The notes under the pieces are model-generated. The model was not told the origin of the DNA, searched no databases, and saw only the letters and a list, made by a program, of their open reading frames with translations. The translations under genes and the position numbers were made by a program. From Rhodocyclales bacterium (lineage in GTDB: Bacteria > Pseudomonadota > Gammaproteobacteria > Burkholderiales > Rhodocyclaceae), in the NCBI GenBank assembly GCA_016235165.1, contig JACRLX010000021.1, positions 124,001-188,000 on the forward strand: a stretch of 64,000 nt of DNA. Direction: 5' to 3'. Below are positions 1-64,000 of this stretch, in pieces; within the stretch, counting starts at the first letter, position 1; each line of letters begins with the position of its first letter.

Positions 1-190
1 AACCGCTGCGCTGGAAATCTACGACGCCGCGCGCAATGCCGGCTTCGCCGCCCGCGTCCGTCTAAGCGGTGCGGCCGACGCCAGGAGCTACGAGGTGGTT
101 CTTGGTGGCTACGCCAGTGCCGCCGAAGCCGAAGTGGCGGCAGCCCGCCTCAAGGCAGCCACCGAGCTCAAGCCGCGGGTCGCACGCTGA
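1..190 (+). CDS. SPOR-domain protein, C-terminal fragment
   Basis: The reading frame is open from base 2 to the TGA at 188-190 and is cut off by the window edge. The visible 62 residues have the pattern of the end of a SPOR peptidoglycan-binding domain: A-x-x-A-G-F-x-A-R-V, then Y-x-V-x-x-G-G-Y and A-x-A-E-x-x-x-A-R-L. SPOR domains bind denuded septal glycan strands. The parent could be an RlpA-type lytic transglycosylase or another division protein; the visible part does not decide. Confidence 0.6.
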   Translation, partial: TAALEIYDAARNAGFAARVRLSGAADARSYEVVLGGYASAAEAEVAAARLKAATELKPRVAR

Positions 191-194
191 GCGC

Positions 195-545
195 TTACTC
201 GGCCCAGCTTCGCTGGCTCCGCTGCGCGACCGATTCGAGCAACGTCCAGCCGCGCGCGCTGAGCGCCGAGGCTTCATGCATCACCCGCATCGACAGGGCC
301 CAGGCCCGCGACTGGGCGCGCGCCCAGGGCCGCCAGCCAAAAGAGGCGGCATCGGCGCGCAGGGACTCCTCGGCGACCAGGCTGAGGAGGCGATCCACCG
401 CCAGCTTGAAATAGTCCGCCGAACCGCTGGTCGCCTGATGCGCCGCCCAGCGCTCGGCCTCATGCCATAGCGTCTCGGCGCGACGCTCGCCGATGCCGGC
501 CTTGCGGGCCAGCCAGGGCAACAGTTTTGGGGTTCTGGTTTTCAT
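195..545 (-). CDS. hypothetical protein, 116 aa
   Basis: Unrecognised small, mostly helical protein rich in Ala, Arg and Trp, starting MKTRTPKLLPWLARKAG. The frame is open further upstream to 665, but I chose the ATG at 545 because GGAG lies 7 bases before it and the upstream extension has no protein-like character. It has no signal peptide, membrane segment or Cys motif. It converges with the SPOR gene and diverges from uvrD, so it is probably transcribed alone from the AT-rich gap at 546-802. Confidence 0.6.
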   Translation of the reverse strand: MKTRTPKLLPWLARKAGIGERRAETLWHEAERWAAHQATSGSADYFKLAVDRLLSLVAEESLRADAASFGWRPWARAQSRAWALSMRVMHEASALSARGWTLLESVAQRSQRSWAE

Positions 546-772
546 GTCGATTCTCCGTGGGTCGGCACCGACCGGCCTCGTGGGCCGGACGAGCCCGATT
601 CGTACACAATGTGTGTTGCATTGCGGCAATCGCATTCTACCTTTTGATGTGGGCTGCCAGCTCAAAGTTCAAGATATTTTGCTGCGATGCAATATTCGGC
701 TGCTCTGCGAACTTTAGACCTCGGCCGCCGTTGTTAGCGCTTACTTAGCAAAGAGCGGAGGGACCGCGTCGA

Positions 773-778
773 TATAAT
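773..778 (+). promoter_or_regulatory. -10 element upstream of uvrD
   Basis: A perfect TATAAT lies 24 bases before the uvrD ATG, inside an AT-rich gap that contrasts with the surrounding GC-rich DNA. No convincing -35 is seen at 17 bases spacing; TTAGCA at 745-750 is too far away. Further upstream the gap holds the inverted repeats ACACA-A-TGTGT (604-614) and ATTGC-G-GCAAT (619-629), which could be operators for the divergent small gene. Confidence 0.5.
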
Positions 779-802
779 CGGGCGATCTGCCCGGCACCGC
801 CC

Positions 803-2986
803 ATGACCTCCCTGCTCGATCACCTCAACCCTCCCCAACTGGCGGCGGTCACCCTTCCCCCTCAGCACGCGCTAATCCTCGCCGGCGCCGGCTCGGGCAA
901 GACGCGGGTACTCACCACGCGCATCGCCTGGCTGATTTCCAGCGGGCAGGTGGCCCCCAGCGGCATCCTCGCGGTAACCTTCACCAACAAGGCTGCGAAG
1001 GAGATGCTGACGCGGCTGGCGGCGATGCTGCCGATCAGCGTCAAGGGCATGTGGATCGGCACCTTCCATGGCCTCTGCAACCGGCTGCTGCGCGCCCACC
1101 ATCGCGACGCCGGACTGCCGCAACTGTTCCAGATCCTCGATTCCGCCGACCAGCAGGCGGCCGTCAAGCGCCTGCTGAAGACGCTTAACGTCGACGACGA
1201 AAAGTACCCGCCGCGCGAACTCTGCCACTTCATCAATGCGCAGAAGGAGCAGGGTCTGCGCCCGGCGGCGGTCGAGGCCTGGGACGACTGGGCGAAGAAG
1301 CGCGTCGAGCTCTACGAGGCCTACGAAGCACAGTGCCAGCGCGAGGGCGTGGTCGATTTCGCCGAGTTGCTGCTGCGCTGTTACGAGCTGCTGGAACGCA
1401 ACGAACCGCTGCGCCGGCATTATCAGGAACGCTTCCGCCATGTATTGGTGGATGAATTTCAAGACACCAACAAGCTGCAATACCGCTGGTTGAAGCTGCT
1501 GGCTGGCGGGGGCGCGGCGATGTTTTGCGTCGGCGACGACGACCAGTCGATCTATGCGTTCAGGGGCGCCGACGTCGGCAACATGCGCGACTTCGAGCGC
1601 GAGTTCAAGGTGACGAACCTGATCCGCCTCGAACAGAACTACCGCTCCCACGGCAACATCCTCGACGCCGCCAATGCCATCATCAGGAACAATCCTTCGC
1701 GCCTGGGCAAGAACCTGTGGACCGAAGCCGGGGCCGGCGAGCCGATCCGGGTGCATGAGTCCTACTCCGACGGCGACGAGGCGCGCTTCATCGTCGAGGA
1801 GGTCAAGGCCCTGTCGCGCGACGGACATGCCCGCGCGGAGATCGCCCTGCTCTACCGCAGCAACGCCCAAAGCCGGGCGCTGGAACACGCGCTGTTCAAT
1901 GCCGGCCTGCCCTACCGAGTGTATGGCGGCCTGCGCTTTTTCGAGCGTGCCGAGATCAAGCACGCACTGGCCTACCTGCGCCTGATCGCCAATGCCAACG
2001 ACGACACTGCCTTCGCCCGTGTGGTGAATTTCCCCACGCGCGGCATTGGCGCACGCAGCCTGGAAAACCTGCAGGACGCCGCCAAGGCCCAGGGCAGCAG
2101 CCTGCATGCCGCGATCCCCCACCTGCCCGGTGCCGGCGGTGCGAAGCTGGCCGCCTTCGCCGAGCTGGTCGTCAGGCTGCGCGAGGCGGCCCACCTGCCG
2201 CTGCCCGAGCTGGTCGAGCACGTGCTCGACCTGTCGGGCCTCGCCGGGCACTACCGCAACGAGAAGGAGGGCCAGGAACGCCTGGCCAACCTCGACGAGT
2301 TGGTGAATGCCGCTGCCAGCTTCGTCGCCGAGGAAGGCACGCCAGGCGCCGAAGGCGAGCTGTCGGCCGACCTCGTCGCCTTCCTCGCCCACGCCTCGCT
2401 GGAAGCCGGCGAGCACCAGGCCGGCGAAGGCGACGACGCCCTGCAACTGATGACCGTGCATTCGGCCAAGGGCCTGGAGTTCAACGTGGTCTTCATCTGC
2501 GGCCTGGAGGAAGGACTGTTCCCCCATGAGAATTCCCTGCTCGAAGACAAGGGCCTGGAAGAGGAAAGGCGCCTGATGTACGTTGCCGTGACGCGTGCGC
2601 GCCAGCGTCTTTACCTCTGCTTTGCCCAAACCCGCATGCTGCACGGCCAGACCCGCTACAACCTGCCTTCGCGTTTCCTCGACGAGATCCCGCAGGAACT
2701 GGTCAAGCACCTGACGCCGCGCGCCGGCCGAAACGGATATGCGGCCTCAGATGCCGCCGCCTTTGCCTACAACGCCACGCCCGACTTTGCCGCCCCACGC
2801 CGCAGCGAATCGTCGAGAGGCGGCGGGTTTCGCATCGGCCAGAGCGTGATGCACCCGAAGTTCGGGCTTGGTGTCATCATCAATGCCGAGGGCGGCGGCT
2901 CCGACGCCCGCGTGCAAGTCAATTTCGGCGCCGCCGGCATCAAATGGCTGGCGCTTTCCGTGGCGAAACTGGAGGTGGTCCGATGA
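803..2986 (+). CDS. uvrD: ATP-dependent DNA helicase UvrD (helicase II)
   Basis: Superfamily 1A 3'-5' DNA helicase of nucleotide excision and mismatch repair. The 727-residue length is normal. The Walker A motif AGAGSGKT is at residues 27-34, the Walker B region VDEFQDTN is near 215-222, the GDDDQSIYAFRGAD motif follows, and LMTVHSAKGLEF is in domain 2A. The C-terminal segment from about residue 679 (HPKFGLG, then KWLALSVAKLE) is the UvrD-type tail and separates it from Rep. Its stop overlaps the start of the next gene by 4 bases (ATGA), so the two are probably co-translated. Confidence 0.95.
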   Translation: MTSLLDHLNPPQLAAVTLPPQHALILAGAGSGKTRVLTTRIAWLISSGQVAPSGILAVTFTNKAAKEMLTRLAAMLPISVKGMWIGTFHGLCNRLLRAHHRDAGLPQLFQILDSADQQAAVKRLLKTLNVDDEKYPPRELCHFINAQKEQGLRPAAVEAWDDWAKKRVELYEAYEAQCQREGVVDFAELLLRCYELLERNEPLRRHYQERFRHVLVDEFQDTNKLQYRWLKLLAGGGAAMFCVGDDDQSIYAFRGADVGNMRDFEREFKVTNLIRLEQNYRSHGNILDAANAIIRNNPSRLGKNLWTEAGAGEPIRVHESYSDGDEARFIVEEVKALSRDGHARAEIALLYRSNAQSRALEHALFNAGLPYRVYGGLRFFERAEIKHALAYLRLIANANDDTAFARVVNFPTRGIGARSLENLQDAAKAQGSSLHAAIPHLPGAGGAKLAAFAELVVRLREAAHLPLPELVEHVLDLSGLAGHYRNEKEGQERLANLDELVNAAASFVAEEGTPGAEGELSADLVAFLAHASLEAGEHQAGEGDDALQLMTVHSAKGLEFNVVFICGLEEGLFPHENSLLEDKGLEEERRLMYVAVTRARQRLYLCFAQTRMLHGQTRYNLPSRFLDEIPQELVKHLTPRAGRNGYAASDAAAFAYNATPDFAAPRRSESSRGGGFRIGQSVMHPKFGLGVIINAEGGGSDARVQVNFGAAGIKWLALSVAKLEVVR

Positions 2987-3765
2987 GCAGCATCGAAACC
3001 AATGGCATACGGGTCAATTACCGCGTCGAGGGCAGCGGCCCCTGGGTCACGCTTTCGCACTCCCTGACCTGCGACCTGAGCATGTGGGATGGCCTCGCCG
3101 CCGCGCTGGCGCCGCACTTCACGGTGCTGCGCTACGACACGCGCGGTCACGGTCACACCAGCGCGCCGGAAGGCCCCTACAGCTTCGAGCAGCTCACCGC
3201 CGACCTGCTCGGCCTGCTCGATGCGCTCAAGGTGGAGCATACCCATTTCGTCGGCTTGTCGATGGGCGGCATGATCGGCCAGCATCTGGCCCTGGCGGCG
3301 CCGCAGCGCCTGGACAAGCTGGTGATCGCCAACTCCACCAGCCGCATTCCGCCGGAAGCCGGTCCGCTGTGGGATGAACGCATCGCCATCGCCCGCAGCC
3401 AGGGTTGTGCCGGGCTGGTCGAAGGCACGCTGGGAAGGTGGTTCACGCCGGCCTTCCGCGCCGCCAATCCGGCGCAAACGGCGCGCATCGGCAAGCTGAT
3501 CGCCGATACGCCGCCGGCCGGCTTCATCGGCTGCGCCGGTGCCATCCGCGCGCTCGACATCAGCGACCGGATCGGCACCATCAAGGCGCCGACACTGGTG
3601 ATCGCGGGCGCAGAGGATCCCGGCACACCGCCAGCAATGAGCGAAACGATCGCCGGAAAAATTGCCGGCGCCCGCTTCGCGGTAATCCCCGCCGCTTCGC
3701 ATCTGTCCTGCATCGAGCAACCGGCCAGCTTCCTCGCCCTGGTCGCCGACTTCCTCAGACCGTAA
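2983..3765 (+). CDS. alpha/beta hydrolase, 3-oxoadipate enol-lactonase-like
   Basis: Alpha/beta-hydrolase fold protein of 260 residues. The nucleophile elbow GLSMGG places Ser93, Asp212 lies in AGAEDPG and His240 in AASHLSC, giving a complete catalytic triad. Overall it resembles PcaD, which hydrolyses 3-oxoadipate enol-lactone in the beta-ketoadipate pathway. No other pca gene is nearby, so the true substrate is open. The ATG at 2983 overlaps the uvrD stop (ATGA), which favours this start over the upstream one at 2944. The 3' end overlaps the convergent HD-GYP gene by 11 bases. Confidence 0.8.
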   Translation: MSSIETNGIRVNYRVEGSGPWVTLSHSLTCDLSMWDGLAAALAPHFTVLRYDTRGHGHTSAPEGPYSFEQLTADLLGLLDALKVEHTHFVGLSMGGMIGQHLALAAPQRLDKLVIANSTSRIPPEAGPLWDERIAIARSQGCAGLVEGTLGRWFTPAFRAANPAQTARIGKLIADTPPAGFIGCAGAIRALDISDRIGTIKAPTLVIAGAEDPGTPPAMSETIAGKIAGARFAVIPAASHLSCIEQPASFLALVADFLRP

Positions 3766-5014
3766 GGCCGAAGTACTTGCCGATCTGCTGTTGCAGGCGG
3801 GCTTCGAGTTCGGCGCCGGAACGGTCGCAGGTTTCCAGGTACAAACCGGCCGCAATGCCCTCGAAGCACGCCACCAGCCGTGGATCGAACAAACGGCCGG
3901 CACCCCCGCGTATGCCGACCATCGCCTCGTCAAAGGCCAGCGCATCCTTGTAGGGTCGCTTCGAAATCAGGGCGTCGAACACATCGACCACCGCAAATAT
4001 CCGTGCCAGCAGGGGGATCTCCGCACCGACCAGACCCTTGGGATAGCCGCTGCCATCATAACGCTCGTGATGAAATTCGACCACGTCCCGGGCGCGCAGC
4101 AGCCATTTCGACTTGTTCAGGATTTCGACACCCAGCGCCACATGCCGCTTCATCTGCTCGAACTCGATGGCATCGAGCGGCCCGGATTTGAGCAGGACCG
4201 CGTCGCTGACACCGATCTTGCCCACGTCATGCAGGAAAGCGCCGGCGATCAGGTCGCGCATCTGGGTTGCGCCGATGCCGGCCGCCTCTCCCAAACGCAC
4301 CGCATACAACGCCACCCGATAGCCGTGCAGGTTGGTGTTCGAGTCGCGGGTTGCCACCGCCGAGCCAACCACCTCCATCAGCTCGACGTTGCCGGCCAGC
4401 AGCTCGCGCGACTGGCGCAGCACGTTGCGGTTGAGCGACAGGATGATCGGGTAGAGGCACAAGGTGGTCAGCGTCACCGCCGCCAGCGCCACCAGCAGCG
4501 TGACCACCAGATCCTCGCGCAAGCGCGCCACGGTTTCCGGATCGACCAGGAAGGCGCCTTCGAAATAGGCTGCAGCCTGCCCCGAGCCCTCGCGCAGGGG
4601 CACCAGAACGCGCATGGCATTGCGACCGTCGGCGCTGAATTTGCGGAACTGGCGGTCGAGGTTGAGCGGAAAACTCAGGCTCTGCCGCTCGACTTCCGTT
4701 CGCAGCGCGGCATGCAGGGGATTGACCGCGCTCGCCAGACTGCGCCGGCTGGCGTCCTGGAACTCGCCGACGATGAAATGCTCCCAGAGAACCTGGGCGG
4801 CCAACTGATCCAGCGCACGGCGGGCCGTCTCGGGCTGGGTCAGCAAGGCCAGGTTGACGGCACCGAAGCGCTTCAGTTCCATGGTCGCCAGCGTGACCAG
4901 CTGGCGATCGATCTTGCGCAGTCCGGCCCAGGACACGACAACGCCGATCATCAGCGAAATCGCCACCCAGGCCGCCAGCAGGCGATACAGGATGATCCGA
5001 TGAATGCTCGGCAT
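3755..5014 (-). CDS. HD-GYP domain cyclic-di-GMP phosphodiesterase, membrane sensor
   Basis: Predicted inner-membrane enzyme that degrades cyclic di-GMP. A first membrane segment is at about residues 7-30 and a second near 170-195, with a periplasmic sensor region between. The HD-GYP domain fills the C-terminal half: the metal-binding HDVGK is near residue 262 and HHERYDGSGYP near 313-323, with both HD and GYP signatures intact. The 419-residue length suits a single-sensor HD-GYP protein. No GGDEF domain or receiver is present. It is transcribed alone and its stimulus is unknown. Confidence 0.9.
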   Translation of the reverse strand: MPSIHRIILYRLLAAWVAISLMIGVVVSWAGLRKIDRQLVTLATMELKRFGAVNLALLTQPETARRALDQLAAQVLWEHFIVGEFQDASRRSLASAVNPLHAALRTEVERQSLSFPLNLDRQFRKFSADGRNAMRVLVPLREGSGQAAAYFEGAFLVDPETVARLREDLVVTLLVALAAVTLTTLCLYPIILSLNRNVLRQSRELLAGNVELMEVVGSAVATRDSNTNLHGYRVALYAVRLGEAAGIGATQMRDLIAGAFLHDVGKIGVSDAVLLKSGPLDAIEFEQMKRHVALGVEILNKSKWLLRARDVVEFHHERYDGSGYPKGLVGAEIPLLARIFAVVDVFDALISKRPYKDALAFDEAMVGIRGGAGRLFDPRLVACFEGIAAGLYLETCDRSGAELEARLQQQIGKYFGLTV

Positions 5015-5076
5015 GCGTGGGCCCTCAAGCCGCGAGAGTGGCTATGATACGCGCACGCCAAACGGGAGACATTGAG

Positions 5077-5856
5077 ATGGATCTGGGAATTCGCGGGCGC
5101 AGCGCCCTGGTCTGCGCGTCGAGCAAGGGCCTGGGGCGCAGCTGCGCCCTCGCCCTGGCGCGCGAGGGCGTGAATGTGACCATCGTGGCGCGCGGCGTCG
5201 AGGCATTGGAGCGTACCGCGGCGGAAATCCGCGCCGCCACCGGCGTCACGGTCAAGGCCGTGGCCGCCGACATCGTCAGCGCCGCAGGCCGTGCCGCCGC
5301 GCTGGCGGCCTGCCCGCAGCCGGACATCCTGGTCAACAACGCCGGCGGGCCGCCACCCGGCGACTTCCGCAACTGGTCGCGGGAAGACTGGCTGGCGGCG
5401 CTCGACGCCAACATGCTGGCGCCGATCGAACTGATCAAGGCCACCGTCGATCACATGATCGCGCGCAAGTTCGGCCGCATCGTGAACATCACCTCGGGCG
5501 CGGTGAAAATGCCGATCGATGTGCTGGGCCTGTCCAACGGTGCGCGTTCCGGCCTCACCGGCTTCGTCGCCGGCCTCGCGCGCAAGACGGTGGCGCATAA
5601 CGTGACGATCAACAACCTGTTGCCGGGCTTCTTCGACACCGACCGTATCGCCACCGTGATCGGCGGCCAGGCCAAGGCGCGCGGTGTAGCCTACGAACAG
5701 GTACTGGCCGAACGGGTGGCAACCATTCCCGCCGGCCGCATCGGCAATCCGGACGAGTTCGGCGCCGCCTGCGCCTGGCTCTGTTCCACCCAGGCCGGCT
5801 TCATCACCGGGCAGAACTGGCTGCTCGACGGCGGCGCCTACCCGGGAACCTTCTGA
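5077..5856 (+). CDS. SDR-family oxidoreductase, non-canonical active site
   Basis: Short-chain dehydrogenase/reductase of 259 residues, resembling FabG. The cofactor loop reads ASSKGLGRS, not TGxxxGxG, NNAGG is present and NITSG supplies the usual Ser. Where YxxxK is expected the sequence reads LGLSNGARSGL, so both the catalytic Tyr and Lys are absent. A subgroup of beta-ketoacyl-ACP-reductase-like SDRs with imperfect motifs is known. I chose the ATG at 5077 because GGGAG precedes it at 5064-5068. TATGAT at 5043-5048 is a plausible -10. Confidence 0.8.
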   Translation: MDLGIRGRSALVCASSKGLGRSCALALAREGVNVTIVARGVEALERTAAEIRAATGVTVKAVAADIVSAAGRAAALAACPQPDILVNNAGGPPPGDFRNWSREDWLAALDANMLAPIELIKATVDHMIARKFGRIVNITSGAVKMPIDVLGLSNGARSGLTGFVAGLARKTVAHNVTINNLLPGFFDTDRIATVIGGQAKARGVAYEQVLAERVATIPAGRIGNPDEFGAACAWLCSTQAGFITGQNWLLDGGAYPGTF

Positions 5857-5882
5857 GCCAACTTACCCTTTCGGAGCAAACG

Positions 5883-7010
5883 ATGTCCGCAACAATCCCT
5901 CCCGTCGATCCCGGCGGGCTGCTGGAGTATTCCGTGGTCTATACCGACCGCGCCCTGAACCACATGTCGCAAGCCTTCCAGGGTGTGATGCGCGACATCT
6001 CGGCCATCCTGCGCCGCACCTATGGCGCCGACGCGGTGGCGGTGATCCCCGGCGGCGGCACCTATGCCATGGAGGCCGTGGCGCGCCAGTTCGCCGGCGA
6101 CGCCCCTTGCCTGATCCTGCGCAACGGCTGGTTCAGCTTTCGCTGGTCGCAAATCCTCGACATGGGAGGGATCACGGCGCAGGCCAGCGTGCTCAAGGCC
6201 CGGCGCGTCGGCGTCGATGCGCAGTCGCCGTGGATACCGGCGCCGCTGGCCGAGGTGCTGGCCGCAATACGCGCCCAGCGGCCCGCCGTGGTATTCGCGC
6301 CGCACGTGGAAACCGCTTCCGGCATCGTCCTGCCCGATGCCTACCTGGAGGCCGTCGGCGCGGCGACGCGCGAGGTTGGCGGGCTGTTCGTGCTCGACTG
6401 CATCGCCTCCGGCGCGCTGTGGGTCGACATGCGCGCCAGCAGCGTCGATGTGTTGATCAGCGCGCCGCAGAAGGGCTGGAGCGGGCCCTCCTGCGCCGGT
6501 CTGGTGATGCTCGGCGAACGCGCGCTGGTGAAGATGGCTGAAACCACGAGCAGCAGCTTCGCCTGCGACCTGAAGAAGTGGCGCCAGATCATGGAAAGCT
6601 ACGAAGCGGGCGGCCATGCCTACCACGCCACGATGCCCACCGATGCCCTGCGCCAGGTACGCGAGGCGATGCGGGCCACCGAGGCGCATGGCTTCGAGCG
6701 GGCGCGCGGCCAGCAAGTCGAGCTGGGCCAGCGCGTGCGCGCCCTGCTGCGCGAGCGCGGTTTCCCCAGCGTCGCGGCGGAAGGCTACGAGGCCCCCGGC
6801 GTGGTGGTCAGTCATACCACCGACCCCGAAATCCAGTCGGCGAAAAAGTTCGTCGCGCTGGGCTATCAGCTTGCCGCCGGCGTGCCCCTGCAATGCGACG
6901 AGCCGGGCGATTTCCGCAGTTTCCGCATCGGCCTGTTCGGCCTCGACAAGCTGGGCGACGTCGATGGCACGGTGACGCGCCTGGCCGCGGCCTTCGACCG
7001 CATCGCCTGA
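5883..7010 (+). CDS. class V aminotransferase (serine-pyruvate / alanine-glyoxylate type)
   Basis: PLP-dependent fold-type I enzyme of 375 residues. The N-terminal IPGGGTYAMEA matches the phosphate-binding turn of the alanine-glyoxylate/serine-pyruvate aminotransferase group. The likely Schiff-base lysine is about Lys197 in SAPQKGWSGP. GGAG stands upstream of the ATG. It follows the non-canonical SDR by 26 bases on the same strand and precedes a flippase gene by 16, so the three could form one transcript. The amino donor and acceptor cannot be read from the sequence. Confidence 0.8.
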   Translation: MSATIPPVDPGGLLEYSVVYTDRALNHMSQAFQGVMRDISAILRRTYGADAVAVIPGGGTYAMEAVARQFAGDAPCLILRNGWFSFRWSQILDMGGITAQASVLKARRVGVDAQSPWIPAPLAEVLAAIRAQRPAVVFAPHVETASGIVLPDAYLEAVGAATREVGGLFVLDCIASGALWVDMRASSVDVLISAPQKGWSGPSCAGLVMLGERALVKMAETTSSSFACDLKKWRQIMESYEAGGHAYHATMPTDALRQVREAMRATEAHGFERARGQQVELGQRVRALLRERGFPSVAAEGYEAPGVVVSHTTDPEIQSAKKFVALGYQLAAGVPLQCDEPGDFRSFRIGLFGLDKLGDVDGTVTRLAAAFDRIA

Positions 7011-7026
7011 ACCGCTGCGCCTCGCC

Positions 7027-8262
7027 ATGACCCCGTCGCGCCCGGCGGCCTTGTTGCGGGCACTGGGCGTCGTCCTGATCGGCCTGGCGGGACGCGCCCT
7101 GATCGACAAACTGCTGGCCTTGCGCGGCGGCGCCGGGCTGGTGGCACACTGGGCCCAGCTGACCAGCCTTGCCGATGTCATCTCCGGCGTCACGCTGGCG
7201 GGCATTGGCGTCGGCCTCACCGGCCTGGTGGCCGCCAAATCGCCGTCCGACCAGCGCCGACTTCTGGGTGAAGGCCTGCGCCTCGGCCTGATCGTTTCCG
7301 GTGCCTGCCTGGCGGCTTGCGCGCTGCTCTTCGCCGCTGGCCGGCTGCCCATGCTGCCGCCCGCGCTGGCCTGGCTTGCGCTGCCGGCCCTGCTCACCGG
7401 CTGGCTGACGGTGGCCCCCGGCCTGCTCTCCTTCTGGCTTTTGGGACGCGGCCAGCCGGGGCGCGCCATGCTGCTGGCCGGGCTGGTGCTGGCCATCCCG
7501 CTGGCGGCGCTGGCGCTGGCCGCCAGCGGCCGGGAATTGGCGACGCTGCTGGCCGCGCAGGCGGCGATCGGGCTCACGCTGACACTCTTCATCCTGCAGC
7601 GGGGAGGTTCGTGGCTGGCCTGGCGCATGCCGCGGCACGAGCTGCGGCCCTTCATCTATGCCAGCCTTGCCATCGGCATTTTCAGCCCCTTGGCGACGGC
7701 CTTCGCCCGCCAACGAATCGGCGAGGCCGCATCCTGGGAAACCGCCGGCGCGGTGCAGGCACTGTGGCGCAGCAGTGAGTGGATTACCGCCATCGCCGCC
7801 GGACTGATGCAGGCCCATTGCCTGCCGCGCCTGGCCGCCGCCCGCGAAACCCTGCCATTCCGGCGCGAGCTGCGCGCCACGGCGAGGCATGTGGTGGCGC
7901 CCGCCCTGCTGGCGCTCGGCCTGCTCTGGCTGCTGCTGCCGCAGGCGCTGGCCCTGCTCTATCGCGCCGACCTGCCGGTGACCCGCGTCGACGCCTTGCC
8001 CTTCCTGATCGGCGATGCCCTGCGCATGATCTCGTGGATCTTCCTGTTCGGCCTGTTTGCGCGCGGCGCCGGTCGCGCCGTCAGCCTCGGCGAATTTTTG
8101 TCCCTGCCGCTGTTTGCCCTGCTGCTCTGGCTGCTGCCCGGCACCATGACGCTGCCCGCGGTCGGCCTGTGCTGGATGCTGGCCTATGCCGCCTACTGCG
8201 CCTTCAATGCACTGGCCCTGCGGTCTTGTTTGCAAGCCGGCGAAGGAAAATCGCCAGGCTAA
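7027..8262 (+). CDS. polytopic membrane protein, Wzx/WzxE-like flippase
   Basis: A 411-residue, very hydrophobic protein with roughly 10-12 predicted transmembrane helices and few charged loops. Length and layout match O-antigen or enterobacterial-common-antigen flippases (WzxE, about 416 residues) of the MOP superfamily, which move undecaprenyl-linked glycans across the inner membrane. No glycosyltransferase genes are adjacent, so the glycan is unknown. The stop overlaps the convergent zinc-ribbon gene by 4 bases. Confidence 0.6.
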   Translation: MTPSRPAALLRALGVVLIGLAGRALIDKLLALRGGAGLVAHWAQLTSLADVISGVTLAGIGVGLTGLVAAKSPSDQRRLLGEGLRLGLIVSGACLAACALLFAAGRLPMLPPALAWLALPALLTGWLTVAPGLLSFWLLGRGQPGRAMLLAGLVLAIPLAALALAASGRELATLLAAQAAIGLTLTLFILQRGGSWLAWRMPRHELRPFIYASLAIGIFSPLATAFARQRIGEAASWETAGAVQALWRSSEWITAIAAGLMQAHCLPRLAAARETLPFRRELRATARHVVAPALLALGLLWLLLPQALALLYRADLPVTRVDALPFLIGDALRMISWIFLFGLFARGAGRAVSLGEFLSLPLFALLLWLLPGTMTLPAVGLCWMLAYAAYCAFNALALRSCLQAGEGKSPG

Positions 8263-8516
8263 CTGAACAGCTGCACGATCAGGTAAGCAACCACCAGCGC
8301 CAGCGCCAGGCTGGACCCCACGTAGAGCAGCGGGCGGCCGATCCAGTGCAGGCGGCGCAGCAGCCTTTTCCACCCGCGCTCGAGCATGCCGGCATGGTTG
8401 CGCTCGGCCCGGCAAACGTGGCAGATGTAGGCACCCGCCCGATTGCGATGCACGAACTCGCGCGGCACCTTCTCGCTGCACACGGCGCAGGCATGGGTTT
8501 CGCGACCGGGATACAT
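8259..8516 (-). CDS. zinc-ribbon protein with C-terminal membrane anchor
   Basis: Small 85-residue protein. Its N-terminal half has two CxxC pairs (CAVC near residues 10-13 and CHVC near 32-35), typical of a zinc ribbon. A hydrophobic helix at about residues 62-84 (YVGSSLALALVVAYLIVQLF) would anchor the tail in the membrane. I do not recognise a named family. It lies just upstream of nothing on its strand and converges with the flippase gene. Confidence 0.65.
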   Translation of the reverse strand: MYPGRETHACAVCSEKVPREFVHRNRAGAYICHVCRAERNHAGMLERGWKRLLRRLHWIGRPLLYVGSSLALALVVAYLIVQLFS

Positions 8517-8558
8517 GCGCTAGTTCGCCGACCGGGGCCGCCCGACGGACAAACCGGT

Positions 8559-9365
8559 TCAGGCGCGCTTTTTCGCCGCCGCCTTGGCGCGCACCTTCCT
8601 CGCCGCTTCCAGCTCGTCGAACAGCGCGCCGAACTCCAGCGCCAGCTTGTGGCTGCGGTCGAGATGGATCATCGGCTTGGCCTGCTGGTGCGATTCCTTG
8701 ATCTTGACCGAGGACGAGAGGAAGGATGACAGTACCGGCAGGCCTTCGCCACGCAGCTCTGCAACCACCTGCTGCGGCAGGCTGGCGCGGGCCTGGAACT
8801 GGTTGATGACGATACCTTCGACTTCCAGGCCGGCGTTGTGATCGGCGCGGATCTCATTGACGTTGTCGAGCAGGCTGTAGAGCGCCTTGCGGGCGAACTC
8901 GTCGCAGTCGAAGGGGATCAGGCAGGCATCGGCGGCGATCAGCGCCGAGCGGGTGTAGAAGTGCAGCGCCGGCGGCGTGTCGATCCAGATTTCGTCGTAG
9001 CCTTCCAGCGCATCCAGCGCCTCGCGCAGCTTGTAGATCTTGTAGCGCGATTCGAGCTTGGCCTGCAGTTCTTCCAGCGCCGGGCCGGAGGGCAGGATGG
9101 ACAGATTCTCGAAGGGCGTCGCGGCAATGAAGTCCCCGGTCGGCAGCGGCCGCAGCTTGAAGGAGAGCATCTGCTCGAAGAATTCGTTGGCCGTCAGTTC
9201 CAAATTGGCGGCGGCCGGGCCGAGCAGGTATTGTGTGGAATTGGCCTGCGGATCGAGGTCGATGACCAGGGTGCGGGCGCCGCGCGCCGCCGAGATCGCC
9301 GCCAGGTTGCAGGTGATGGTGCTCTTGCCGACACCGCCTTTTTGGTTGAAGACAACACGTTTCAT
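8559..9365 (-). CDS. ParA/MinD-family ATPase, orphan
   Basis: Deviant Walker ATPase of 268 residues. KGGVGKST (about residues 9-16) carries the signature lysine, and DLDPQANST follows the Walker A' strand. No parB-like gene or parS repeat is nearby, so it is an orphan; such proteins may position cellular cargoes. The start at 9365 is family-typical (MKRVVFNQKGGVGK). An in-frame ATG at 9407 adds 14 residues and has a better ribosome site (GAGG, 8 bases before), so the longer form is possible. The C-terminus is Lys/Arg/Ala-rich. Confidence 0.85.
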   Translation of the reverse strand: MKRVVFNQKGGVGKSTITCNLAAISAARGARTLVIDLDPQANSTQYLLGPAAANLELTANEFFEQMLSFKLRPLPTGDFIAATPFENLSILPSGPALEELQAKLESRYKIYKLREALDALEGYDEIWIDTPPALHFYTRSALIAADACLIPFDCDEFARKALYSLLDNVNEIRADHNAGLEVEGIVINQFQARASLPQQVVAELRGEGLPVLSSFLSSSVKIKESHQQAKPMIHLDRSHKLALEFGALFDELEAARKVRAKAAAKKRA

Positions 9366-9440
9366 GATGGGAATTTGGTTGGCGACGAAGCGGCGATTGT
9401 GCCACATCGTCGCCGCCTCATGACGCGCCTGCGCCGGCCG

Positions 9441-9797
9441 TCAAATGCCGGCGCAGGCGCAACCGGCCGTCGCCGACGCCAGGTCGACGTAGATGCGCCC
9501 GTCGGCCACTTTTACCGCATAGGGCGTGGCCTGGCCCGCGTCGGGCGCCACGGCGACGCCGCTGGCGAGGTCGATGTTGTAGCCATGCATACAGCATTGC
9601 ACGCGCCTGCCATAGACCATGCCTTGCGAAAGCGGGCCGCCGCGATGCGGACATTTGTCGGCGAGGGCGAAGACCTCGTCGTCGCTGGTGCGGAACAGGG
9701 CGATGTCGCCGGCGGCCGTGCGCAGCTTGCGCCCGCCGGGCTTGGGCAGATCGTCGAGGTGACCGACGTCGGTCCAGGTGGGTGTGGATGTGTTCAT
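9441..9797 (-). CDS. nirD: nitrite reductase small subunit NirD (Rieske type)
   Basis: Small subunit of the cytoplasmic NADH-dependent nitrite reductase, 118 residues. The Rieske-like cluster site is intact: Cys49-x-His51 (CPHRGG) and Cys68-x-x-His71 (CCMHG). It lies 14 bases downstream of nirB with AAAGGAG before the ATG at 9797, so it is co-expressed. With NirB it reduces nitrite to ammonium. An unusual C-terminal GCACAGI adds two further cysteines. Confidence 0.92.
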   Translation of the reverse strand: MNTSTPTWTDVGHLDDLPKPGGRKLRTAAGDIALFRTSDDEVFALADKCPHRGGPLSQGMVYGRRVQCCMHGYNIDLASGVAVAPDAGQATPYAVKVADGRIYVDLASATAGCACAGI

Positions 9798-9811
9798 TTG
9801 GGTTTCTCCTT

Positions 9812-12256
9812 TCAGGCCGCCATGTCGGCGATTTCGAGCATTGCGTATTCCTCGGGCAGCGCACCCTGGGCGCCGCGTTCGACCCAGGGGTCGACCTGGG
9901 CGTGCTTCTGCGCTGCGAAGAAGCGTTCGGCCAGCGCCTTGCGATTGGTCTCGCACTCGACGATCTTGTGCTTGACGTAGCCCAGGCCGGCGCGCTCGAT
10001 CCAGGCCGACGAGCGTTCCATGTAGTGGCCCTCCTCGCGGTAGAGCTGGAGAAAGGCGGCCGCGTATTCCTTGACCTCCTCGGCGGTGGCAACCTTGGTC
10101 AGCAGGTCGGTCGGGCGCACGCGCACACCACAGGTGCCGGCGACATGGATTTCCCAGCCGGAATCGACGCCCACCGCGCCGAAGTCCTTGATCGTGGACT
10201 CGGCGCAGTTGCGCGGACAGCCGGAGACGCCCATCTTGAACTTGTGCGGCGTCCACGCGCCCCAGAAGGTCTTCTCCATGTCGATGCCGAGGCCGAGCGA
10301 ATCCTGCGTACCCCAGCGGCACAGACCCTTGCCGACGCAGCTCTTGACCGAGCGCACCGCCTTGCCGTAGGCGAAGCCCGACATCATGTCGTTGTCGGCC
10401 AGTTCCTTCCAGACCTTGGGCAGGTCCTCCTTCTTGATGAAGGGAATCGCCAGCCGCTGGCCGCCGGTGATTTTTACCGGCACACCATGGCGCTCGGCGA
10501 TCTCGGCCACCACGCGCAGTTCCTTGGCGTTGGTGAGGCCACCCCAGCAGCGCGGCACCACCGAATAGCTGCCGTCCTGCTGGATGTTGGCGTGCACGCG
10601 CTCGTTATGCACCCGCGCCAGCGGGTCGTCCTTGGCTTCCGCCGGCCACGAGGCGATGACGTAGAAGTTGAGCGCCGGGCGGCACTTCGGGCAGCCGTCG
10701 GGCGTCTTCCATTCGAGGAAGTTCATGACCTCGCGGATCGAGGTCAGGTGCTGCTCGCGGATGGCCTGGCGCACCTGCGCGTGGCTGTGGTCGGTGCATT
10801 CGCACAGCGGCTTTTCCTTCGGCGCGGCCGAATAGTCGCCGCCGAGGGTGAAGGCGAGAATCTGCTCGACCTTGCCGGTGCATGAACCGCAGGAGGCGGA
10901 AGCCTTGGTGTGGGCACGCACCTCTTCCAGCGTGAACAGGCCCTTCTCGGTAATGGCCTTGATGATGGCGCCCTTGGAGATGCCGTTGCAGCCGCAGACT
11001 TCCGTCTCGTCGGGCATCGCGGCCAGGGCCATGTGGCCGGAGTGGCCGGCGTCGCCGCCGTGGCCCTTGCCGAACAGCAGGCCGTCGCGCAGCTCGGAAA
11101 CATTCGAGCCGTCGCGCATCATGTCGTAGTACCAGGATTCGTTTTCGGTATCCCCGTACAGCAGCGCGCCGGCGAGCTTGTTGTCGCGGATCACCAGCTT
11201 CTTGTAGATGCCGCGCGCCGGGTCTTCCATCACCAGCTCCTCGAAGCCCTCGCCGCCCGTGAAGTTGCCGGCCGAATAGAGGTCGATGCCGGTGATCTTG
11301 AGCTTGGTCGCCATCACCGAATCCTCGAAGCGGGCGAAGCCGGCGCCGGCGAGCTGGTTGGCGGCAACCTTGGCCTGTTTGAACAGGGGCGCCACCAGGC
11401 CGTAGGTCTGGCCCTTGTGTTCGACGCACTCGCCGATGGCATAAACGCGCGGATCGAAGGTCTGCATCGTCTCGTTCACCAGGATGCCGCGCTCGCACTG
11501 GATGCCCGATTGGCGCGCCAGTTCGGTGTTGGGCTGGATGCCGACGGCGACGACGACCAGGTCGGCGGCGAGGGTGCGGCCGTCGCGCAGGCGCACGCCC
11601 TCGACCTTGCCGCTGCCGACGATGCCCTGGGTTTCGGCGCTGAGCAGCACCGACAGGCCGCGTTCCTCCAGCGAGCGCTTGAGCAGGCCGGCCGCCGGCG
11701 CGTCGAGCTGGCGCTCCATCAGGCGGTCCATCAGGTGCAGCACGCTGACGTTCATGCCGCGGCGCGCCAGGCCCCAGGCCGCTTCGAGGCCGAGCAGACC
11801 GCCGCCGATGACCACGGCATTGCGCCCCGGCTTGGCCACCCGCAGCATTTCCTCGACTTCGGCGATATTGCGAAAGGTCAGCACGTTGCGCAGGTGGCCG
11901 CCCGGCAGTTGCAGGGCCAGCGGCTTGGCGCCGGTGGCGAGCATCAGGCGGTCGTAATCGACGATGGTGCCGTCGGCGGCGATCACCTGGCGTCGGCCGC
12001 GGTTGATCGCCACGGCCTTGCGGCCGGCCAGCAGGGTTATGCCGTTATCAATATACCAGGACTCGGGATTGAGCACCGTGTCGTCGAACTGCTTTTCGCC
12101 CGACAGCACGTGCGACAGCAGGATGCGGTTGTAATTGCCATGCGGTTCGTCGCCGAATACGGTAATGTCGTATTTGTCCGCGGCGACGGCCAACAGTTCT
12201 TCCAGAAAGCGGACGCCGGCCATGCCGTTGCCCACCAGAACCAGCTTTTCCTTCAT
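9812..12256 (-). CDS. nirB: NADH-dependent nitrite reductase large subunit NirB
   Basis: Catalyses six-electron reduction of nitrite to ammonium in the cytoplasm. At 814 residues it is close to E. coli NirB. Order: FAD-binding LVGNGMAG, NAD-binding VIGGGLLGLEAA, a BFD-like [2Fe-2S] site (EVCGCNG and SCGSC), then the sulfite/nitrite-reductase half with the siroheme/[4Fe-4S] cysteines in SCVGKGLC and GCPRNCAES. I chose the ATG at 12256 because AAGGAG lies 7 bases before it. nirD follows. No nitrate transporter or assimilatory nitrate reductase is in the window. Confidence 0.95.
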   Translation of the reverse strand: MKEKLVLVGNGMAGVRFLEELLAVAADKYDITVFGDEPHGNYNRILLSHVLSGEKQFDDTVLNPESWYIDNGITLLAGRKAVAINRGRRQVIAADGTIVDYDRLMLATGAKPLALQLPGGHLRNVLTFRNIAEVEEMLRVAKPGRNAVVIGGGLLGLEAAWGLARRGMNVSVLHLMDRLMERQLDAPAAGLLKRSLEERGLSVLLSAETQGIVGSGKVEGVRLRDGRTLAADLVVVAVGIQPNTELARQSGIQCERGILVNETMQTFDPRVYAIGECVEHKGQTYGLVAPLFKQAKVAANQLAGAGFARFEDSVMATKLKITGIDLYSAGNFTGGEGFEELVMEDPARGIYKKLVIRDNKLAGALLYGDTENESWYYDMMRDGSNVSELRDGLLFGKGHGGDAGHSGHMALAAMPDETEVCGCNGISKGAIIKAITEKGLFTLEEVRAHTKASASCGSCTGKVEQILAFTLGGDYSAAPKEKPLCECTDHSHAQVRQAIREQHLTSIREVMNFLEWKTPDGCPKCRPALNFYVIASWPAEAKDDPLARVHNERVHANIQQDGSYSVVPRCWGGLTNAKELRVVAEIAERHGVPVKITGGQRLAIPFIKKEDLPKVWKELADNDMMSGFAYGKAVRSVKSCVGKGLCRWGTQDSLGLGIDMEKTFWGAWTPHKFKMGVSGCPRNCAESTIKDFGAVGVDSGWEIHVAGTCGVRVRPTDLLTKVATAEEVKEYAAAFLQLYREEGHYMERSSAWIERAGLGYVKHKIVECETNRKALAERFFAAQKHAQVDPWVERGAQGALPEEYAMLEIADMAA

Positions 12257-12729
12257 GACAGCTCCTTGCATTGTGATTGATGGATGGCACATGCACTGCA
12301 AAGGCCGTGCCATGACGGACGGGTGGCGCGGGTTTTCCGACACATCAACGGTTTGGCGTTTCCGCGCTGCCGCCGGCCTCGCGGGATACCGCGCGGAGAA
12401 AGGGGCGCACGGCCCCAAGTTGGGGCATCGCGCACTGGAAAAGTGCTTTATATTCTTGATTTAAATCAATTTTTAGTGTCCGGTGCCGGGTCGCTGAGAC
12501 AGCGGATCGCACTCCCGAGGCCGGCCCCTCCGGATATTTCCGGAGTCGGACCGGATGCCATGACATCCGATTGATTGCGAGGTCGTCGGCAGCATTATTG
12601 TCGCGGGAGTGGATAGATTTCCTCGCCCTTGCAGGTCGCAAGCGGAGCATCCTCGTGGATTTCCGTAATGGTGCTGTCAGTCTCGCAGGGCTATCATCTG
12701 ATGCTTCCTTCGCCAGTCGGGTGCCCGCC
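12257..12729. other. divergent nirB/maeB regulatory region
   Basis: This 473-base gap has no convincing gene. From the nirB side it holds a 15-base near-palindrome GCCCCAA-G-TTGGGGC (12412-12426) and the FNR-type box. Towards maeB three inverted repeats follow: CGCTG/CAGCG (12492-12504), CTCCGGA-TATT-TCCGGAG (12528-12545) and CGGATG/CATCCG (12552-12569). TATCAT at 12692-12697 is a possible -10 for maeB. Confidence 0.6.
12456..12469. promoter_or_regulatory. FNR/Anr/Dnr-type binding site
   Basis: TTGATTTAAATCAA is a perfect match to the CRP/FNR-family anaerobic consensus TTGAT-N4-ATCAA and a perfect palindrome. It lies in an AT-rich patch about 187 bases upstream of the nirB ATG and 261 bases upstream of maeB. 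Control of nirBD by oxygen through an FNR-like regulator fits its function. The TATAAA that follows on the nirB side is too close to the box to be a class II promoter, so the exact start site is unresolved. Confidence 0.75.
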
Positions 12730-15027
12730 ATGTCCCACGAACAAGAGAACCTCTCCGCCGCCGCCCTCGAATACCACGAGTGGCCGACGCCCGGGAAAAT
12801 CGCGGTGGTGCCGACCAAGGGCCTCACCAACCAGCGTGACCTCGCCCTGGCCTATTCGCCCGGCGTGGCCGCCGCCTGCAATGCCATCGTCGCCGACCCG
12901 GCGTCGGCCAGCCGCCTGACCTCGCGCGCCAACCTGGTCGGCGTGGTTACCAACGGCACGGCCGTGCTGGGCCTTGGCAACATCGGCCCGCTGGCCGGCA
13001 AGCCGGTGATGGAAGGCAAGGGCGTGCTGTTCAAGAAGTTCGCCGGCATCGACGTGTTCGACATCGAGCTGGCCGAGAACGACCCGGACAAGCTGGTGGA
13101 CATGATCGCCGCCATGGAGCCGACCTTCGGCGGCATCAACCTCGAAGACATCAAGGCGCCCGAGTGCTTCCACGTCGAGGCCAAGCTGCGCGAACGCATG
13201 AAGATCCCGGTCTTCCACGACGACCAGCACGGCACCGCCATCGTGGTCGGCGCGGCGATCCTCAACGGCCTCAACCTGGTCGGCAAGAAGGTGGAAGACG
13301 TCAAACTGGTCACTTCGGGCGCCGGCGCCGCCGCGCTGGCCTGCCTCGACCTGCTGGTGAACCTCGGCGTCAAGGTGGAGAACATCTGGGTCACCGACAT
13401 CGAGGGCGTGGTGTATGTCGGCCGCGAGAAGCTGATGGATCCGATCAAGGACCGCTATGCCAAGAAGACCGACGCGCGTACCCTGAACGACATCATCGAA
13501 GGCGCCGACGTCTTCCTCGGCCTCTCGGCCGGCGGCGTGGTCAAGCCCGCCATGGTGGCGAAGATGGCGCAGAACCCGCTGATCCTGGCGCTGGCCAACC
13601 CGACGCCGGAGATCACGCCAGAGGAAGTGAAGTCCGTGCGCGACGATGCCATCATCGCCACCGGCCGCTCGGACTACCCGAACCAGGTCAACAACGTGCT
13701 GTGCTTCCCCTTCATCTTCCGTGGCGCGCTGGATGCCGGCGCAACCACCATTACCGAGCAGATGAAGCTCGCCGCGGTGCGCGCCATCGCCGAACTTGCC
13801 CAGGCCGAGGCTTCCGACGTGGTGGCCCAGGCCTACGGCGGCGAGAGTCTGGCCTTCGGCCGCGACTACCTGATTCCGCGTCCCTTCGACCCGCGCCTGA
13901 TCGTCAAGATCGCCCCGGCGGTGGCCAAGGCGGCGGCCGATTCCGGCGTGGCGACGCGCCCGATCGCCGACTTCGACGCCTACCGCAACAAGCTCGACAG
14001 CTTCGTCTATCACTCCGGCTTCGTCATGAAGCCGGTCTTTGCCGCCGCCAAGAAGGCGCCACGCCGGGTGATCTACTGCGAGGGCGAGGACGAGCGCGTG
14101 CTGCGCGCGGTGCAGGCAGTGCTCGACGAAGGCCTGGCCCAGCCGGTGCTGATCGGTCGCCCCGAGGTGATCGGCATGCGCATCGAGAAGGCCGGCCTGC
14201 GCCTGCAGGCGGGACGCGACTTCGAGGTGGTGAACCCGGATTCCGATCCGCGCTACAAGGAGCTGTGGCAGGACTACCACGGCATCATGGGCCGCCAGGG
14301 CGTGACTCCGGGCATCGCCAAACAGGGCCTGCGCTCCGACGCGACCCTGATCGGCGCCATGCTGCTGCGTCGCGGCTATGTCGATGCCATGCTCTGCGGC
14401 GTGGTCGGCCGCCATGCCCAGCACCTCAAGCATGTTGCCGACGTGATCGGGCTGGAAGACGACGCCCACTGCTTCGCGGCGATGAACATGCTGCTGCTGG
14501 CCAAGCACACCCTCTTCGTCTGCGACACCTACGTCAATGAAAATCCCTCGTCCGAGCAGGTGGCGGAGATCGCCCTGATGGCAGCCAAGGAAGTCAAACG
14601 CTTTGGCGTCGAACCCAAGGCGGCGCTGCTTTCGCACTCCAACTTCGGCAGCCTGCGTTCCGATTCGGCGCTGAAGATGGCCGCCGCACGCGCCCTGATC
14701 GAAGCACGCGCGCCCTGGCTGGAAGTAGATGGCGAAATGCACGGCGATGCCGCGTTGTCGCAGGAGATCCGCGAGAAGCTGTATCCCGGCTCACGGCTCA
14801 GGGGCGAAGCCAACCTGCTGATCATGCCCAACGTCGATGCCGCCAACATCGCCTTCAACCTGATCAAGGCCACCTCGGGCGACGGCATCACGGTCGGCCC
14901 GGTGCTGCTCGGCGCAGCGAAGCCGGTGCACATCCTGACCGCCACCGCCACCGTACGCCGCCTGGTGAACATGACGGCGCTGGCGGTGGTCGACGCCAAT
15001 CACTTGCGGGAGAAGGCCGGCGGGTAA
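12730..15027 (+). CDS. maeB: NADP-dependent malic enzyme MaeB
   Basis: Oxidative decarboxylation of malate to pyruvate with NADPH formation. The 765-residue length is typical of the large bacterial form (E. coli MaeB is 759): a malic-enzyme N-terminal half (YSPGVAAAC, then [11 protein letters not shown] and the NAD-binding SGAGAAALA) and a phosphotransacetylase-like C-terminal half from about residue 440 ([14 protein letters not shown]) that is usually regulatory and not catalytic. I chose the ATG at 12730 by family alignment; the frame is open further upstream. No strong ribosome site precedes it. Confidence 0.95.
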
Positions 15028-15041
15028 GCCTCGGGCGGCGA

Positions 15042-15068
15042 AATCGCCGTCCCGCCAGCGCCGTCCGC
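15042..15068 (-). repeat. dispersed 27-base repeat, copy 1
   Basis: The complementary strand reads GGCGCTGGCGGGACGGCGATT, matching the family seen at 33017, 45436 and 50406. It lies just after the maeB stop and before the nucleotidyltransferase promoter. Confidence 0.6.
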
Positions 15069-15087
15069 AGGGGATACCGCCCCGGCT

Positions 15088-15116
15088 TTGCCGGGGGCAT
15101 AACTTTCGGCTATGCT
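15088..15116 (+). promoter_or_regulatory. promoter for the MNT/HEPN module
   Basis: TTGCCG (15088-15093) and TATGCT (15111-15116) are separated by exactly 17 bases, 32 bases before the ATG of the nucleotidyltransferase. The -35 lies within the hairpin CCCCGGC-TTT-GCCGGGG (15080-15096), which might serve as maeB terminator but lacks a T-run. Confidence 0.5.
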
Positions 15117-15148
15117 GTCCGCACCCGTTCCACACGTGAGCTAAACGC

Positions 15149-15484
15149 ATGGCCCGCAATGCGATTCCGGAAAACAAACTGATTCAATCGGCACTCGCCT
15201 GCCTGAAGCCGGAATTGCCCAGCGGCGCGCGGGTGATCGTTTTTGGTTCGCAAGCGGATGGAAGCGCGGACGCGGCAAGCGACATCGATCTTCTGGTCGT
15301 GGAGCCCGGCAACCCGGACCGGGTATCCGAAATGGCGCGCTTGGCGGCCATTTTGGGCCGCCGCCTGGTCCCGGCCGATGTAGTCGTCATGAGCAACGAA
15401 AGCTTTTCACGACAAGCGGAAATTCCAAACACGCTGGCTTGGCGCGCCGTGCGCCAGGGAATCGAGTGTGAACTCGGCGTCTGA
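15149..15484 (+). CDS. MNT-domain nucleotidyltransferase, HEPN/MNT antitoxin
   Basis: A 111-residue minimal nucleotidyltransferase. It has the exact motif G-S-x10-D-x-D (FGSQADG ... SDIDLLV, about residues 30-46). In type VII toxin-antitoxin systems the MntA-type antitoxin adds AMP to its HEPN RNase partner and so neutralises it. The gene is followed, with a 17-base overlap, by the HEPN gene, the standard order in one class of such modules. It has its own predicted promoter. Confidence 0.8.
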   Translation: MARNAIPENKLIQSALACLKPELPSGARVIVFGSQADGSADAASDIDLLVVEPGNPDRVSEMARLAAILGRRLVPADVVVMSNESFSRQAEIPNTLAWRAVRQGIECELGV

Positions 15485-15874
15485 TTTCGGCCGCCTGCTG
15501 CTGGAGAAGGCGCGCGACGACGCCTATGCATTCCAGCGGCTTGCCGATGATCCGCGGGCTCCGTCATGGATTCTCGGCTTTCATGCCCAACAATCGGTCG
15601 AAAAGGCGCTGAAATCCGTACTCGCCAGCCGCAGGATCGAATATCCGCGCACCCACAACCTCGCCATGCTCGTCGAGCTGCTAAGCCGGAAGGCCTTCCC
15701 CTGCCGCCGGCGTCCGATGAGCTGTCGAACTTGACACCATTCGGCGTATCGCAACGCTACGACGATGTAGACGCTTGCGGGGTTGAGGCGCTTGATCGAC
15801 TCTGGGCCGCAAGAACGCTGCAACAGGTACTCGCTTGGGCTGACGCCAATTGCTCGGTGAGCAAGACCGGCTGA
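15468..15874 (+). pseudogene. HEPN-domain toxin gene, frameshifted
   Basis: GTG start at 15468 overlaps the antitoxin gene. The first frame encodes a HEPN start (FHAQQSVEKALKSVLASR, then RTHNLAMLVELLSR) but runs out of homology and stops at 15734. The continuation, KPEGLPLPPASDELSNLT to a TGA at 15872-15874, is in the next frame. The switch is at about 15687-15692: one missing G in CGG(G)AA would restore LLSREGLPLPP. Joined, the product would be about 135 residues, normal for HEPN. It may be a real toxin-inactivating mutation or a sequencing error. Confidence 0.75.
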
Positions 15875-15903
15875 ATCGCCGTGCCGCCAGCGCCAACTTC
15901 GCC
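15874..15903 (-). repeat. dispersed 27-base repeat, copy 2
   Basis: Complement of the family: the forward strand reads AATCGCCGTGCC then GCCAGCGCC and AACTTCGCCG. It begins at the last base of the HEPN stop codon, directly 3' of the toxin-antitoxin module, so with copy 1 the module is bracketed by two copies in the same orientation. Confidence 0.65.
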
Positions 15904-15911
15904 GGCGCTGG

Positions 15912-15940
15912 TTGAAATTTCCTCCGGCTCGGGGTAGCTT
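15912..15940 (+). promoter_or_regulatory. promoter for the quinone oxidoreductase gene
   Basis: TTGAAA (15912-15917) and TAGCTT (15935-15940) are spaced by 17 bases, 36 bases before the ATG. The -35 is good and the -10 is weak. Confidence 0.45.
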
Positions 15941-15976
15941 GCGTCCCTTCACTTTCGTCAAACCGAAGGAGACAGC

Positions 15977-16951
15977 ATGAGCCACGCCATCCGCTTTCAC
16001 GCCCCCGGTGGTCCCGAAGTCCTGCGCTGGGAAGAGCTTGCGGTCGGCGACACGGCGCCCAACGAGGCGCGGGTGCGCCACCACGCCGTCGGCCTCAACT
16101 ACATCGACATCTACCACCGCACCGGCGCCTATCCCTTGCCGATGCCTTCCGGCATTGGTCTTGAAGGCGCCGGCGTGGTCGAAGCCGTCGGCAGCGCGGT
16201 CACCGATCTGAAGGCGGGCGACCGCGTCGCCTATGCCGGCGGCCCGGTCGGCGCCTACGCCGAAATGCGCAACATCCCGGCCGACCGACTGGTCAAACTC
16301 CCCGACGCGATCGACTACCAGACCGGCGCGGCGATGATGCTCGCCGGCATGACCGCACAATACCTGCTGCGCCGCACCTGCAAGGTCGAGCCTGGCGACA
16401 GCATCCTGATCCATGCCGCCGCCGGCGGCGTCGGCCTCATCGTCTGCCAGTGGGCGCGGGCGCTCGGCGTCACCGTGATCGGCACCGTCAGCTCCGATGA
16501 AAAGGCTGCGTTGGCCCGTGCCCACGGCTGCGACCACGCCATCATCTACACCCGCGAAAACTTCGCCGAGCGGGTCAGGGAAATCACCGGGGGCAAGGGC
16601 GTGCGCGTGGTCTACGACTCGATCGGCAAGGACACTTTCATGGGCTCGCTGGAATGCCTGCGGCCGCTGGGCATGATGGTACTGTTCGGCGCCGCCTCGG
16701 GCCCGGTGCCGCCCTTCGACCTTGGCCTCCTGGCCAAAATGGGCTCCCTGTTCATCACCCGGCCGACGCTGTTCACCTACACTGCCCAGCGCAGCGACCT
16801 GCTGGCGATTTCCGGCGAGCTGTTCGACGTCGTCACCCGCGGCAAGGTCAGGATCGAGGTCAACCAGACCTATGCGCTGAAGGACGCGGCACAGGCGCAG
16901 ATCGACCTGGTCGCGCGCAAGACCACGGGCTCGACCATTCTGCTGCCCTGA
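15977..16951 (+). CDS. NADPH:quinone oxidoreductase, zeta-crystallin type
   Basis: Zinc-free medium-chain dehydrogenase/reductase of 324 residues. It has the quinone-reductase pattern: GLNYIDIYHRTG, GLEGAGVVEAVG, and the nucleotide-binding AAAGGVGLIVCQWA (about residues 150-163), with no structural zinc cysteines. It probably reduces quinones by one electron with NADPH, like Qor. AAGGAG stands before the ATG. It is convergent with the hemerythrin-like gene, 6 bases apart. Confidence 0.88.
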   Translation: MSHAIRFHAPGGPEVLRWEELAVGDTAPNEARVRHHAVGLNYIDIYHRTGAYPLPMPSGIGLEGAGVVEAVGSAVTDLKAGDRVAYAGGPVGAYAEMRNIPADRLVKLPDAIDYQTGAAMMLAGMTAQYLLRRTCKVEPGDSILIHAAAGGVGLIVCQWARALGVTVIGTVSSDEKAALARAHGCDHAIIYTRENFAERVREITGGKGVRVVYDSIGKDTFMGSLECLRPLGMMVLFGAASGPVPPFDLGLLAKMGSLFITRPTLFTYTAQRSDLLAISGELFDVVTRGKVRIEVNQTYALKDAAQAQIDLVARKTTGSTILLP

Positions 16952-16957
16952 TCGACG

Positions 16958-17497
16958 TCAAGCCGGCGAGGAATACATCGGATAGAGGATGTCTTCCTCG
17001 CGCTTGATGCGTGCCACCAGGGCTTCGCCAATCGCCTTGAGGTCGGTAGAGAACTCCGCCGCCAGTTCGGGGTGGCTGCCGATGGCCTTGTACTTGCCGA
17101 GAAAGCCGACCACCACACGGCCAATGGCATCCATCTCGTGACGGAAGCCATGCATCATTTCGTGGCTCACCGGGTCATCCTTCAGCACGTGCTCAAGATA
17201 GACGTAGAGCCGCACGTTTTCCTTCAGCAGGTGGTCCATCAGCAGGGTCTGGAACTGGCCGAGCTGCTGCTGGACCGACGCCAGGTTGCCGGCCAGGCTC
17301 GACGCCGCGATCGACTGGAAGCCGGCCAGCAGGCGCTGATGATCCGCCTTGAGCGAGGCGATCAGCCCCGCGTCGTGACCGATGGTGGTGCCCGGCGCAC
17401 TGGTGCCCGGCGGCGTTCGCGCCGAGGGCATCGGTGCCTGCGGACTGCCGGCGTCAGCAGTCTTTTTCTTGCCAAACAACAGGTCGAACAGGAACAT
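16958..17497 (-). CDS. hemerythrin-like (HHE) domain protein
   Basis: A 179-residue protein with a hydrophobic/Lys start (MFLFDLLFGKKK), a Pro/Ala/Thr linker and a C-terminal four-helix HHE domain. Candidate di-iron ligands are the His in ADHQRLL, the His and Glu in LLMDHLLKENVRL, the His/Glu pairs in EMMHGFRHEMD and the Glu in EEDILYPM. Such domains bind oxygen, NO or iron. I preferred the ATG at 17497 because a G-run sits about 8 bases upstream; an ATG at 17503 lies directly against that run. Confidence 0.75.
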   Translation of the reverse strand: MFLFDLLFGKKKTADAGSPQAPMPSARTPPGTSAPGTTIGHDAGLIASLKADHQRLLAGFQSIAASSLAGNLASVQQQLGQFQTLLMDHLLKENVRLYVYLEHVLKDDPVSHEMMHGFRHEMDAIGRVVVGFLGKYKAIGSHPELAAEFSTDLKAIGEALVARIKREEDILYPMYSSPA

Positions 17498-17621
17498 GGC
17501 CATCCCCCCGGCTAAGCATTCCAGAAACGTGGAGCCTAGTCGCGGGGGTGGCCGGCTGTAATTGATCTGCATCAGGATATTCCGGGCGGAAAGCCGGAAC
17601 CCGGTGATAAAGTTCACACCC

Positions 17622-18251
17622 ATGGAAACATTCCTGATCGCCAATCCGAAAGGCGGCGTCGGCAAGAGCACGCTGGCGACCAACCTCGCCGGCCACTTCG
17701 CCCGCCAGGGGAATCGCGTGATGCTGGGCGACATCGACCGCCAGCAGTCTTCGCGCGAATGGCTCAAGCTGCGTTCGCCGGCCCTGCCGCGAATTGCCTC
17801 GTGGGAAATCGGGCCCGACCAGCCGGCGCGACCGCCGAAGGACACCACCCATGTCGTGCTCGACACGCCGGCCGGACTGCACGGCAAGAAGCTGGGGCTG
17901 GTGTTGAAGCTGGTGCGGCGGGTGATCGTGCCGCTGCAACCCTCGATTTTCGACATCCTGGCGACGCGGCAGTTTCTCGGCCGCCTGTTCGAGGAGAAGG
18001 AAATCCGCAAACGTGAAGCCTTCGTCGCCATCGTCGCCATGCGGGTCGACGCACGCACCCGCGCCGCCGCCGAGCTTGAGCGCTTTCTCGAAGGCACCGG
18101 CCTGCCGGTAGTGGCGCACCTGCGCGACACCCAAGTGTATGTGCAGGCCGCCGCCCATGGCATGAGCATCTTCGACCTGCCACCCAGCCGGGCGGCACAG
18201 GATGTGGAGCAGTGGCAACCGCTGCTGGACTGGGCCAGGAAAGCGGCCTAG
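17622..18251 (+). CDS. ParA-like ATPase, short orphan form
   Basis: Deviant Walker ATPase of 209 residues: PKGGVGKST near residues 9-17, GDIDRQQSSREWL, and DTPAGLHGKKL for the Walker B/switch region. This matches the small ParA/Soj-like group with no N-terminal DNA-binding extension. No partner ParB is present. It sits alone between the divergent hemerythrin-like gene and dnaE. It is distinct in sequence from the ParA-type gene at 8559-9365. Confidence 0.82.
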   Translation: METFLIANPKGGVGKSTLATNLAGHFARQGNRVMLGDIDRQQSSREWLKLRSPALPRIASWEIGPDQPARPPKDTTHVVLDTPAGLHGKKLGLVLKLVRRVIVPLQPSIFDILATRQFLGRLFEEKEIRKREAFVAIVAMRVDARTRAAAELERFLEGTGLPVVAHLRDTQVYVQAAAHGMSIFDLPPSRAAQDVEQWQPLLDWARKAA

Positions 18252-18305
18252 CAGCCTGGCTGCTGCTACCGGGCAAGGACTTCCGTGGCAGGTGATGCGC
18301 AGGGG

Positions 18306-18311
18306 TAAAAT
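18306..18311 (+). promoter_or_regulatory. -10 element of dnaE, possible leaderless start
   Basis: TAAAAT ends only 9 bases before the dnaE ATG, so a transcript from it would have almost no 5' leader. No Shine-Dalgarno sequence and no clear -35 are seen. Confidence 0.4.
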
Positions 18312-18320
18312 CGCCGCGCC

Positions 18321-21757
<3,437 letters not shown>

Positions 21758-21761
<4 letters not shown>

Positions 21762-22231
21762 TCACGCTGATCGACGACGCGCTGCTCGACGAAGTCTGCG
21801 CCGAAGCCGCCGCCAGCCCGCGCCGGCGCAAGAACCGCAACTTCCACCCGCGCGACGACCACCCCGGCCACCGCCTGCTCAATGCCATGATGGCCGACAG
21901 CTACATTCCGCCGCATCGCCACCTGGACCCGAACAAGGACGAGACCTTCGTCGTCCTGCGCGGCCTGATTGGCCTGGTCGTCTTCGACGACGCCGGCGGC
22001 GTGGTCCGCACCGCAAAAGTCGGCGCTCACGGAGCGGCGATCGGCGTCGATGTCGGCCACGGCACCTGGCATACCGCCGTCGCCCTGGCCGACAACACGG
22101 TTTTTCTCGAAGCCAAGGCCGGCCCCTACCTGCCATTTGCCGAAGCCGAGCGCGCCCCCTGGGCGCCTGCGGAAAACACTCCCGAGGCACGCGCCTACCT
22201 GGAGCAGTTGCGGCGGAAGCTCGCCGCCTAG
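21758..22231 (+). CDS. WbuC-family cupin metalloprotein
   Basis: A 157-residue cupin with IPPHRHLDPNKDETFVVLRG supplying the typical metal-binding His/Glu set, and a second conserved His in GHGTWHTAV. It matches the WbuC cupin-fold family, often found with polysaccharide genes but of uncertain function. It is translationally coupled to dnaE (ATGA). Residues AKVGAHGAAIGV are encoded by a stretch (22014-22042) resembling the dispersed intergenic repeat of this window. Confidence 0.75.
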
Positions 22232-22337
22232 CAGGCGAAGCGGTGCTGCGACGCAGCGTGCGCGCCGAAAAATCCGGTCTATACACAAAGCAGTATCATG
22301 ACTACAGTGAGATCGTGATCGGAATCGGCTGCCGGAA

Positions 22338-24131
22338 ATGAGGCGAATTTCCAGTTTTCTGGGCTCCCTGCTGCTTTGCGCCGCGTTATCGATCCCCGGG
22401 GTCGGTACCGCGGCGCCAGCAAGCGGCGAGACGGCGGGGGTCCCGGTGAAATCGGTGAAATCCGACCGGATCGCGGTGGTGATCGGCAACAGCCGCTACC
22501 CGTCCGGAGCCTTGGCCAACCCGCGCAACGACGCTTCGGCCATGGCCGAGGCGCTGCGCAGGCTCGACTTCGATGTCGAACTGAAACTCGACGCCACCAA
22601 GGCCGACATGGACGCCGTGTTTCGCCGTTTCAGCGCCCGCGCCGACGGCGCCGCGGTGACGGCGATCTTCTATGCCGGCCACGGCATCCAGGTTGGCGGC
22701 GGGAATTACATCGTGCCGATCGACGCCAACCCGCAACACGAGCGCGACCTCAAGCGCGACATGATCAAGATGGACGACATCCTCGAAGACATGGGCGCGG
22801 CACGGGTCAAGCTGGTCTTCTTCGACGCCTGTCGCGACAATCCGCTGGCAAGAAGCTTCAGCCGCGGCGGTTCGCGCGGCATGGCGGCCCCGGTCGAGGC
22901 GACCGGCACGCTGATCTCGTTCGCCACCAAGCACGGCAACACGGCAGCCGACGGCGAGGGCAAGCACAGCCCTTATGCCGCCGCCTTGCTGGCGGCCCTG
23001 GAAAATCCCGCCGGCGTGGAAATCGAACAAATGCTGCGGCGTGTCCAGCAAAGCGTGAAGCAGGCAACCAGCGGCCAGCAGGAGCCCTGGCGCTATGGCT
23101 CGCTGGATGGCGATTTCTACTTTCGGCCTCCGGCGCCGACGGATGCCACGGCGGCGTCGAAAGCCGCCGTTGAACAGGCCGTGCAGGAGGCCACGCGGCG
23201 CGCCGGCGAGCAGGCCGCGCGCGAGAAGGCGGAGTTGCAGCAGTCAATCAAGGCGCTCAGGGAAGCCAGCGAACGCGCCGTCGCCGAAGCCGTCAAGGCG
23301 CAGAAACTGGCCGGTGAAAGCGCCGTGGCCGAGGCCCTCAAACGCAGCAACGAACAGGCGGCGCGCGAGCGCGACGCGATGCAGAAGTCAATGGAAAAAA
23401 TGCTTCAGGACGCCCTCGACAAACAGAAGGCGACGCTGGAAGCCGAGCGCGCAGCGAGTGCCGCCAAGACCGCGCCGATGGCCACCGGCGACGGCAAGGC
23501 TGCACCGCAGGCGATCAGCCTGGCCAGCCTGAGGCCGGCCGAAGCGGCCAGGCCCGCCGCGTCTCCCGTGTCGATGATCGGCGCCGCCGGCGACGAGTGG
23601 GAATATGTCGCGACCGACATCTACGGCAAGCAGCAGAAGCTGGTCGCGCGCGTCAAGGCCATCGTCCCCGGCGCCGGGCTGCTGGAGGAATTCGTCCTCG
23701 GCGGTCGTCCGCTGGCGGAATGGGTGTTCGACAACAAGCCGCACCTGGTCGGCATTCCGCTCGACTCGGTGCTCCTGTTCGCGCCCAACTGGGCTGGCGA
23801 GGATCTCGACAGCGTGGCCATCGTCAATCCCTCGCGCTGCCTGCAGATCCAGTACGTGACCAGCTGCCGGGTATCGAAAATGAAAGTGGTCGGCGAGGAA
23901 AGGATCACCGTGCCGGCCGGCAGCTATGACACCAGGAAGCTGGAAATGACGGTGGTTTTCGGCACGGACTACGGTGACGCCACCCTTGACGCCACGATCT
24001 GGTATTCCAAACAGCACCAGCGCATGGTGCGGCAATCGGTGAAGGGACGGCATCCGGTGGCCGAAGCGCCGGTGAATCAGCTCTACGAAACCATGGAGCT
24101 TGCCGCCTATCGCTCCTGGGCGGCGCGCTGA
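22338..24131 (+). CDS. exported caspase-family protein 1
   Basis: A 597-residue protein with an N-terminal signal peptide (about residues 1-30) and a peptidase C14 p20-like domain at about 42-255. The caspase dyad is present: His in FYAGHGIQ and Cys in FFDACRDNPL. A long charged coiled-coil (about 275-370, many Ala/Glu/Lys) follows, then a C-terminal beta-rich domain beginning near GDEWEYVATD. Bacterial proteins of this kind are often called caspase-like or metacaspase-like; substrates are usually unknown. Its paralogue lies immediately downstream. Confidence 0.8.
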   Translation: MRRISSFLGSLLLCAALSIPGVGTAAPASGETAGVPVKSVKSDRIAVVIGNSRYPSGALANPRNDASAMAEALRRLDFDVELKLDATKADMDAVFRRFSARADGAAVTAIFYAGHGIQVGGGNYIVPIDANPQHERDLKRDMIKMDDILEDMGAARVKLVFFDACRDNPLARSFSRGGSRGMAAPVEATGTLISFATKHGNTAADGEGKHSPYAAALLAALENPAGVEIEQMLRRVQQSVKQATSGQQEPWRYGSLDGDFYFRPPAPTDATAASKAAVEQAVQEATRRAGEQAAREKAELQQSIKALREASERAVAEAVKAQKLAGESAVAEALKRSNEQAARERDAMQKSMEKMLQDALDKQKATLEAERAASAAKTAPMATGDGKAAPQAISLASLRPAEAARPAASPVSMIGAAGDEWEYVATDIYGKQQKLVARVKAIVPGAGLLEEFVLGGRPLAEWVFDNKPHLVGIPLDSVLLFAPNWAGEDLDSVAIVNPSRCLQIQYVTSCRVSKMKVVGEERITVPAGSYDTRKLEMTVVFGTDYGDATLDATIWYSKQHQRMVRQSVKGRHPVAEAPVNQLYETMELAAYRSWAAR

Positions 24132-24274
24132 CGGGAGGAATTCAGGAAACGATGCGGCCGCCCGAGCTGAGGCTGCGCTGAACGAGCGGGTGGCGACAAT
24201 TGAGCGGATGACGGCCTGCCGATCCATGGTGCGCTGACTTGCAGTGGTGGAAACATTCGGTCGGGCCAGCACTT

Positions 24275-24302
24275 TTGCCGCGCAAACTGACCGGCGTATG
24301 AT
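24275..24302 (+). promoter_or_regulatory. promoter of the second caspase gene
   Basis: TTGCCG (24275-24280) and TATGAT (24297-24302), 16 bases apart, lie 30 bases before the ATG at 24333. The second caspase gene can therefore be expressed separately from the first. Confidence 0.5.
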
Positions 24303-24332
24303 CAATCCTTCCGGTGCCAGCCCGCGTATGCG

Positions 24333-26960
24333 ATGCAGATGAAGCGCTTGAGGTGGTTTTTCTTCTTGTTTTTGGCCGGCGTGCAATGCATCGTCGCCAT
24401 GCCGGCAGGCGGCGCCGAGCCTGCGCGGGCCGCGGCCGCAACGCAGCCCAAGGACCTGCGTGTCGCCGTTGTCATCGGCAACGGCCGCTACCCCTCGGGC
24501 ACGCTCGCCAATCCGCCCAACGACGCGACGGCGATGGCCACGGCACTGAAAAACCTGGGCTTCGATGTCGAACTGAAGCTCGATGCCTCGAAGGCCGACA
24601 TGGACGCGATCTTCAAGCGCCTGAGCGCCAAGGCCGAGCAGGCCGGCGTGGCGGCGCTGTTCTATGCGGGACACGGCATCCAGGTGAACGGCAGCAATTA
24701 CATCGTGCCGATCGACGCCAACCCGAAGAGCGAACGCGACCTGAAGCGCGAAATGGTCAAGATGGACGATGTCATAGACGACATGGATGGCGCCAAGGTC
24801 AAGCTGGTGTTTTTCGATGCCTGTCGCGACAACCCGCTGTCCCGCAGTTTCAACCGCGGCGCTTCGCGCGGCATGGCCGCGCCGGTCGAAGCGACCGGCA
24901 CCCTGATTTCATTCGCGACGAAACACGGCAACACCGCTGCCGACGGCGAAGGCGAGCACAGCCCGTACACCACCGCGCTGCTCGCGGCACTCGAAGACGC
25001 GCGCGGGGTCGAGATCGAGCAAATGCTGCGCAAGGTCCAGCAAGGCGTCAGGCAGGCAACCAAAGGCCAGCAGGAACCCTGGCGCTATGGTTCGCTCGAC
25101 GGCGATTTCTACTTCCAGGCGCCGGCGCCGCAGGCGGACGCCGGCAAACTGCAGCAGGAGGCTGTCGATCGCGCCATCCAGGAGGCGGTGAAGCGCGCCA
25201 GCGAACAGGCTGCGGCCGAAGCTGCTCGCCGTGCGGCCGAACAGCAGGTCAGGGAGCGCGCGACATCCGCCGCCAACGTGGAACTTTCCTACTGGGACAG
25301 CATCAAGGCCGGCCAGAACGCGGATGACTTCCGTGCCTACGTCAAGCGCTATCCGGCGGGATCCTTCGTCGACCTTGCGCAAAACCGCATTGCCGCACTC
25401 GAGCGCGAAGCAAAGCGGCAGGGGGAAGAGGCGCGCACCGCGGCCAAACAGCCGGCGGCTCCCGCAGGAGGCGACCAGACCGCGGTCGAACTGACGTTCT
25501 GGGACAGCATCAAGACCAGCGGCAACGTCGATGACCTGAAGGAATATCTGGCGAACTATCCGCAGGGCCGTTTTGCCGGCCTCGCGCGCAACCGCATCCG
25601 CACGCTGGAGTCCGCGCCCGGCCCGGCGGCTGCCAAGCCGGCCGTCGCGCCGGCTGCGCCTCAGGCCGCTCAGGCCACCGTGCAAATCGCCATGATCGCA
25701 CCGTCGAAACCGGCACCCGCTCCGGCGACGGATTCCGCCTTGCCGCAGGCCGGCGATTCGTGGACCTATCGCTACGTCAACGCCTGGCGCAAGGACAGCC
25801 CTCAAACCGTGGTGGTCAAGGTCGAAGAGTCCGATACCGGCCGCGTGATCGACCGGATGTCCTTGCACGGCGGGCGCGTTGCAAACGAGCGCAGCTTCGA
25901 AGGCAAGCCGGAGGCCGCTGATCGCGCGCTCGGTCGCGATGTTCGCGTTCTCGAACTGCTGCCCTATGCGCAGATCCTGCTGAAGGAAGATCTGAAGGCG
26001 GGACAGGAAAAGACATTTCCCGACCTTGTCCTGGGCATCGAAACCTATCGCGTCAAGGCGAAGATCGTCGGCCAGGAGCAGGTCAGCGTTCCGGCCGGAA
26101 ACTTCGCTGCCTGGCGCGTGGAAATTCTTGGTGAGCGCCTTGGCTCAGCACTCATCCCGGCTCAGGGTGGCGTCGTCGCCTCGATCACCCATACGATCTG
26201 GTTCGTGCCCGAGATCAAGCGCGTAGTCAAGGTCACGCACAAGGGGGGCAATCCGTGGCGTGCCGTCCTCGACAACGACAGTCTCGAACTGATTTCCTAT
26301 ACGCCGTCCGGACAGGCGCCGGCACAACCCACCGCGCCGCCGGCCGGGACCGCAGCGCTGCAAAGTGCCGCGGTGGACGTGGGTTCCGCGCTGCCCAGGG
26401 TCGGCGACTCCTGGACCTATCGTTACATCAACGGCTGGCGCAAGGGCAGCCCGGAAACTGTGCTGGTCAAGGTCGAAGAGTCCGAGGCCGGCCGCGTGAT
26501 CGACCGGATGTCCCTGCGCGGTGAGCGCCTTGCCGACGAGCGCAGCTTCGATGGCAAGCCCGAGGCCGTCGAGCGCGCCCTTGGTCACGATGTCCGCATC
26601 CTCGAACTGCTGCCCTACGCGCAGACCCTGCTGCAGGAAGGCATGAAGCCGGGGCAGGAAAAGAGCCTTGCGGATCTTGCCCTGGGTACCGAAACCTATC
26701 GCGTCAAGGTGAAGTTCGTCGGCCAGGAGAAGATCAGCGTTCCAGCAGGAAGCTTTGATGCCTTGCGGGTGGAGATTGCCGGCCAGAGGCTTGGAGCGCT
26801 CGCGCCCGGGCAGGTGTCGACCGTCAATCTATTCACCCACGTCGTATGGTTTGCGCCCGAAATCAGGAGAGTCGTCAAAGCGACTCACAAGTCGGGCAAC
26901 CCGTGGCGCACGTTTATCGACGATGACAGCCTTGAACTCGTGTCCCACAGCCTGCGTTAA
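24333..26960 (+). CDS. exported caspase-family protein 2, duplicated C-terminal domain
   Basis: Paralogue of the upstream gene, 875 residues: signal peptide (1 to about 30), a caspase domain at about 45-265 with the His in FYAGHGIQ and the Cys in FFDACRDNPL, and two short repeats with the core WDSIK (about 315 and 390) ending in NRI-x-x-LE. Two copies of a roughly 185-residue domain follow, starting GDSWTYRY at about 468 and 690. The C-terminal domains resemble the end of the first protein (GDEWEY). ATGs at 24333 and 24339 are both possible starts. Confidence 0.8.
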   Translation: MQMKRLRWFFFLFLAGVQCIVAMPAGGAEPARAAAATQPKDLRVAVVIGNGRYPSGTLANPPNDATAMATALKNLGFDVELKLDASKADMDAIFKRLSAKAEQAGVAALFYAGHGIQVNGSNYIVPIDANPKSERDLKREMVKMDDVIDDMDGAKVKLVFFDACRDNPLSRSFNRGASRGMAAPVEATGTLISFATKHGNTAADGEGEHSPYTTALLAALEDARGVEIEQMLRKVQQGVRQATKGQQEPWRYGSLDGDFYFQAPAPQADAGKLQQEAVDRAIQEAVKRASEQAAAEAARRAAEQQVRERATSAANVELSYWDSIKAGQNADDFRAYVKRYPAGSFVDLAQNRIAALEREAKRQGEEARTAAKQPAAPAGGDQTAVELTFWDSIKTSGNVDDLKEYLANYPQGRFAGLARNRIRTLESAPGPAAAKPAVAPAAPQAAQATVQIAMIAPSKPAPAPATDSALPQAGDSWTYRYVNAWRKDSPQTVVVKVEESDTGRVIDRMSLHGGRVANERSFEGKPEAADRALGRDVRVLELLPYAQILLKEDLKAGQEKTFPDLVLGIETYRVKAKIVGQEQVSVPAGNFAAWRVEILGERLGSALIPAQGGVVASITHTIWFVPEIKRVVKVTHKGGNPWRAVLDNDSLELISYTPSGQAPAQPTAPPAGTAALQSAAVDVGSALPRVGDSWTYRYINGWRKGSPETVLVKVEESEAGRVIDRMSLRGERLADERSFDGKPEAVERALGHDVRILELLPYAQTLLQEGMKPGQEKSLADLALGTETYRVKVKFVGQEKISVPAGSFDALRVEIAGQRLGALAPGQVSTVNLFTHVVWFAPEIRRVVKATHKSGNPWRTFIDDDSLELVSHSLR
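25741..26951 (+). repeat. tandem duplication of a 185-residue domain-coding unit
   Basis: Copy A is 25741-26305 and copy B is 26396-26951, joined by a Pro/Ala-rich linker. Long stretches are nearly identical in DNA, for example the run encoding VKVEESxxGRVIDRMSL, so the duplication is recent or kept similar by recombination. Confidence 0.8.
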
Positions 26961-26990
26961 CAGGCGTTCCGGACGTCGGCTGAAACGCCT

Positions 26991-27470
26991 TCAGGAAACG
27001 ATATACGCGCCCGAGCCGGTCGACAGCAATTTGCCGTCGGCGCCGAGGAATTCCATGCGCGTGGTGGCGACACGCGAGCCGAGGCGCAGGACTTCGGCAT
27101 TGAGCATGAAACTGTCACCAACGCCGGGACGCAGGTAGTCGACGCGCAAATCGATGGTGCCCAGCTTGCCGAAGCGATGCAGGCGCTGGGCCGGTGCCTC
27201 GTCCAGGTGGCGGGCGCCGATCGCCGCCATGACGGCGAGGCCACCCATGGCGTCGATGCAGGCGCTGATGACACCACCATGGAGGCGGTTGGGGCTGCCG
27301 ACCAGCTCCGGGCGCATGACGATGGCGCCGGATACGCGCTCCGGCTTGATCGCAACGATCTTCAGCCCGAGCATCTGGTTGAAGCTGATCATGTCCTCGA
27401 AAATATGCCTGAGGCCGGCAACAAATTCAGGCTCGAACGCGGTTACCGGTTCGGCGGCTTGCTTCTTCAT
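26991..27470 (-). CDS. PaaI-type hotdog thioesterase
   Basis: A 159-residue hotdog-fold protein. HGGVISACIDAMGG (about residues 63-76) is the PaaI/YiiD-like motif with the catalytic-region His-Gly-Gly, followed by DLRVDYLRPG. Such enzymes hydrolyse acyl-CoA thioesters. The frame runs open to 27698, but MKKQAAEPV at 27470 starts where the family usually begins. No good ribosome site precedes it. It converges with the second caspase gene, 30 bases apart. Confidence 0.75.
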   Translation of the reverse strand: MKKQAAEPVTAFEPEFVAGLRHIFEDMISFNQMLGLKIVAIKPERVSGAIVMRPELVGSPNRLHGGVISACIDAMGGLAVMAAIGARHLDEAPAQRLHRFGKLGTIDLRVDYLRPGVGDSFMLNAEVLRLGSRVATTRMEFLGADGKLLSTGSGAYIVS

Positions 27471-27796
27471 GGAGACGAAACCTGGTCGGGGAAAGAAACA
27501 GTGGCTCGCGGCTTCAAGAACGTCACCCGGCAGAACTTCGATGTCGCCGGGGAACGCGGTTGTGCCCGATGCCTGCCGTACGGCCGCCGAACGCATCGCA
27601 CCACCGCGGGGCAGCGATGGGATCAGGTCGACGGCCGAACAGAACTGCCAGCATGCGGCGTCGTGAAACTCCCTGCAGGCGCGCACAATGATGTGCAATT
27701 GTGATCGCGCCGCCGCTCGTGGACCGCTCCACGGGCGGTTTCAATCATGGGAATTTCATCCCTCATCCAACGCCGCCTGCCTCCATGCAGTATGGA
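27471..27796. other. gene-poor gap upstream of the thioesterase gene
   Basis: I see no convincing gene in these 326 bases. They hold an inverted repeat, CCGC-T-CGTGGA with TCCACG-G-GCGG around a CCGC loop (27713-27738), followed on the plus strand by TTTCAATC and an AT-richer stretch up to the end of the small regulator gene. The thioesterase promoter should lie here but no clear -35/-10 pair was found. Confidence 0.4.
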
Positions 27797-28015
27797 TTAC
27801 TTCTGTGCGTCGGCGAGATCCTTGTCGCTGACCTTGCCGCTCTGGTGCAGCCACAGCAGGATGGCCAGGGGCTTGGGAATATTGCGGCCGGACTCATAAC
27901 GCGAACCACCGGACTGGGTCACGCCGTAGCGGGTCCAGAAATCCTTCTGGTTCAGGTTGAGCTTCTTGCGCGCAGTAGCGATGTCGGAAAAATCAAGCTT
28001 CTTTTTTCTTGCCAT
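27797..28015 (-). CDS. small helix-turn-helix protein
   Basis: A 72-residue basic protein. ARKKLNLNQKDFWTRYGVTQ and SGGSRYESGR follow the pattern of an XRE/lambda-repressor-like helix-turn-helix, with the second helix at TQSGGSRYE. A 12-residue tail (SGKVSDKDLADAQK) is polar. AAGGAG lies 7 bases before the ATG at 28015, which favours it over the longer frame starting at 28066. A single-gene regulator; its targets are unknown. Confidence 0.75.
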   Translation of the reverse strand: MARKKKLDFSDIATARKKLNLNQKDFWTRYGVTQSGGSRYESGRNIPKPLAILLWLHQSGKVSDKDLADAQK

Positions 28016-28102
28016 GGTTTGCTCCTTTGAGGGGGGGGATGAAACAGTTTGGAAGCATACCGCCATTTATGCCGAATGTGGTAGTCATGCCGCAGGATTT
28101 TT

Positions 28103-28939
28103 TTACATGCCGATAGCCTGCAATGCCTGCGATGCAATCAGGGAGATTTCCTTCAGCCCCGCCGCTTCGGCAATTTCAAGCGCCCTGGCGTAGGCCAGCC
28201 GGGCGTCATTGCCACCCGACGCCTGCCCCGGCGCGTACCGGCGCTGGATATCGCCAATCAGCAGCCAGTCGCGCGCGATTTTTTCCGGCAGGGCCAGGCG
28301 TCGATCGATGTCGAGCGCCGCTTGCGCCGCCGCCAGGGCCGTGGCCTCGCCGCCGGCGAGGCGCGCGGCGGCCAGCAGGCGCCAGGCATTGCCCAGTTCG
28401 CGCGGCTCGTCGCGCTCGCGCAGCAAGGCCAGTCCGCGCTCGGCGTGGGCACGCGCGGCAGGGGCTTCGCCGCGCCGCAGGCTGGCGCGCCCGCGCAGGA
28501 TCTCCAGGCTGGCCCCCGCCGCGCAGTCGGCGCCGCAGCGGCCGGCGGCATGATCGAGAACCTGGCCGGCGTCGGCGGCACGATCCAGGGCCAGCAAGGC
28601 CTGGCCGCGCAGCAGCAGCACATCCAGCTCTTCGGCCAATCCAGGCGGAATACCGTCAAGCATTTCCAGCGCCACGGCGGCACGCCCCTGCGCCAGCTTG
28701 ACGCGAATCAGGTGCAGGCGATTGCGCGCGCTTCCGGCCACGTCGTCGATGCCGGCGAAGCGCCGCATCGCCTCGGCAAAGCGCCGCTCGGCGACCGCCA
28801 GATCGCCGCGCTGGTAACGCTTGGCGCCATCGCTCTCGACTTCCAGCGCGGCCTTCAGCAACGGCGGATCGACCGGCCTTGGCGGCGAGGCGCAGCCGAC
28901 AACGGCGACCAGCAACAGCAAACCCCACTTAGCGCGCAT
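28103..28939 (-). CDS. helical lipoprotein of the MCE operon
   Basis: Last gene of a five-gene overlapping operon, 278 residues. The signal peptide ends in a lipobox (VAVVGCAS; Cys about residue 17), so it is lipidated. The rest is alpha-helical with TPR-like A/L/R periodicity (for example GDLAVAERRFAEAMRRF), unlike the usual PqiC-type auxiliary lipoprotein. Its start overlaps the MCE gene by 11 bases, so coupled translation is likely. It could be the outer-membrane-side partner of the MCE protein, by context only. Confidence 0.7.
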   Translation of the reverse strand: MRAKWGLLLLVAVVGCASPPRPVDPPLLKAALEVESDGAKRYQRGDLAVAERRFAEAMRRFAGIDDVAGSARNRLHLIRVKLAQGRAAVALEMLDGIPPGLAEELDVLLLRGQALLALDRAADAGQVLDHAAGRCGADCAAGASLEILRGRASLRRGEAPAARAHAERGLALLRERDEPRELGNAWRLLAAARLAGGEATALAAAQAALDIDRRLALPEKIARDWLLIGDIQRRYAPGQASGGNDARLAYARALEIAEAAGLKEISLIASQALQAIGM

Positions 28940-29867
28940 GACCGGCCTCCCCGCGCGGATCGCTGTCCGCCTTGAGCGTCGCCGGCCCCGGCGCATCGAC
29001 CAGGTTGCGGATCGGCCAGGCCTGCCTGGCGCCACCGACGATTTCGCGCACATCGGCCGCCACCGCGCTGCCGTCGCGCAACACCGGCGGCACGCTGGTC
29101 TCGGCCTCGGCGGTGATCTTCTCGACATGATCGAGGACCTGGCTGGTCCGCTCGAGCATGGCGGGCAGTCGCTGGTTGGCGGCTTCCAGGGTCTGGCCCA
29201 GATGCTTGAGGTCTTCTTCGGCCTTGTTCAGCACTCTCACCGCCGAGACGCCTATGCCATCGACCTGGCGATTGCCGTTGGCGAGGAGCACGTTGAGTGC
29301 CTCCGAGCTGGCGCGGATCTGTGCCAGCGTGCCCGGCAGGCCTTTCTGCGGATCGGCGAGCGTGCCGGTGATCGCCTTGATGTCCTTGAGGATGGGCACG
29401 AACTCGTCGCGCACCTGATTGGCCAGCGCACCCAGGCCGTCGGCGCGCGTGAAAGCCAGCCGCGCCTGCGCCGCCGCCAGCCGGGTCTTGTCCGGACCGG
29501 GCACGATTTCCAGCGTCGGCGAGCCGACCAGGCCTTCCTTGCGCAGCTCGACACGGGCGTCGTGGGTGACGAAGCGCATGTGATCGGCATCGACCTCGAT
29601 GCCCACGGCCACCGAACCATCGTCGCGCAGGCTGACCTCGGACACCGAGCCGACGCGGAAGCCGGCGATGCGCACGGCCTGGCCCTTGGCGATGTCCTGC
29701 GCGCTGTCGGTGACGAATCCATAGCTCACGGTCTGGCGCAACAGGCCCTGGCGCACAAAAATTGCGGCCACCACGGCCAGCGTCAGCAAGGACGCCAGGA
29801 TCAGGAAGCGGCGCGTGCCGCGACGCACGGCCGCCGTGTCCGCGTCGTATTGGGTCAGCAGGGACAT
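28929..29867 (-). CDS. MCE/MlaD-family substrate-binding protein
   Basis: A 312-residue inner-membrane-anchored periplasmic protein: one membrane helix at about residues 22-43, then an MCE domain (about 48-125; AVRIAGFRVGSVSEV and GSPTLEIVPG), then a long helical tail with heptad-like spacing. MCE proteins form hexameric rings or tunnels that carry phospholipids between membranes. GGAGG precedes the ATG at 29867. The gene overlaps its neighbours on both sides. The 312-residue length fits a single-MCE-domain protein. Confidence 0.88.
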   Translation of the reverse strand: MSLLTQYDADTAAVRRGTRRFLILASLLTLAVVAAIFVRQGLLRQTVSYGFVTDSAQDIAKGQAVRIAGFRVGSVSEVSLRDDGSVAVGIEVDADHMRFVTHDARVELRKEGLVGSPTLEIVPGPDKTRLAAAQARLAFTRADGLGALANQVRDEFVPILKDIKAITGTLADPQKGLPGTLAQIRASSEALNVLLANGNRQVDGIGVSAVRVLNKAEEDLKHLGQTLEAANQRLPAMLERTSQVLDHVEKITAEAETSVPPVLRDGSAVAADVREIVGGARQAWPIRNLVDAPGPATLKADSDPRGEAGHAR

Positions 29868-30469
29868 GCATCCTCCGCGAAATGGGTCAGGCTGCGACAC
29901 TGCGGCAATTCCGGCAACTCGTGGCTGTCGAGGTCGACGAACAGTGCGCTGCGAAACGGGTGGCGCCGATGATATGCCGCCTGCACCGCGATCAGGGCTT
30001 CGGCCTCGCGCCGCGTCAGGCCGGCAAACAGACGGTCGATCACCAGCAACTCGGGCGGACGAAGCATCCAGCGCGCCAGCCCGATGGCCCAGCGCTCCAG
30101 GCGCGGCAGGCGCATCGGCTGCTCGCTGCCCAGCACCTGGATGCGCTGCGGCGACAGGCCGCACAGCTGCAGCGCGATTTCCATTTCACGCTCGTCGTCC
30201 CGCGCGTCAACCACATCCTGACCGTAGCGCAGGGCCAGGGCAAGGCTTTCGGCCACCGTCATGGCACCCGGCAGGCTGCCGGTGGCGGTCAGGATGCCGA
30301 CGCCGGCACAGGCCTCAAGGGCGGCCACCACACGCTTTGCGGAAGCGACGTCCGCCACCACCAGGCGATGGTGCCCGCCCTGGTCGAGCGGCAAGGCCAG
30401 GCAAGCGCCATGGCCAGGACGCAGCAGCAGATGACGCCCTTCCATGGTCGCGGTCGGCATCATGACCAT
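29855..30469 (-). CDS. degenerate MlaF-like ABC ATPase homologue
   Basis: Where an MCE operon should encode the ABC ATPase, this 204-residue protein keeps the overall MlaF layout but loses its motifs. In place of the Walker A loop it reads VADVASAKRV (only the Lys remains). LSGG is replaced by MRLPRLER, the Walker B Glu is lost in LLVIDRLFAGL, and the switch His is lost in FVDLDSHELPE. The conserved frame SLPGAMTVAESLALALRY still matches the ABC Q-loop region. ATP hydrolysis is not expected. Start 30469 or 30463 (ATGA overlap with the permease stop). Confidence 0.75.
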   Translation of the reverse strand: MVMMPTATMEGRHLLLRPGHGACLALPLDQGGHHRLVVADVASAKRVVAALEACAGVGILTATGSLPGAMTVAESLALALRYGQDVVDARDDEREMEIALQLCGLSPQRIQVLGSEQPMRLPRLERWAIGLARWMLRPPELLVIDRLFAGLTRREAEALIAVQAAYHRRHPFRSALFVDLDSHELPELPQCRSLTHFAEDACPC

Positions 30470-31215
30470 GCCATCGCCCAGACCAACGCCGCAAAGGCCA
30501 CGTCGATGACGAACACCGCAACCAGGCCGGCGCCGACGGACTTGATCGCGGCATCGGAAATGGCCTGCGCCGAGGCTTCGCCGGTGCTGCCCTGATGACA
30601 GGCAATGATGCCGATCACGGCGCCGGTGAGCGCGCCCTTGACCAGGCTCAGCATGGCCAGCCACGGGTTGGCCAGATCGAGGAAGCGTCCGGCGGTATCG
30701 ACCAGAGGGCGGCCGTCGATCAAGGCGGTCGCCGCCCAGCCGCTGGCGAGCGCGGCGGCCTGGAAGCAGACGGTCACCGCCGGCAGGGCAATCGCCAGGC
30801 CGAAGACCCGCGGCAGCAGAAGGAAATCGGCCGGCGGTACGCCCAGCCGGCGCAGCGCGGTGAATTCGTCATGCAGATTCATCACCGCCAGTTCCGAGGC
30901 GATGCCGGCGCTGCTGCGTGCCACCACCACCAGTGCCGAGAGCAGGGGCGCCAGCTCGAAAAACAGGCCGAGAAACACCAGGCGCTGGGTGAGATCGGCA
31001 TCGGCGCCGATCAGCGCGGCAAGCTGGGTGCTCACGGCGGCGCCGGTCAGCACCGCCAGCACCATGACGATGGGCAGCGCGGCGACGCCGGCGACATGGA
31101 TCTGGCGCTGCAACTGGGCGCGCAACAAGGGCCGCCGCAGTTCGCGATGGCGCGCGGTGGCAAGCCGCAGCAAGGCCAGGTAGGCATCGAATGCCGACCG
31201 CGCCGCGGTGTTCAT
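30460..31215 (-). CDS. MlaE-family permease
   Basis: A 251-residue integral membrane protein with about five transmembrane segments and the MlaE signature (SALVVVARSSAGIASELAVM, then a coupling-helix region ALRRLGV). MlaE permeases are the membrane core of MCE lipid transporters. AGGAG lies 8 bases before the ATG at 31215. That ATG overlaps the stop of the cyclase gene by 4 bases. A longer frame to 31260 exists but lies inside the cyclase gene. Confidence 0.85.
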   Translation of the reverse strand: MNTAARSAFDAYLALLRLATARHRELRRPLLRAQLQRQIHVAGVAALPIVMVLAVLTGAAVSTQLAALIGADADLTQRLVFLGLFFELAPLLSALVVVARSSAGIASELAVMNLHDEFTALRRLGVPPADFLLLPRVFGLAIALPAVTVCFQAAALASGWAATALIDGRPLVDTAGRFLDLANPWLAMLSLVKGALTGAVIGIIACHQGSTGEASAQAISDAAIKSVGAGLVAVFVIDVAFAALVWAMAWS

Positions 31216-32987
31216 GCGCCCGCTCCTGGAACGACTTGCGCCGGCGGCGTCCAGCCCCATGCGCGCGGCGTGGCGGCATCCGCCCGCCGCAGTTCCACCA
31301 GACCGCCGCCAAAGCCCACCGCCGCCGCCACGGCTTCCGAGCAGAGCACCGGATGCCCGCCATCCTTGGTCAGGCCTTCCAGGCGCGCGGCAATGCCTAC
31401 GGCATCGCCGATGACGGAAAACTCGCGCCGCCGTTCGGACCCGACATAGCCGGCCAGCACCTCGCCGCTATGAATGCCGATCCCGATCCGCACCGGCTCG
31501 CCGCCCTCGGCCGCCAGTTCGCGGTTCAGGCGCTCGACGCGCAGCAGCAGGTCCTGTGCTGCCTCCAGGGCATTGCGCTGTGGCGCGTCGAGCGGCTGCG
31601 GCAGGCCAAAGGTCGCCGTCAGTCCGTCGCCGACGTACTTGTCCACCGCGCCACCGCTGTTCTGTATCGCCAGGGCGGCGGCCTGGTGGAAGCGGTTCAA
31701 CAGCCCGATCATGGCCTGCGGCGTCGAACTCCCGGCACGCGCGGCGAACCCGCGCATTCCCACCACCATCAGCGTGACCGCCTGCCGCGTGCCGCTTTCC
31801 TCGAGTTGCAATTCGCCACCGATCAGCGCGCGCATCACCTGCGGGCTGACATGGCCGGCGAACATCCCGAGCAGCATCCGGCGCTCGCGGAAATGCCTGA
31901 TGAATTCCCAGGCCAGGCGCGCGAGGTAGGCAAGCAGGCTGACCAGCACGATGTTCGCCACGCGCAGATAGTCGCCCTGCCACAAGGCATAGGTGGATAG
32001 GCCGAACAGCGCGCCCAGGGCCGCCGCCAGCAGCAGGCCCTTGGCCCAGCCGCCGCGACCGAACCAGAACAGGGTGCCGATCGCGGCGAGCAGCAGCGAA
32101 AGCTTCTCCGGGGCGCGCTCGATCAGACCGCGCGAGAGCAGGGAACGCAGGGCCTGGATATGCACCACGGCAGCCGGCTCGGTGCGGCTGCCCGGAGCCC
32201 ATCCGGCCAGCGGTACCGGCAATCGGTGGCGGGTTTCGGTCGGTAGCAGGCTGGCGACCACCACGGCACGGCCTTTGACCAATGCATGCAGATTGTCGTT
32301 CTCGCCGCGATGTATCCAGCCCAGCACGGTGAGGAGCGGGGTGTATTCGACGCTGCCGCCGACGCTGTAATCGATCATGCCGGAGGGCGAACCCTGGCGC
32401 CCAAGGCGCTTGGCCATCGCCAGCGCCAGCGGATCGCGCTTGTCATCGGACTGGCAGCGGCGCTGGTTGATCCGCCGCACCACGCCGTCGGTGTCCTCGC
32501 AGATCGCCAGCGACGCCAGTTCCTTTTCGCCGATCACGGCCAGCAGTTCCGGCGCGATCGGGCGCAGGCGGCTGCCGATCCCCGGCGGCTGGCCCACCAC
32601 CAGCGGCGCGGCGCTCTTGAGCCGGGCGATGCCAGAAATCAGGCTGGCGTCGATGTCCTTCACCAGGAAGTCATAGGAGCGCACCGGCAAGGGCATGGCG
32701 ACACCCACCACCGCCGGCTCGGCCGCCGAAAGCCCGGCGAACAGCAGGCCGAGATGCGAATGCCACAGCGCGGCCGGCTCGGGGATCGCCACGTAGGCGG
32801 CCTCGTCGATGCCGATGACGACAACATCCTGCGCCAGCGGCGTCGGGAAATGCGCGCGTAACCAGGATATCTGCGCATCGTAGAAAGCCTGGTCGGCGAA
32901 GCGCAAGGCTCGCGTCCCCATCAGGGTCCAGCTGGCGGCACACACCAGCAGGAAGCCAATCACGATGTCGCGGGGAATGCGGGTCAT
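31212..32987 (-). CDS. CHASE2 sensor with degenerate class III adenylate cyclase domain
   Basis: First gene of the MCE operon, 591 residues. A membrane helix (about 7-25), a CHASE2-type periplasmic sensor (DQAFYDAQISWL, VVIGIDEAAY), then about three membrane helices (340-410) and a class III cyclase domain (about 430-575). In the cyclase the first metal Asp is Gly (VVGMRGF, normally FADIRGF) and the catalytic Asn is Gly (GDAVGIAARLE, normally VNLAARLE). Lys and the second Asp (DKYVGDG) remain. It probably cannot make cAMP and may sense ligand. Start at 32987. Confidence 0.85.
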   Translation of the reverse strand: MTRIPRDIVIGFLLVCAASWTLMGTRALRFADQAFYDAQISWLRAHFPTPLAQDVVVIGIDEAAYVAIPEPAALWHSHLGLLFAGLSAAEPAVVGVAMPLPVRSYDFLVKDIDASLISGIARLKSAAPLVVGQPPGIGSRLRPIAPELLAVIGEKELASLAICEDTDGVVRRINQRRCQSDDKRDPLALAMAKRLGRQGSPSGMIDYSVGGSVEYTPLLTVLGWIHRGENDNLHALVKGRAVVVASLLPTETRHRLPVPLAGWAPGSRTEPAAVVHIQALRSLLSRGLIERAPEKLSLLLAAIGTLFWFGRGGWAKGLLLAAALGALFGLSTYALWQGDYLRVANIVLVSLLAYLARLAWEFIRHFRERRMLLGMFAGHVSPQVMRALIGGELQLEESGTRQAVTLMVVGMRGFAARAGSSTPQAMIGLLNRFHQAAALAIQNSGGAVDKYVGDGLTATFGLPQPLDAPQRNALEAAQDLLLRVERLNRELAAEGGEPVRIGIGIHSGEVLAGYVGSERRREFSVIGDAVGIAARLEGLTKDGGHPVLCSEAVAAAVGFGGGLVELRRADAATPRAWGWTPPAQVVPGAGA

Positions 32988-33016
32988 GTTTTGATTATGG
33001 CATGGCCGAATCCGGC

Positions 33017-33044
33017 GAAAGTCGGCGCTGATGGCACGGCGATC
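33017..33044 (+). repeat. dispersed 27-base repeat, copy 3
   Basis: GAAAGTCGGCGC, TGATGG, then CACGGCGATC: a clean copy of the family, between the cyclase start and the amtB terminator. Confidence 0.65.
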
Positions 33045-33057
33045 CGCCGCGACCATG

Positions 33058-33086
33058 AAAAAACGGGCGCCGCGTGGGCGCCCGTT
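33058..33086 (-). terminator. rho-independent terminator after amtB
   Basis: On the minus strand a perfect 9-base stem ACGGGCGCC/GGCGCCCGT with a 5-base loop is followed by a run of six T. It lies about 65 bases beyond the amtB stop and ends the torF-glnK-amtB transcript before the MCE operon. Confidence 0.85.
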
Positions 33087-33116
33087 GGTGCCGCGGGAGG
33101 GGAGGACTCCGGCGGC

Positions 33117-33140
33117 CGCTCCCTCCTGGCGGAGGGAGCG
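33117..33140 (-). other. hairpin immediately after amtB
   Basis: CGCTCCCTCC and GGAGGGAGCG form a perfect 10-base stem with a TGGC/GCCA loop, 10 bases beyond the amtB stop. It has no T-run; it may stabilise the mRNA 3' end ahead of the terminator. Confidence 0.6.
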
Positions 33141-33150
33141 GGGAGGAAGG

Positions 33151-34644
33151 TCAGTTGTGGTAGGCCGATTCGCCGTGGGAGGTGATGTCCAGGCCCTCGC
33201 GCTCCTCGTCTTCCGGTACCCGCAGGCCGACGAAGATATCCACGATCTTGTAGCAGATGAAGGCCACCACGCCGGACCAGACCAAGGTCACGCCGACACC
33301 GGTGGCCTGGATCATGACCTGGCCCATAATGTCGTAGTTGTCGGCGACCTTGTTCGCCACGTAGTCGTAGATCCCCGTGCCGCCCAGGCTGGGCGCCGCG
33401 AAGACGCCGGTGAGGATGGCGCCGAGGATGCCGCCGACGCCATGCACGCCGAACACGTCAAGCGAGTCATCGGCACCGAGCAGCTTCTTCAGGCCATTCA
33501 CGCCCCAGAGGCAGATCACGCCGGCGGCGAGGCCGATCACCAGGGCGCCGACCACGCCGACGAAACCGGCCGCCGGAGTGATCGCCACCAGGCCGGCGAC
33601 GGCACCGGAAGCCGCGCCCAGCATCGAGGGCTTGCCCTTGATCAGCCATTCCGCCACCATCCAGGAGGTCGCCGCGGTAGCAGTGGCCAGCCAGGTGTTG
33701 ACGAAGGCGAGGCCGGCCGTGCCATTGGCTTCGAGCGCCGAACCGGCGTTAAAGCCGAACCAGCCGAACCACAGCAGCGAAGCGCCGATCATGGTGAAGG
33801 TCAGCGAGTGCGGCGCCATCGAGTCCTTGCCGTAGCCGACGCGCTTGCCGACCATGTAGGCACCGACCAGGCCAGCGATCGCGGCATTGATATGCACCAC
33901 GGTACCGCCGGCGAAGTCGAGCGCACCCTTCTGGAACAGGTAGCCCGCAGTCGCCGTGGCCTTGTCCGCGGCTTCGGCCGTGGTATAGGCGTCGGGGCCG
34001 GCCCAGTACCAGACCATGTGCGTCATCGGCAGGTAGCTGAAGCTGAACCACAGCACCATGAACAGCAGCACCGCCGAGAACTTGATGCGCTCGGCGAAGG
34101 CACCCACGATCAGGCCGCAGGTGATGGCTGCGAAGGCACCCTGGAAGGCCACGTAAATGAACTCGGAGACGACCACGCCCTTGCTGAAGGTGGCGGCAGG
34201 CGAATCCGGCGTGATGCCTTTCAGGAACAGCTTGTCGAGGCTGCCGAAGAAGGCGTTGCCCTCGGTGAAGGCCACGCTGTAGCCGTAGATGGCCCACAGC
34301 ACGCTGATCACCGAAAAGGTGACGAACACCTGCATCAGCACCGCGAGCATGTTCTTGCTGCGCACCAGGCCGCCGTAGAACAGCGCCAGGCCGGGGATGC
34401 TCATCAGGATGACAAAGGCCGTGGACACCAGCAGCCAGGCATTGTCGCCCTTGTTGGGCACCGGTGCCGGCGCGGCGGCCGGCGTGGCGGCGGCGGCTTC
34501 GGGCGCGGCGGCCGGAGCGGCAGCGGCGGGTGCCGCTACCGCGGCGGGCGCGGCGGGCTTGTCGTCGGCGGCCCAGGCGACCGGCGCCCCGACGGAAATG
34601 CCGATGGCAAGCGCCGTCAGCAGGCTGGCAAATACGCGTTTCAT
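33151..34644 (-). CDS. amtB: ammonium transporter AmtB
   Basis: Trimeric ammonium channel of the inner membrane, 497 residues, with eleven helices expected. A cleavable signal peptide (about 1-25) is followed by a low-complexity Ala/Pro linker (26-65), giving a longer N-terminus than E. coli AmtB. The conserved pore residues are visible: DFAGGTVVHINA contains the structural Asp and the first pore His, and VFGVHGVGG carries the second. The last gene of torF-glnK-amtB; GlnK is expected to block the channel when nitrogen is plentiful. A terminator follows at 33058. Confidence 0.95.
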   Translation of the reverse strand: MKRVFASLLTALAIGISVGAPVAWAADDKPAAPAAVAAPAAAAPAAAPEAAAATPAAAPAPVPNKGDNAWLLVSTAFVILMSIPGLALFYGGLVRSKNMLAVLMQVFVTFSVISVLWAIYGYSVAFTEGNAFFGSLDKLFLKGITPDSPAATFSKGVVVSEFIYVAFQGAFAAITCGLIVGAFAERIKFSAVLLFMVLWFSFSYLPMTHMVWYWAGPDAYTTAEAADKATATAGYLFQKGALDFAGGTVVHINAAIAGLVGAYMVGKRVGYGKDSMAPHSLTFTMIGASLLWFGWFGFNAGSALEANGTAGLAFVNTWLATATAATSWMVAEWLIKGKPSMLGAASGAVAGLVAITPAAGFVGVVGALVIGLAAGVICLWGVNGLKKLLGADDSLDVFGVHGVGGILGAILTGVFAAPSLGGTGIYDYVANKVADNYDIMGQVMIQATGVGVTLVWSGVVAFICYKIVDIFVGLRVPEDEEREGLDITSHGESAYHN

Positions 34645-34656
34645 TTCGGCTCTCCC

Positions 34657-35088
<432 letters not shown>

Positions 35089-35937
35089 TTAGAACGTCTT
35101 CTTGAAGCTCAGGACCAGGGTGTCCTTGGCCACGTCCTTGAAATTGATCGTGCCGCGATTGGTGCCCCAGCAGTAGGCGGAGGCATTGACGCCGGGCAGG
35201 GGGTTGCCGCAAGAGCCCTTGGCATCGGTGGCGGAATAGGTCAGGCCGATCACGCCAAAGCCGACATCCTTGGTCACGCCGATGTTCCAGTCGTTGTAGC
35301 TCGGCGTCGCGGTGGCAGCCACGGCGTTGACGTTCTTCACCTTCTGGTGGCCATAGTGGCCGCCCAGGCCCCAACCGTTACCCAGGTCGTAGGCCACATT
35401 GAGTTCGAGGTAATCGGAACCGCGAGTGCTGGTGTTGCCGTTGTTGCCCAGCCAGCCGATGAAGCCATCGGACACGACACGCGAGTACTTCAGGGTCACC
35501 CATTTGTAACCGAGCGCGCCGTAGACCTCGTTGGTGTTCGGATTCACGTTGGTGCCGGGAATCGCATTGCCCTTGCCGGGATAGGTGTAGGCAATGGCGC
35601 CGATGTCATAGGTGAAATCGCTGCCGCCGAAGCTGTTCTTGTAGCCGCCGTAGTAGTCGATCTCGGTGGTGCCGCTGCCATAGGCATCCTTCACCCAGCT
35701 GATGGTCGAGGCCCAGACGCCGGCATACAAACCGCTGGCATGGGAGTAGTCGACGCCGCCTTGCAAGGCCGCCCCGCCATGGGTCTGGCTGACGCCACGG
35801 AACAGGTAGTCGGAAACGATGCCGACGTTCGGCGAAAAGCTGTGCGGGCTGGCCGGCGCAGCGGCAGCCTGGGCCAGGGCAACGGAAGGAAGGACGAAGG
35901 CTCCGGCAATGGCGGCGGCGATAAGGGACTTGCGCAT
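35089..35937 (-). CDS. TorF-family putative porin
   Basis: A 282-residue outer-membrane protein with a clear signal peptide (cleaved after about residue 22, VALAQA) and beta-strand-like alternation throughout. It matches the TorF family (TIGR02001), with SPNVGIVSDYLFRGVSQ at the start of the barrel and a terminal aromatic residue (KKTF). First gene of torF-glnK-amtB, so it may help ammonium or small nitrogen compounds enter the periplasm; this role is inferred from context. AGGAG lies 8 bases before the ATG. Confidence 0.9.
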   Translation of the reverse strand: MRKSLIAAAIAGAFVLPSVALAQAAAAPASPHSFSPNVGIVSDYLFRGVSQTHGGAALQGGVDYSHASGLYAGVWASTISWVKDAYGSGTTEIDYYGGYKNSFGGSDFTYDIGAIAYTYPGKGNAIPGTNVNPNTNEVYGALGYKWVTLKYSRVVSDGFIGWLGNNGNTSTRGSDYLELNVAYDLGNGWGLGGHYGHQKVKNVNAVAATATPSYNDWNIGVTKDVGFGVIGLTYSATDAKGSCGNPLPGVNASAYCWGTNRGTINFKDVAKDTLVLSFKKTF

Positions 35938-35982
35938 GATGAAGCTCCTGGGTTGAATTTTGGAAAACTACGGGCGATCCAA

Positions 35983-35999
35983 TGCGAAGACCGTGCCAA
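35983..35999 (-). promoter_or_regulatory. sigma-54 (-24/-12) promoter of torF-glnK-amtB
   Basis: On the minus strand TTGGCACG-N4-TCGCA matches the RpoN consensus YTGGCACG-N4-TTGCW except for one base in the -12 element. The GG and GC spacing is correct. It ends 46 bases before the torF ATG. Confidence 0.8.
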
Positions 36000-36093
36000 G
36001 CAAAATTTTCATTTACGATCAGGGCACTGCATGATGCTCACGGATGCGGCGAAGCTGCGTCGCACCAAAGCGGGCACCAAACCTGGGCTACGC

Positions 36094-36108
36094 GCACCAT
36101 TCTGGTGC
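36094..36108. promoter_or_regulatory. NtrC-type enhancer site
   Basis: GCACCATTCTGGTGC fits the NtrC (NRI) palindrome GCAC...GTGC with near-perfect dyad symmetry. It lies about 95 bases upstream of the -24 element, the usual distance for an enhancer of a sigma-54 promoter. Confidence 0.75.
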
Positions 36109-36183
36109 AAACCCTGAACTCTGCCCGGCCGCCTCCCGCTGCTGTGCTAGACTTTTTGCCATTCCCGCCCTGCTTCCAGACCC

Positions 36184-36441
36184 ATGCTCAATCCCAAACT
36201 GCTCGACGAAATGTCGTCACGGATGTCTTCCCTGCTGGCCAACACCCCGGCCGGCGAAGTCGAGAAAAACCTGCGCGCCGCCCTCGCCGGCCTGTTCGCC
36301 AAACTCGATCTGGTGACGCGCGAGGAATTCGACGTGCAACGCGAAGTGCTGGCCCGCACCCGGGCCAAGCTCGGGGCAATGGAAGCCCGCATCGCCGAAC
36401 TGGAAGCCGCCAGGGCTGCCAAGCCGTCCGGCAGCACCTGA
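36184..36441 (+). CDS. ubiK: ubiquinone biosynthesis accessory factor UbiK
   Basis: An 85-residue protein of the BMFP (UbiK/YqiC) family: N-terminal amphipathic segment (MLNPKLLDEMSSRMSSLL) and a C-terminal coiled coil (VLARTRAKLGAMEARIAELEAA). UbiK helps assemble the aerobic ubiquinone biosynthesis complex. comM follows 7 bases downstream. UbiB (59070) acts in the same pathway elsewhere in the window. Confidence 0.9.
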   Translation: MLNPKLLDEMSSRMSSLLANTPAGEVEKNLRAALAGLFAKLDLVTREEFDVQREVLARTRAKLGAMEARIAELEAARAAKPSGST

Positions 36442-36448
36442 GCGCTCG

Positions 36449-37966
36449 ATGGCCCTCGCCGTCCTGCGCTCGCGAGGGCTGGAGGGGCTTTCGGCACCGG
36501 AAGTCACGGTCGAGGTTCACCTTGCCGCCGGCTTGCCAGCCTTCACCCTGGTCGGCCTGCCCGACACCGAAGTTCGCGAAGCGCGCGATCGGGTGCGCGC
36601 CGCGATCCAGAACTGTGGCTTCGAATTCCCCCAGCGCCGCATCACGGTCAACCTCGCGCCAGCAGACCTGCCCAAGGAATCCGGTCGCTTCGACCTGCCG
36701 ATAGCGCTCGGCATCCTGATCGCCTCCGGGCAACTCCAGGCGCCGACGCTGGACCAGCATGAATTCGCCGGCGAGCTGGCGCTCTCGGGCGAACTGCGTG
36801 CGGTGCGCGGCACGCTGGCGATGTGCGCCGCGATGCGGCGCGATGCCGCAAGCGCCGCGGCGCGCGCCTTCGTGCTGCCCGCCGAGAGCGCCCCCGAGGC
36901 CGCCCTGATTACGGGCATGCGGGTACTGCCGGCCGCCAGCCTGTTGCAGGTATGCGCCCACCTCGCCGGCCGCGAAACCCTGCCCACGTTCGCCGTGTCG
37001 CCGGCGCCGACTCTTGCCACCTATTCCGACCTGTTCGAGGTCAAGGGCCAGGCCCCGGCCAAGCGCGCGCTGGAAATCGCCGCCGCCGGCGGCCACAGCC
37101 TGCTGCTCTGCGGCCCGCCCGGCGCCGGCAAGTCGATGCTGGCGCAACGCCTGCCCGGCATCCTGCCGCCGATGAGCGGCGAGGAAGCTTTGGCCGCCGC
37201 CGCCATCCAGTCGCTGGCGGGATATTTTCGCCTCGATCGCTTCGGCCGGCGCGAGCTGCGCGCGCCGCATCACACCGCCTCGGCCCCGGCCCTGGTCGGT
37301 GGCGGCAATCCCCCGCGCCCAGGGGAAATCTCGCTGGCGCATGAAGGCATCCTGTTCCTCGACGAACTGCCGGAGTTCCAGCGCGGCGTGCTCGAAGCCC
37401 TGCGCGAACCCATGGAAACCGGCCACATCCACGTTGCCCGCACCGGCCGTCGCACCGAGTTTCCGGCCCGCTTCCAGCTGGTGGCGGCAATGAATCCCTG
37501 TCCCTGCGGCTGGCAGGGGCATGCCTCGGGCAAGTGTCGCTGCACCCCCGACCAGGTGGCGCGTTACCGCGGCAAGCTCTCCGGCCCGCTGCTCGACCGC
37601 ATCGACCTGATGCTCGATGTGCCGGCAGTGAGCGAGGCCGAGATCGGTGCGCGCGGCGACGGCGAGCGTTCGGCGGCGATCCGCGCCCGGGTGGAGGCCG
37701 CGCGCGAGCGCCAGCTGAAACGCCAAGGCAAGCCCAACGCGCGGTTGACGCCGGAGGAGATCGATGCCCACTGCCTGCCGGCCGACGCGGGCGCGGCCTT
37801 GCTCAAGCGCGCTATGCAACAACTGGGACTCAGCGCGCGGGCTTATCATCGCATCCTAAAGGTGGCGCGCAGCATTGCCGACCTGGCTGATGTCGCCGAC
37901 GGCCTGCCGCTTGCCGCCGCCCATGTCGCCGAGGCCGTGCATTACCGGCGCGGCCTGGTTCACTGA
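36449..37966 (+). CDS. comM: YifB/ComM-family Mg-chelatase-like AAA+ ATPase
   Basis: A 505-residue AAA+ protein. The N-terminal domain (about 1-170; LVGLPDTEVREARDRVRAA) precedes the ATPase domain with Walker A GPPGAGKSML (near 225) and Walker B ILFLDELPEF. A C-terminal Mg-chelatase-like domain contains CPCGWQGH. ComM is a hexameric helicase that extends branch migration during natural transformation. It shares a probable transcript with ubiK. Confidence 0.93.
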   Translation: MALAVLRSRGLEGLSAPEVTVEVHLAAGLPAFTLVGLPDTEVREARDRVRAAIQNCGFEFPQRRITVNLAPADLPKESGRFDLPIALGILIASGQLQAPTLDQHEFAGELALSGELRAVRGTLAMCAAMRRDAASAAARAFVLPAESAPEAALITGMRVLPAASLLQVCAHLAGRETLPTFAVSPAPTLATYSDLFEVKGQAPAKRALEIAAAGGHSLLLCGPPGAGKSMLAQRLPGILPPMSGEEALAAAAIQSLAGYFRLDRFGRRELRAPHHTASAPALVGGGNPPRPGEISLAHEGILFLDELPEFQRGVLEALREPMETGHIHVARTGRRTEFPARFQLVAAMNPCPCGWQGHASGKCRCTPDQVARYRGKLSGPLLDRIDLMLDVPAVSEAEIGARGDGERSAAIRARVEAARERQLKRQGKPNARLTPEEIDAHCLPADAGAALLKRAMQQLGLSARAYHRILKVARSIADLADVADGLPLAAAHVAEAVHYRRGLVH

Positions 37967-37976
37967 GGAGATTGAT

Positions 37977-40367
<2,391 letters not shown>

Positions 40368-40421
40368 ACCGCTCGCCCGAATCACGCCCCCGGCCATGGG
40401 CGATCCCCTGGAGATCCTGGA

Positions 40422-42773
40422 ATGAATATCGCCGATCCGATCCCACCGCGCCTCATCCAAGCCCTGGGTCGCGGCCTCGTCGCCATTGGTGTCGTCGTCA
40501 TGAGCGGCTGCTCGGGAATGGTGGTCCAGGAACGCAACGTGCGGCTTCCCGCGAATTTCATGGCCGGTGCGCAGCATCGAACCGGCGGCGACGCCGACCG
40601 CGCCGCGACCGCCGGGGAAGGCTCCGACGGCAAGCCAAGTCTCGCCCGGTGGCGCGACGGCGCAGGGCAACTGTCGGAATCCCTCGAATCCGTGGTGCGT
40701 GCCGTGCGCCCCCGGCATGAACTCGACTCGCTGCTCGCGGCGGCAAACGACGTCACCGCGTGCCAGAACGACGCGGATGATCGAAAACATCCTTATCTGT
40801 GCGACTACGGGCACGAGCTGGAGGTGCTGGGTCTCGGCGCCGAACAGGTGATTTCGGCAGCGGGTCCGGCGGCGACCCTGGGCATCGCACTTTCCGGCGG
40901 CGGTTCGCGCGCCGGATTCTTCGCGCTGGGCGCGTTAAAGGCGCTTCATGCCGAGGGGGTTCTGAATCGTGCGCATTATCTGTCGACGGTATCCGGCGGC
41001 GGCTACGCCGCCTACTGGTACTACACGCAGCTATCGCAAAACGGGGACTGGACGAATCCGGCGGCAAATCCCTTTTACGACTGCTTTCCGAACGTGGGCG
41101 ATGGACTTTACCCCTCCTTCGATCCGGGTAAAGCCGTTTCGGATGGCCCCGCCATCGTCGATTGTGCGCGGGCGGACGCGGCCGTTGACGGCAAACCCAC
41201 CTTGGACAGACCGCACCCGGCCCAAGCCTATCTTTCCAACCACACCGACTTGCTCGCCCGCTCGGATGGCCAGTTCCGCAATCACGTTCCGGAATACGTC
41301 GTCAAGATTTACCCTTTCCTCGGCGGCGTCATATATCCCTTGTGGCCAAGCCACCCGTCCGGCTGGCTTCCGGGATTCCTGACCACCGTGCCGCACCACG
41401 TCGCCAACACCTTGTTCGACTGGTCGTGGAACGGCTCCTTCTACGGTGCCTATTACCGCGCCTCGATTCATCGTGCCTGGGGCTCGGTGGGTGGTCGCGA
41501 AGTCCCGAACTGCCACGTGGAACTCGGAGACCTGGGCAGGCGTCTCGAAAGCGCACCCACGGTCGCCGCCTCCTGCCTGTTCTTTTCGCGCACCCATCTC
41601 GCCAGCGACGCGCCGGGCGCGACCGACAACGCCGCCCAAAGCCTTACCGAGCGAACCCGGCGCTACTGGAGGTCGGCGCGCGAGGCCGCGTCCGCCGTCA
41701 AGACAGACCAGCCCTACCCGATCTGGATCGTCAATACCATGGGCCTGCCCAGCCACAGCATCTGGACGGCATGCTCCGACAAGATCGCGCATGAATTGAG
41801 GTTGCACAACTACGAGTTCACGCCGTTTGGTCACGGCTCCGGTCTGTTTGGCTACTTTCTCAGGACGGATCACATCAAGGAGGGGCGCAAGGGCCCGATG
41901 CCAAGGCTGATCTTTCCCCACGAACTCGACGTGGCACAAGTCGTTCACGCCTCGGGAGCCGCCTTCGACTCCTCCGCGGTGGCAAGCCTGGCCTTGCGCT
42001 GCACGATCCGAATCGCGGAGCAGCTCGGCAATTTCGCGCTGGCCCTGCGCGTCGCCAATCCGGTCTTCGACGATGCCGAACGCGCGCTGCACGCCGCCCT
42101 GCCGTGGCCGCTGTACTACCTGCACGGCGAACGCGACAGCCCGCGAAACTCGGAGATTTATCTGACCGACGGCGGGCATATCGACAATCTCGGGCTGTAC
42201 TCGCTGATACGGCGCAGAACCGGGACGATACTCGCCTTCGACTCGACGCATGATCCCGATGGAGGCTTTTCCGACTTGCGCACCACCAGTTCCCGCCTGG
42301 CAAAGGAGGGCGTTGGCATACGCCTGGAGGGTTTGTGCGAAGGCGGCGCGGACCGCGGGGTTTCTCCCTGCGCACATCGGGAATCCTATGCCGCCTACGA
42401 CCCCAGGAATGCCGTCCAATCCGTCTTCGTGGGCAAGTATTTTCGGCTCGACGAGCAACGCTCAGCGGCCGATTCCCCCATGATCGGGCGCGTCGTGTAC
42501 GTGAAGTCGAGCGTGCCCCACGGCTCCCTGGAGAACCGGGAGTGCGACAAGGCCAGCGAATCGAGGATACCGTGTACGACGCTGGCGCTATTGACCCAAC
42601 CGGGCAAGGAGGGCGGGACGTTGTCGGGCTATTTCCCGAATCATTCGACACCGGGAATCGTCTTCGAGTCCAACCGCCAGACCTTCTGGGCCTATCGCGA
42701 CCTCGCCTACTTTCTGGCTAAACAAGGCATCCGCGTCGCACGCACGCACGGAATGCTCGCCAACCCGCGATGA
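40422..42773 (+). CDS. patatin-like phospholipase lipoprotein
   Basis: A 783-residue predicted lipoprotein: lipobox VVMSGCSG near residue 28-31. A patatin-type hydrolase core shows the oxyanion-hole motif GGGSR (about 157-161), a serine in VSGGGYAAYW (about 190-196) and the catalytic Asp in TDGGHIDNLGL (about 583). The large insert between them resembles the cytosolic-PLA2-like branch more than plant patatin. It would act on lipids at the cell surface or in the periplasm. No partner gene overlaps it. Confidence 0.75.
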   Translation: MNIADPIPPRLIQALGRGLVAIGVVVMSGCSGMVVQERNVRLPANFMAGAQHRTGGDADRAATAGEGSDGKPSLARWRDGAGQLSESLESVVRAVRPRHELDSLLAAANDVTACQNDADDRKHPYLCDYGHELEVLGLGAEQVISAAGPAATLGIALSGGGSRAGFFALGALKALHAEGVLNRAHYLSTVSGGGYAAYWYYTQLSQNGDWTNPAANPFYDCFPNVGDGLYPSFDPGKAVSDGPAIVDCARADAAVDGKPTLDRPHPAQAYLSNHTDLLARSDGQFRNHVPEYVVKIYPFLGGVIYPLWPSHPSGWLPGFLTTVPHHVANTLFDWSWNGSFYGAYYRASIHRAWGSVGGREVPNCHVELGDLGRRLESAPTVAASCLFFSRTHLASDAPGATDNAAQSLTERTRRYWRSAREAASAVKTDQPYPIWIVNTMGLPSHSIWTACSDKIAHELRLHNYEFTPFGHGSGLFGYFLRTDHIKEGRKGPMPRLIFPHELDVAQVVHASGAAFDSSAVASLALRCTIRIAEQLGNFALALRVANPVFDDAERALHAALPWPLYYLHGERDSPRNSEIYLTDGGHIDNLGLYSLIRRRTGTILAFDSTHDPDGGFSDLRTTSSRLAKEGVGIRLEGLCEGGADRGVSPCAHRESYAAYDPRNAVQSVFVGKYFRLDEQRSAADSPMIGRVVYVKSSVPHGSLENRECDKASESRIPCTTLALLTQPGKEGGTLSGYFPNHSTPGIVFESNRQTFWAYRDLAYFLAKQGIRVARTHGMLANPR

Positions 42774-42944
42774 GCGACACGGGGGGCGAGCTGGCGTTTG
42801 CAACGCTCGCCTCGCGGTCGTGCTCGCGTCGTCGATCTTGTATCATTTTCACCGCGTCGCACGCTGCTTTCATGGCGTCGCCTTCCCTGTCACCTGGTTC
42901 GCACCTCGCGCCTTTCCGGGCCGAATCTCCGAGGCATTCACTCC

Positions 42945-43589
42945 ATGAGCTTGGATTTCCGTATTGTTCCCGTCACGCCCTTCGAACAGAATTGCAGCCT
43001 GATCTGGTGCACCGAAACCATGCAAGGCGCACTGGTTGACCCAGGCGGCGACATCGAACGCCTGATCGCCACCGCCGCCAGCCTGGGCGTCAAACTCGAA
43101 AAGCTGCTGCTGACCCATGGCCACATCGACCACGCCGGCGGTGCCGGCGCCCTGGCGCAACAGCTGGGGCTGCCGATCGAGGGCCCGCAGCGCGAGGAGA
43201 GTTTCTGGATCGACCAACTGCCGCAGCAAGCCCGCGGCTTTGGCTTTCCGAAGGCAGAGGCCTTTACCCCCGACCGCTGGCTGGAGGATGGCGACACCGT
43301 CACCGTCGGCAGGCAAACCCTGGCGGTGATCCACACCCCCGGCCACACCCCGGGGCATGTGGTGTTCTTCCATGCGCCGGGCAAGCTGGCCATCGTCGGC
43401 GACGTGCTGTTTGCCGGCAGCATCGGCCGCACCGACTTTCCGCGCGGCAGCCATGCGGCTCTGATCTCATCCATCCGCGATAAACTCTGGCCGCTTGGCG
43501 ACGATGTCGAGTTCATTCCCGGCCACGGTCCGATGTCGACCTTCGGCGAAGAACGCCGTTACAACCCCTTCGTCGGAGGCCATGCATGA
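42945..43589 (+). CDS. MBL-fold metallo-hydrolase, glyoxalase II-like
   Basis: A 214-residue metallo-beta-lactamase-fold enzyme. THGHIDHAGGA supplies the dinuclear metal site HxHxDH, with further ligands His in HTPGHTPGH, Asp in IVGDVLFAG and His in IPGHGP. It resembles the short hydroxyacylglutathione-hydrolase-like (YcbL-type) group. I chose the ATG at 42945 by alignment; the frame continues upstream without a clear signal. The stop overlaps the next gene by 4 bases. Confidence 0.88.
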   Translation: MSLDFRIVPVTPFEQNCSLIWCTETMQGALVDPGGDIERLIATAASLGVKLEKLLLTHGHIDHAGGAGALAQQLGLPIEGPQREESFWIDQLPQQARGFGFPKAEAFTPDRWLEDGDTVTVGRQTLAVIHTPGHTPGHVVFFHAPGKLAIVGDVLFAGSIGRTDFPRGSHAALISSIRDKLWPLGDDVEFIPGHGPMSTFGEERRYNPFVGGHA

Positions 43590-45427
43590 GTCATACCTGG
43601 AAATTCTTCCTCGCCGGCGGTTTCGACCAGGTGCGCATCGACACCGCGGCCGACCTGGTCAACCTGAAGCATCTCGACCAGAAACTGTGGGTGGCGCTGT
43701 CCTGCCCCACCACTGGCGTCGAGTTCGATGCCAGCACCCTGGCCCTGCTCGACAGCGACAATGACGGGCACATCCGCGCTCCCGAACTGCTGGCCGCAAT
43801 CGACTGGGCCGCGACGCGACTCGATGACATCAAGGTTTTCGAGCAAAAGCTCGGCGGCGTGCCGCTGGCGGCGATCAAGGATGAAGCCGTGGCGGCGGTG
43901 GCGCGCGGCCTGCTCAAGGACGGCGAAACCCTGGTCACGGTGGATGCCGCCAGCGCCGCCGAGGCCGAATACTCGGCGCGCGCACTGGCCGCATGGGAGG
44001 CCGCCGGCGCCAGCGCGCGGCCGCTGGGCGATGCCACCGCAGCCGCCTGCGCCGCGCTGGCGGCGGTGAAGGAAAAGCTCGACGACTTCTTCGTGCGCTG
44101 TCGGCTGGCCGCCTTCGACGCCCGTGCCGAAGACGCGATGAACGCCTCCGATGACAGCTTCAAGGCGCTCGCCACCGCGCCCCTGCACAACGACCACGCC
44201 GAGATTGCCGCGCTGCCGCTGGCAAAAGTCGGCGCCGGTGCCACGGTGCCGCTGGGCGCCGGCATCGATTCCGGCATCAACCCGGCCTGGGCCGAGCGTA
44301 TCGGCGCCTTGCGCGAGGCCGTAGTGGTGCCGCTGCTCGGCGCCCGGCCCGGCCTCAGCGAGAGCGACTGGCTGGCGGTGCAGGACCAGCTTGCGGTATT
44401 CACCGTCTGGCAAGCCGCCAAGCCCGCCGGGCTGCCGCCGGAAGCGGAGGCCGTGCGCGACCTGGAACGCCTGGCGCGCTACGTGCGCGACCTGCTGACC
44501 CTGGCCAACAACTTCGTCGCCTTCCGCGACTTTTACACCCGGCAGGGCAAGGCCACTTTCCAGATCGGCACCCTGTATCTCGACGGCCGCGCCGCCGAGC
44601 TGTGCATTGCCGTCAATGACGCCGGCAAGCACGCGGCGCTGGCCTCGCTGTCGCGCATCTGCCTGGTGTATTGCGACTGCGCGCGCCCCGGCGCCAAACA
44701 GACCATCGCCGCCGCCTTCACCGCCGGCGACGCGGACCAGCTGATGGTCGGCCGCAACGGCGTGTTCTACGACCGCCAGGGGCGCGACTGGGACGCCACC
44801 ATCACCAGGATCGTGGACCACCCGATCAGCCTGCGCCAAGCCTTCTGGTCGCCCTACAAGAAACTCGCGCGCATGGTCGCCGAGCAGTTGCAGAAGCTCG
44901 CCGCGAGCAAGGCCGGCGCCATCGAGGGCAAGCTCGCTGAAGCCGCCGCCGGCGCGGTGAAGAAGGTCGAAGCGCCGCCGGCCAAGCCGCCCGCGCAACA
45001 GGCCGCAGTTTCCACATTCGACGTCGGCAAGTTCGCCGGCATCTTTGCCGCCATCGGCCTCGCGGTCGGCGCCATCGGCACGGCGGCGGCCTCGGTGGTC
45101 ACCGGCATGCTCGGCCTCAAGTGGTGGCAGATGCCGCTGGTGATCGTCGGCCTGATGCTGCTGATCTCCGGCCCCGCGGTGATCGTCGCCTGGTTCAAGC
45201 TGCACAGCCGCACGCTGGGCCCGATACTGGACGCCAACGGCTGGGCGGTGAATGCCCGCGCCCGCATCAACATCCCCTTCGGCACCTCGCTGACGCAGAT
45301 GGCGAAACTGCCCGAAGGCGCCGAGCGCGCGCTGACCGACCCGTATGCCGAGAAGGAAAAGCCCTGGAAGACCTACGGCTTCATCATCATCGTGCTGTTC
45401 ATCGGCCTGGCGTGGTGGACGCGTTAG
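43586..45427 (+). CDS. EF-hand-containing membrane protein of unknown function
   Basis: A 613-residue protein coupled to the MBL gene (ATGA). Residues 56-67 (DSDNDGHIRAPE) form a textbook 12-position EF-hand calcium loop with Asp at 1, 3 and 5, Gly at 6, Ile at 8 and Glu at 12. The middle is Ala-rich and mostly helical. Three hydrophobic segments lie near 481-505, 515-537 and 596-611, so the C-terminal third is membrane-bound. It has no signal peptide and no family I can name. Confidence 0.7.
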   Translation: MSHTWKFFLAGGFDQVRIDTAADLVNLKHLDQKLWVALSCPTTGVEFDASTLALLDSDNDGHIRAPELLAAIDWAATRLDDIKVFEQKLGGVPLAAIKDEAVAAVARGLLKDGETLVTVDAASAAEAEYSARALAAWEAAGASARPLGDATAAACAALAAVKEKLDDFFVRCRLAAFDARAEDAMNASDDSFKALATAPLHNDHAEIAALPLAKVGAGATVPLGAGIDSGINPAWAERIGALREAVVVPLLGARPGLSESDWLAVQDQLAVFTVWQAAKPAGLPPEAEAVRDLERLARYVRDLLTLANNFVAFRDFYTRQGKATFQIGTLYLDGRAAELCIAVNDAGKHAALASLSRICLVYCDCARPGAKQTIAAAFTAGDADQLMVGRNGVFYDRQGRDWDATITRIVDHPISLRQAFWSPYKKLARMVAEQLQKLAASKAGAIEGKLAEAAAGAVKKVEAPPAKPPAQQAAVSTFDVGKFAGIFAAIGLAVGAIGTAAASVVTGMLGLKWWQMPLVIVGLMLLISGPAVIVAWFKLHSRTLGPILDANGWAVNARARINIPFGTSLTQMAKLPEGAERALTDPYAEKEKPWKTYGFIIIVLFIGLAWWTR

Positions 45428-45618
45428 CCATCCCGGAAAGTCGGCGCGGGTGCCACGGCGAGCAGCGCTGCCACGCGCGCACCGCCCTGCTTTGCCAACG
45501 CAGGGTTCTGCAACCACATCTGGATGAAGAACTCACGCATCTGCTCCGACTGTTCAAGCCGCGCGAGCATCACTGACTCGGGAATCACCTGAGGATGCGC
45601 GGGCCTCGGGTCAGGCAT
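45424..45618 (-). CDS. small protein after a nucleotidyltransferase gene
   Basis: A 64-residue polypeptide whose start overlaps the nucleotidyltransferase stop by 8 bases, which suggests translational coupling. It is mostly helical (MLARLEQSEQMREFFIQMWL). The last residues, AVAPAPTFRDG, are encoded by one copy of the dispersed repeat, so its natural C-terminus may have been replaced. It could be a toxin-antitoxin partner; I have no family match. Confidence 0.5.
   Translation of the reverse strand: MPDPRPAHPQVIPESVMLARLEQSEQMREFFIQMWLQNPALAKQGGARVAALLAVAPAPTFRDG
45436..45462 (+). repeat. dispersed 27-base repeat, copy 4
   Basis: GAAAGTCGGCGC, then GGGTGC, then CACGGCGAGC. It overlaps the 3' end of the small gene and begins 9 bases after the convergent EF-hand gene's stop. 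Confidence 0.6.
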
Positions 45619-46111
45619 TCGGGTCCTCGCCGCGCTTGATTTTTTCCAGTGCCTCGATGTCGAGGCGATCCTTGACGCGATTGGCGGATCGCTTCATCGC
45701 CAACAGGTCGTCAATGGCGGCAATCGGCACCTCGCAGCCGAACAGTTCGCCGCGCGCGGCATTGGCATACAGCCCTGCGAAATCGATCTCCGGTCGCACC
45801 AGCACATCCACCACCATACCTCCCGCTCCGGCTTCGCGCAGCGAAAACGCCAGCATGCCCTTGTCGCGGTGCCAGCGATCGATCTGTACCGCATCGCGCA
45901 GTGAGTCAAGCGGTACGGGGATCGCAGGCACCAGGCCAAACTGCTTGGCCACATCGATGAAACGCGACAGATTGTCGTCATTCATGGCCAGAACGAGATC
46001 GACATCGAAGGTCGAACGCAGATAACCATGCAGTTGCACGGCAAGTCCGCCAACCAGCACGAAGTTGACCTCCCGTTCCGTCAGCGCGCCAAGTAGTTCG
46101 GAAAGCTTCAC
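45611..46111 (-). CDS. nucleotidyltransferase-fold protein
   Basis: A 166-residue protein with VGGLAVQLHGYLRSTFDVDL near residues 20-39. This is the conserved nucleotidyltransferase start with the G-G-x-A-V...H-G and T-x-D-V-D-L motifs seen in AbiEii-like and related proteins. The C-terminus is charged (RVKDRLDIEALEKI). With the overlapping small gene downstream it may be a toxin-antitoxin pair, or a tRNA/nucleotide-modifying orphan. A different family from the MNT protein at 15149. Confidence 0.75.
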   Translation of the reverse strand: MKLSELLGALTEREVNFVLVGGLAVQLHGYLRSTFDVDLVLAMNDDNLSRFIDVAKQFGLVPAIPVPLDSLRDAVQIDRWHRDKGMLAFSLREAGAGGMVVDVLVRPEIDFAGLYANAARGELFGCEVPIAAIDDLLAMKRSANRVKDRLDIEALEKIKRGEDPNA

Positions 46112-46120
46112 GCCGCCACC

Positions 46121-46351
46121 TTACCCCATCCACCGCCGGTCGTCCAAGCGGCAGGTGCGGCCAAAACTTTCGCTCAGGCGCGTCTGCTTGGCTTCGAGGA
46201 CGAAACAGGCGCGGCAGTAGCAGTCGATGCAGCCGTTCGAGCGGCTGCCATCGCCGTGGCGGAAATAGACGCGGCGCTCGAAGACACAGACGTCGTCGGC
46301 AGCCTGCCAGCGGGCAATGAAGGTTTCGACGGGATCGGCCGACGCGCTCAT
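46121..46351 (-). CDS. Cys-rich small protein
   Basis: A 76-residue protein with GCIDCYCRACF, that is CxxCxCxxC, within residues 38-50. This could bind zinc or an iron-sulfur cluster. On the minus strand TACAAT (46361-46366) ends 9 bases before the ATG with no Shine-Dalgarno, so a leaderless transcript is possible. It ends 9 bases upstream of the nucleotidyltransferase start. Not recognised. Confidence 0.55.
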   Translation of the reverse strand: MSASADPVETFIARWQAADDVCVFERRVYFRHGDGSRSNGCIDCYCRACFVLEAKQTRLSESFGRTCRLDDRRWMG

Positions 46352-46392
46352 GATGGCGGGATTGTAGCGGGGACGCCGTGCCAGCGCCGCCA

Positions 46393-46420
46393 GATCGCCG
46401 TCCCGTGGGCGCCGACTCCT
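46393..46420 (-). repeat. dispersed 27-base repeat, copy 5
   Basis: Forward GATCGCCGTCCC, GTGG, then GCGCCGACTCCT. A partial second copy (GACGCCGTGCCAGCGCC, 46372-46388) lies directly before it, so the family is tandem here. Confidence 0.55.
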
Positions 46421-46510
46421 GGCTAGAGTGTTGCGCCCAGCCGCGCAGAACGACTATGGCAGAATCCGCGGGTGCCGGCATCAGCCGCACCCATCCGCCC
46501 CGGCGCCGCC

Positions 46511-49162
46511 ATGACCGTCCGCAATCTCGACTACCTGTTCCACCCGCATTCCGTGGCCATCGTCGCCGAAGGCAAGCAGCCCGGCTGCTATGCCGACGTG
46601 GTGGAGCGCAACCTGGCCGGCGGCGGCTACCAGGGACCGATCCTGCATGCGCGGGCGAAGAAGCATTCGCTGTTCGGCATCGGCGGCCACATGCATATTT
46701 CCGAGCTGGAAACGGTGCCCGACCTGGCGATCGTCTGCGCGCCGCTGCGCGACATTGCCGAGATCGTCGGCGAACTCGGCGAGCGCGGCACGCGCGCCGT
46801 GATCATCGGCCCCTCGCTGCATGAAAAGCTGAGCGAGGCGCAGGTGGCCGAGGCGCGCAAGGCCATCCTCGATGCGGCGCGGCCGCGCCTGCTGCGCGTG
46901 CTGGGGCCGGGCAGCGGCGGCCTGGTGGTTCCCGGCTGCGGCCTCAATGCCAGCGTGGCGCCGGTGATGGCCAAGCGCGGTCGCGTCGCGCTGGTGGTGC
47001 AGTCGGCGGCGATCGCGGCGGCGGCGCTGGATCGCGCGGCGGAGAAAGGCATCGGTTTCTCGGCCGTGGTGCATCTCGGCGCCGGCATGGACGTCGACCT
47101 CGCCGACGTGCTCGACTGGCTGGCCGAGGACCCGGACACCGAGGCCATTCTGGTCCAGTTCGAGACCGTGCCGACGGCGCGCAAGTTCATGTCGGCGGCG
47201 CGCGCGGCGGCGCGCAACAAGCCGATCGTGGCGATGCGCGGCGCGCGCCTCGACACCGACGACAAGGGACTGCCCTTTCGCGGCGACGACGTGTATGAAT
47301 CGGCGCTGCGCCGCGCCGGCTGGATCCGCATCGATACCCTGGAAGACCTGTTCGACGCCGCCGAGGCCATGGCGCGCGTGCGTCCGCTGCACGGCGAGCG
47401 GCTGGCGATCGTCGGCAACGGCCAGGGCCTCGGCCGCATCGCGGCGGGCACGCTGTTGCGGCATGGCGGACGCCTGGCCCGCTTCACACCCGAAACCGGC
47501 ACCCTGCTCGCCGGCCTGATGCGCACCGGAAGCGCTCCGGCCAATCCGCTGGCCTTGCCGCCCGACCTCAGCCCGGCCAGTTGGGCCGCCGCGCTCGACG
47601 CGCTGGTGGCCGACAAGGAGGTGGACGCGGTGCTCGCGGTGTATTCGCCCTCGCCCTTCGCCGCCGGCACCGAGGTGGCGGAAGCCATCGGCGCCGCCTC
47701 GAAAAAGACGGCGAAGAACATTTTCAGCTGCTGGGTCGGCGGCAGCGCGATGCAGCAGGCGCGGCAGGTTGCCGCCGCCCAGGGCATGCTGGCCCACGAC
47801 TCGCCGGAAAAGGCAATCGGCATTTTCCTCGGCATCGTCAATTACGAGCGCAACCGCGAGCTGCTGTTGCAAATGCCGCCATCGGTGGCCGAGGAATTCG
47901 TGCCCAACCTCGAACGCGCGCGTGAAGCGGTGCATGAGGCGCTGGATGCCGGCGCCAAGCTCCTGCCGCCGCGCGCGGCGCGCCAACTGCTGCTGGCTTA
48001 CGGCATCGAGGCCGAGGACTCGACCCCGGCGGGTAACATCGACGCCGCGATCGCCACGGCCGACGAGATCGGCTACCCGGTGGACCTGGCGCTGAACCTG
48101 GCCAATGACATCGACCACGCCCTGGTGGCGCGCGAACTGCGCTCGCCCGAAGACATCCGCATCGCCACGCGCGGCCTGCGCGCCCGCGCGCGCAAGGATT
48201 TTCCCGGCGTCCGCGTCAGCGGCTACCGGCTGCGGCCGAGCGCGGCGCGCAGCGGCCTGCCACCCCTGCGCCTGGGCGTCGCCGACGATGCGGTGTTCGG
48301 CCCGGTGATCTATCTCGGCGAGTCGGGTAGTGGCGAGCGGCGCAGTGTGGTGGCCCTGCCACCGCTGAATCGTCGCCTGGCGATGGACCTGGTGACGCGC
48401 GGCGGCTTCGCCCGCGACGCCGCCGACGCTGAGCGCGAAGCGCTCGAAACCGAACTGGCGACGACCCTGCTGCGCTTGTCGCAACTGCTCACCGACATCG
48501 ACGAAGTCACCGCCATCGAACTCGACCCGATCCATGTCGAAACCAGCGGCGTGGTGGCACGCGAACGCCGCATCCATGTCGAACGGCGCGGGCGCCGCCT
48601 CGGCTACCGCCGCTTCGCCATCCGCCCCTACCCCAAGGAACTCGAACAGCATATCGACTGGCACGGCAGGAAGCTGCTGATCCGCCCGATCCGGCCGGAG
48701 GACGAAACCACGCTGGCCGACCTGATCGTCTCGCTCGACCCCGAGGATTCGCGCATGCGCTTCTTCGGCACCATGCGCAAGCTGCCGCGCTCGCAGCTGG
48801 CGCGCTTTACCCAGATCGACTACGACCGCGAGATCGCGCTGGTGGCGATCGAACGCGACGCCGATGGCGTCGAGCGTTCGCTGGGCGAGGCGCGCATGGT
48901 GGCCGACCCGGACAACGCGGTGGCCGAGTTCGCCATCCTGGTCGCCTCCGACGTCAAGGGCGGCGGCCTCGGCCGGCGCCTGATGGAAAGCCTGGTCGAC
49001 TGCGCACGCAATCGCGGCATCGGCGTGCTGCGCGGCGAAACCCTCTCGGAAAACGCGCGCATGCAAGATCTGGCGCGCAAGCTCGGTTTCGAGCTGAAGA
49101 CCGGCCCCGGCGTGGTCGAGATGCGCCTGGCGTTGCACCCGCCGGCGCCGCACGCCGCCTGA
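46511..49162 (+). CDS. PatZ-type protein acetyltransferase / acyl-CoA synthetase-like protein
   Basis: An 883-residue fusion, matching the size of E. coli PatZ (YfiQ, 886). The N-terminal three quarters are an NDP-forming acyl-CoA-synthetase-like region (CoA-binding HPHSVAIV, SGLVVPGCG) and the last 170 residues (from about 715, KLLIRPIRPEDE) are a GNAT acetyltransferase with the acetyl-CoA loop VKGGGLGRRLM. Such proteins acetylate and inactivate acetyl-CoA synthetase. I chose the ATG at 46511; an earlier in-frame one at 46472 has no support. Confidence 0.85.
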   Translation: MTVRNLDYLFHPHSVAIVAEGKQPGCYADVVERNLAGGGYQGPILHARAKKHSLFGIGGHMHISELETVPDLAIVCAPLRDIAEIVGELGERGTRAVIIGPSLHEKLSEAQVAEARKAILDAARPRLLRVLGPGSGGLVVPGCGLNASVAPVMAKRGRVALVVQSAAIAAAALDRAAEKGIGFSAVVHLGAGMDVDLADVLDWLAEDPDTEAILVQFETVPTARKFMSAARAAARNKPIVAMRGARLDTDDKGLPFRGDDVYESALRRAGWIRIDTLEDLFDAAEAMARVRPLHGERLAIVGNGQGLGRIAAGTLLRHGGRLARFTPETGTLLAGLMRTGSAPANPLALPPDLSPASWAAALDALVADKEVDAVLAVYSPSPFAAGTEVAEAIGAASKKTAKNIFSCWVGGSAMQQARQVAAAQGMLAHDSPEKAIGIFLGIVNYERNRELLLQMPPSVAEEFVPNLERAREAVHEALDAGAKLLPPRAARQLLLAYGIEAEDSTPAGNIDAAIATADEIGYPVDLALNLANDIDHALVARELRSPEDIRIATRGLRARARKDFPGVRVSGYRLRPSAARSGLPPLRLGVADDAVFGPVIYLGESGSGERRSVVALPPLNRRLAMDLVTRGGFARDAADAEREALETELATTLLRLSQLLTDIDEVTAIELDPIHVETSGVVARERRIHVERRGRRLGYRRFAIRPYPKELEQHIDWHGRKLLIRPIRPEDETTLADLIVSLDPEDSRMRFFGTMRKLPRSQLARFTQIDYDREIALVAIERDADGVERSLGEARMVADPDNAVAEFAILVASDVKGGGLGRRLMESLVDCARNRGIGVLRGETLSENARMQDLARKLGFELKTGPGVVEMRLALHPPAPHAA

Positions 49163-49166
49163 AACT

Positions 49167-50405
49167 TCAGCCGGGCGAAGTCCCGCTGTGCATGTGTATG
49201 CGACCGACGAAGGCGATTGCCGTTAGCGTCGCCGCGGCGGCCAGCCAGCCGACGTGGTTGTAGCCGGTGACGCGGCCCGTGGCGTCGGCGGCGATCATCG
49301 CCCCGCCCAGCCAGGAGGCGAAGCCGGACCCCAACTGCTGCACGGCGCCGTTCATCGCCAGGAAGGTGCCGCGCAGGCGCGGCTGCACCGCCGAGGTGAC
49401 CACCGCCATGGCCGGCACCATGCGCCCCGGCACCAGGATGAAGAACAGCGTGGACCAGAAGATCATCAGCCACAGCGACACCGGCCACAGGTGGGTGATC
49501 ACCAGCAGCGGCAGCAGCGAGCAGGCGGCCACCAGGCGATAGACGCGGATCTTGCCGTGACGGTCGGCCAGGCGCCCGATCAGGCGCGAGGTAAAAAAGG
49601 TGGCACTGCCGCCGAACAGGTAGATCAGGGGAATGTCCTCGATGCGGATGTTCACGTTCGAGGTGATGTAGATGGTGATGTAGGGAATCACCGAAAAGCC
49701 CGAGACCATGATCAGGGCCATGAACAGCAGCGCACGGCAATGGTTGGCCTCACGCAGCACCTCGAACATGGCGCTCAGGGGATGAGCACGTTCCTCCTCG
49801 TTCACCTCGGACGAGGGCAGGTGGCCGCGCAATTCCGGCAGCATTTTCCAGCCCAGCGCGAGCAGGCCGCAGGACAGCAGGGCGATGAAATAGAAGGGGA
49901 AGCGCCAGCCGAAATGGTTGGCCAGGTACAGCGAAAGCGGCACCCCGGCGACGGTGGACAGCGAGAAGGCCGACATGATGGTGCCGCTGGCGCGGCCGCG
50001 CCGCTCGAAGGGAATCAGGTCGCCGACCATGGTCTGCACCATCGAACCGAGCACGCCGCCGAAGGCACCCGCGGTGCCGCGCGCCGCCAGCAGCGTCCAG
50101 TAGCCAGGCGCCAGGCCGCAGGCCAAGGTGGCCACGGCGAACAGGCCGAACATGGCGAGCAGCAGGCGCTTGCGCTCGAAGCGGTCGACGAACATCGCCG
50201 CCAGCAGGCCGGTGAAGGCCGCCGAAAAGGTGTAGGACGAGACCAGCAGGCCGAACTCGTGGGTGCCGACGCCGAGTTCCCGCATCAGCATCGGCCCCAG
50301 CGGCATCATGATCATGAAGTCGAGGATGTGGGCGAACTGGATGCCGGCCAGGGTCAGCAGCAGCAGTCGTTCGCGGCGCGGGTCGAGGGGCGTGGAGGTG
50401 GACAT
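49167..50405 (-). CDS. major facilitator superfamily transporter
   Basis: A 412-residue MFS permease with twelve predicted helices in two halves. The conserved loop between helices 2 and 3 reads FVDRFERKRLL, and the mid-protein loop is charged. Substrate unknown; the layout resembles drug or sugar effluxers. It lies 27 bases downstream of the LysR gene and that gap is exactly one copy of the dispersed repeat, so the two may be co-transcribed. Confidence 0.82.
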   Translation of the reverse strand: MSTSTPLDPRRERLLLLTLAGIQFAHILDFMIMMPLGPMLMRELGVGTHEFGLLVSSYTFSAAFTGLLAAMFVDRFERKRLLLAMFGLFAVATLACGLAPGYWTLLAARGTAGAFGGVLGSMVQTMVGDLIPFERRGRASGTIMSAFSLSTVAGVPLSLYLANHFGWRFPFYFIALLSCGLLALGWKMLPELRGHLPSSEVNEEERAHPLSAMFEVLREANHCRALLFMALIMVSGFSVIPYITIYITSNVNIRIEDIPLIYLFGGSATFFTSRLIGRLADRHGKIRVYRLVAACSLLPLLVITHLWPVSLWLMIFWSTLFFILVPGRMVPAMAVVTSAVQPRLRGTFLAMNGAVQQLGSGFASWLGGAMIAADATGRVTGYNHVGWLAAAATLTAIAFVGRIHMHSGTSPG

Positions 50406-50432
50406 GAAAGTCGGCGCTGACGGGACGCCGTT
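50406..50432 (+). repeat. dispersed 27-base repeat, copy 6
   Basis: GAAAGTCGGCGC, TGACGGG, then ACGCCGTT. It fills the LysR-MFS gap completely: one side touches the MFS start codon and the other the LysR stop codon. Confidence 0.7.
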
Positions 50433-51332
50433 TCAGGGCGACGCCAGGGCATCCGGGGCCAGCAGGCGCGCGCGCCACCACTTCAGCGCCTCGCCCTGCT
50501 CGCCTTCGGCGCTCCAGGCCAGCCACAGCGGCTCGGCGGCGCGCGGCGCGGCGACGGCCAGTGCCACCAGCTCGCGTTTTTTCAGCGCGGCGTCGATGCG
50601 GCAGCGGGGCAGGAAGCCGTAGCCCAGGCCGACGATTTGCAGGGCGATCTTGGCCTCGATGTTGGCCACGGTGATGCGCGAACGGCCCGCGACCAGACCG
50701 ATGCTGCGCGCCGGCAGCAGGCGAGCGCTGTCGGCGACGACGATCGCGGTGTGTTCCAGCAGGTCGTCCTCGACAACGGGATGATCGAGGCGGGCCAGCG
50801 GATGGCCGGGCGCGACGCAGCACACGAACTCGATCGCGTGCAGGCGTTTGGCATGCTGGGCGAAGCCCGGCGGCGGATCGCCGACCGCCAGCACGATCTC
50901 GGCGCGGCCCTCGCGCAGCGCCTCCCAGGCGCCGGTCATGACCTCGGTGCTGAGGCGCAGGCGGGTGCCGCAGCCCAGCGCCTCGAAGTCGCGGATATGC
51001 CCGACCAGCGCCGTCACCGGCAGCAGCGAGTCATGCACCAGGCGCAGTTCGGATTCGTAGCCGGTGGCGATGCGGCGCAGGCGCGATTCGAGGTCGGCCG
51101 CCGAGCGCAACAGCCAGCGGCCCTCGGCCAGCAGTTCGCGCCCCGCCGGGGTCAGGCTGACACGCGGTCCGCGACGGGCGAAGAGGTCGAAGCCGAGTTG
51201 CTCCTCCAGCTTGGACACCGTGTAGGAAATCGTCGACGGCACCTTGTGCAGGGCCTCGGCGGCGGCGGCAAAGGAACCGCCACGGTCGATGGCATCGATG
51301 ATCTCGATCGCGTCGAGGCTCAGTTTGAGCAT
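50433..51332 (-). CDS. LysR-family transcriptional regulator
   Basis: A 299-residue LTTR. The N-terminal winged helix-turn-helix (about 1-60) reads AIDRGGSFAAAAEALHKVPSTISYTVSKLEEQL, and the effector domain follows from about 90. It is transcribed divergently from the flavoprotein gene and upstream of the MFS gene, so it may control either. A perfect palindrome sits at 51350-51362, just before the start. Confidence 0.88.
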   Translation of the reverse strand: MLKLSLDAIEIIDAIDRGGSFAAAAEALHKVPSTISYTVSKLEEQLGFDLFARRGPRVSLTPAGRELLAEGRWLLRSAADLESRLRRIATGYESELRLVHDSLLPVTALVGHIRDFEALGCGTRLRLSTEVMTGAWEALREGRAEIVLAVGDPPPGFAQHAKRLHAIEFVCCVAPGHPLARLDHPVVEDDLLEHTAIVVADSARLLPARSIGLVAGRSRITVANIEAKIALQIVGLGYGFLPRCRIDAALKKRELVALAVAAPRAAEPLWLAWSAEGEQGEALKWWRARLLAPDALASP

Positions 51333-51349
51333 GGCAACGGCAAGTACAT

Positions 51350-51362
51350 TCGAAATTTTCGA
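51350..51362. promoter_or_regulatory. palindrome upstream of the LysR gene
   Basis: TCGAAA-T-TTTCGA is a perfect 13-base dyad, 17 bases upstream of the LysR ATG. Separately, TACCTGAT occurs twice as a direct repeat (51403-51410 and 51420-51427). Either could be a LysR or other operator in this divergent gap. Confidence 0.45.
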
Positions 51363-51518
51363 TTCTAGGCAGGGAAAAGTCTCACGACCGAAAGCCTTGC
51401 AATACCTGATACTCCACCTTACCTGATCATTCTACTCAACTTTCAATCGGTGGACGTTGGGGAGTGTTGGCAAATCCATCATCGGCATTATCGAATGCTC
51501 AACCAAGGAGAAAGCACC

Positions 51519-52094
51519 ATGTCGCACACCGTCGTCGTCTATCACAGTGGCTACGGCCATACCCGCAAACAGGCCGAAGCCGTCCGCCAGGGCGCCGCCG
51601 GCGTCGCCGGTGCCACCGCCGAGCTGGTCGAAATCAATGCCGAGGGCCAGCTTGCCGATGGCGCCTGGGAGAAGCTGGACACCGCCGACGCCATCGTCTT
51701 CGGCACGCCGACCTACATGGGCGGCCCCTCCTGGCAGTTCAAGCGCTTCGCCGATGCCAGCTCCAAGGCCTGGTTTACCTCGGAGTGGAAGAACAAGATC
51801 GCCGCCGGCTTCACCAATTCCGCCTCGCTCAACGGCGACAAGGTGCAAACGCTCAACTACCTGTTCGCGCTGGCCATGCAACAGGGCATGGTCTGGGTCG
51901 GCACCGGCATGATGCCGGCCAACAGCAAGGCCGCGCAGCGCAACGACGTCAATTGGCTGGGCGCCTTCTCCGGCGCCATGGCACAGTCGCCGTCCGACTC
52001 CAGCCCCGAGGAAGGCCCGCCACCCGGCGACCTGGAAACCGCGCGCCTGTTCGGCGCCCGCGTCGCCGAAACCGCCGGGCGCTGGAAGCGATAA
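51519..52094 (+). CDS. WrbA/flavodoxin-like NAD(P)H:quinone oxidoreductase
   Basis: A 191-residue flavodoxin-fold protein. The FMN loop is VYHSGYGHTRKQAE (about residues 7-20), GTPTYMGGPSW follows at 66-76, and TNSASLNGDK near 104. It resembles the flavodoxin/NADPH-dependent FMN-reductase group that includes WrbA. AAGGAG lies 8 bases before the ATG. A weak promoter TTGGCA-N16-TATCGA (51467-51494) stands upstream. Confidence 0.8.
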   Translation: MSHTVVVYHSGYGHTRKQAEAVRQGAAGVAGATAELVEINAEGQLADGAWEKLDTADAIVFGTPTYMGGPSWQFKRFADASSKAWFTSEWKNKIAAGFTNSASLNGDKVQTLNYLFALAMQQGMVWVGTGMMPANSKAAQRNDVNWLGAFSGAMAQSPSDSSPEEGPPPGDLETARLFGARVAETAGRWKR

Positions 52095-52117
52095 GCCGTC
52101 CTCCGGAGGAAACCGAC

Positions 52118-52646
52118 ATGCTCGAATTGCGCAGGGCATCGGAGCGCAGCGTCGCCGAGTTCGGCTGGCTGGCGTCGCGCCACACGTTTTCCTTCGGCCA
52201 CTACCACGATCCGCGGCAGGTCGGTTTCTTCGACCTGCCGGTGATCAACGACGACCGCGTCGCCCCCGGCATGGGTTTCGGCACCCACCCGCACCACGAC
52301 ATGGAAATCTTTTCCTCCGTGCTGGAAGGCGCGCTTGAGCACAAGGATTCGATGGGCAACGGCTCGGTGATCCGCCCCGGCGAGGTGCAGATGATGAGCG
52401 CCGGCAGCGGCGTCAGCCACAGCGAATTCAACCCCTCGCGGGCGGAAGCGGTGCGCTTCCTGCAGATCTGGATCGCGCCCGACCGGCTGCACGTCGCGCC
52501 GCGGCGCGCTGCGGGTCAATGGCATCGCTCTGGCAGCCGGCGACGGTGCCCGCGTGCGCAATGCCGGCACCCTGGTGTTCGACGGCGGACACGGTGCCAA
52601 GGTGCTGGTCTTCAACCTGCGACCGAACGAACTGCCGGCGCGCTGA
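52118..52646 (+). pseudogene. pirin-family gene with internal deletion
   Basis: The first 125 residues are a pirin/YhaK N-terminal cupin (SFGHYHDPRQVGF, GFGTHPHHDMEIF, GSGVSHSE). After IAPDRLHVAP, at about 52497, the next codons in this frame become junk. In another frame a clear pirin C-terminus appears (RVNGIALAAGDGARV to FNLRPNELPAR) ending at a TGA at 52644-52646. Roughly 70 residues of the middle are absent and the frame changes, so it is a deletion pseudogene. GGAGGA precedes the ATG. Confidence 0.8.
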
Positions 52647-52764
52647 CGGCGACTGCGAACATCGCCTGCGGCCATGACCGGCTACTGGCTCGAACTCGAC
52701 GACGCGGCAGGCTTGCCGGAAATGCCTGAGGCCACCGGCCAGCCGCGGCCCTATCCGCAACGAA

Positions 52765-52770
52765 TATAAT
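52765..52770 (+). promoter_or_regulatory. -10 element upstream of the DUF3857 gene
   Basis: A perfect TATAAT lies 52 bases before the ATG at 52823, in the gap left after the pirin pseudogene. No matching -35 is evident. Confidence 0.4.
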
Positions 52771-52822
52771 CCGCCGCATTCGGCCGGCCGTTCGCGCTTG
52801 TCGAGCACGACGGGGATGCTTC

Positions 52823-53470
52823 ATGGCGGAATTCAGGCAGTGGGCGGCCGCAATGCTCGGTACGGCGGCCATGTCGCTGGCGGGTGGCGGCCTGGCACAG
52901 GCAGTCGATGTGCCGGCGACCAGGGTGACGACCACGGCTCCGGATTCGTTCTCGCGCGGCGATCCGATTCCGCCGTGGGTGCATCCCGTTGCAATACCGC
53001 CGACCAGTCGCCGCAATCCCGTGGTCACGCGCCTTGCCGATACCCAGTTCCGCGCCGGCACGCCCAATTCCCTCTATTCCAATCGCGCCATACAGGTCAA
53101 TGACGCCGCCGCGCTAGCGCGCATCGGCCAGTATCAGCTGCACTACGTGCCGCAATACCAGAAATTGCGCCTGCACCGGGTGCATCTGCTGCGCGACGGC
53201 GCCGTGCTCGACCGCACGGCCTCATGCAATGTGAGCTTCCTGCAGCGCGAGATGAACCTCGAACAGGGGGTGTATAGCGGCGGCATCACGGTGGCCCTGT
53301 TGATCGACGACGTGCGCGCCGGCGACACGCTGCACATCAGCTACTCGATCGAAGGCAGCAACCCGGTGCTCGGCAGCGCCTATACCGAGACCGCCAGTTG
53401 GGACCAGGACGATCCGATCGAGCTGCGCAGCGTCAACCTTTCCTACCCGCTCGGGCGCGACATCCGCTGA
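52823..53470 (+). CDS. DUF3857 N-terminal part, ended by an in-frame TGA
   Basis: A 215-residue product with a signal peptide (about residues 1-27) and most of a DUF3857 domain (YQLHYVPQYQKLRLHRVHLL, then DVRAGDTLHISYSI). The frame ends at TGA 53468-53470, but the same frame resumes at 53471 with the expected continuation of the domain, so this looks like one gene split by a nonsense codon. See the next entry. Confidence 0.7.
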   Translation: MAEFRQWAAAMLGTAAMSLAGGGLAQAVDVPATRVTTTAPDSFSRGDPIPPWVHPVAIPPTSRRNPVVTRLADTQFRAGTPNSLYSNRAIQVNDAAALARIGQYQLHYVPQYQKLRLHRVHLLRDGAVLDRTASCNVSFLQREMNLEQGVYSGGITVALLIDDVRAGDTLHISYSIEGSNPVLGSAYTETASWDQDDPIELRSVNLSYPLGRDIR

Positions 53471-53473
53471 CAG

Positions 53474-55633
53474 ATGCACGGCGATTTTGGCCGGGCGCGG
53501 CCGGAACCGGAGGTCACCCTGGACAAGACCCATCGGCATCTGCGCTGGCAGGAGAGCGGCATAGACGGCATCGATTTTGAATCGGGCGTGCCCGACGATT
53601 TTTTTGCCGCCCGCACGCTACAGTTCAGCGAGTACCAGGACTGGGGCGCCGTCGCACGCTGGGCCGAACCGCTGTTCGCGAATGGCGCCACGCTGCCCGC
53701 GGAAGTCCGCGATCTGGTGGCAAAACTGAAGCAGTTGCCCGGCGAGGAAGCCCGGGCGCTGGCGGCGCTGCGCTGGGTACAGGAAGAAATCCGCTATTTC
53801 GCGGTGTCGCTGGGCGAAAGCTCGCACCGGCCCTATCCGCCCCAGGTGGTGGTGGATCGCCGTTTCGGCGACTGCAAGGACAAGACCCTGCTGCTGCTGG
53901 CGTTGCTGCGCGAACTGGGCATCGAGGCGCACCCGGTGCTGGTGGCACAGCGCTCGCCGCGGCTGCCGGCGAAACTCCTGCCGACGCCGCTGGCATTCGA
54001 TCACGTGCTGGTGCGCGCCAGGGTGGACGGGCAGCACTGGTACCTGGACGGGACGCGCCTCGGCCAGCGTGGCAGGCTGGCGCGGCGCGGCTCGTTCGCC
54101 ACCGACACGCAGGGCCTGGCGGTCGCTCCGGGGGTCGTCGAGCTGGCCAGAATCGTGCCGACGGAGGCGCGCGAACTCAACACGCAAAGCCTCAGCGAGC
54201 ATTTCACGCTGGCCGCCTTCGAAGCCGATGCCAAACTGGACAGCGCGATCAGCTGGAATGGCAACCATGCCGAAGGACTGCGGATTGCCGCGGCGCAATT
54301 CACCCCCGAACAGCTGCGCAAGTTTGCCCTGGGCATGTACGAGCGGGTTTACCCGGGCATCGAGCTGGCGGGCACGCCCACTTGGCAGGACGACGCCGAG
54401 GACAACCGCATCACGCTGCGCGCCACGTACACGGTGCCCAAGCTGGCCACCCAGTTCGATGCCGACTGGGGCATGCGCTTCTTCCCGGCGAATTTGCGCG
54501 GCGTGGTGCAAGTGCCGCCCCAGATCAAGCGCAATTTCCCCCTGGTGGCCTTGAGCCCCTACTACCAGGCCAAGTATGAGCTGACGGTCGACTGGCCGGC
54601 AAGCGTGGCGATGGCCAGGGATCCCAGCACCAAGCGGCTCAGCAATGACTTCTTCCGCATCGATGCGACGCGCAGCTTCCGCGGCAACCAGGCCCGCGTC
54701 GGCATCACGTTTGCGACCCTGGTCGAGGTCGTGCCGGCGGATCAGGTGCCGCGCCTGATGGAGGAAATCAAGGCCATCGACAAGACCGTGCAAGGCTATG
54801 TCGCGGTGGATAAGGCGGCGATCAAGAGCGAGGGACTGTTCGGCCTCGGCCGCGCCACGCTCCAGGACAATCTGCGCAAGCGCCTGCAGAAAACCGCGGA
54901 ACGCATCGGCAAGACGATTGCCGAAGGTCGCCTGAACGGCGAAGACCTGGCCGAAGCGCATTGCAGCCGGGCCGAAACCCTGGCCGACCTCGGTACCCCG
55001 GACGAAGGCATGAAGGACGCCGAACGCGCCATCCAACTGGCGCCGCAATTCTGGCGCGCCCGGCAATGCCGCGGCAATCTGCATTTCAGCCTGGGCGAGT
55101 TCGCCAAGGCGGACAGCGATTTTTCCAAGGCACTGGCGCTCGGCGGCGAGCCCGACATATATTACCGGCGCGGCCACGCGCGCTTCTACCAGGGGCGGAT
55201 CGCCGAGGCCGCCGAAGACTTCGCCAAGGCGGCGGGCTCTGCCGCCGACAGTTCGGCCCGGCTCTATGCCGAGCTATGGCAGATCTGGTCGCTGCAACGC
55301 CTGGCCAGGGCCATCCCGCCCGAACTGGCCAAGCGTGCGCAGGCAGAGCCGCACGGCGAATGGCCGCGCCCGGCCCTGGCCATGCTGGTCGGCGCCCTGA
55401 GCCCGGAGCAGATGCTGGCGGAAGTCGAGAAAAAGCTCGGCGACGAGCGCGAACTGAACATGACCGAGGCCTTGTTCTACCTGGGCCAGCAGCGTCTGCT
55501 CCAAGGCCAGCCGGCGCTGGCCAGGACCGCCTTCGAGCAGGTGCGGCAGAAGGGCATCACCATGTATATCGAGCATGTTGCGGCCGGGTTCGAACTCGGC
55601 GCAAAGAGCGTAGCGGCCAGCGAAAAGAAATAA
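53474..55633 (+). CDS. transglutaminase-like plus TPR part of the split DUF3857 protein
   Basis: Same frame as the preceding part. The transglutaminase-like triad is complete: Cys in RFGDCKDKTLL (about residue 135), His in AFDHVLVRA and Asp in WYLDGTR. The C-terminal third (about 480-700) is TPR-like. Starting at the ATG at 53474, only 3 bases after the TGA, it could be made by re-initiation but would lack the signal peptide. The whole gene would be about 936 residues. Confidence 0.75.
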   Translation: MHGDFGRARPEPEVTLDKTHRHLRWQESGIDGIDFESGVPDDFFAARTLQFSEYQDWGAVARWAEPLFANGATLPAEVRDLVAKLKQLPGEEARALAALRWVQEEIRYFAVSLGESSHRPYPPQVVVDRRFGDCKDKTLLLLALLRELGIEAHPVLVAQRSPRLPAKLLPTPLAFDHVLVRARVDGQHWYLDGTRLGQRGRLARRGSFATDTQGLAVAPGVVELARIVPTEARELNTQSLSEHFTLAAFEADAKLDSAISWNGNHAEGLRIAAAQFTPEQLRKFALGMYERVYPGIELAGTPTWQDDAEDNRITLRATYTVPKLATQFDADWGMRFFPANLRGVVQVPPQIKRNFPLVALSPYYQAKYELTVDWPASVAMARDPSTKRLSNDFFRIDATRSFRGNQARVGITFATLVEVVPADQVPRLMEEIKAIDKTVQGYVAVDKAAIKSEGLFGLGRATLQDNLRKRLQKTAERIGKTIAEGRLNGEDLAEAHCSRAETLADLGTPDEGMKDAERAIQLAPQFWRARQCRGNLHFSLGEFAKADSDFSKALALGGEPDIYYRRGHARFYQGRIAEAAEDFAKAAGSAADSSARLYAELWQIWSLQRLARAIPPELAKRAQAEPHGEWPRPALAMLVGALSPEQMLAEVEKKLGDERELNMTEALFYLGQQRLLQGQPALARTAFEQVRQKGITMYIEHVAAGFELGAKSVAASEKK

Positions 55634-55652
55634 CCGGCCGCGGCCGGCGGCA

Positions 55653-56411
55653 TCAAAGATCGAGGCCGCGCGGCTTCCTGCCGGCACGGGCGAAGAGGAT
55701 ATCGAACAGCGGGTTGGGCAGCAGGCGCAACAGCTTGCCGACCACGCCCATCTGCCAGGGAATCACCGTGTAGCTGCTGCCGCGCGCGATGGCACGGGCA
55801 AAACGCCATGCCGCCTGGTCGGCGGGCATCAGGAAGGGCATTGGATAGTCATTGACGGCGGTCATCGGCGTCGCGATGTAGCCCGGCGCGATGGTGACCA
55901 CCTTGACGCCGCTGCCGCGCAATTCGACGCGCAGCGATTCGAGGTAGGTGAGGGTCGCCGATTTCGAGGCGCAATAGGCGCCGGCGCCGGGCAGGCCACG
56001 TATCCCCGCCACCGAGGCAATGCCGGCCAGACGGCCGCTGCCGCGCGCGCGCATGGCGGCAATGAAGGGCTGGAAGGTCTGCGCCATGCCCAGCACATTG
56101 GTCTCGAAAATGCGGCGGAAGGCATGCAGGTCGTCGGCCTCGTGCGCCAGCGTGCCGGCGGAAATTCCGGCGTTGGCGATCACGATGTCGGGGCAGCCGC
56201 CGGCGATGAAATCCCGCGCCGCGGCCTGTAGCGCCGCGCCATCGGCGACATCCAGCATATAGCATCGGTGGCGGCCGGGAATCGAGGCAACCAACTCGGC
56301 CAGCCTGGCTTCGCGCCGCGCCACCAGGCCCAGCGTGGCACCTTGCGCCGCGTAGTGGCGGGCCAGGGCTTCGCCGATGCCGCTCGACGCGCCGGTGAGG
56401 AAGACGCGCAC
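55653..56411 (-). CDS. SDR-family oxidoreductase, canonical
   Basis: A 252-residue classical short-chain dehydrogenase: TGASSGIGEALA cofactor loop, NAGIS, the Ser in GIASVAG and the catalytic YCASK (Tyr about 147, Lys about 151). The C-terminus is hydrophobic (MGVVGKLLRLLPNPLFDILFA), perhaps membrane-associated. The start codon is GTG at 56411 and the short upstream open frame stops in TAGTG, overlapping it. Confidence 0.85.
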   Translation of the reverse strand: MRVFLTGASSGIGEALARHYAAQGATLGLVARREARLAELVASIPGRHRCYMLDVADGAALQAAARDFIAGGCPDIVIANAGISAGTLAHEADDLHAFRRIFETNVLGMAQTFQPFIAAMRARGSGRLAGIASVAGIRGLPGAGAYCASKSATLTYLESLRVELRGSGVKVVTIAPGYIATPMTAVNDYPMPFLMPADQAAWRFARAIARGSSYTVIPWQMGVVGKLLRLLPNPLFDILFARAGRKPRGLDL

Positions 56412-56482
56412 TACCTGCCGCCGCGTTCGGCCGTCAGGCAGGCACAGGACAACAGGAGTGCGATGCCGAGGCGGCGCATCAT
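56411..56482 (-). CDS. possible 23-residue lipoprotein
   Basis: Short frame MMRRLGIALLLSCACLTAERGGR, with AAGGA 8 bases before the first ATG and a lipobox-like LLSC. Its TAG stop overlaps the GTG start of the SDR gene. It resembles an entericidin-size lipoprotein, or a leader peptide. Base composition does not prove coding. Confidence 0.35.
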   Translation of the reverse strand: MMRRLGIALLLSCACLTAERGGR

Positions 56483-56486
56483 CCGG

Positions 56487-57167
56487 CTATTCCTTCTGCT
56501 TGACGACCGAAGCCTGCACTCCGTTTTGCGCCAACAGGGCGCGGGCGCGATTCATCTCGTCGGGGTCGCGGAAGGGACCGACGCGTACCCGATGCATGGT
56601 GCCCTTGTCGGGGATATTCACTTCCTGCACGCTGGCATAAAGCCCGGTGAGCGCCAGCTTGGCCTTGAGGTTGTCGGCGTCGGCGGCCTTCTGGAAGGAG
56701 CCGACCTGGAGATAGAACACATCGTTGAGCTGGGGCTTGGTATCGACCGCCGGGGCACCGGCCGCCGGTACCGCGCCCGCGGCTGGCGCGGTACCGGCGG
56801 GCGGCGTCGCACCCGGCGCCGCAGCCGGCGTCGGCGCGCCGGTCGGCGGCATGCCGCCCTGCGGCGGCTTGCCTTCGAGGATGTTGTAGAAGTCGAAGCG
56901 GCGCTCGGCCGGCTTGTCGCCCGGCTTGCCGGGCAGCGGCGCCGGCGTGGCGGTGCCATTGCCGCCCGCCGGCTTGTCGGTCTTGGGCGCGCCTTCGTAC
57001 TTGTTCTGGAAGGGCAGCGGCGACTTGTTGAGGTACCAGACCACGCCGAAGGCGATCAGGATACCGATCACCAGGCCGATGAAAATGCCGAGCAGCGTGC
57101 CGCCACCGCTCTTGCGCGGCGGCTTGCTGCGCGCAGCAGGCTTGCCTGTCTTGTCGAATTTGCTCAT
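56487..57167 (-). CDS. SPOR-domain cell-division-type protein
   Basis: A 226-residue FtsN-like protein: short basic cytoplasmic start, one membrane helix at about residues 24-45, a long Pro/Ala/Gly linker (about 60-145) and a SPOR domain (FYLQVGSFQKAADADNLKAK onward). Such proteins bind septal peptidoglycan. It follows argS by 10 bases and is probably co-transcribed with it, as in many betaproteobacteria. Confidence 0.85.
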   Translation of the reverse strand: MSKFDKTGKPAARSKPPRKSGGGTLLGIFIGLVIGILIAFGVVWYLNKSPLPFQNKYEGAPKTDKPAGGNGTATPAPLPGKPGDKPAERRFDFYNILEGKPPQGGMPPTGAPTPAAAPGATPPAGTAPAAGAVPAAGAPAVDTKPQLNDVFYLQVGSFQKAADADNLKAKLALTGLYASVQEVNIPDKGTMHRVRVGPFRDPDEMNRARALLAQNGVQASVVKQKE

Positions 57168-57177
57168 GCCCGTCCCG

Positions 57178-58944
57178 TCACATGCTCATCGGTTGCGAAA
57201 CGCCCAGCAGGGAAAGTCCGTTCCTCAGCACCTGGCGCGTGGCCAGCGCCAGGGCAAGGCGGGCATCGCGCGTCGCCATGTCGTCGACCAGCACGCGCTC
57301 GGCGTTGTACCAGCTGTGGAAGTCCCCGGCGAGGTCCTTGAGATAGAAGGCCAGCGCATGCGGCGCGTAGTCGCGCGCGGCGGCCTGCACCAGCTCGGGG
57401 AACTCGGCCAGCCGCGCACACAGGGCGAACTCGCGCTCGTGTTGCAGGGGTGCCAGATCGGCCTGGGCCAGCGTCGACTCGTCGCCGTCCCACTGCGCCA
57501 GCACCGAACAGATGCGGGCATGGGCGTATTGCACGTAGTACACCGGGTTGTCGTTGCTTTGCGACTTGGCCAGGTCAAGGTCGAAATCCAGCGCCTGGTC
57601 GCATTTGCGCAGCATGTAGAAGAAGCGGCAGGCGTCGTTGCCGACTTCCTCGCGCAGCTGGCGCAGGGTGACGTATTCGCCGGAGCGCGTGGACATCGAA
57701 ACCTTCAGCCCGTCGCGGAACAGGCTGACGAACTGCACCAGGGTGACATCGAGCTTGCCGGCGTCGGCGCCTGACGCCGACAGCGCGCCGCGGACACGGG
57801 GGATGTAGCCGTGGTGGTCGGCACCCCAGACGTCGATCACCTTGTCGAAGCCGCGCTCGAACTTGTTCAGGTGGTAGGCGATGTCGGAGGCGAAGTAGGT
57901 GTAGATGCCGTTCTCGCGCTGCACGACGCGATCCTTCTCGTCGCCGAAGGCGGTGGACTGGAACCATTTGGCGCCGTCCTGGGTGTAGATGTGGCCGGCC
58001 TTCTCCAGCTTCTCGACGGCGCGCGCCACCATGCCTGTGTCGTAAAGGCTGCGCTCGGAGAACCAGACGTCGAAATGCACGCCGAATTCTTCCAGGTCGG
58101 CGCGGCAGTCCGCGAGCTGCTCGGACAGCACGTGGCTATGCACGTAGGACCAGTCCTCGCCGAGCAGATCCTTGCCGGCGAGGATGAAGCCGTCGAGGCG
58201 CGCCTCGATGTCGTCCGTCTCGGGAACGCAGGCCAGCACCGCCTCGGCCGGATGCACGTAGCGGTCGCCGTGGGCCTGCCTGATCTGCTCCGCCATCTCG
58301 CGCACGTAGCCGCCCTGGTAGGCATTGGGCGGGAAGGGCAGCGGCTCGGCGAAGAGTTCGAGGTAGCGCAGCCAGGCCGAGACGGCGAGGATGTCCATCT
58401 GCCGCCCGGCGTCATTGACGTAGTACTCGCGCGTCACCTCGTAGCCGGCGAAGGCCAGCAGCGAAGCCAGGCTGGCGCCGTAGGCGGCGCCGCGCCCATG
58501 GCCGACGTGCAGCGGGCCGGTGGGATTGGCGGAGACGAACTCGACCTGCAGGCGCCGCGCCATGCGACCGTTCCTCGCCGGGCCGCGACCGAAATCGCCA
58601 CCGGCGGCCAGCACGCTTGCCACCACGGCGCTGCGCGCCGCCGGCGTCAGCGTGAAATTGATGAAGCCGGCACCGGCGATCTCGACCTTGGCGACAAATG
58701 GCGAGGCGGGGAGTTCGCGTACCAGTCGCTCGGCGATCTGGCGCGGATTGGTCTTCAATTCACGTGCCAGCTGCATCGCCAGGTTGCTGGCGAAATCGCC
58801 ATGGCTGGCCTGCTTGGGGCGTTCGAGAAGAATGTCGGGAAGGCCTTGGGAAGGCGCCACGCTGGCCAGCGCGGCGCGCAACAGGCCGGCAAGGTGCTGG
58901 CGGGCGTCGAAGGCGTGTGCCGGATTTGCGCTGGGTGCGGCCAT
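57178..58944 (-). CDS. argS: arginyl-tRNA synthetase
   Basis: A 588-residue class I aminoacyl-tRNA synthetase. The HIGH motif is [13 protein letters not shown] (about residues 126-138). The KMSKS-equivalent region reads [11 protein letters not shown], a usual ArgRS variant. The N-terminal add-on domain (about 15-100) and the C-terminal anticodon-binding domain (DALRY-type, [12 protein letters not shown]) are both present. It is divergent from ubiB. Confidence 0.95.
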
Positions 58945-59069
58945 GTCGGAATTACGCGGAGCTTTCGATGGGGCGTGAATTATACTTGCCCGCTTGCAGC
59001 CGCTGCGCCCGGCATGAGCGACGCCGGGGCCGGCCTTTCCAACATCCGCATCTTCGGCATCTCCATTCC

Positions 59070-60611
59070 GTGCGCATCTTCCGCCTGTTTCGCATCGCCC
59101 GTGTCGCCTATCGCCATGGCCTCGACCGCCTGATCCTCGACCACGAGATGGAGCAGGGCTTTGGCGCCCGCCTGCTGGGTGCGGTGCAGGGGCTGTTCTT
59201 CTGGCGCGAGCTCTCGGCGCCGCGCGCGGTAAGGCTGCGCCGGGCCCTGGAAGACCTGGGGCCGATTTTCGTCAAGTTCGGCCAGGTGCTTTCCACCCGC
59301 CGCGACCTGCTGCCGCTGGATGTCGCCGACGAACTGGCGCGCTTGCAGGACCGCGTGCCGCCCTTCCCCTCCGAACTGGCGATCGCCGAGCTGGAAAAGG
59401 CTTACGGCAAGCCGGTGGACCAGGTCTTTGCCCGCTTCGACCGCGATCCGGTGGCCTCCGCCTCGGTAGCGCAGGTGCATTTCGCCGAATTGCCGGATGG
59501 CCGCGAAGTGGCGGTGAAAATCCTGCGTCCCGGCATCCAGCCGGTGATCGAGCATGACATCGCGCTGCTCCAGGTGGCCGCCAGCCTGCTGGAAAAGCTG
59601 TGGGCGGACGGCCGGCGCCTGAAGCCGCGCGAAGTCGTGGCCGAGTTCGACAAGTACCTGCATTACGAGCTGGACCTGATGCGCGAGGCGGCCAACTGCT
59701 CGCAGTTGCGGCGCAACTTCGCCGACTCCGAGCTGCTGATGCTGCCCGAAGTGCATTGGGACTGGTGCAGCGAGAGCGTGATGGTGATGGAACGCATGCA
59801 CGGCACGCCGATCTCGCGGGTCGACGACTTGCGCGACAAGGGCGTGGATATCCCGCAGCTGGCGCGGGCGGGGGTCGAGATCTTCTTTACCCAGGTGTTT
59901 CGCGACGGCTTTTTCCATGCCGACATGCATCCGGGCAATATCTTCGTGTGCACCGAGGGTCCGCGCAAGGGGCAATACATCGCGCTCGACTTCGGCATCG
60001 TCGGCACCTTGTCCGACATCGACAAGAACTACCTGGCGCAGAATTTCCTGGCTTTCTTCCGCCGCGACTACAAGCGCGTTGCCGAGGCCCACATCGAATC
60101 CGGCTGGGCGCCGCGCGACACCCGGGTAGACGAGTTCGAGGCCGCGATTCGCGCCGTATGCGAGCCTTTCTTCGACCGGCCGCTGAAGGAAATCTCGCTC
60201 GGTCGCGTGCTGCTGCGCCTGTTCCAGACCTCGCGCCAGTTCAACGTCGAAATCCAGCCGCAACTGGTGCTGCTGCAAAAGACCCTGCTCAATGTCGAGG
60301 GCCTCGGCCGCGAGCTCGACCCCGAGCTCGACCTGTGGCAGACCGCCTTCCCCTACCTGGAACGCTGGATGAGCGAACAGCTCGGCCTGCTGGCGCTGGA
60401 AGCCAACCTCCGGCGCGAGGCTGCGCAATGGGCGCGCCTGTTGCCCACCCTGCCGCGCCTGGTGCACCAGGCGCTGACCGCCACCGCCGAACCGCCGCCC
60501 AAGCCGGAGCTGGAGAACCTCGCGGCCGAGGTGCGCGCCCTGCGCCAGATGCTCTGGCTGGCACTCGCGGTCGCAGTGTTCGCACTCGGCTTTGCCATTC
60601 ACGTCGCCTGA
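59070..60611 (+). CDS. ubiB: ubiquinone biosynthesis kinase-like protein UbiB
   Basis: A 513-residue ABC1/COQ8-family atypical kinase. The KxGQ motif is KFGQVLSTR (about 68), [12 protein letters not shown] is the Ala-rich loop, VAVKILRPG the ATP-binding strand, HADMHPGN the catalytic loop and LDFGIVG the metal motif. Two C-terminal membrane helices follow. The start codon is GTG at 59070, chosen because IFRLFRIA is the family start; the frame runs open far upstream. No Shine-Dalgarno is seen. Confidence 0.9.
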
Positions 60612-60665
60612 ACCGGGGCCAGCCCGCGACGACCCCTTGTCGCGCCGGGGCTTGAATCGTTTGGC

Positions 60666-62390
60666 ATGAGCGACAGCCAGGAATCCGGCCCGATCCAGAC
60701 CGCCCTTGCCTTGCTGCGGCAGGGAAAAGTCGATCTCGCCGAGGCGGCATGCCGCACGCGCCTGGCTGCGGCGCCGCAGGACCTCGACGCCTTGCAGTTG
60801 CTGGGAGCACTGCTTGCCGCAAGGAATGAGCCGCGCGAAGCCATCGCCTGTCTCCGCATGGCGGTGGGCATTGCGCCAGGCCACGCCGGCGCGCGGGAGA
60901 CGCTGCGTTGCCTGATCGAGCAATATTCCCGGTCGCAGCTGTCGCTCGCGGCACGCTGTCGCGACGAGGGACGGCTCGACGACGCCGAAGCGATTTGCGG
61001 CGCGGTCCTGGAATTCGATCGCGCCTGTTTCGACGCGCTCTTCCTGGCGGGCACACTCGCCGCGCAGAAGAAAAACCTTGCCCGCGCGCTGGAACTTCTG
61101 CAAGAAGCCATCGACCTCCAGCCGGATCACGTCGAGGCCAACATCAACAAAGGGAAGGTATTGCAGGAACTCGGCCGTTGCGCAGCCGCCGTCGCAAGCT
61201 ATGACGCGGCAATTGCCCTGGAGGGCGGCTGCGTCGAAGCGTATTTCAGCCGGGGCATGGCGCTGGCCAGCCTCGGGCACTACGAATCCGCGCTGACCAG
61301 CTACGACGCGGCGATCGCCTTGCAGCCGGACCACGCCCAGGCCCACTCCGACCGCGGCAGGATGCTCGCGGCCCTGGCGCGATTCGATGCCGCGCTGGAA
61401 AGTTACGACCGCGCCATCGCCCTCGACCCGGAAGATGCCCAGTTCCGTGTCAACCAGGCCTTGGCCATGCTGACCCTGGGCGATCTCGCGAACGGCTGGC
61501 GGCTGCTCGAGTGGCGCTGGAAGACCGCGGCGCTGGCGCCAAGATTACGCCCTTACACCCGGCCGCTCTGGCTTGGTGCCGAGCCGCTGCAAGGCAAGAC
61601 ACTGCTCTTGCACAGCGAGCAGGGACTGGGCGACACGATACAGTTCTGCCGCTTCGCCGCCGAGGTGGCCAAACGCGGGGCGAAAGTGCTGCTGGAAGTC
61701 CCGACTCCGCTGCTCGCCCTGCTACAGGGCATCGAGGGAGTGCACGGCGTGCTGCCCTGGGGAAGCCGCCTGCCCGACTTCGACCTCCATTGCCCGCTGC
61801 TTTCGCTGCCCCTGGCGCTCGCCATCGACCTCGCCACGATACCGGCGCCGCGGGCCTATCTGCATGCCAGCCCGGGCGAAGTCGCGGCATGGGCACAGAA
61901 GCTCGGCGTCCGCTCGAAGCCCAGGGTGGGCATCGCCTGGAGCGGAAATCCGCGGCACGGCAACGACCGTGATCGCAGCATCGCGCTGGCAACCCTGTTG
62001 CAACACCTGCCGCCCGGCTGCGAGTATGTCAGCCTGCAAAAGGAGGTTCGCGCCGACGACCTGGAGGCGCTTGGCAATGACACGCGGCTGCGGCATTTCG
62101 GCGATCAACTGGAGACTTTCGCCGCGACGGCGGCCTTGTGTTCGCTGATGGATGTCGTGATCAGCGTGGATAGCAGCGTCGCCCGCCTGGCCGGGGCAAT
62201 CGGCAAACCGACCTGGATTCTGCTGCCATGCAGCCCGGACTGGCGCTGGCTGCTGAACCGGCGCGACAGCCCCTGGTATCCCTCCGTCACGCTCTATCGC
62301 CAGGGCCCGCGCCGCGAATGGCGCAGCGTGCTCGAACAGGTGCATGACGACCTGCTCAGGCTCGCGCCGGACTTATACTTCGCCACCTGA
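60666..62390 (+). CDS. TPR protein with glycosyltransferase-like C-terminus
   Basis: A 574-residue protein: about eight TPR motifs (residues 20-290; repeats of the type ALxSYDxAIALxPDxAxA) then a glycosyltransferase family 9/41-like region (about 320-570) with LLHSEQGLGDTIQF and CSLMDVVISVDSSVARLAGAIGKPTW. It resembles TPR proteins next to O-linked glycan pathways, and the target protein is unknown. It lies 54 bases after ubiB. Confidence 0.75.
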   Translation: MSDSQESGPIQTALALLRQGKVDLAEAACRTRLAAAPQDLDALQLLGALLAARNEPREAIACLRMAVGIAPGHAGARETLRCLIEQYSRSQLSLAARCRDEGRLDDAEAICGAVLEFDRACFDALFLAGTLAAQKKNLARALELLQEAIDLQPDHVEANINKGKVLQELGRCAAAVASYDAAIALEGGCVEAYFSRGMALASLGHYESALTSYDAAIALQPDHAQAHSDRGRMLAALARFDAALESYDRAIALDPEDAQFRVNQALAMLTLGDLANGWRLLEWRWKTAALAPRLRPYTRPLWLGAEPLQGKTLLLHSEQGLGDTIQFCRFAAEVAKRGAKVLLEVPTPLLALLQGIEGVHGVLPWGSRLPDFDLHCPLLSLPLALAIDLATIPAPRAYLHASPGEVAAWAQKLGVRSKPRVGIAWSGNPRHGNDRDRSIALATLLQHLPPGCEYVSLQKEVRADDLEALGNDTRLRHFGDQLETFAATAALCSLMDVVISVDSSVARLAGAIGKPTWILLPCSPDWRWLLNRRDSPWYPSVTLYRQGPRREWRSVLEQVHDDLLRLAPDLYFAT

Positions 62391-62412
62391 TCCCTGATCC
62401 CGGGTACCCGCC

Positions 62413-63900
62413 ATGCTGCTCTGGTTCGTCATCCTCTATTCGGTCGGCATCGGCCTGTTCGCCGCGACCCGGGTCCATAACGCCAAGGACTTTGCCGTCG
62501 CCGGCCGCCGCCTGCCGCTGCCGGTGGTCACCGCCACGGTATTCGCCACCTGGTTCGGCGCCGAAGCCGTGTTCGGCGTTTCGGCCACCTTCGTCAAGGA
62601 CGGCCTCGGCGGCGTGGTCGCCGACCCCTTTGGCTCCTCGATGTGCCTGATCATCGCCGGCCTGATCTTCTCGCGCTACCTCTACAAGCTCAACATCCTG
62701 ACCTTGGGCGACTTCTACCGCATGCGCTACAACCGCACGGTGGAGGTGCTGACCACCATCTGCATCGTGCTCTCGTATCTGGGCTGGGTGGCGGCGCAGA
62801 TCAAGGCCCTGGGCCTGATCTTCTACGTCGTCACCGACGGCGCCGTGTCGCAGGAAGCCGGCATGATCCTCGGTGCCGCGATCGTGCTCAGTTACACCAT
62901 CTTCGGCGGCATGTTCTCGGTGGCCATCCTCGACTTCGTGCAGATGGCGGTGTCGATGGGCGGCCTGCTGTTCATCGCCTGGACCGTGAGCGGAAAAGTC
63001 GGCGGTGGCGCCACGGCGGTAATCGGCCATGCCGCCGAAGCCGGCAAGCTGAAGTTCTTCCCCGATCCCGACCCCTGGCTGTGGCTGACCTTCCTCGGCA
63101 CCTGGATGACCATGATGCTGGGCTCGATCCCGCAGCAGGACGTGTTCCAGCGCGTGACCTCGGCGAAAAGCGCCACTATCGCGCTGTGGGGCTCGGTGCT
63201 TGGCGCCTCGATCTATTTCTGCTTCACCTTCGTGCCCATGTTCATCGCCTACTCGGCGACGCTGATCGATCCGGGCATGTTCGGCGAACTGCTGCAAAAA
63301 GACAGCCAGCTGGTGCTGCCGACCCTGGTGTTGCAGCACACCCCGGTGTTCGCCCAGGTGCTGTTCTTCGGCGCCGTGCTCTCGGCGATCATGAGCTGCT
63401 CCTCGGCGACGCTGCTGGCGCCCTCGGTCACCTTCGCCGAAAACGTGGTCAGGGGCTTCTACCCCGACATGGGCGACAAGACCTTCCTGCGCGTGATGCG
63501 CGGCTGCCTGGTCGGCTTCGCCTGCATGGTGCTGGTGGTGGCGCTGAAGTCCGAGGCCTCGATCTTCAAGATGGTGGAAAACGCCTACAAGGTCACCCTG
63601 GCCGAAGCCTTCGTGCCGCTCGCCGCCGGCATATTCTGGCGGCGCGCGACGACGCAGGGCGCGCTGGCGGCGATTTTCGGCGGCCTGCTGTCCTGGGTGA
63701 TGATCGAGGTGCTGATCGGCGAGGCCAGCCCGGTGCCGCCGCAACTCATCGGACTTGGCGTCTCCCTGCTCGGCATGCTGGCCGGATCGCTGCTGCCGCA
63801 GTGGGTGGGCCATCACCAGCCGGGGCAGGATCCGCACGCGATCCTGCATCACCATGCCGCCGCGCAGACCCACCACGCGGAGCCGGAGCATAGACACTGA
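62413..63900 (+). CDS. sodium:solute symporter with His-rich tail
   Basis: A 495-residue sodium/solute symporter family protein with about 12-13 helices; GRRLPLPVVTATVFATWFG is typical of the first transmembrane segments. The last 33 residues are unusually His-rich (clusters such as HHQPGQDPH, HHHAAAQTHH) and cytoplasmic or periplasmic, which suggests metal binding or a regulatory tail. Substrate unknown; closest in layout to proline/pantothenate-type transporters. Confidence 0.75.
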   Translation: MLLWFVILYSVGIGLFAATRVHNAKDFAVAGRRLPLPVVTATVFATWFGAEAVFGVSATFVKDGLGGVVADPFGSSMCLIIAGLIFSRYLYKLNILTLGDFYRMRYNRTVEVLTTICIVLSYLGWVAAQIKALGLIFYVVTDGAVSQEAGMILGAAIVLSYTIFGGMFSVAILDFVQMAVSMGGLLFIAWTVSGKVGGGATAVIGHAAEAGKLKFFPDPDPWLWLTFLGTWMTMMLGSIPQQDVFQRVTSAKSATIALWGSVLGASIYFCFTFVPMFIAYSATLIDPGMFGELLQKDSQLVLPTLVLQHTPVFAQVLFFGAVLSAIMSCSSATLLAPSVTFAENVVRGFYPDMGDKTFLRVMRGCLVGFACMVLVVALKSEASIFKMVENAYKVTLAEAFVPLAAGIFWRRATTQGALAAIFGGLLSWVMIEVLIGEASPVPPQLIGLGVSLLGMLAGSLLPQWVGHHQPGQDPHAILHHHAAAQTHHAEPEHRH

Positions 63901-64000
63901 CGCCCATGGCTTCGGTGACCACCCTCGCAATCATGAAATGCCCGCACCCTTGCCCAGCCATGGGCGAGCAAACTCGACCCGCCCCCCCTTCGCCCCCCTC

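Follow-up and report, generated by a model that had tools for sequence, protein, structure and literature searches.

An overlapping MlaE-MCE operon of a Rhodocyclales bacterium combines an ABC ATPase-like protein without catalytic motifs and a CHASE2 pseudo-cyclase

To our knowledge it is an open question how, and in which direction, lipid is moved by Pqi and Let, the MCE systems without an ATPase. For the Mla system of E. coli, the MlaF variants K47A and E170Q were reported to fail in complementation (PMC7367683, available excerpts). The Mpc system of Brucella (mpcEFDA) resembles the operon described here in its order of permease, nucleotide-binding domain (NBD), MCE protein and lipoprotein, in a four-gene operon with the lipoprotein last, in a single MCE domain with a needle, and in having neither mlaC nor a separate mlaB; Mpc forms a stable E-F-D-A complex (PMC12436622, available excerpts). 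CHASE2 domains are known from other contexts: a cyanobacterial protein carries caspase-like and CHASE2 domains (PMC3501461), and in magnetotactic bacteria mtxA is followed by a CHASE2 cyclase gene (PMC4439547), as far as the accessible portions of both papers go. A literature search yielded no description of a MlaE family with a dead NBD, and a full-text search found none of CHASE2 together with MlaE, both with subscription papers and preprints outside their range.

The window (the whole stretch of 64,000 nucleotides that was analysed) contains five minus-strand open reading frames at 28103-32987 that form one overlapping unit, in the order CHASE2-cyclase, MlaE permease, MlaF-like protein, single-MCE protein and TPR lipoprotein. 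The cyclase and mlaE genes overlap by 4 nt (31212-31215), mlaE and the NBD gene by 4 nt with the NBD start at 30463 (1-10 nt with alternative in-frame ATGs), the NBD and MCE genes by 13 nt, and the MCE and lipoprotein genes by 11 nt. Among 30 loci of relatives, the same values were found in 21 of 25 scored, 18 of 30, 24 of 29 scored and 16 of 25 scored, respectively. Chance open reading frames were considered and ruled out by the kept order and the kept overlap values. A sequence-only reading of this DNA had proposed a five-gene overlapping operon that is headed by a sensor and arranged neither as mlaFEDCB nor as pqiABC. The overlaps of 4, 4, 13 and 11 nt confirm the unit, its gene content differs from both arrangements, and the CHASE2 protein, for which sensing would be a plausible role, is indeed encoded first. 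Between amtB and the operon lies a terminator-like hairpin (33062..33086, minus strand) with a fold z of -2.0; such hairpins are slightly enriched in the window (5 found versus 2.9 expected). A consensus scan found no sigma-70-like promoter.

The third gene (29855..30463, minus strand, 202 aa) encodes a pseudo-MlaF, whose predicted model has the fold of an ABC NBD and in which no Pfam domain was found. By the usual motif definitions for NBDs, it is devoid of Walker A, the catalytic (Walker B) Glu, the LSGGQ signature and the H-switch. The pattern G-x4-GK[ST] is absent from it and from the module NBDs of 35 of 35 near relatives, where scoring by pattern means that an odd P-loop could escape. 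A wrong start concealing a P-loop was rejected, as the in-frame extension has none and the model aligns from near the first strand of MlaF. In VIA-align, MlaF is the best match of the model, covered over residues 5-222 without the C-terminal extension. Ranked by Foldseek E-value, LolD comes first and MlaF chains stand at ranks 10 and 16, and in the sequence profile OpuCA and LptB come first. Because these two methods rank other proteins higher, the relationship to MlaF is based on VIA-align and on the position of the gene. The segment following the Q-loop is retained; in ABC transporters, this part faces the coupling helix of the permease. Judged from its sequence, the pseudo-NBD should neither bind nor hydrolyse ATP.

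The proteins around it have recognisable domains or folds. The MlaE-family permease (30460..31215, minus strand, 251 aa; PF02405) has a Pfam MlaE match of 134 bits over residues 37-243 and no second domain, and matches solved MlaE chains as well as YrbE1A. The single-MCE-domain protein (28929..29867, minus strand, 312 aa; PF02470) has an MlaD/MCE domain of 52 bits at residues 47-124 that is followed by about 190 residues, and matches the Mce1 chain 8fed_B over residues 17-268 (E 2e-6); by analogy with Mce1, the C-terminal part would form a helical needle. The lipoprotein (28103..28939, minus strand, 278 aa) was modelled with AF2 as a TPR-like superhelix of 13 helices (mean pLDDT 91). Foldseek matches of this model include TPR proteins, and Pfam gave TPR matches below the cut-off and nothing else. 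Its lipobox reads VVGC, and Cys16 is invariant in 26 aligned sequences. The Ala at position +2 suggests a location at the outer membrane.

The first gene (31212..32987, minus strand, 591 aa) encodes a membrane protein with Pfam matches to Guanylate_cyc (PF00211, 57 bits) and CHASE2 (PF05226, 52 bits), which was aligned to solved adenylate cyclases and to relatives. In these alignments, Gly410 occupies the site of the first metal Asp and Gly531 that of the transition-state Asn, while Asp454 and Arg535 are retained. With the roles that these residues have in class III cyclases, the set of two metal Asp and transition-state Asn and Arg is incomplete. In the window's clade, all 19 loci that show both sites, the window among them, have Gly in place of the first metal Asp and Gly or Ala in place of the transition-state Asn; in a further locus (L080) the second site alone is visible and is also Gly. 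A cyclic-nucleotide output from the CHASE2 protein is unlikely in this clade. The signal-gated transport proposed in the sequence-only reading would be possible through direct contact, and that reading is supported in part.

Near relatives were analysed for conservation and selection. A search of 150 relatives with the pseudo-NBD gave matches in 65 genomes at E<=0.001. Matches of at least 86 bits occurred in the own genome and 28 others, namely 25 of 30 same-genus genomes and three other genomes of the same family. The other 36 were weak (at most 48 bits); one of them (G113) does belong to the family, as its neighbouring genes show, and the remainder, part of which was checked, are probably other ABC ATPases. 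The MCE protein found matches in 51 of the 150 relatives. Of 27 loci (L070-L096), 19 have all five genes in the order of the window with no inserted gene, some of them cut at an end, four carry an insert, and four miss a gene at contig ends. Pairwise dN/dS (NG86) between the window and its nearest relative (L070) was 0.10 for the cyclase, 0.15 for mlaE, 0.18 for the NBD, 0.09 for MCE and 0.24 for the lipoprotein gene, and against L071-L075 it ranged from 0.13 to 0.49, with the lipoprotein highest. Thus, all five genes are under purifying selection, with dN/dS of at most 0.49 in the tested pairs. Two outcomes that were to count against the sequence-only reading, gene order unconserved in relatives and relaxed selection, did not occur. 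Its view of an ATPase dead by motif, a pseudo-cyclase and a TPR-like helical lipoprotein also held, given the four absent motifs, Gly at both key residues (410 and 531) and the agreement between the AF2 model and Foldseek.

In related operons, genes for a CHASE2-only protein and a caspase are inserted between mlaE and the NBD gene (L090, L091, L093, L094, L132, L133, L134, L135 and L097/L136, the last being one contig). The caspase consists of Peptidase_C14 and DUF4384 where scanned (L097), and a check for a cyclase-like domain at the C-terminus of the CHASE2-only protein gave no support. In L133 and L135 mlaE has no preceding cyclase, and the contig of L136 ends 0.3 kb before mlaE. Among 101 genomes, both proteins have matches of at least 80% identity in the same four same-genus genomes, and weaker CHASE2-only matches (34-48%) occur in 13 others. 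No close copy of either was found at E<=1e-40 in the own genome (G000) or in G009. Two other caspase-domain genes lie near the window operon. With regard to a role in anti-phage defence, PADLOC matched the cyclase domain as a Pycsar cyclase and also matched the caspases, and gave no defence matches to the four core proteins.

Cassette-bearing relatives with a visible cyclase have both the first metal Asp and the Asn. The two residues are intact in L090-L095, L132 and L134, including L092 and L095, although these two are without the CHASE2-only/caspase pair. In L092 (from G009), 106 nt separate mlaE from the NBD gene; in short alignments their start resembles the start of the CHASE2-only gene and their end the last codons of the caspase gene, so that the junction is an apparent deletion scar of the cassette. 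It is suggestive that the cassette was lost first and the catalytic residues of the cyclase later. This link corresponds to one event on the tree.

Loci of this type extend beyond the near relatives. At E<=1e-20, an MCE profile had matches in 11 of 369 class genomes and in 42 of 398 phylum genomes, counts that include the own genome and, for the phylum, G113. The surrounding DNA was examined for the 10 class genomes other than the own and for 35 of the 42 phylum genomes, again counting the own genome and G113. Each examined locus has an NBD-like gene adjoining the MCE gene; MlaE is present wherever the locus is not cut, and most loci have a lipoprotein-like gene. Walker A was found by pattern in 4 of 10 class loci and in 5 of 33 phylum loci besides own and G113. 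All seven genes that were scanned at the lipoprotein position of distant members had TPR matches, four of them above Pfam's cut-off. The CHASE2-cyclase is present in one of 23 distant loci fetched wide (L158) and is therefore placed outside the family core. Among distant cyclases, Asn is replaced by Ser in L098 and both sites are altered in the first copy of L102, L101 has both residues, and L158 and the second copy of L102 are intact. In one distant family (L189-L191) the module lies near canonical mlaFED, and L191, the one scanned, has mlaC and a YhdP gene as well, which fits lipid transport.

A tree of MlaE and MCE, from which the NBD was excluded, comprised 49 rows selected from the available loci. 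Walker A is missing in 37 of them and its state changed at least five times, and a single clade of the 37 was rejected by the AU test (p-AU 4e-59). Long branches make parts of this tree uncertain. The changes are probably losses, and the tree itself leaves loss versus gain to inference. Among nine non-canonical Walker A rows, three (L150, L158 and L192) also have Walker B DE and the His switch and none has LSGGQ. The degradation of the NBD is thus graded, and since few retain other motifs, members scored as Walker A positive may be impaired too. As a control, the 30 best-scoring MlaE loci of 38 class genomes were scored, a choice that favours canonical loci, and 26 had an intact NBD within 1.5 kb; of the four failures, one had Walker A near the flank edge and three had no NBD motif within 1.5 kb. 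Neither the recurrent dead NBD in the wider family nor the CHASE2-only and caspase genes of related operons had appeared in the sequence-only reading. Related MlaE-type bridges with intact, partly degraded and dead NBDs offer a natural experiment on the role of ATP in MCE transport.

Catalytic residues have been lost in a motor and in a signalling enzyme, yet selection was kept, so that the system probably works without burning ATP. The balance tilts slightly towards an ATP-independent, Mpc-like trans-envelope lipid conduit, in which the pseudo-NBD would be a clamp and the CHASE2 protein would act as sensor or scaffold; from these data we infer the complex, the transport, its ATP-independence, the gating and the order of losses. 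The core of such a conduit would consist of mlaE, pseudo-mlaF, MCE and the TPR lipoprotein. MlaE would be the inner-membrane part, six MCE proteins would form a ring whose helical needle crosses the periplasm, and the TPR lipoprotein at the outer membrane would be the far anchor. Pseudo-MlaF would serve as a structural clamp and not as an ATP motor, and lipid flow would then be passive or gradient-driven, a mode that may also apply to Pqi and Let, which have no ATPase. Sensing of the periplasm would fall to the CHASE2 protein. Its cyclase probably had activity in ancestral forms, where it worked alongside the CHASE2-only protein and a secreted caspase, whereas in the window's clade, without the cassette, the cyclase would have lost its catalytic residues and the protein would have been kept as a contact-acting sensor or scaffold. 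The two cassette-less loci that retain both cyclase residues (L092 and L095) count against this reading. In the seven-gene form, genes for lipid transport and for CHASE2 sensing are physically linked to one for a bacterial caspase. We give even chances to a broader history, in which the conduit family repeatedly turned its ATPase into a pseudo-enzyme and so made ATP-free bridges, Betaproteobacteria wired these to a CHASE2 cyclase and caspase, and in the window's clade the cyclase also became a pseudo-enzyme after the caspase pair had gone, with both catalytic domains now structural.

Transport might be driven by ATP if an intact MlaF from another MlaE locus docked, alone or beside the pseudo-NBD. 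The genome carries two MlaE loci in addition to the window operon. The first is canonical, with an NBD gene and a short MCE gene, and the second pairs a MlaE frame of about 400 aa with an intact NBD. The intact MlaF-type genes have the Walker A sequences GSSGCGKT and GGSGSGKT, and these two loci could lend an ATPase, which weighs against the ATP-independent conduit. A shared ATPase has a precedent in MceG, which is common to Mce1 and Mce4 (PMC9947336, accessible text). However, an NBD-like subunit is retained at the usual gene position under purifying selection, it has no signature motif and, in its alignment to MlaF 5-222, no C-terminal extension, and the Walker A state changed in several lineages, so that a borrowed motor appears rather improbable. 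An operon of two enzyme domains without catalytic residues, with a scar-like junction in L092, could also be a broken Mla-type operon that is being lost. This is largely refuted by dN/dS values of at most 0.49 for all five genes in the tested pairs; open frames and overlaps are kept in relatives and the Walker-A-less NBD is common to other genera and families, and decay is thus very hard to believe.

The operon might alternatively be an envelope sensor and not a transporter, in which MlaE, MCE and lipoprotein read the lipid or envelope state and signal it to the CHASE2 protein via the pseudo-NBD, with a cyclic nucleotide and a caspase response as the output of the seven-gene form. The conserved 4-nt overlap of cyclase and mlaE (21 of 25 scored loci), the seven-gene form itself and a locus of another family (L098) with the same five genes in permuted order agree with such a function; L098 also counts for the conduit. 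It is nevertheless unlikely in our view, as 1 of 23 distant wide loci has a CHASE2-cyclase, the window cyclase is without its catalytic residues, and neither the CHASE2-only nor the caspase gene has a close copy in the genome (E<=1e-40), even though two other caspase-domain genes are nearby.

With CHASE2 class III cyclases, the first protein shares the CHASE2 and cyclase domains, but it has Gly for the first metal Asp and the transition-state Asn. Mycobacterial Mce1/YrbE likewise combines an MCE domain with a long C-terminal part, and YrbE1A matches the window MlaE, but Mce1 is described, in the excerpts available, as a heterohexamer with a shared, active ATPase, MceG, unlike the window. PqiABC and LetAB are MCE conduits without an ATPase, and PqiC is an outer-membrane lipoprotein; according to the same excerpts of PMC12436622, they have PqiA or LetA and three and seven MCE domains, in contrast to MlaE and one MCE domain in the window. 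Mla (MlaFEDB with MlaC and MlaA) has in common the MlaE permease, an MCE protein and, by VIA-align, the nearest NBD fold. The window NBD differs from MlaF in having no catalytic motifs and no C-terminal extension, and in place of MlaB, MlaC and MlaA the operon has a longer MCE protein and a lipoprotein; neither MlaB nor MlaC was found among the operon and neighbour genes scanned. For Mpc, the available part of PMC12436622 describes a well conserved ABC transporter with MpcF homologous to MlaF, an N-terminal STAS domain on MpcE and a PqiC-like MpcA, whereas the window has a pseudo-NBD, a MlaE of 251 aa with no STAS domain by Pfam, a lipoprotein modelled as all-helical and TPR-like and, in addition, the CHASE2 pseudo-cyclase. 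On the features tested, the operon is distinct from Mpc, Mla and Pqi.

Between the operon's last gene, which encodes the lipoprotein, and two caspase-domain genes in tandem lies a small gene for an RsaL-like helix-turn-helix protein (window 27797-28066, reverse strand), which starts 36 nt past the lipoprotein gene. A homologue was found downstream in 16 of the 27 related loci L070-L096, with several of the others cut by contig ends. The tandem caspase-domain genes (22338-24131 and 24333-26960, both on the forward strand) are convergent with the operon; each has a PADLOC caspase match, and the second additionally carries the Pfam domains Peptidase_C14 and DUF3108. In L073, L074, L077, L091, L093, and L094, a relative of the N-terminal part of this second gene is encoded downstream, on the other strand.

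Further genes accompany the operon in other relatives. In L135 (10879-11745, match over the cut-off) and L133 (10201-10785, match under the cut-off), the lipoprotein gene is followed by one resembling DUF4384. In L101, the CHASE2-cyclase gene is immediately preceded by a gene (2315-3214) that is not assigned to a family and whose product apparently carries a signal peptide.

Where relatives encode a CHASE2-only protein between the permease gene and the gene for the nucleotide-binding domain (NBD), CHASE2 was the sole Pfam domain in the two proteins scanned (L097 and L132). A C-terminal region of about 160 amino acids was seen on this protein in L090, L091, L093, L094, and L132-L136, and comparison of the C-terminal region with the cyclase domain gave no match.

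In one distant family (L189, L190, and L191), canonical mlaF-mlaE-mlaD genes lie close to the module whose NBD lacks a Walker A pattern, and L191, the only one of these loci scanned, also contains mlaC and a YhdP gene.
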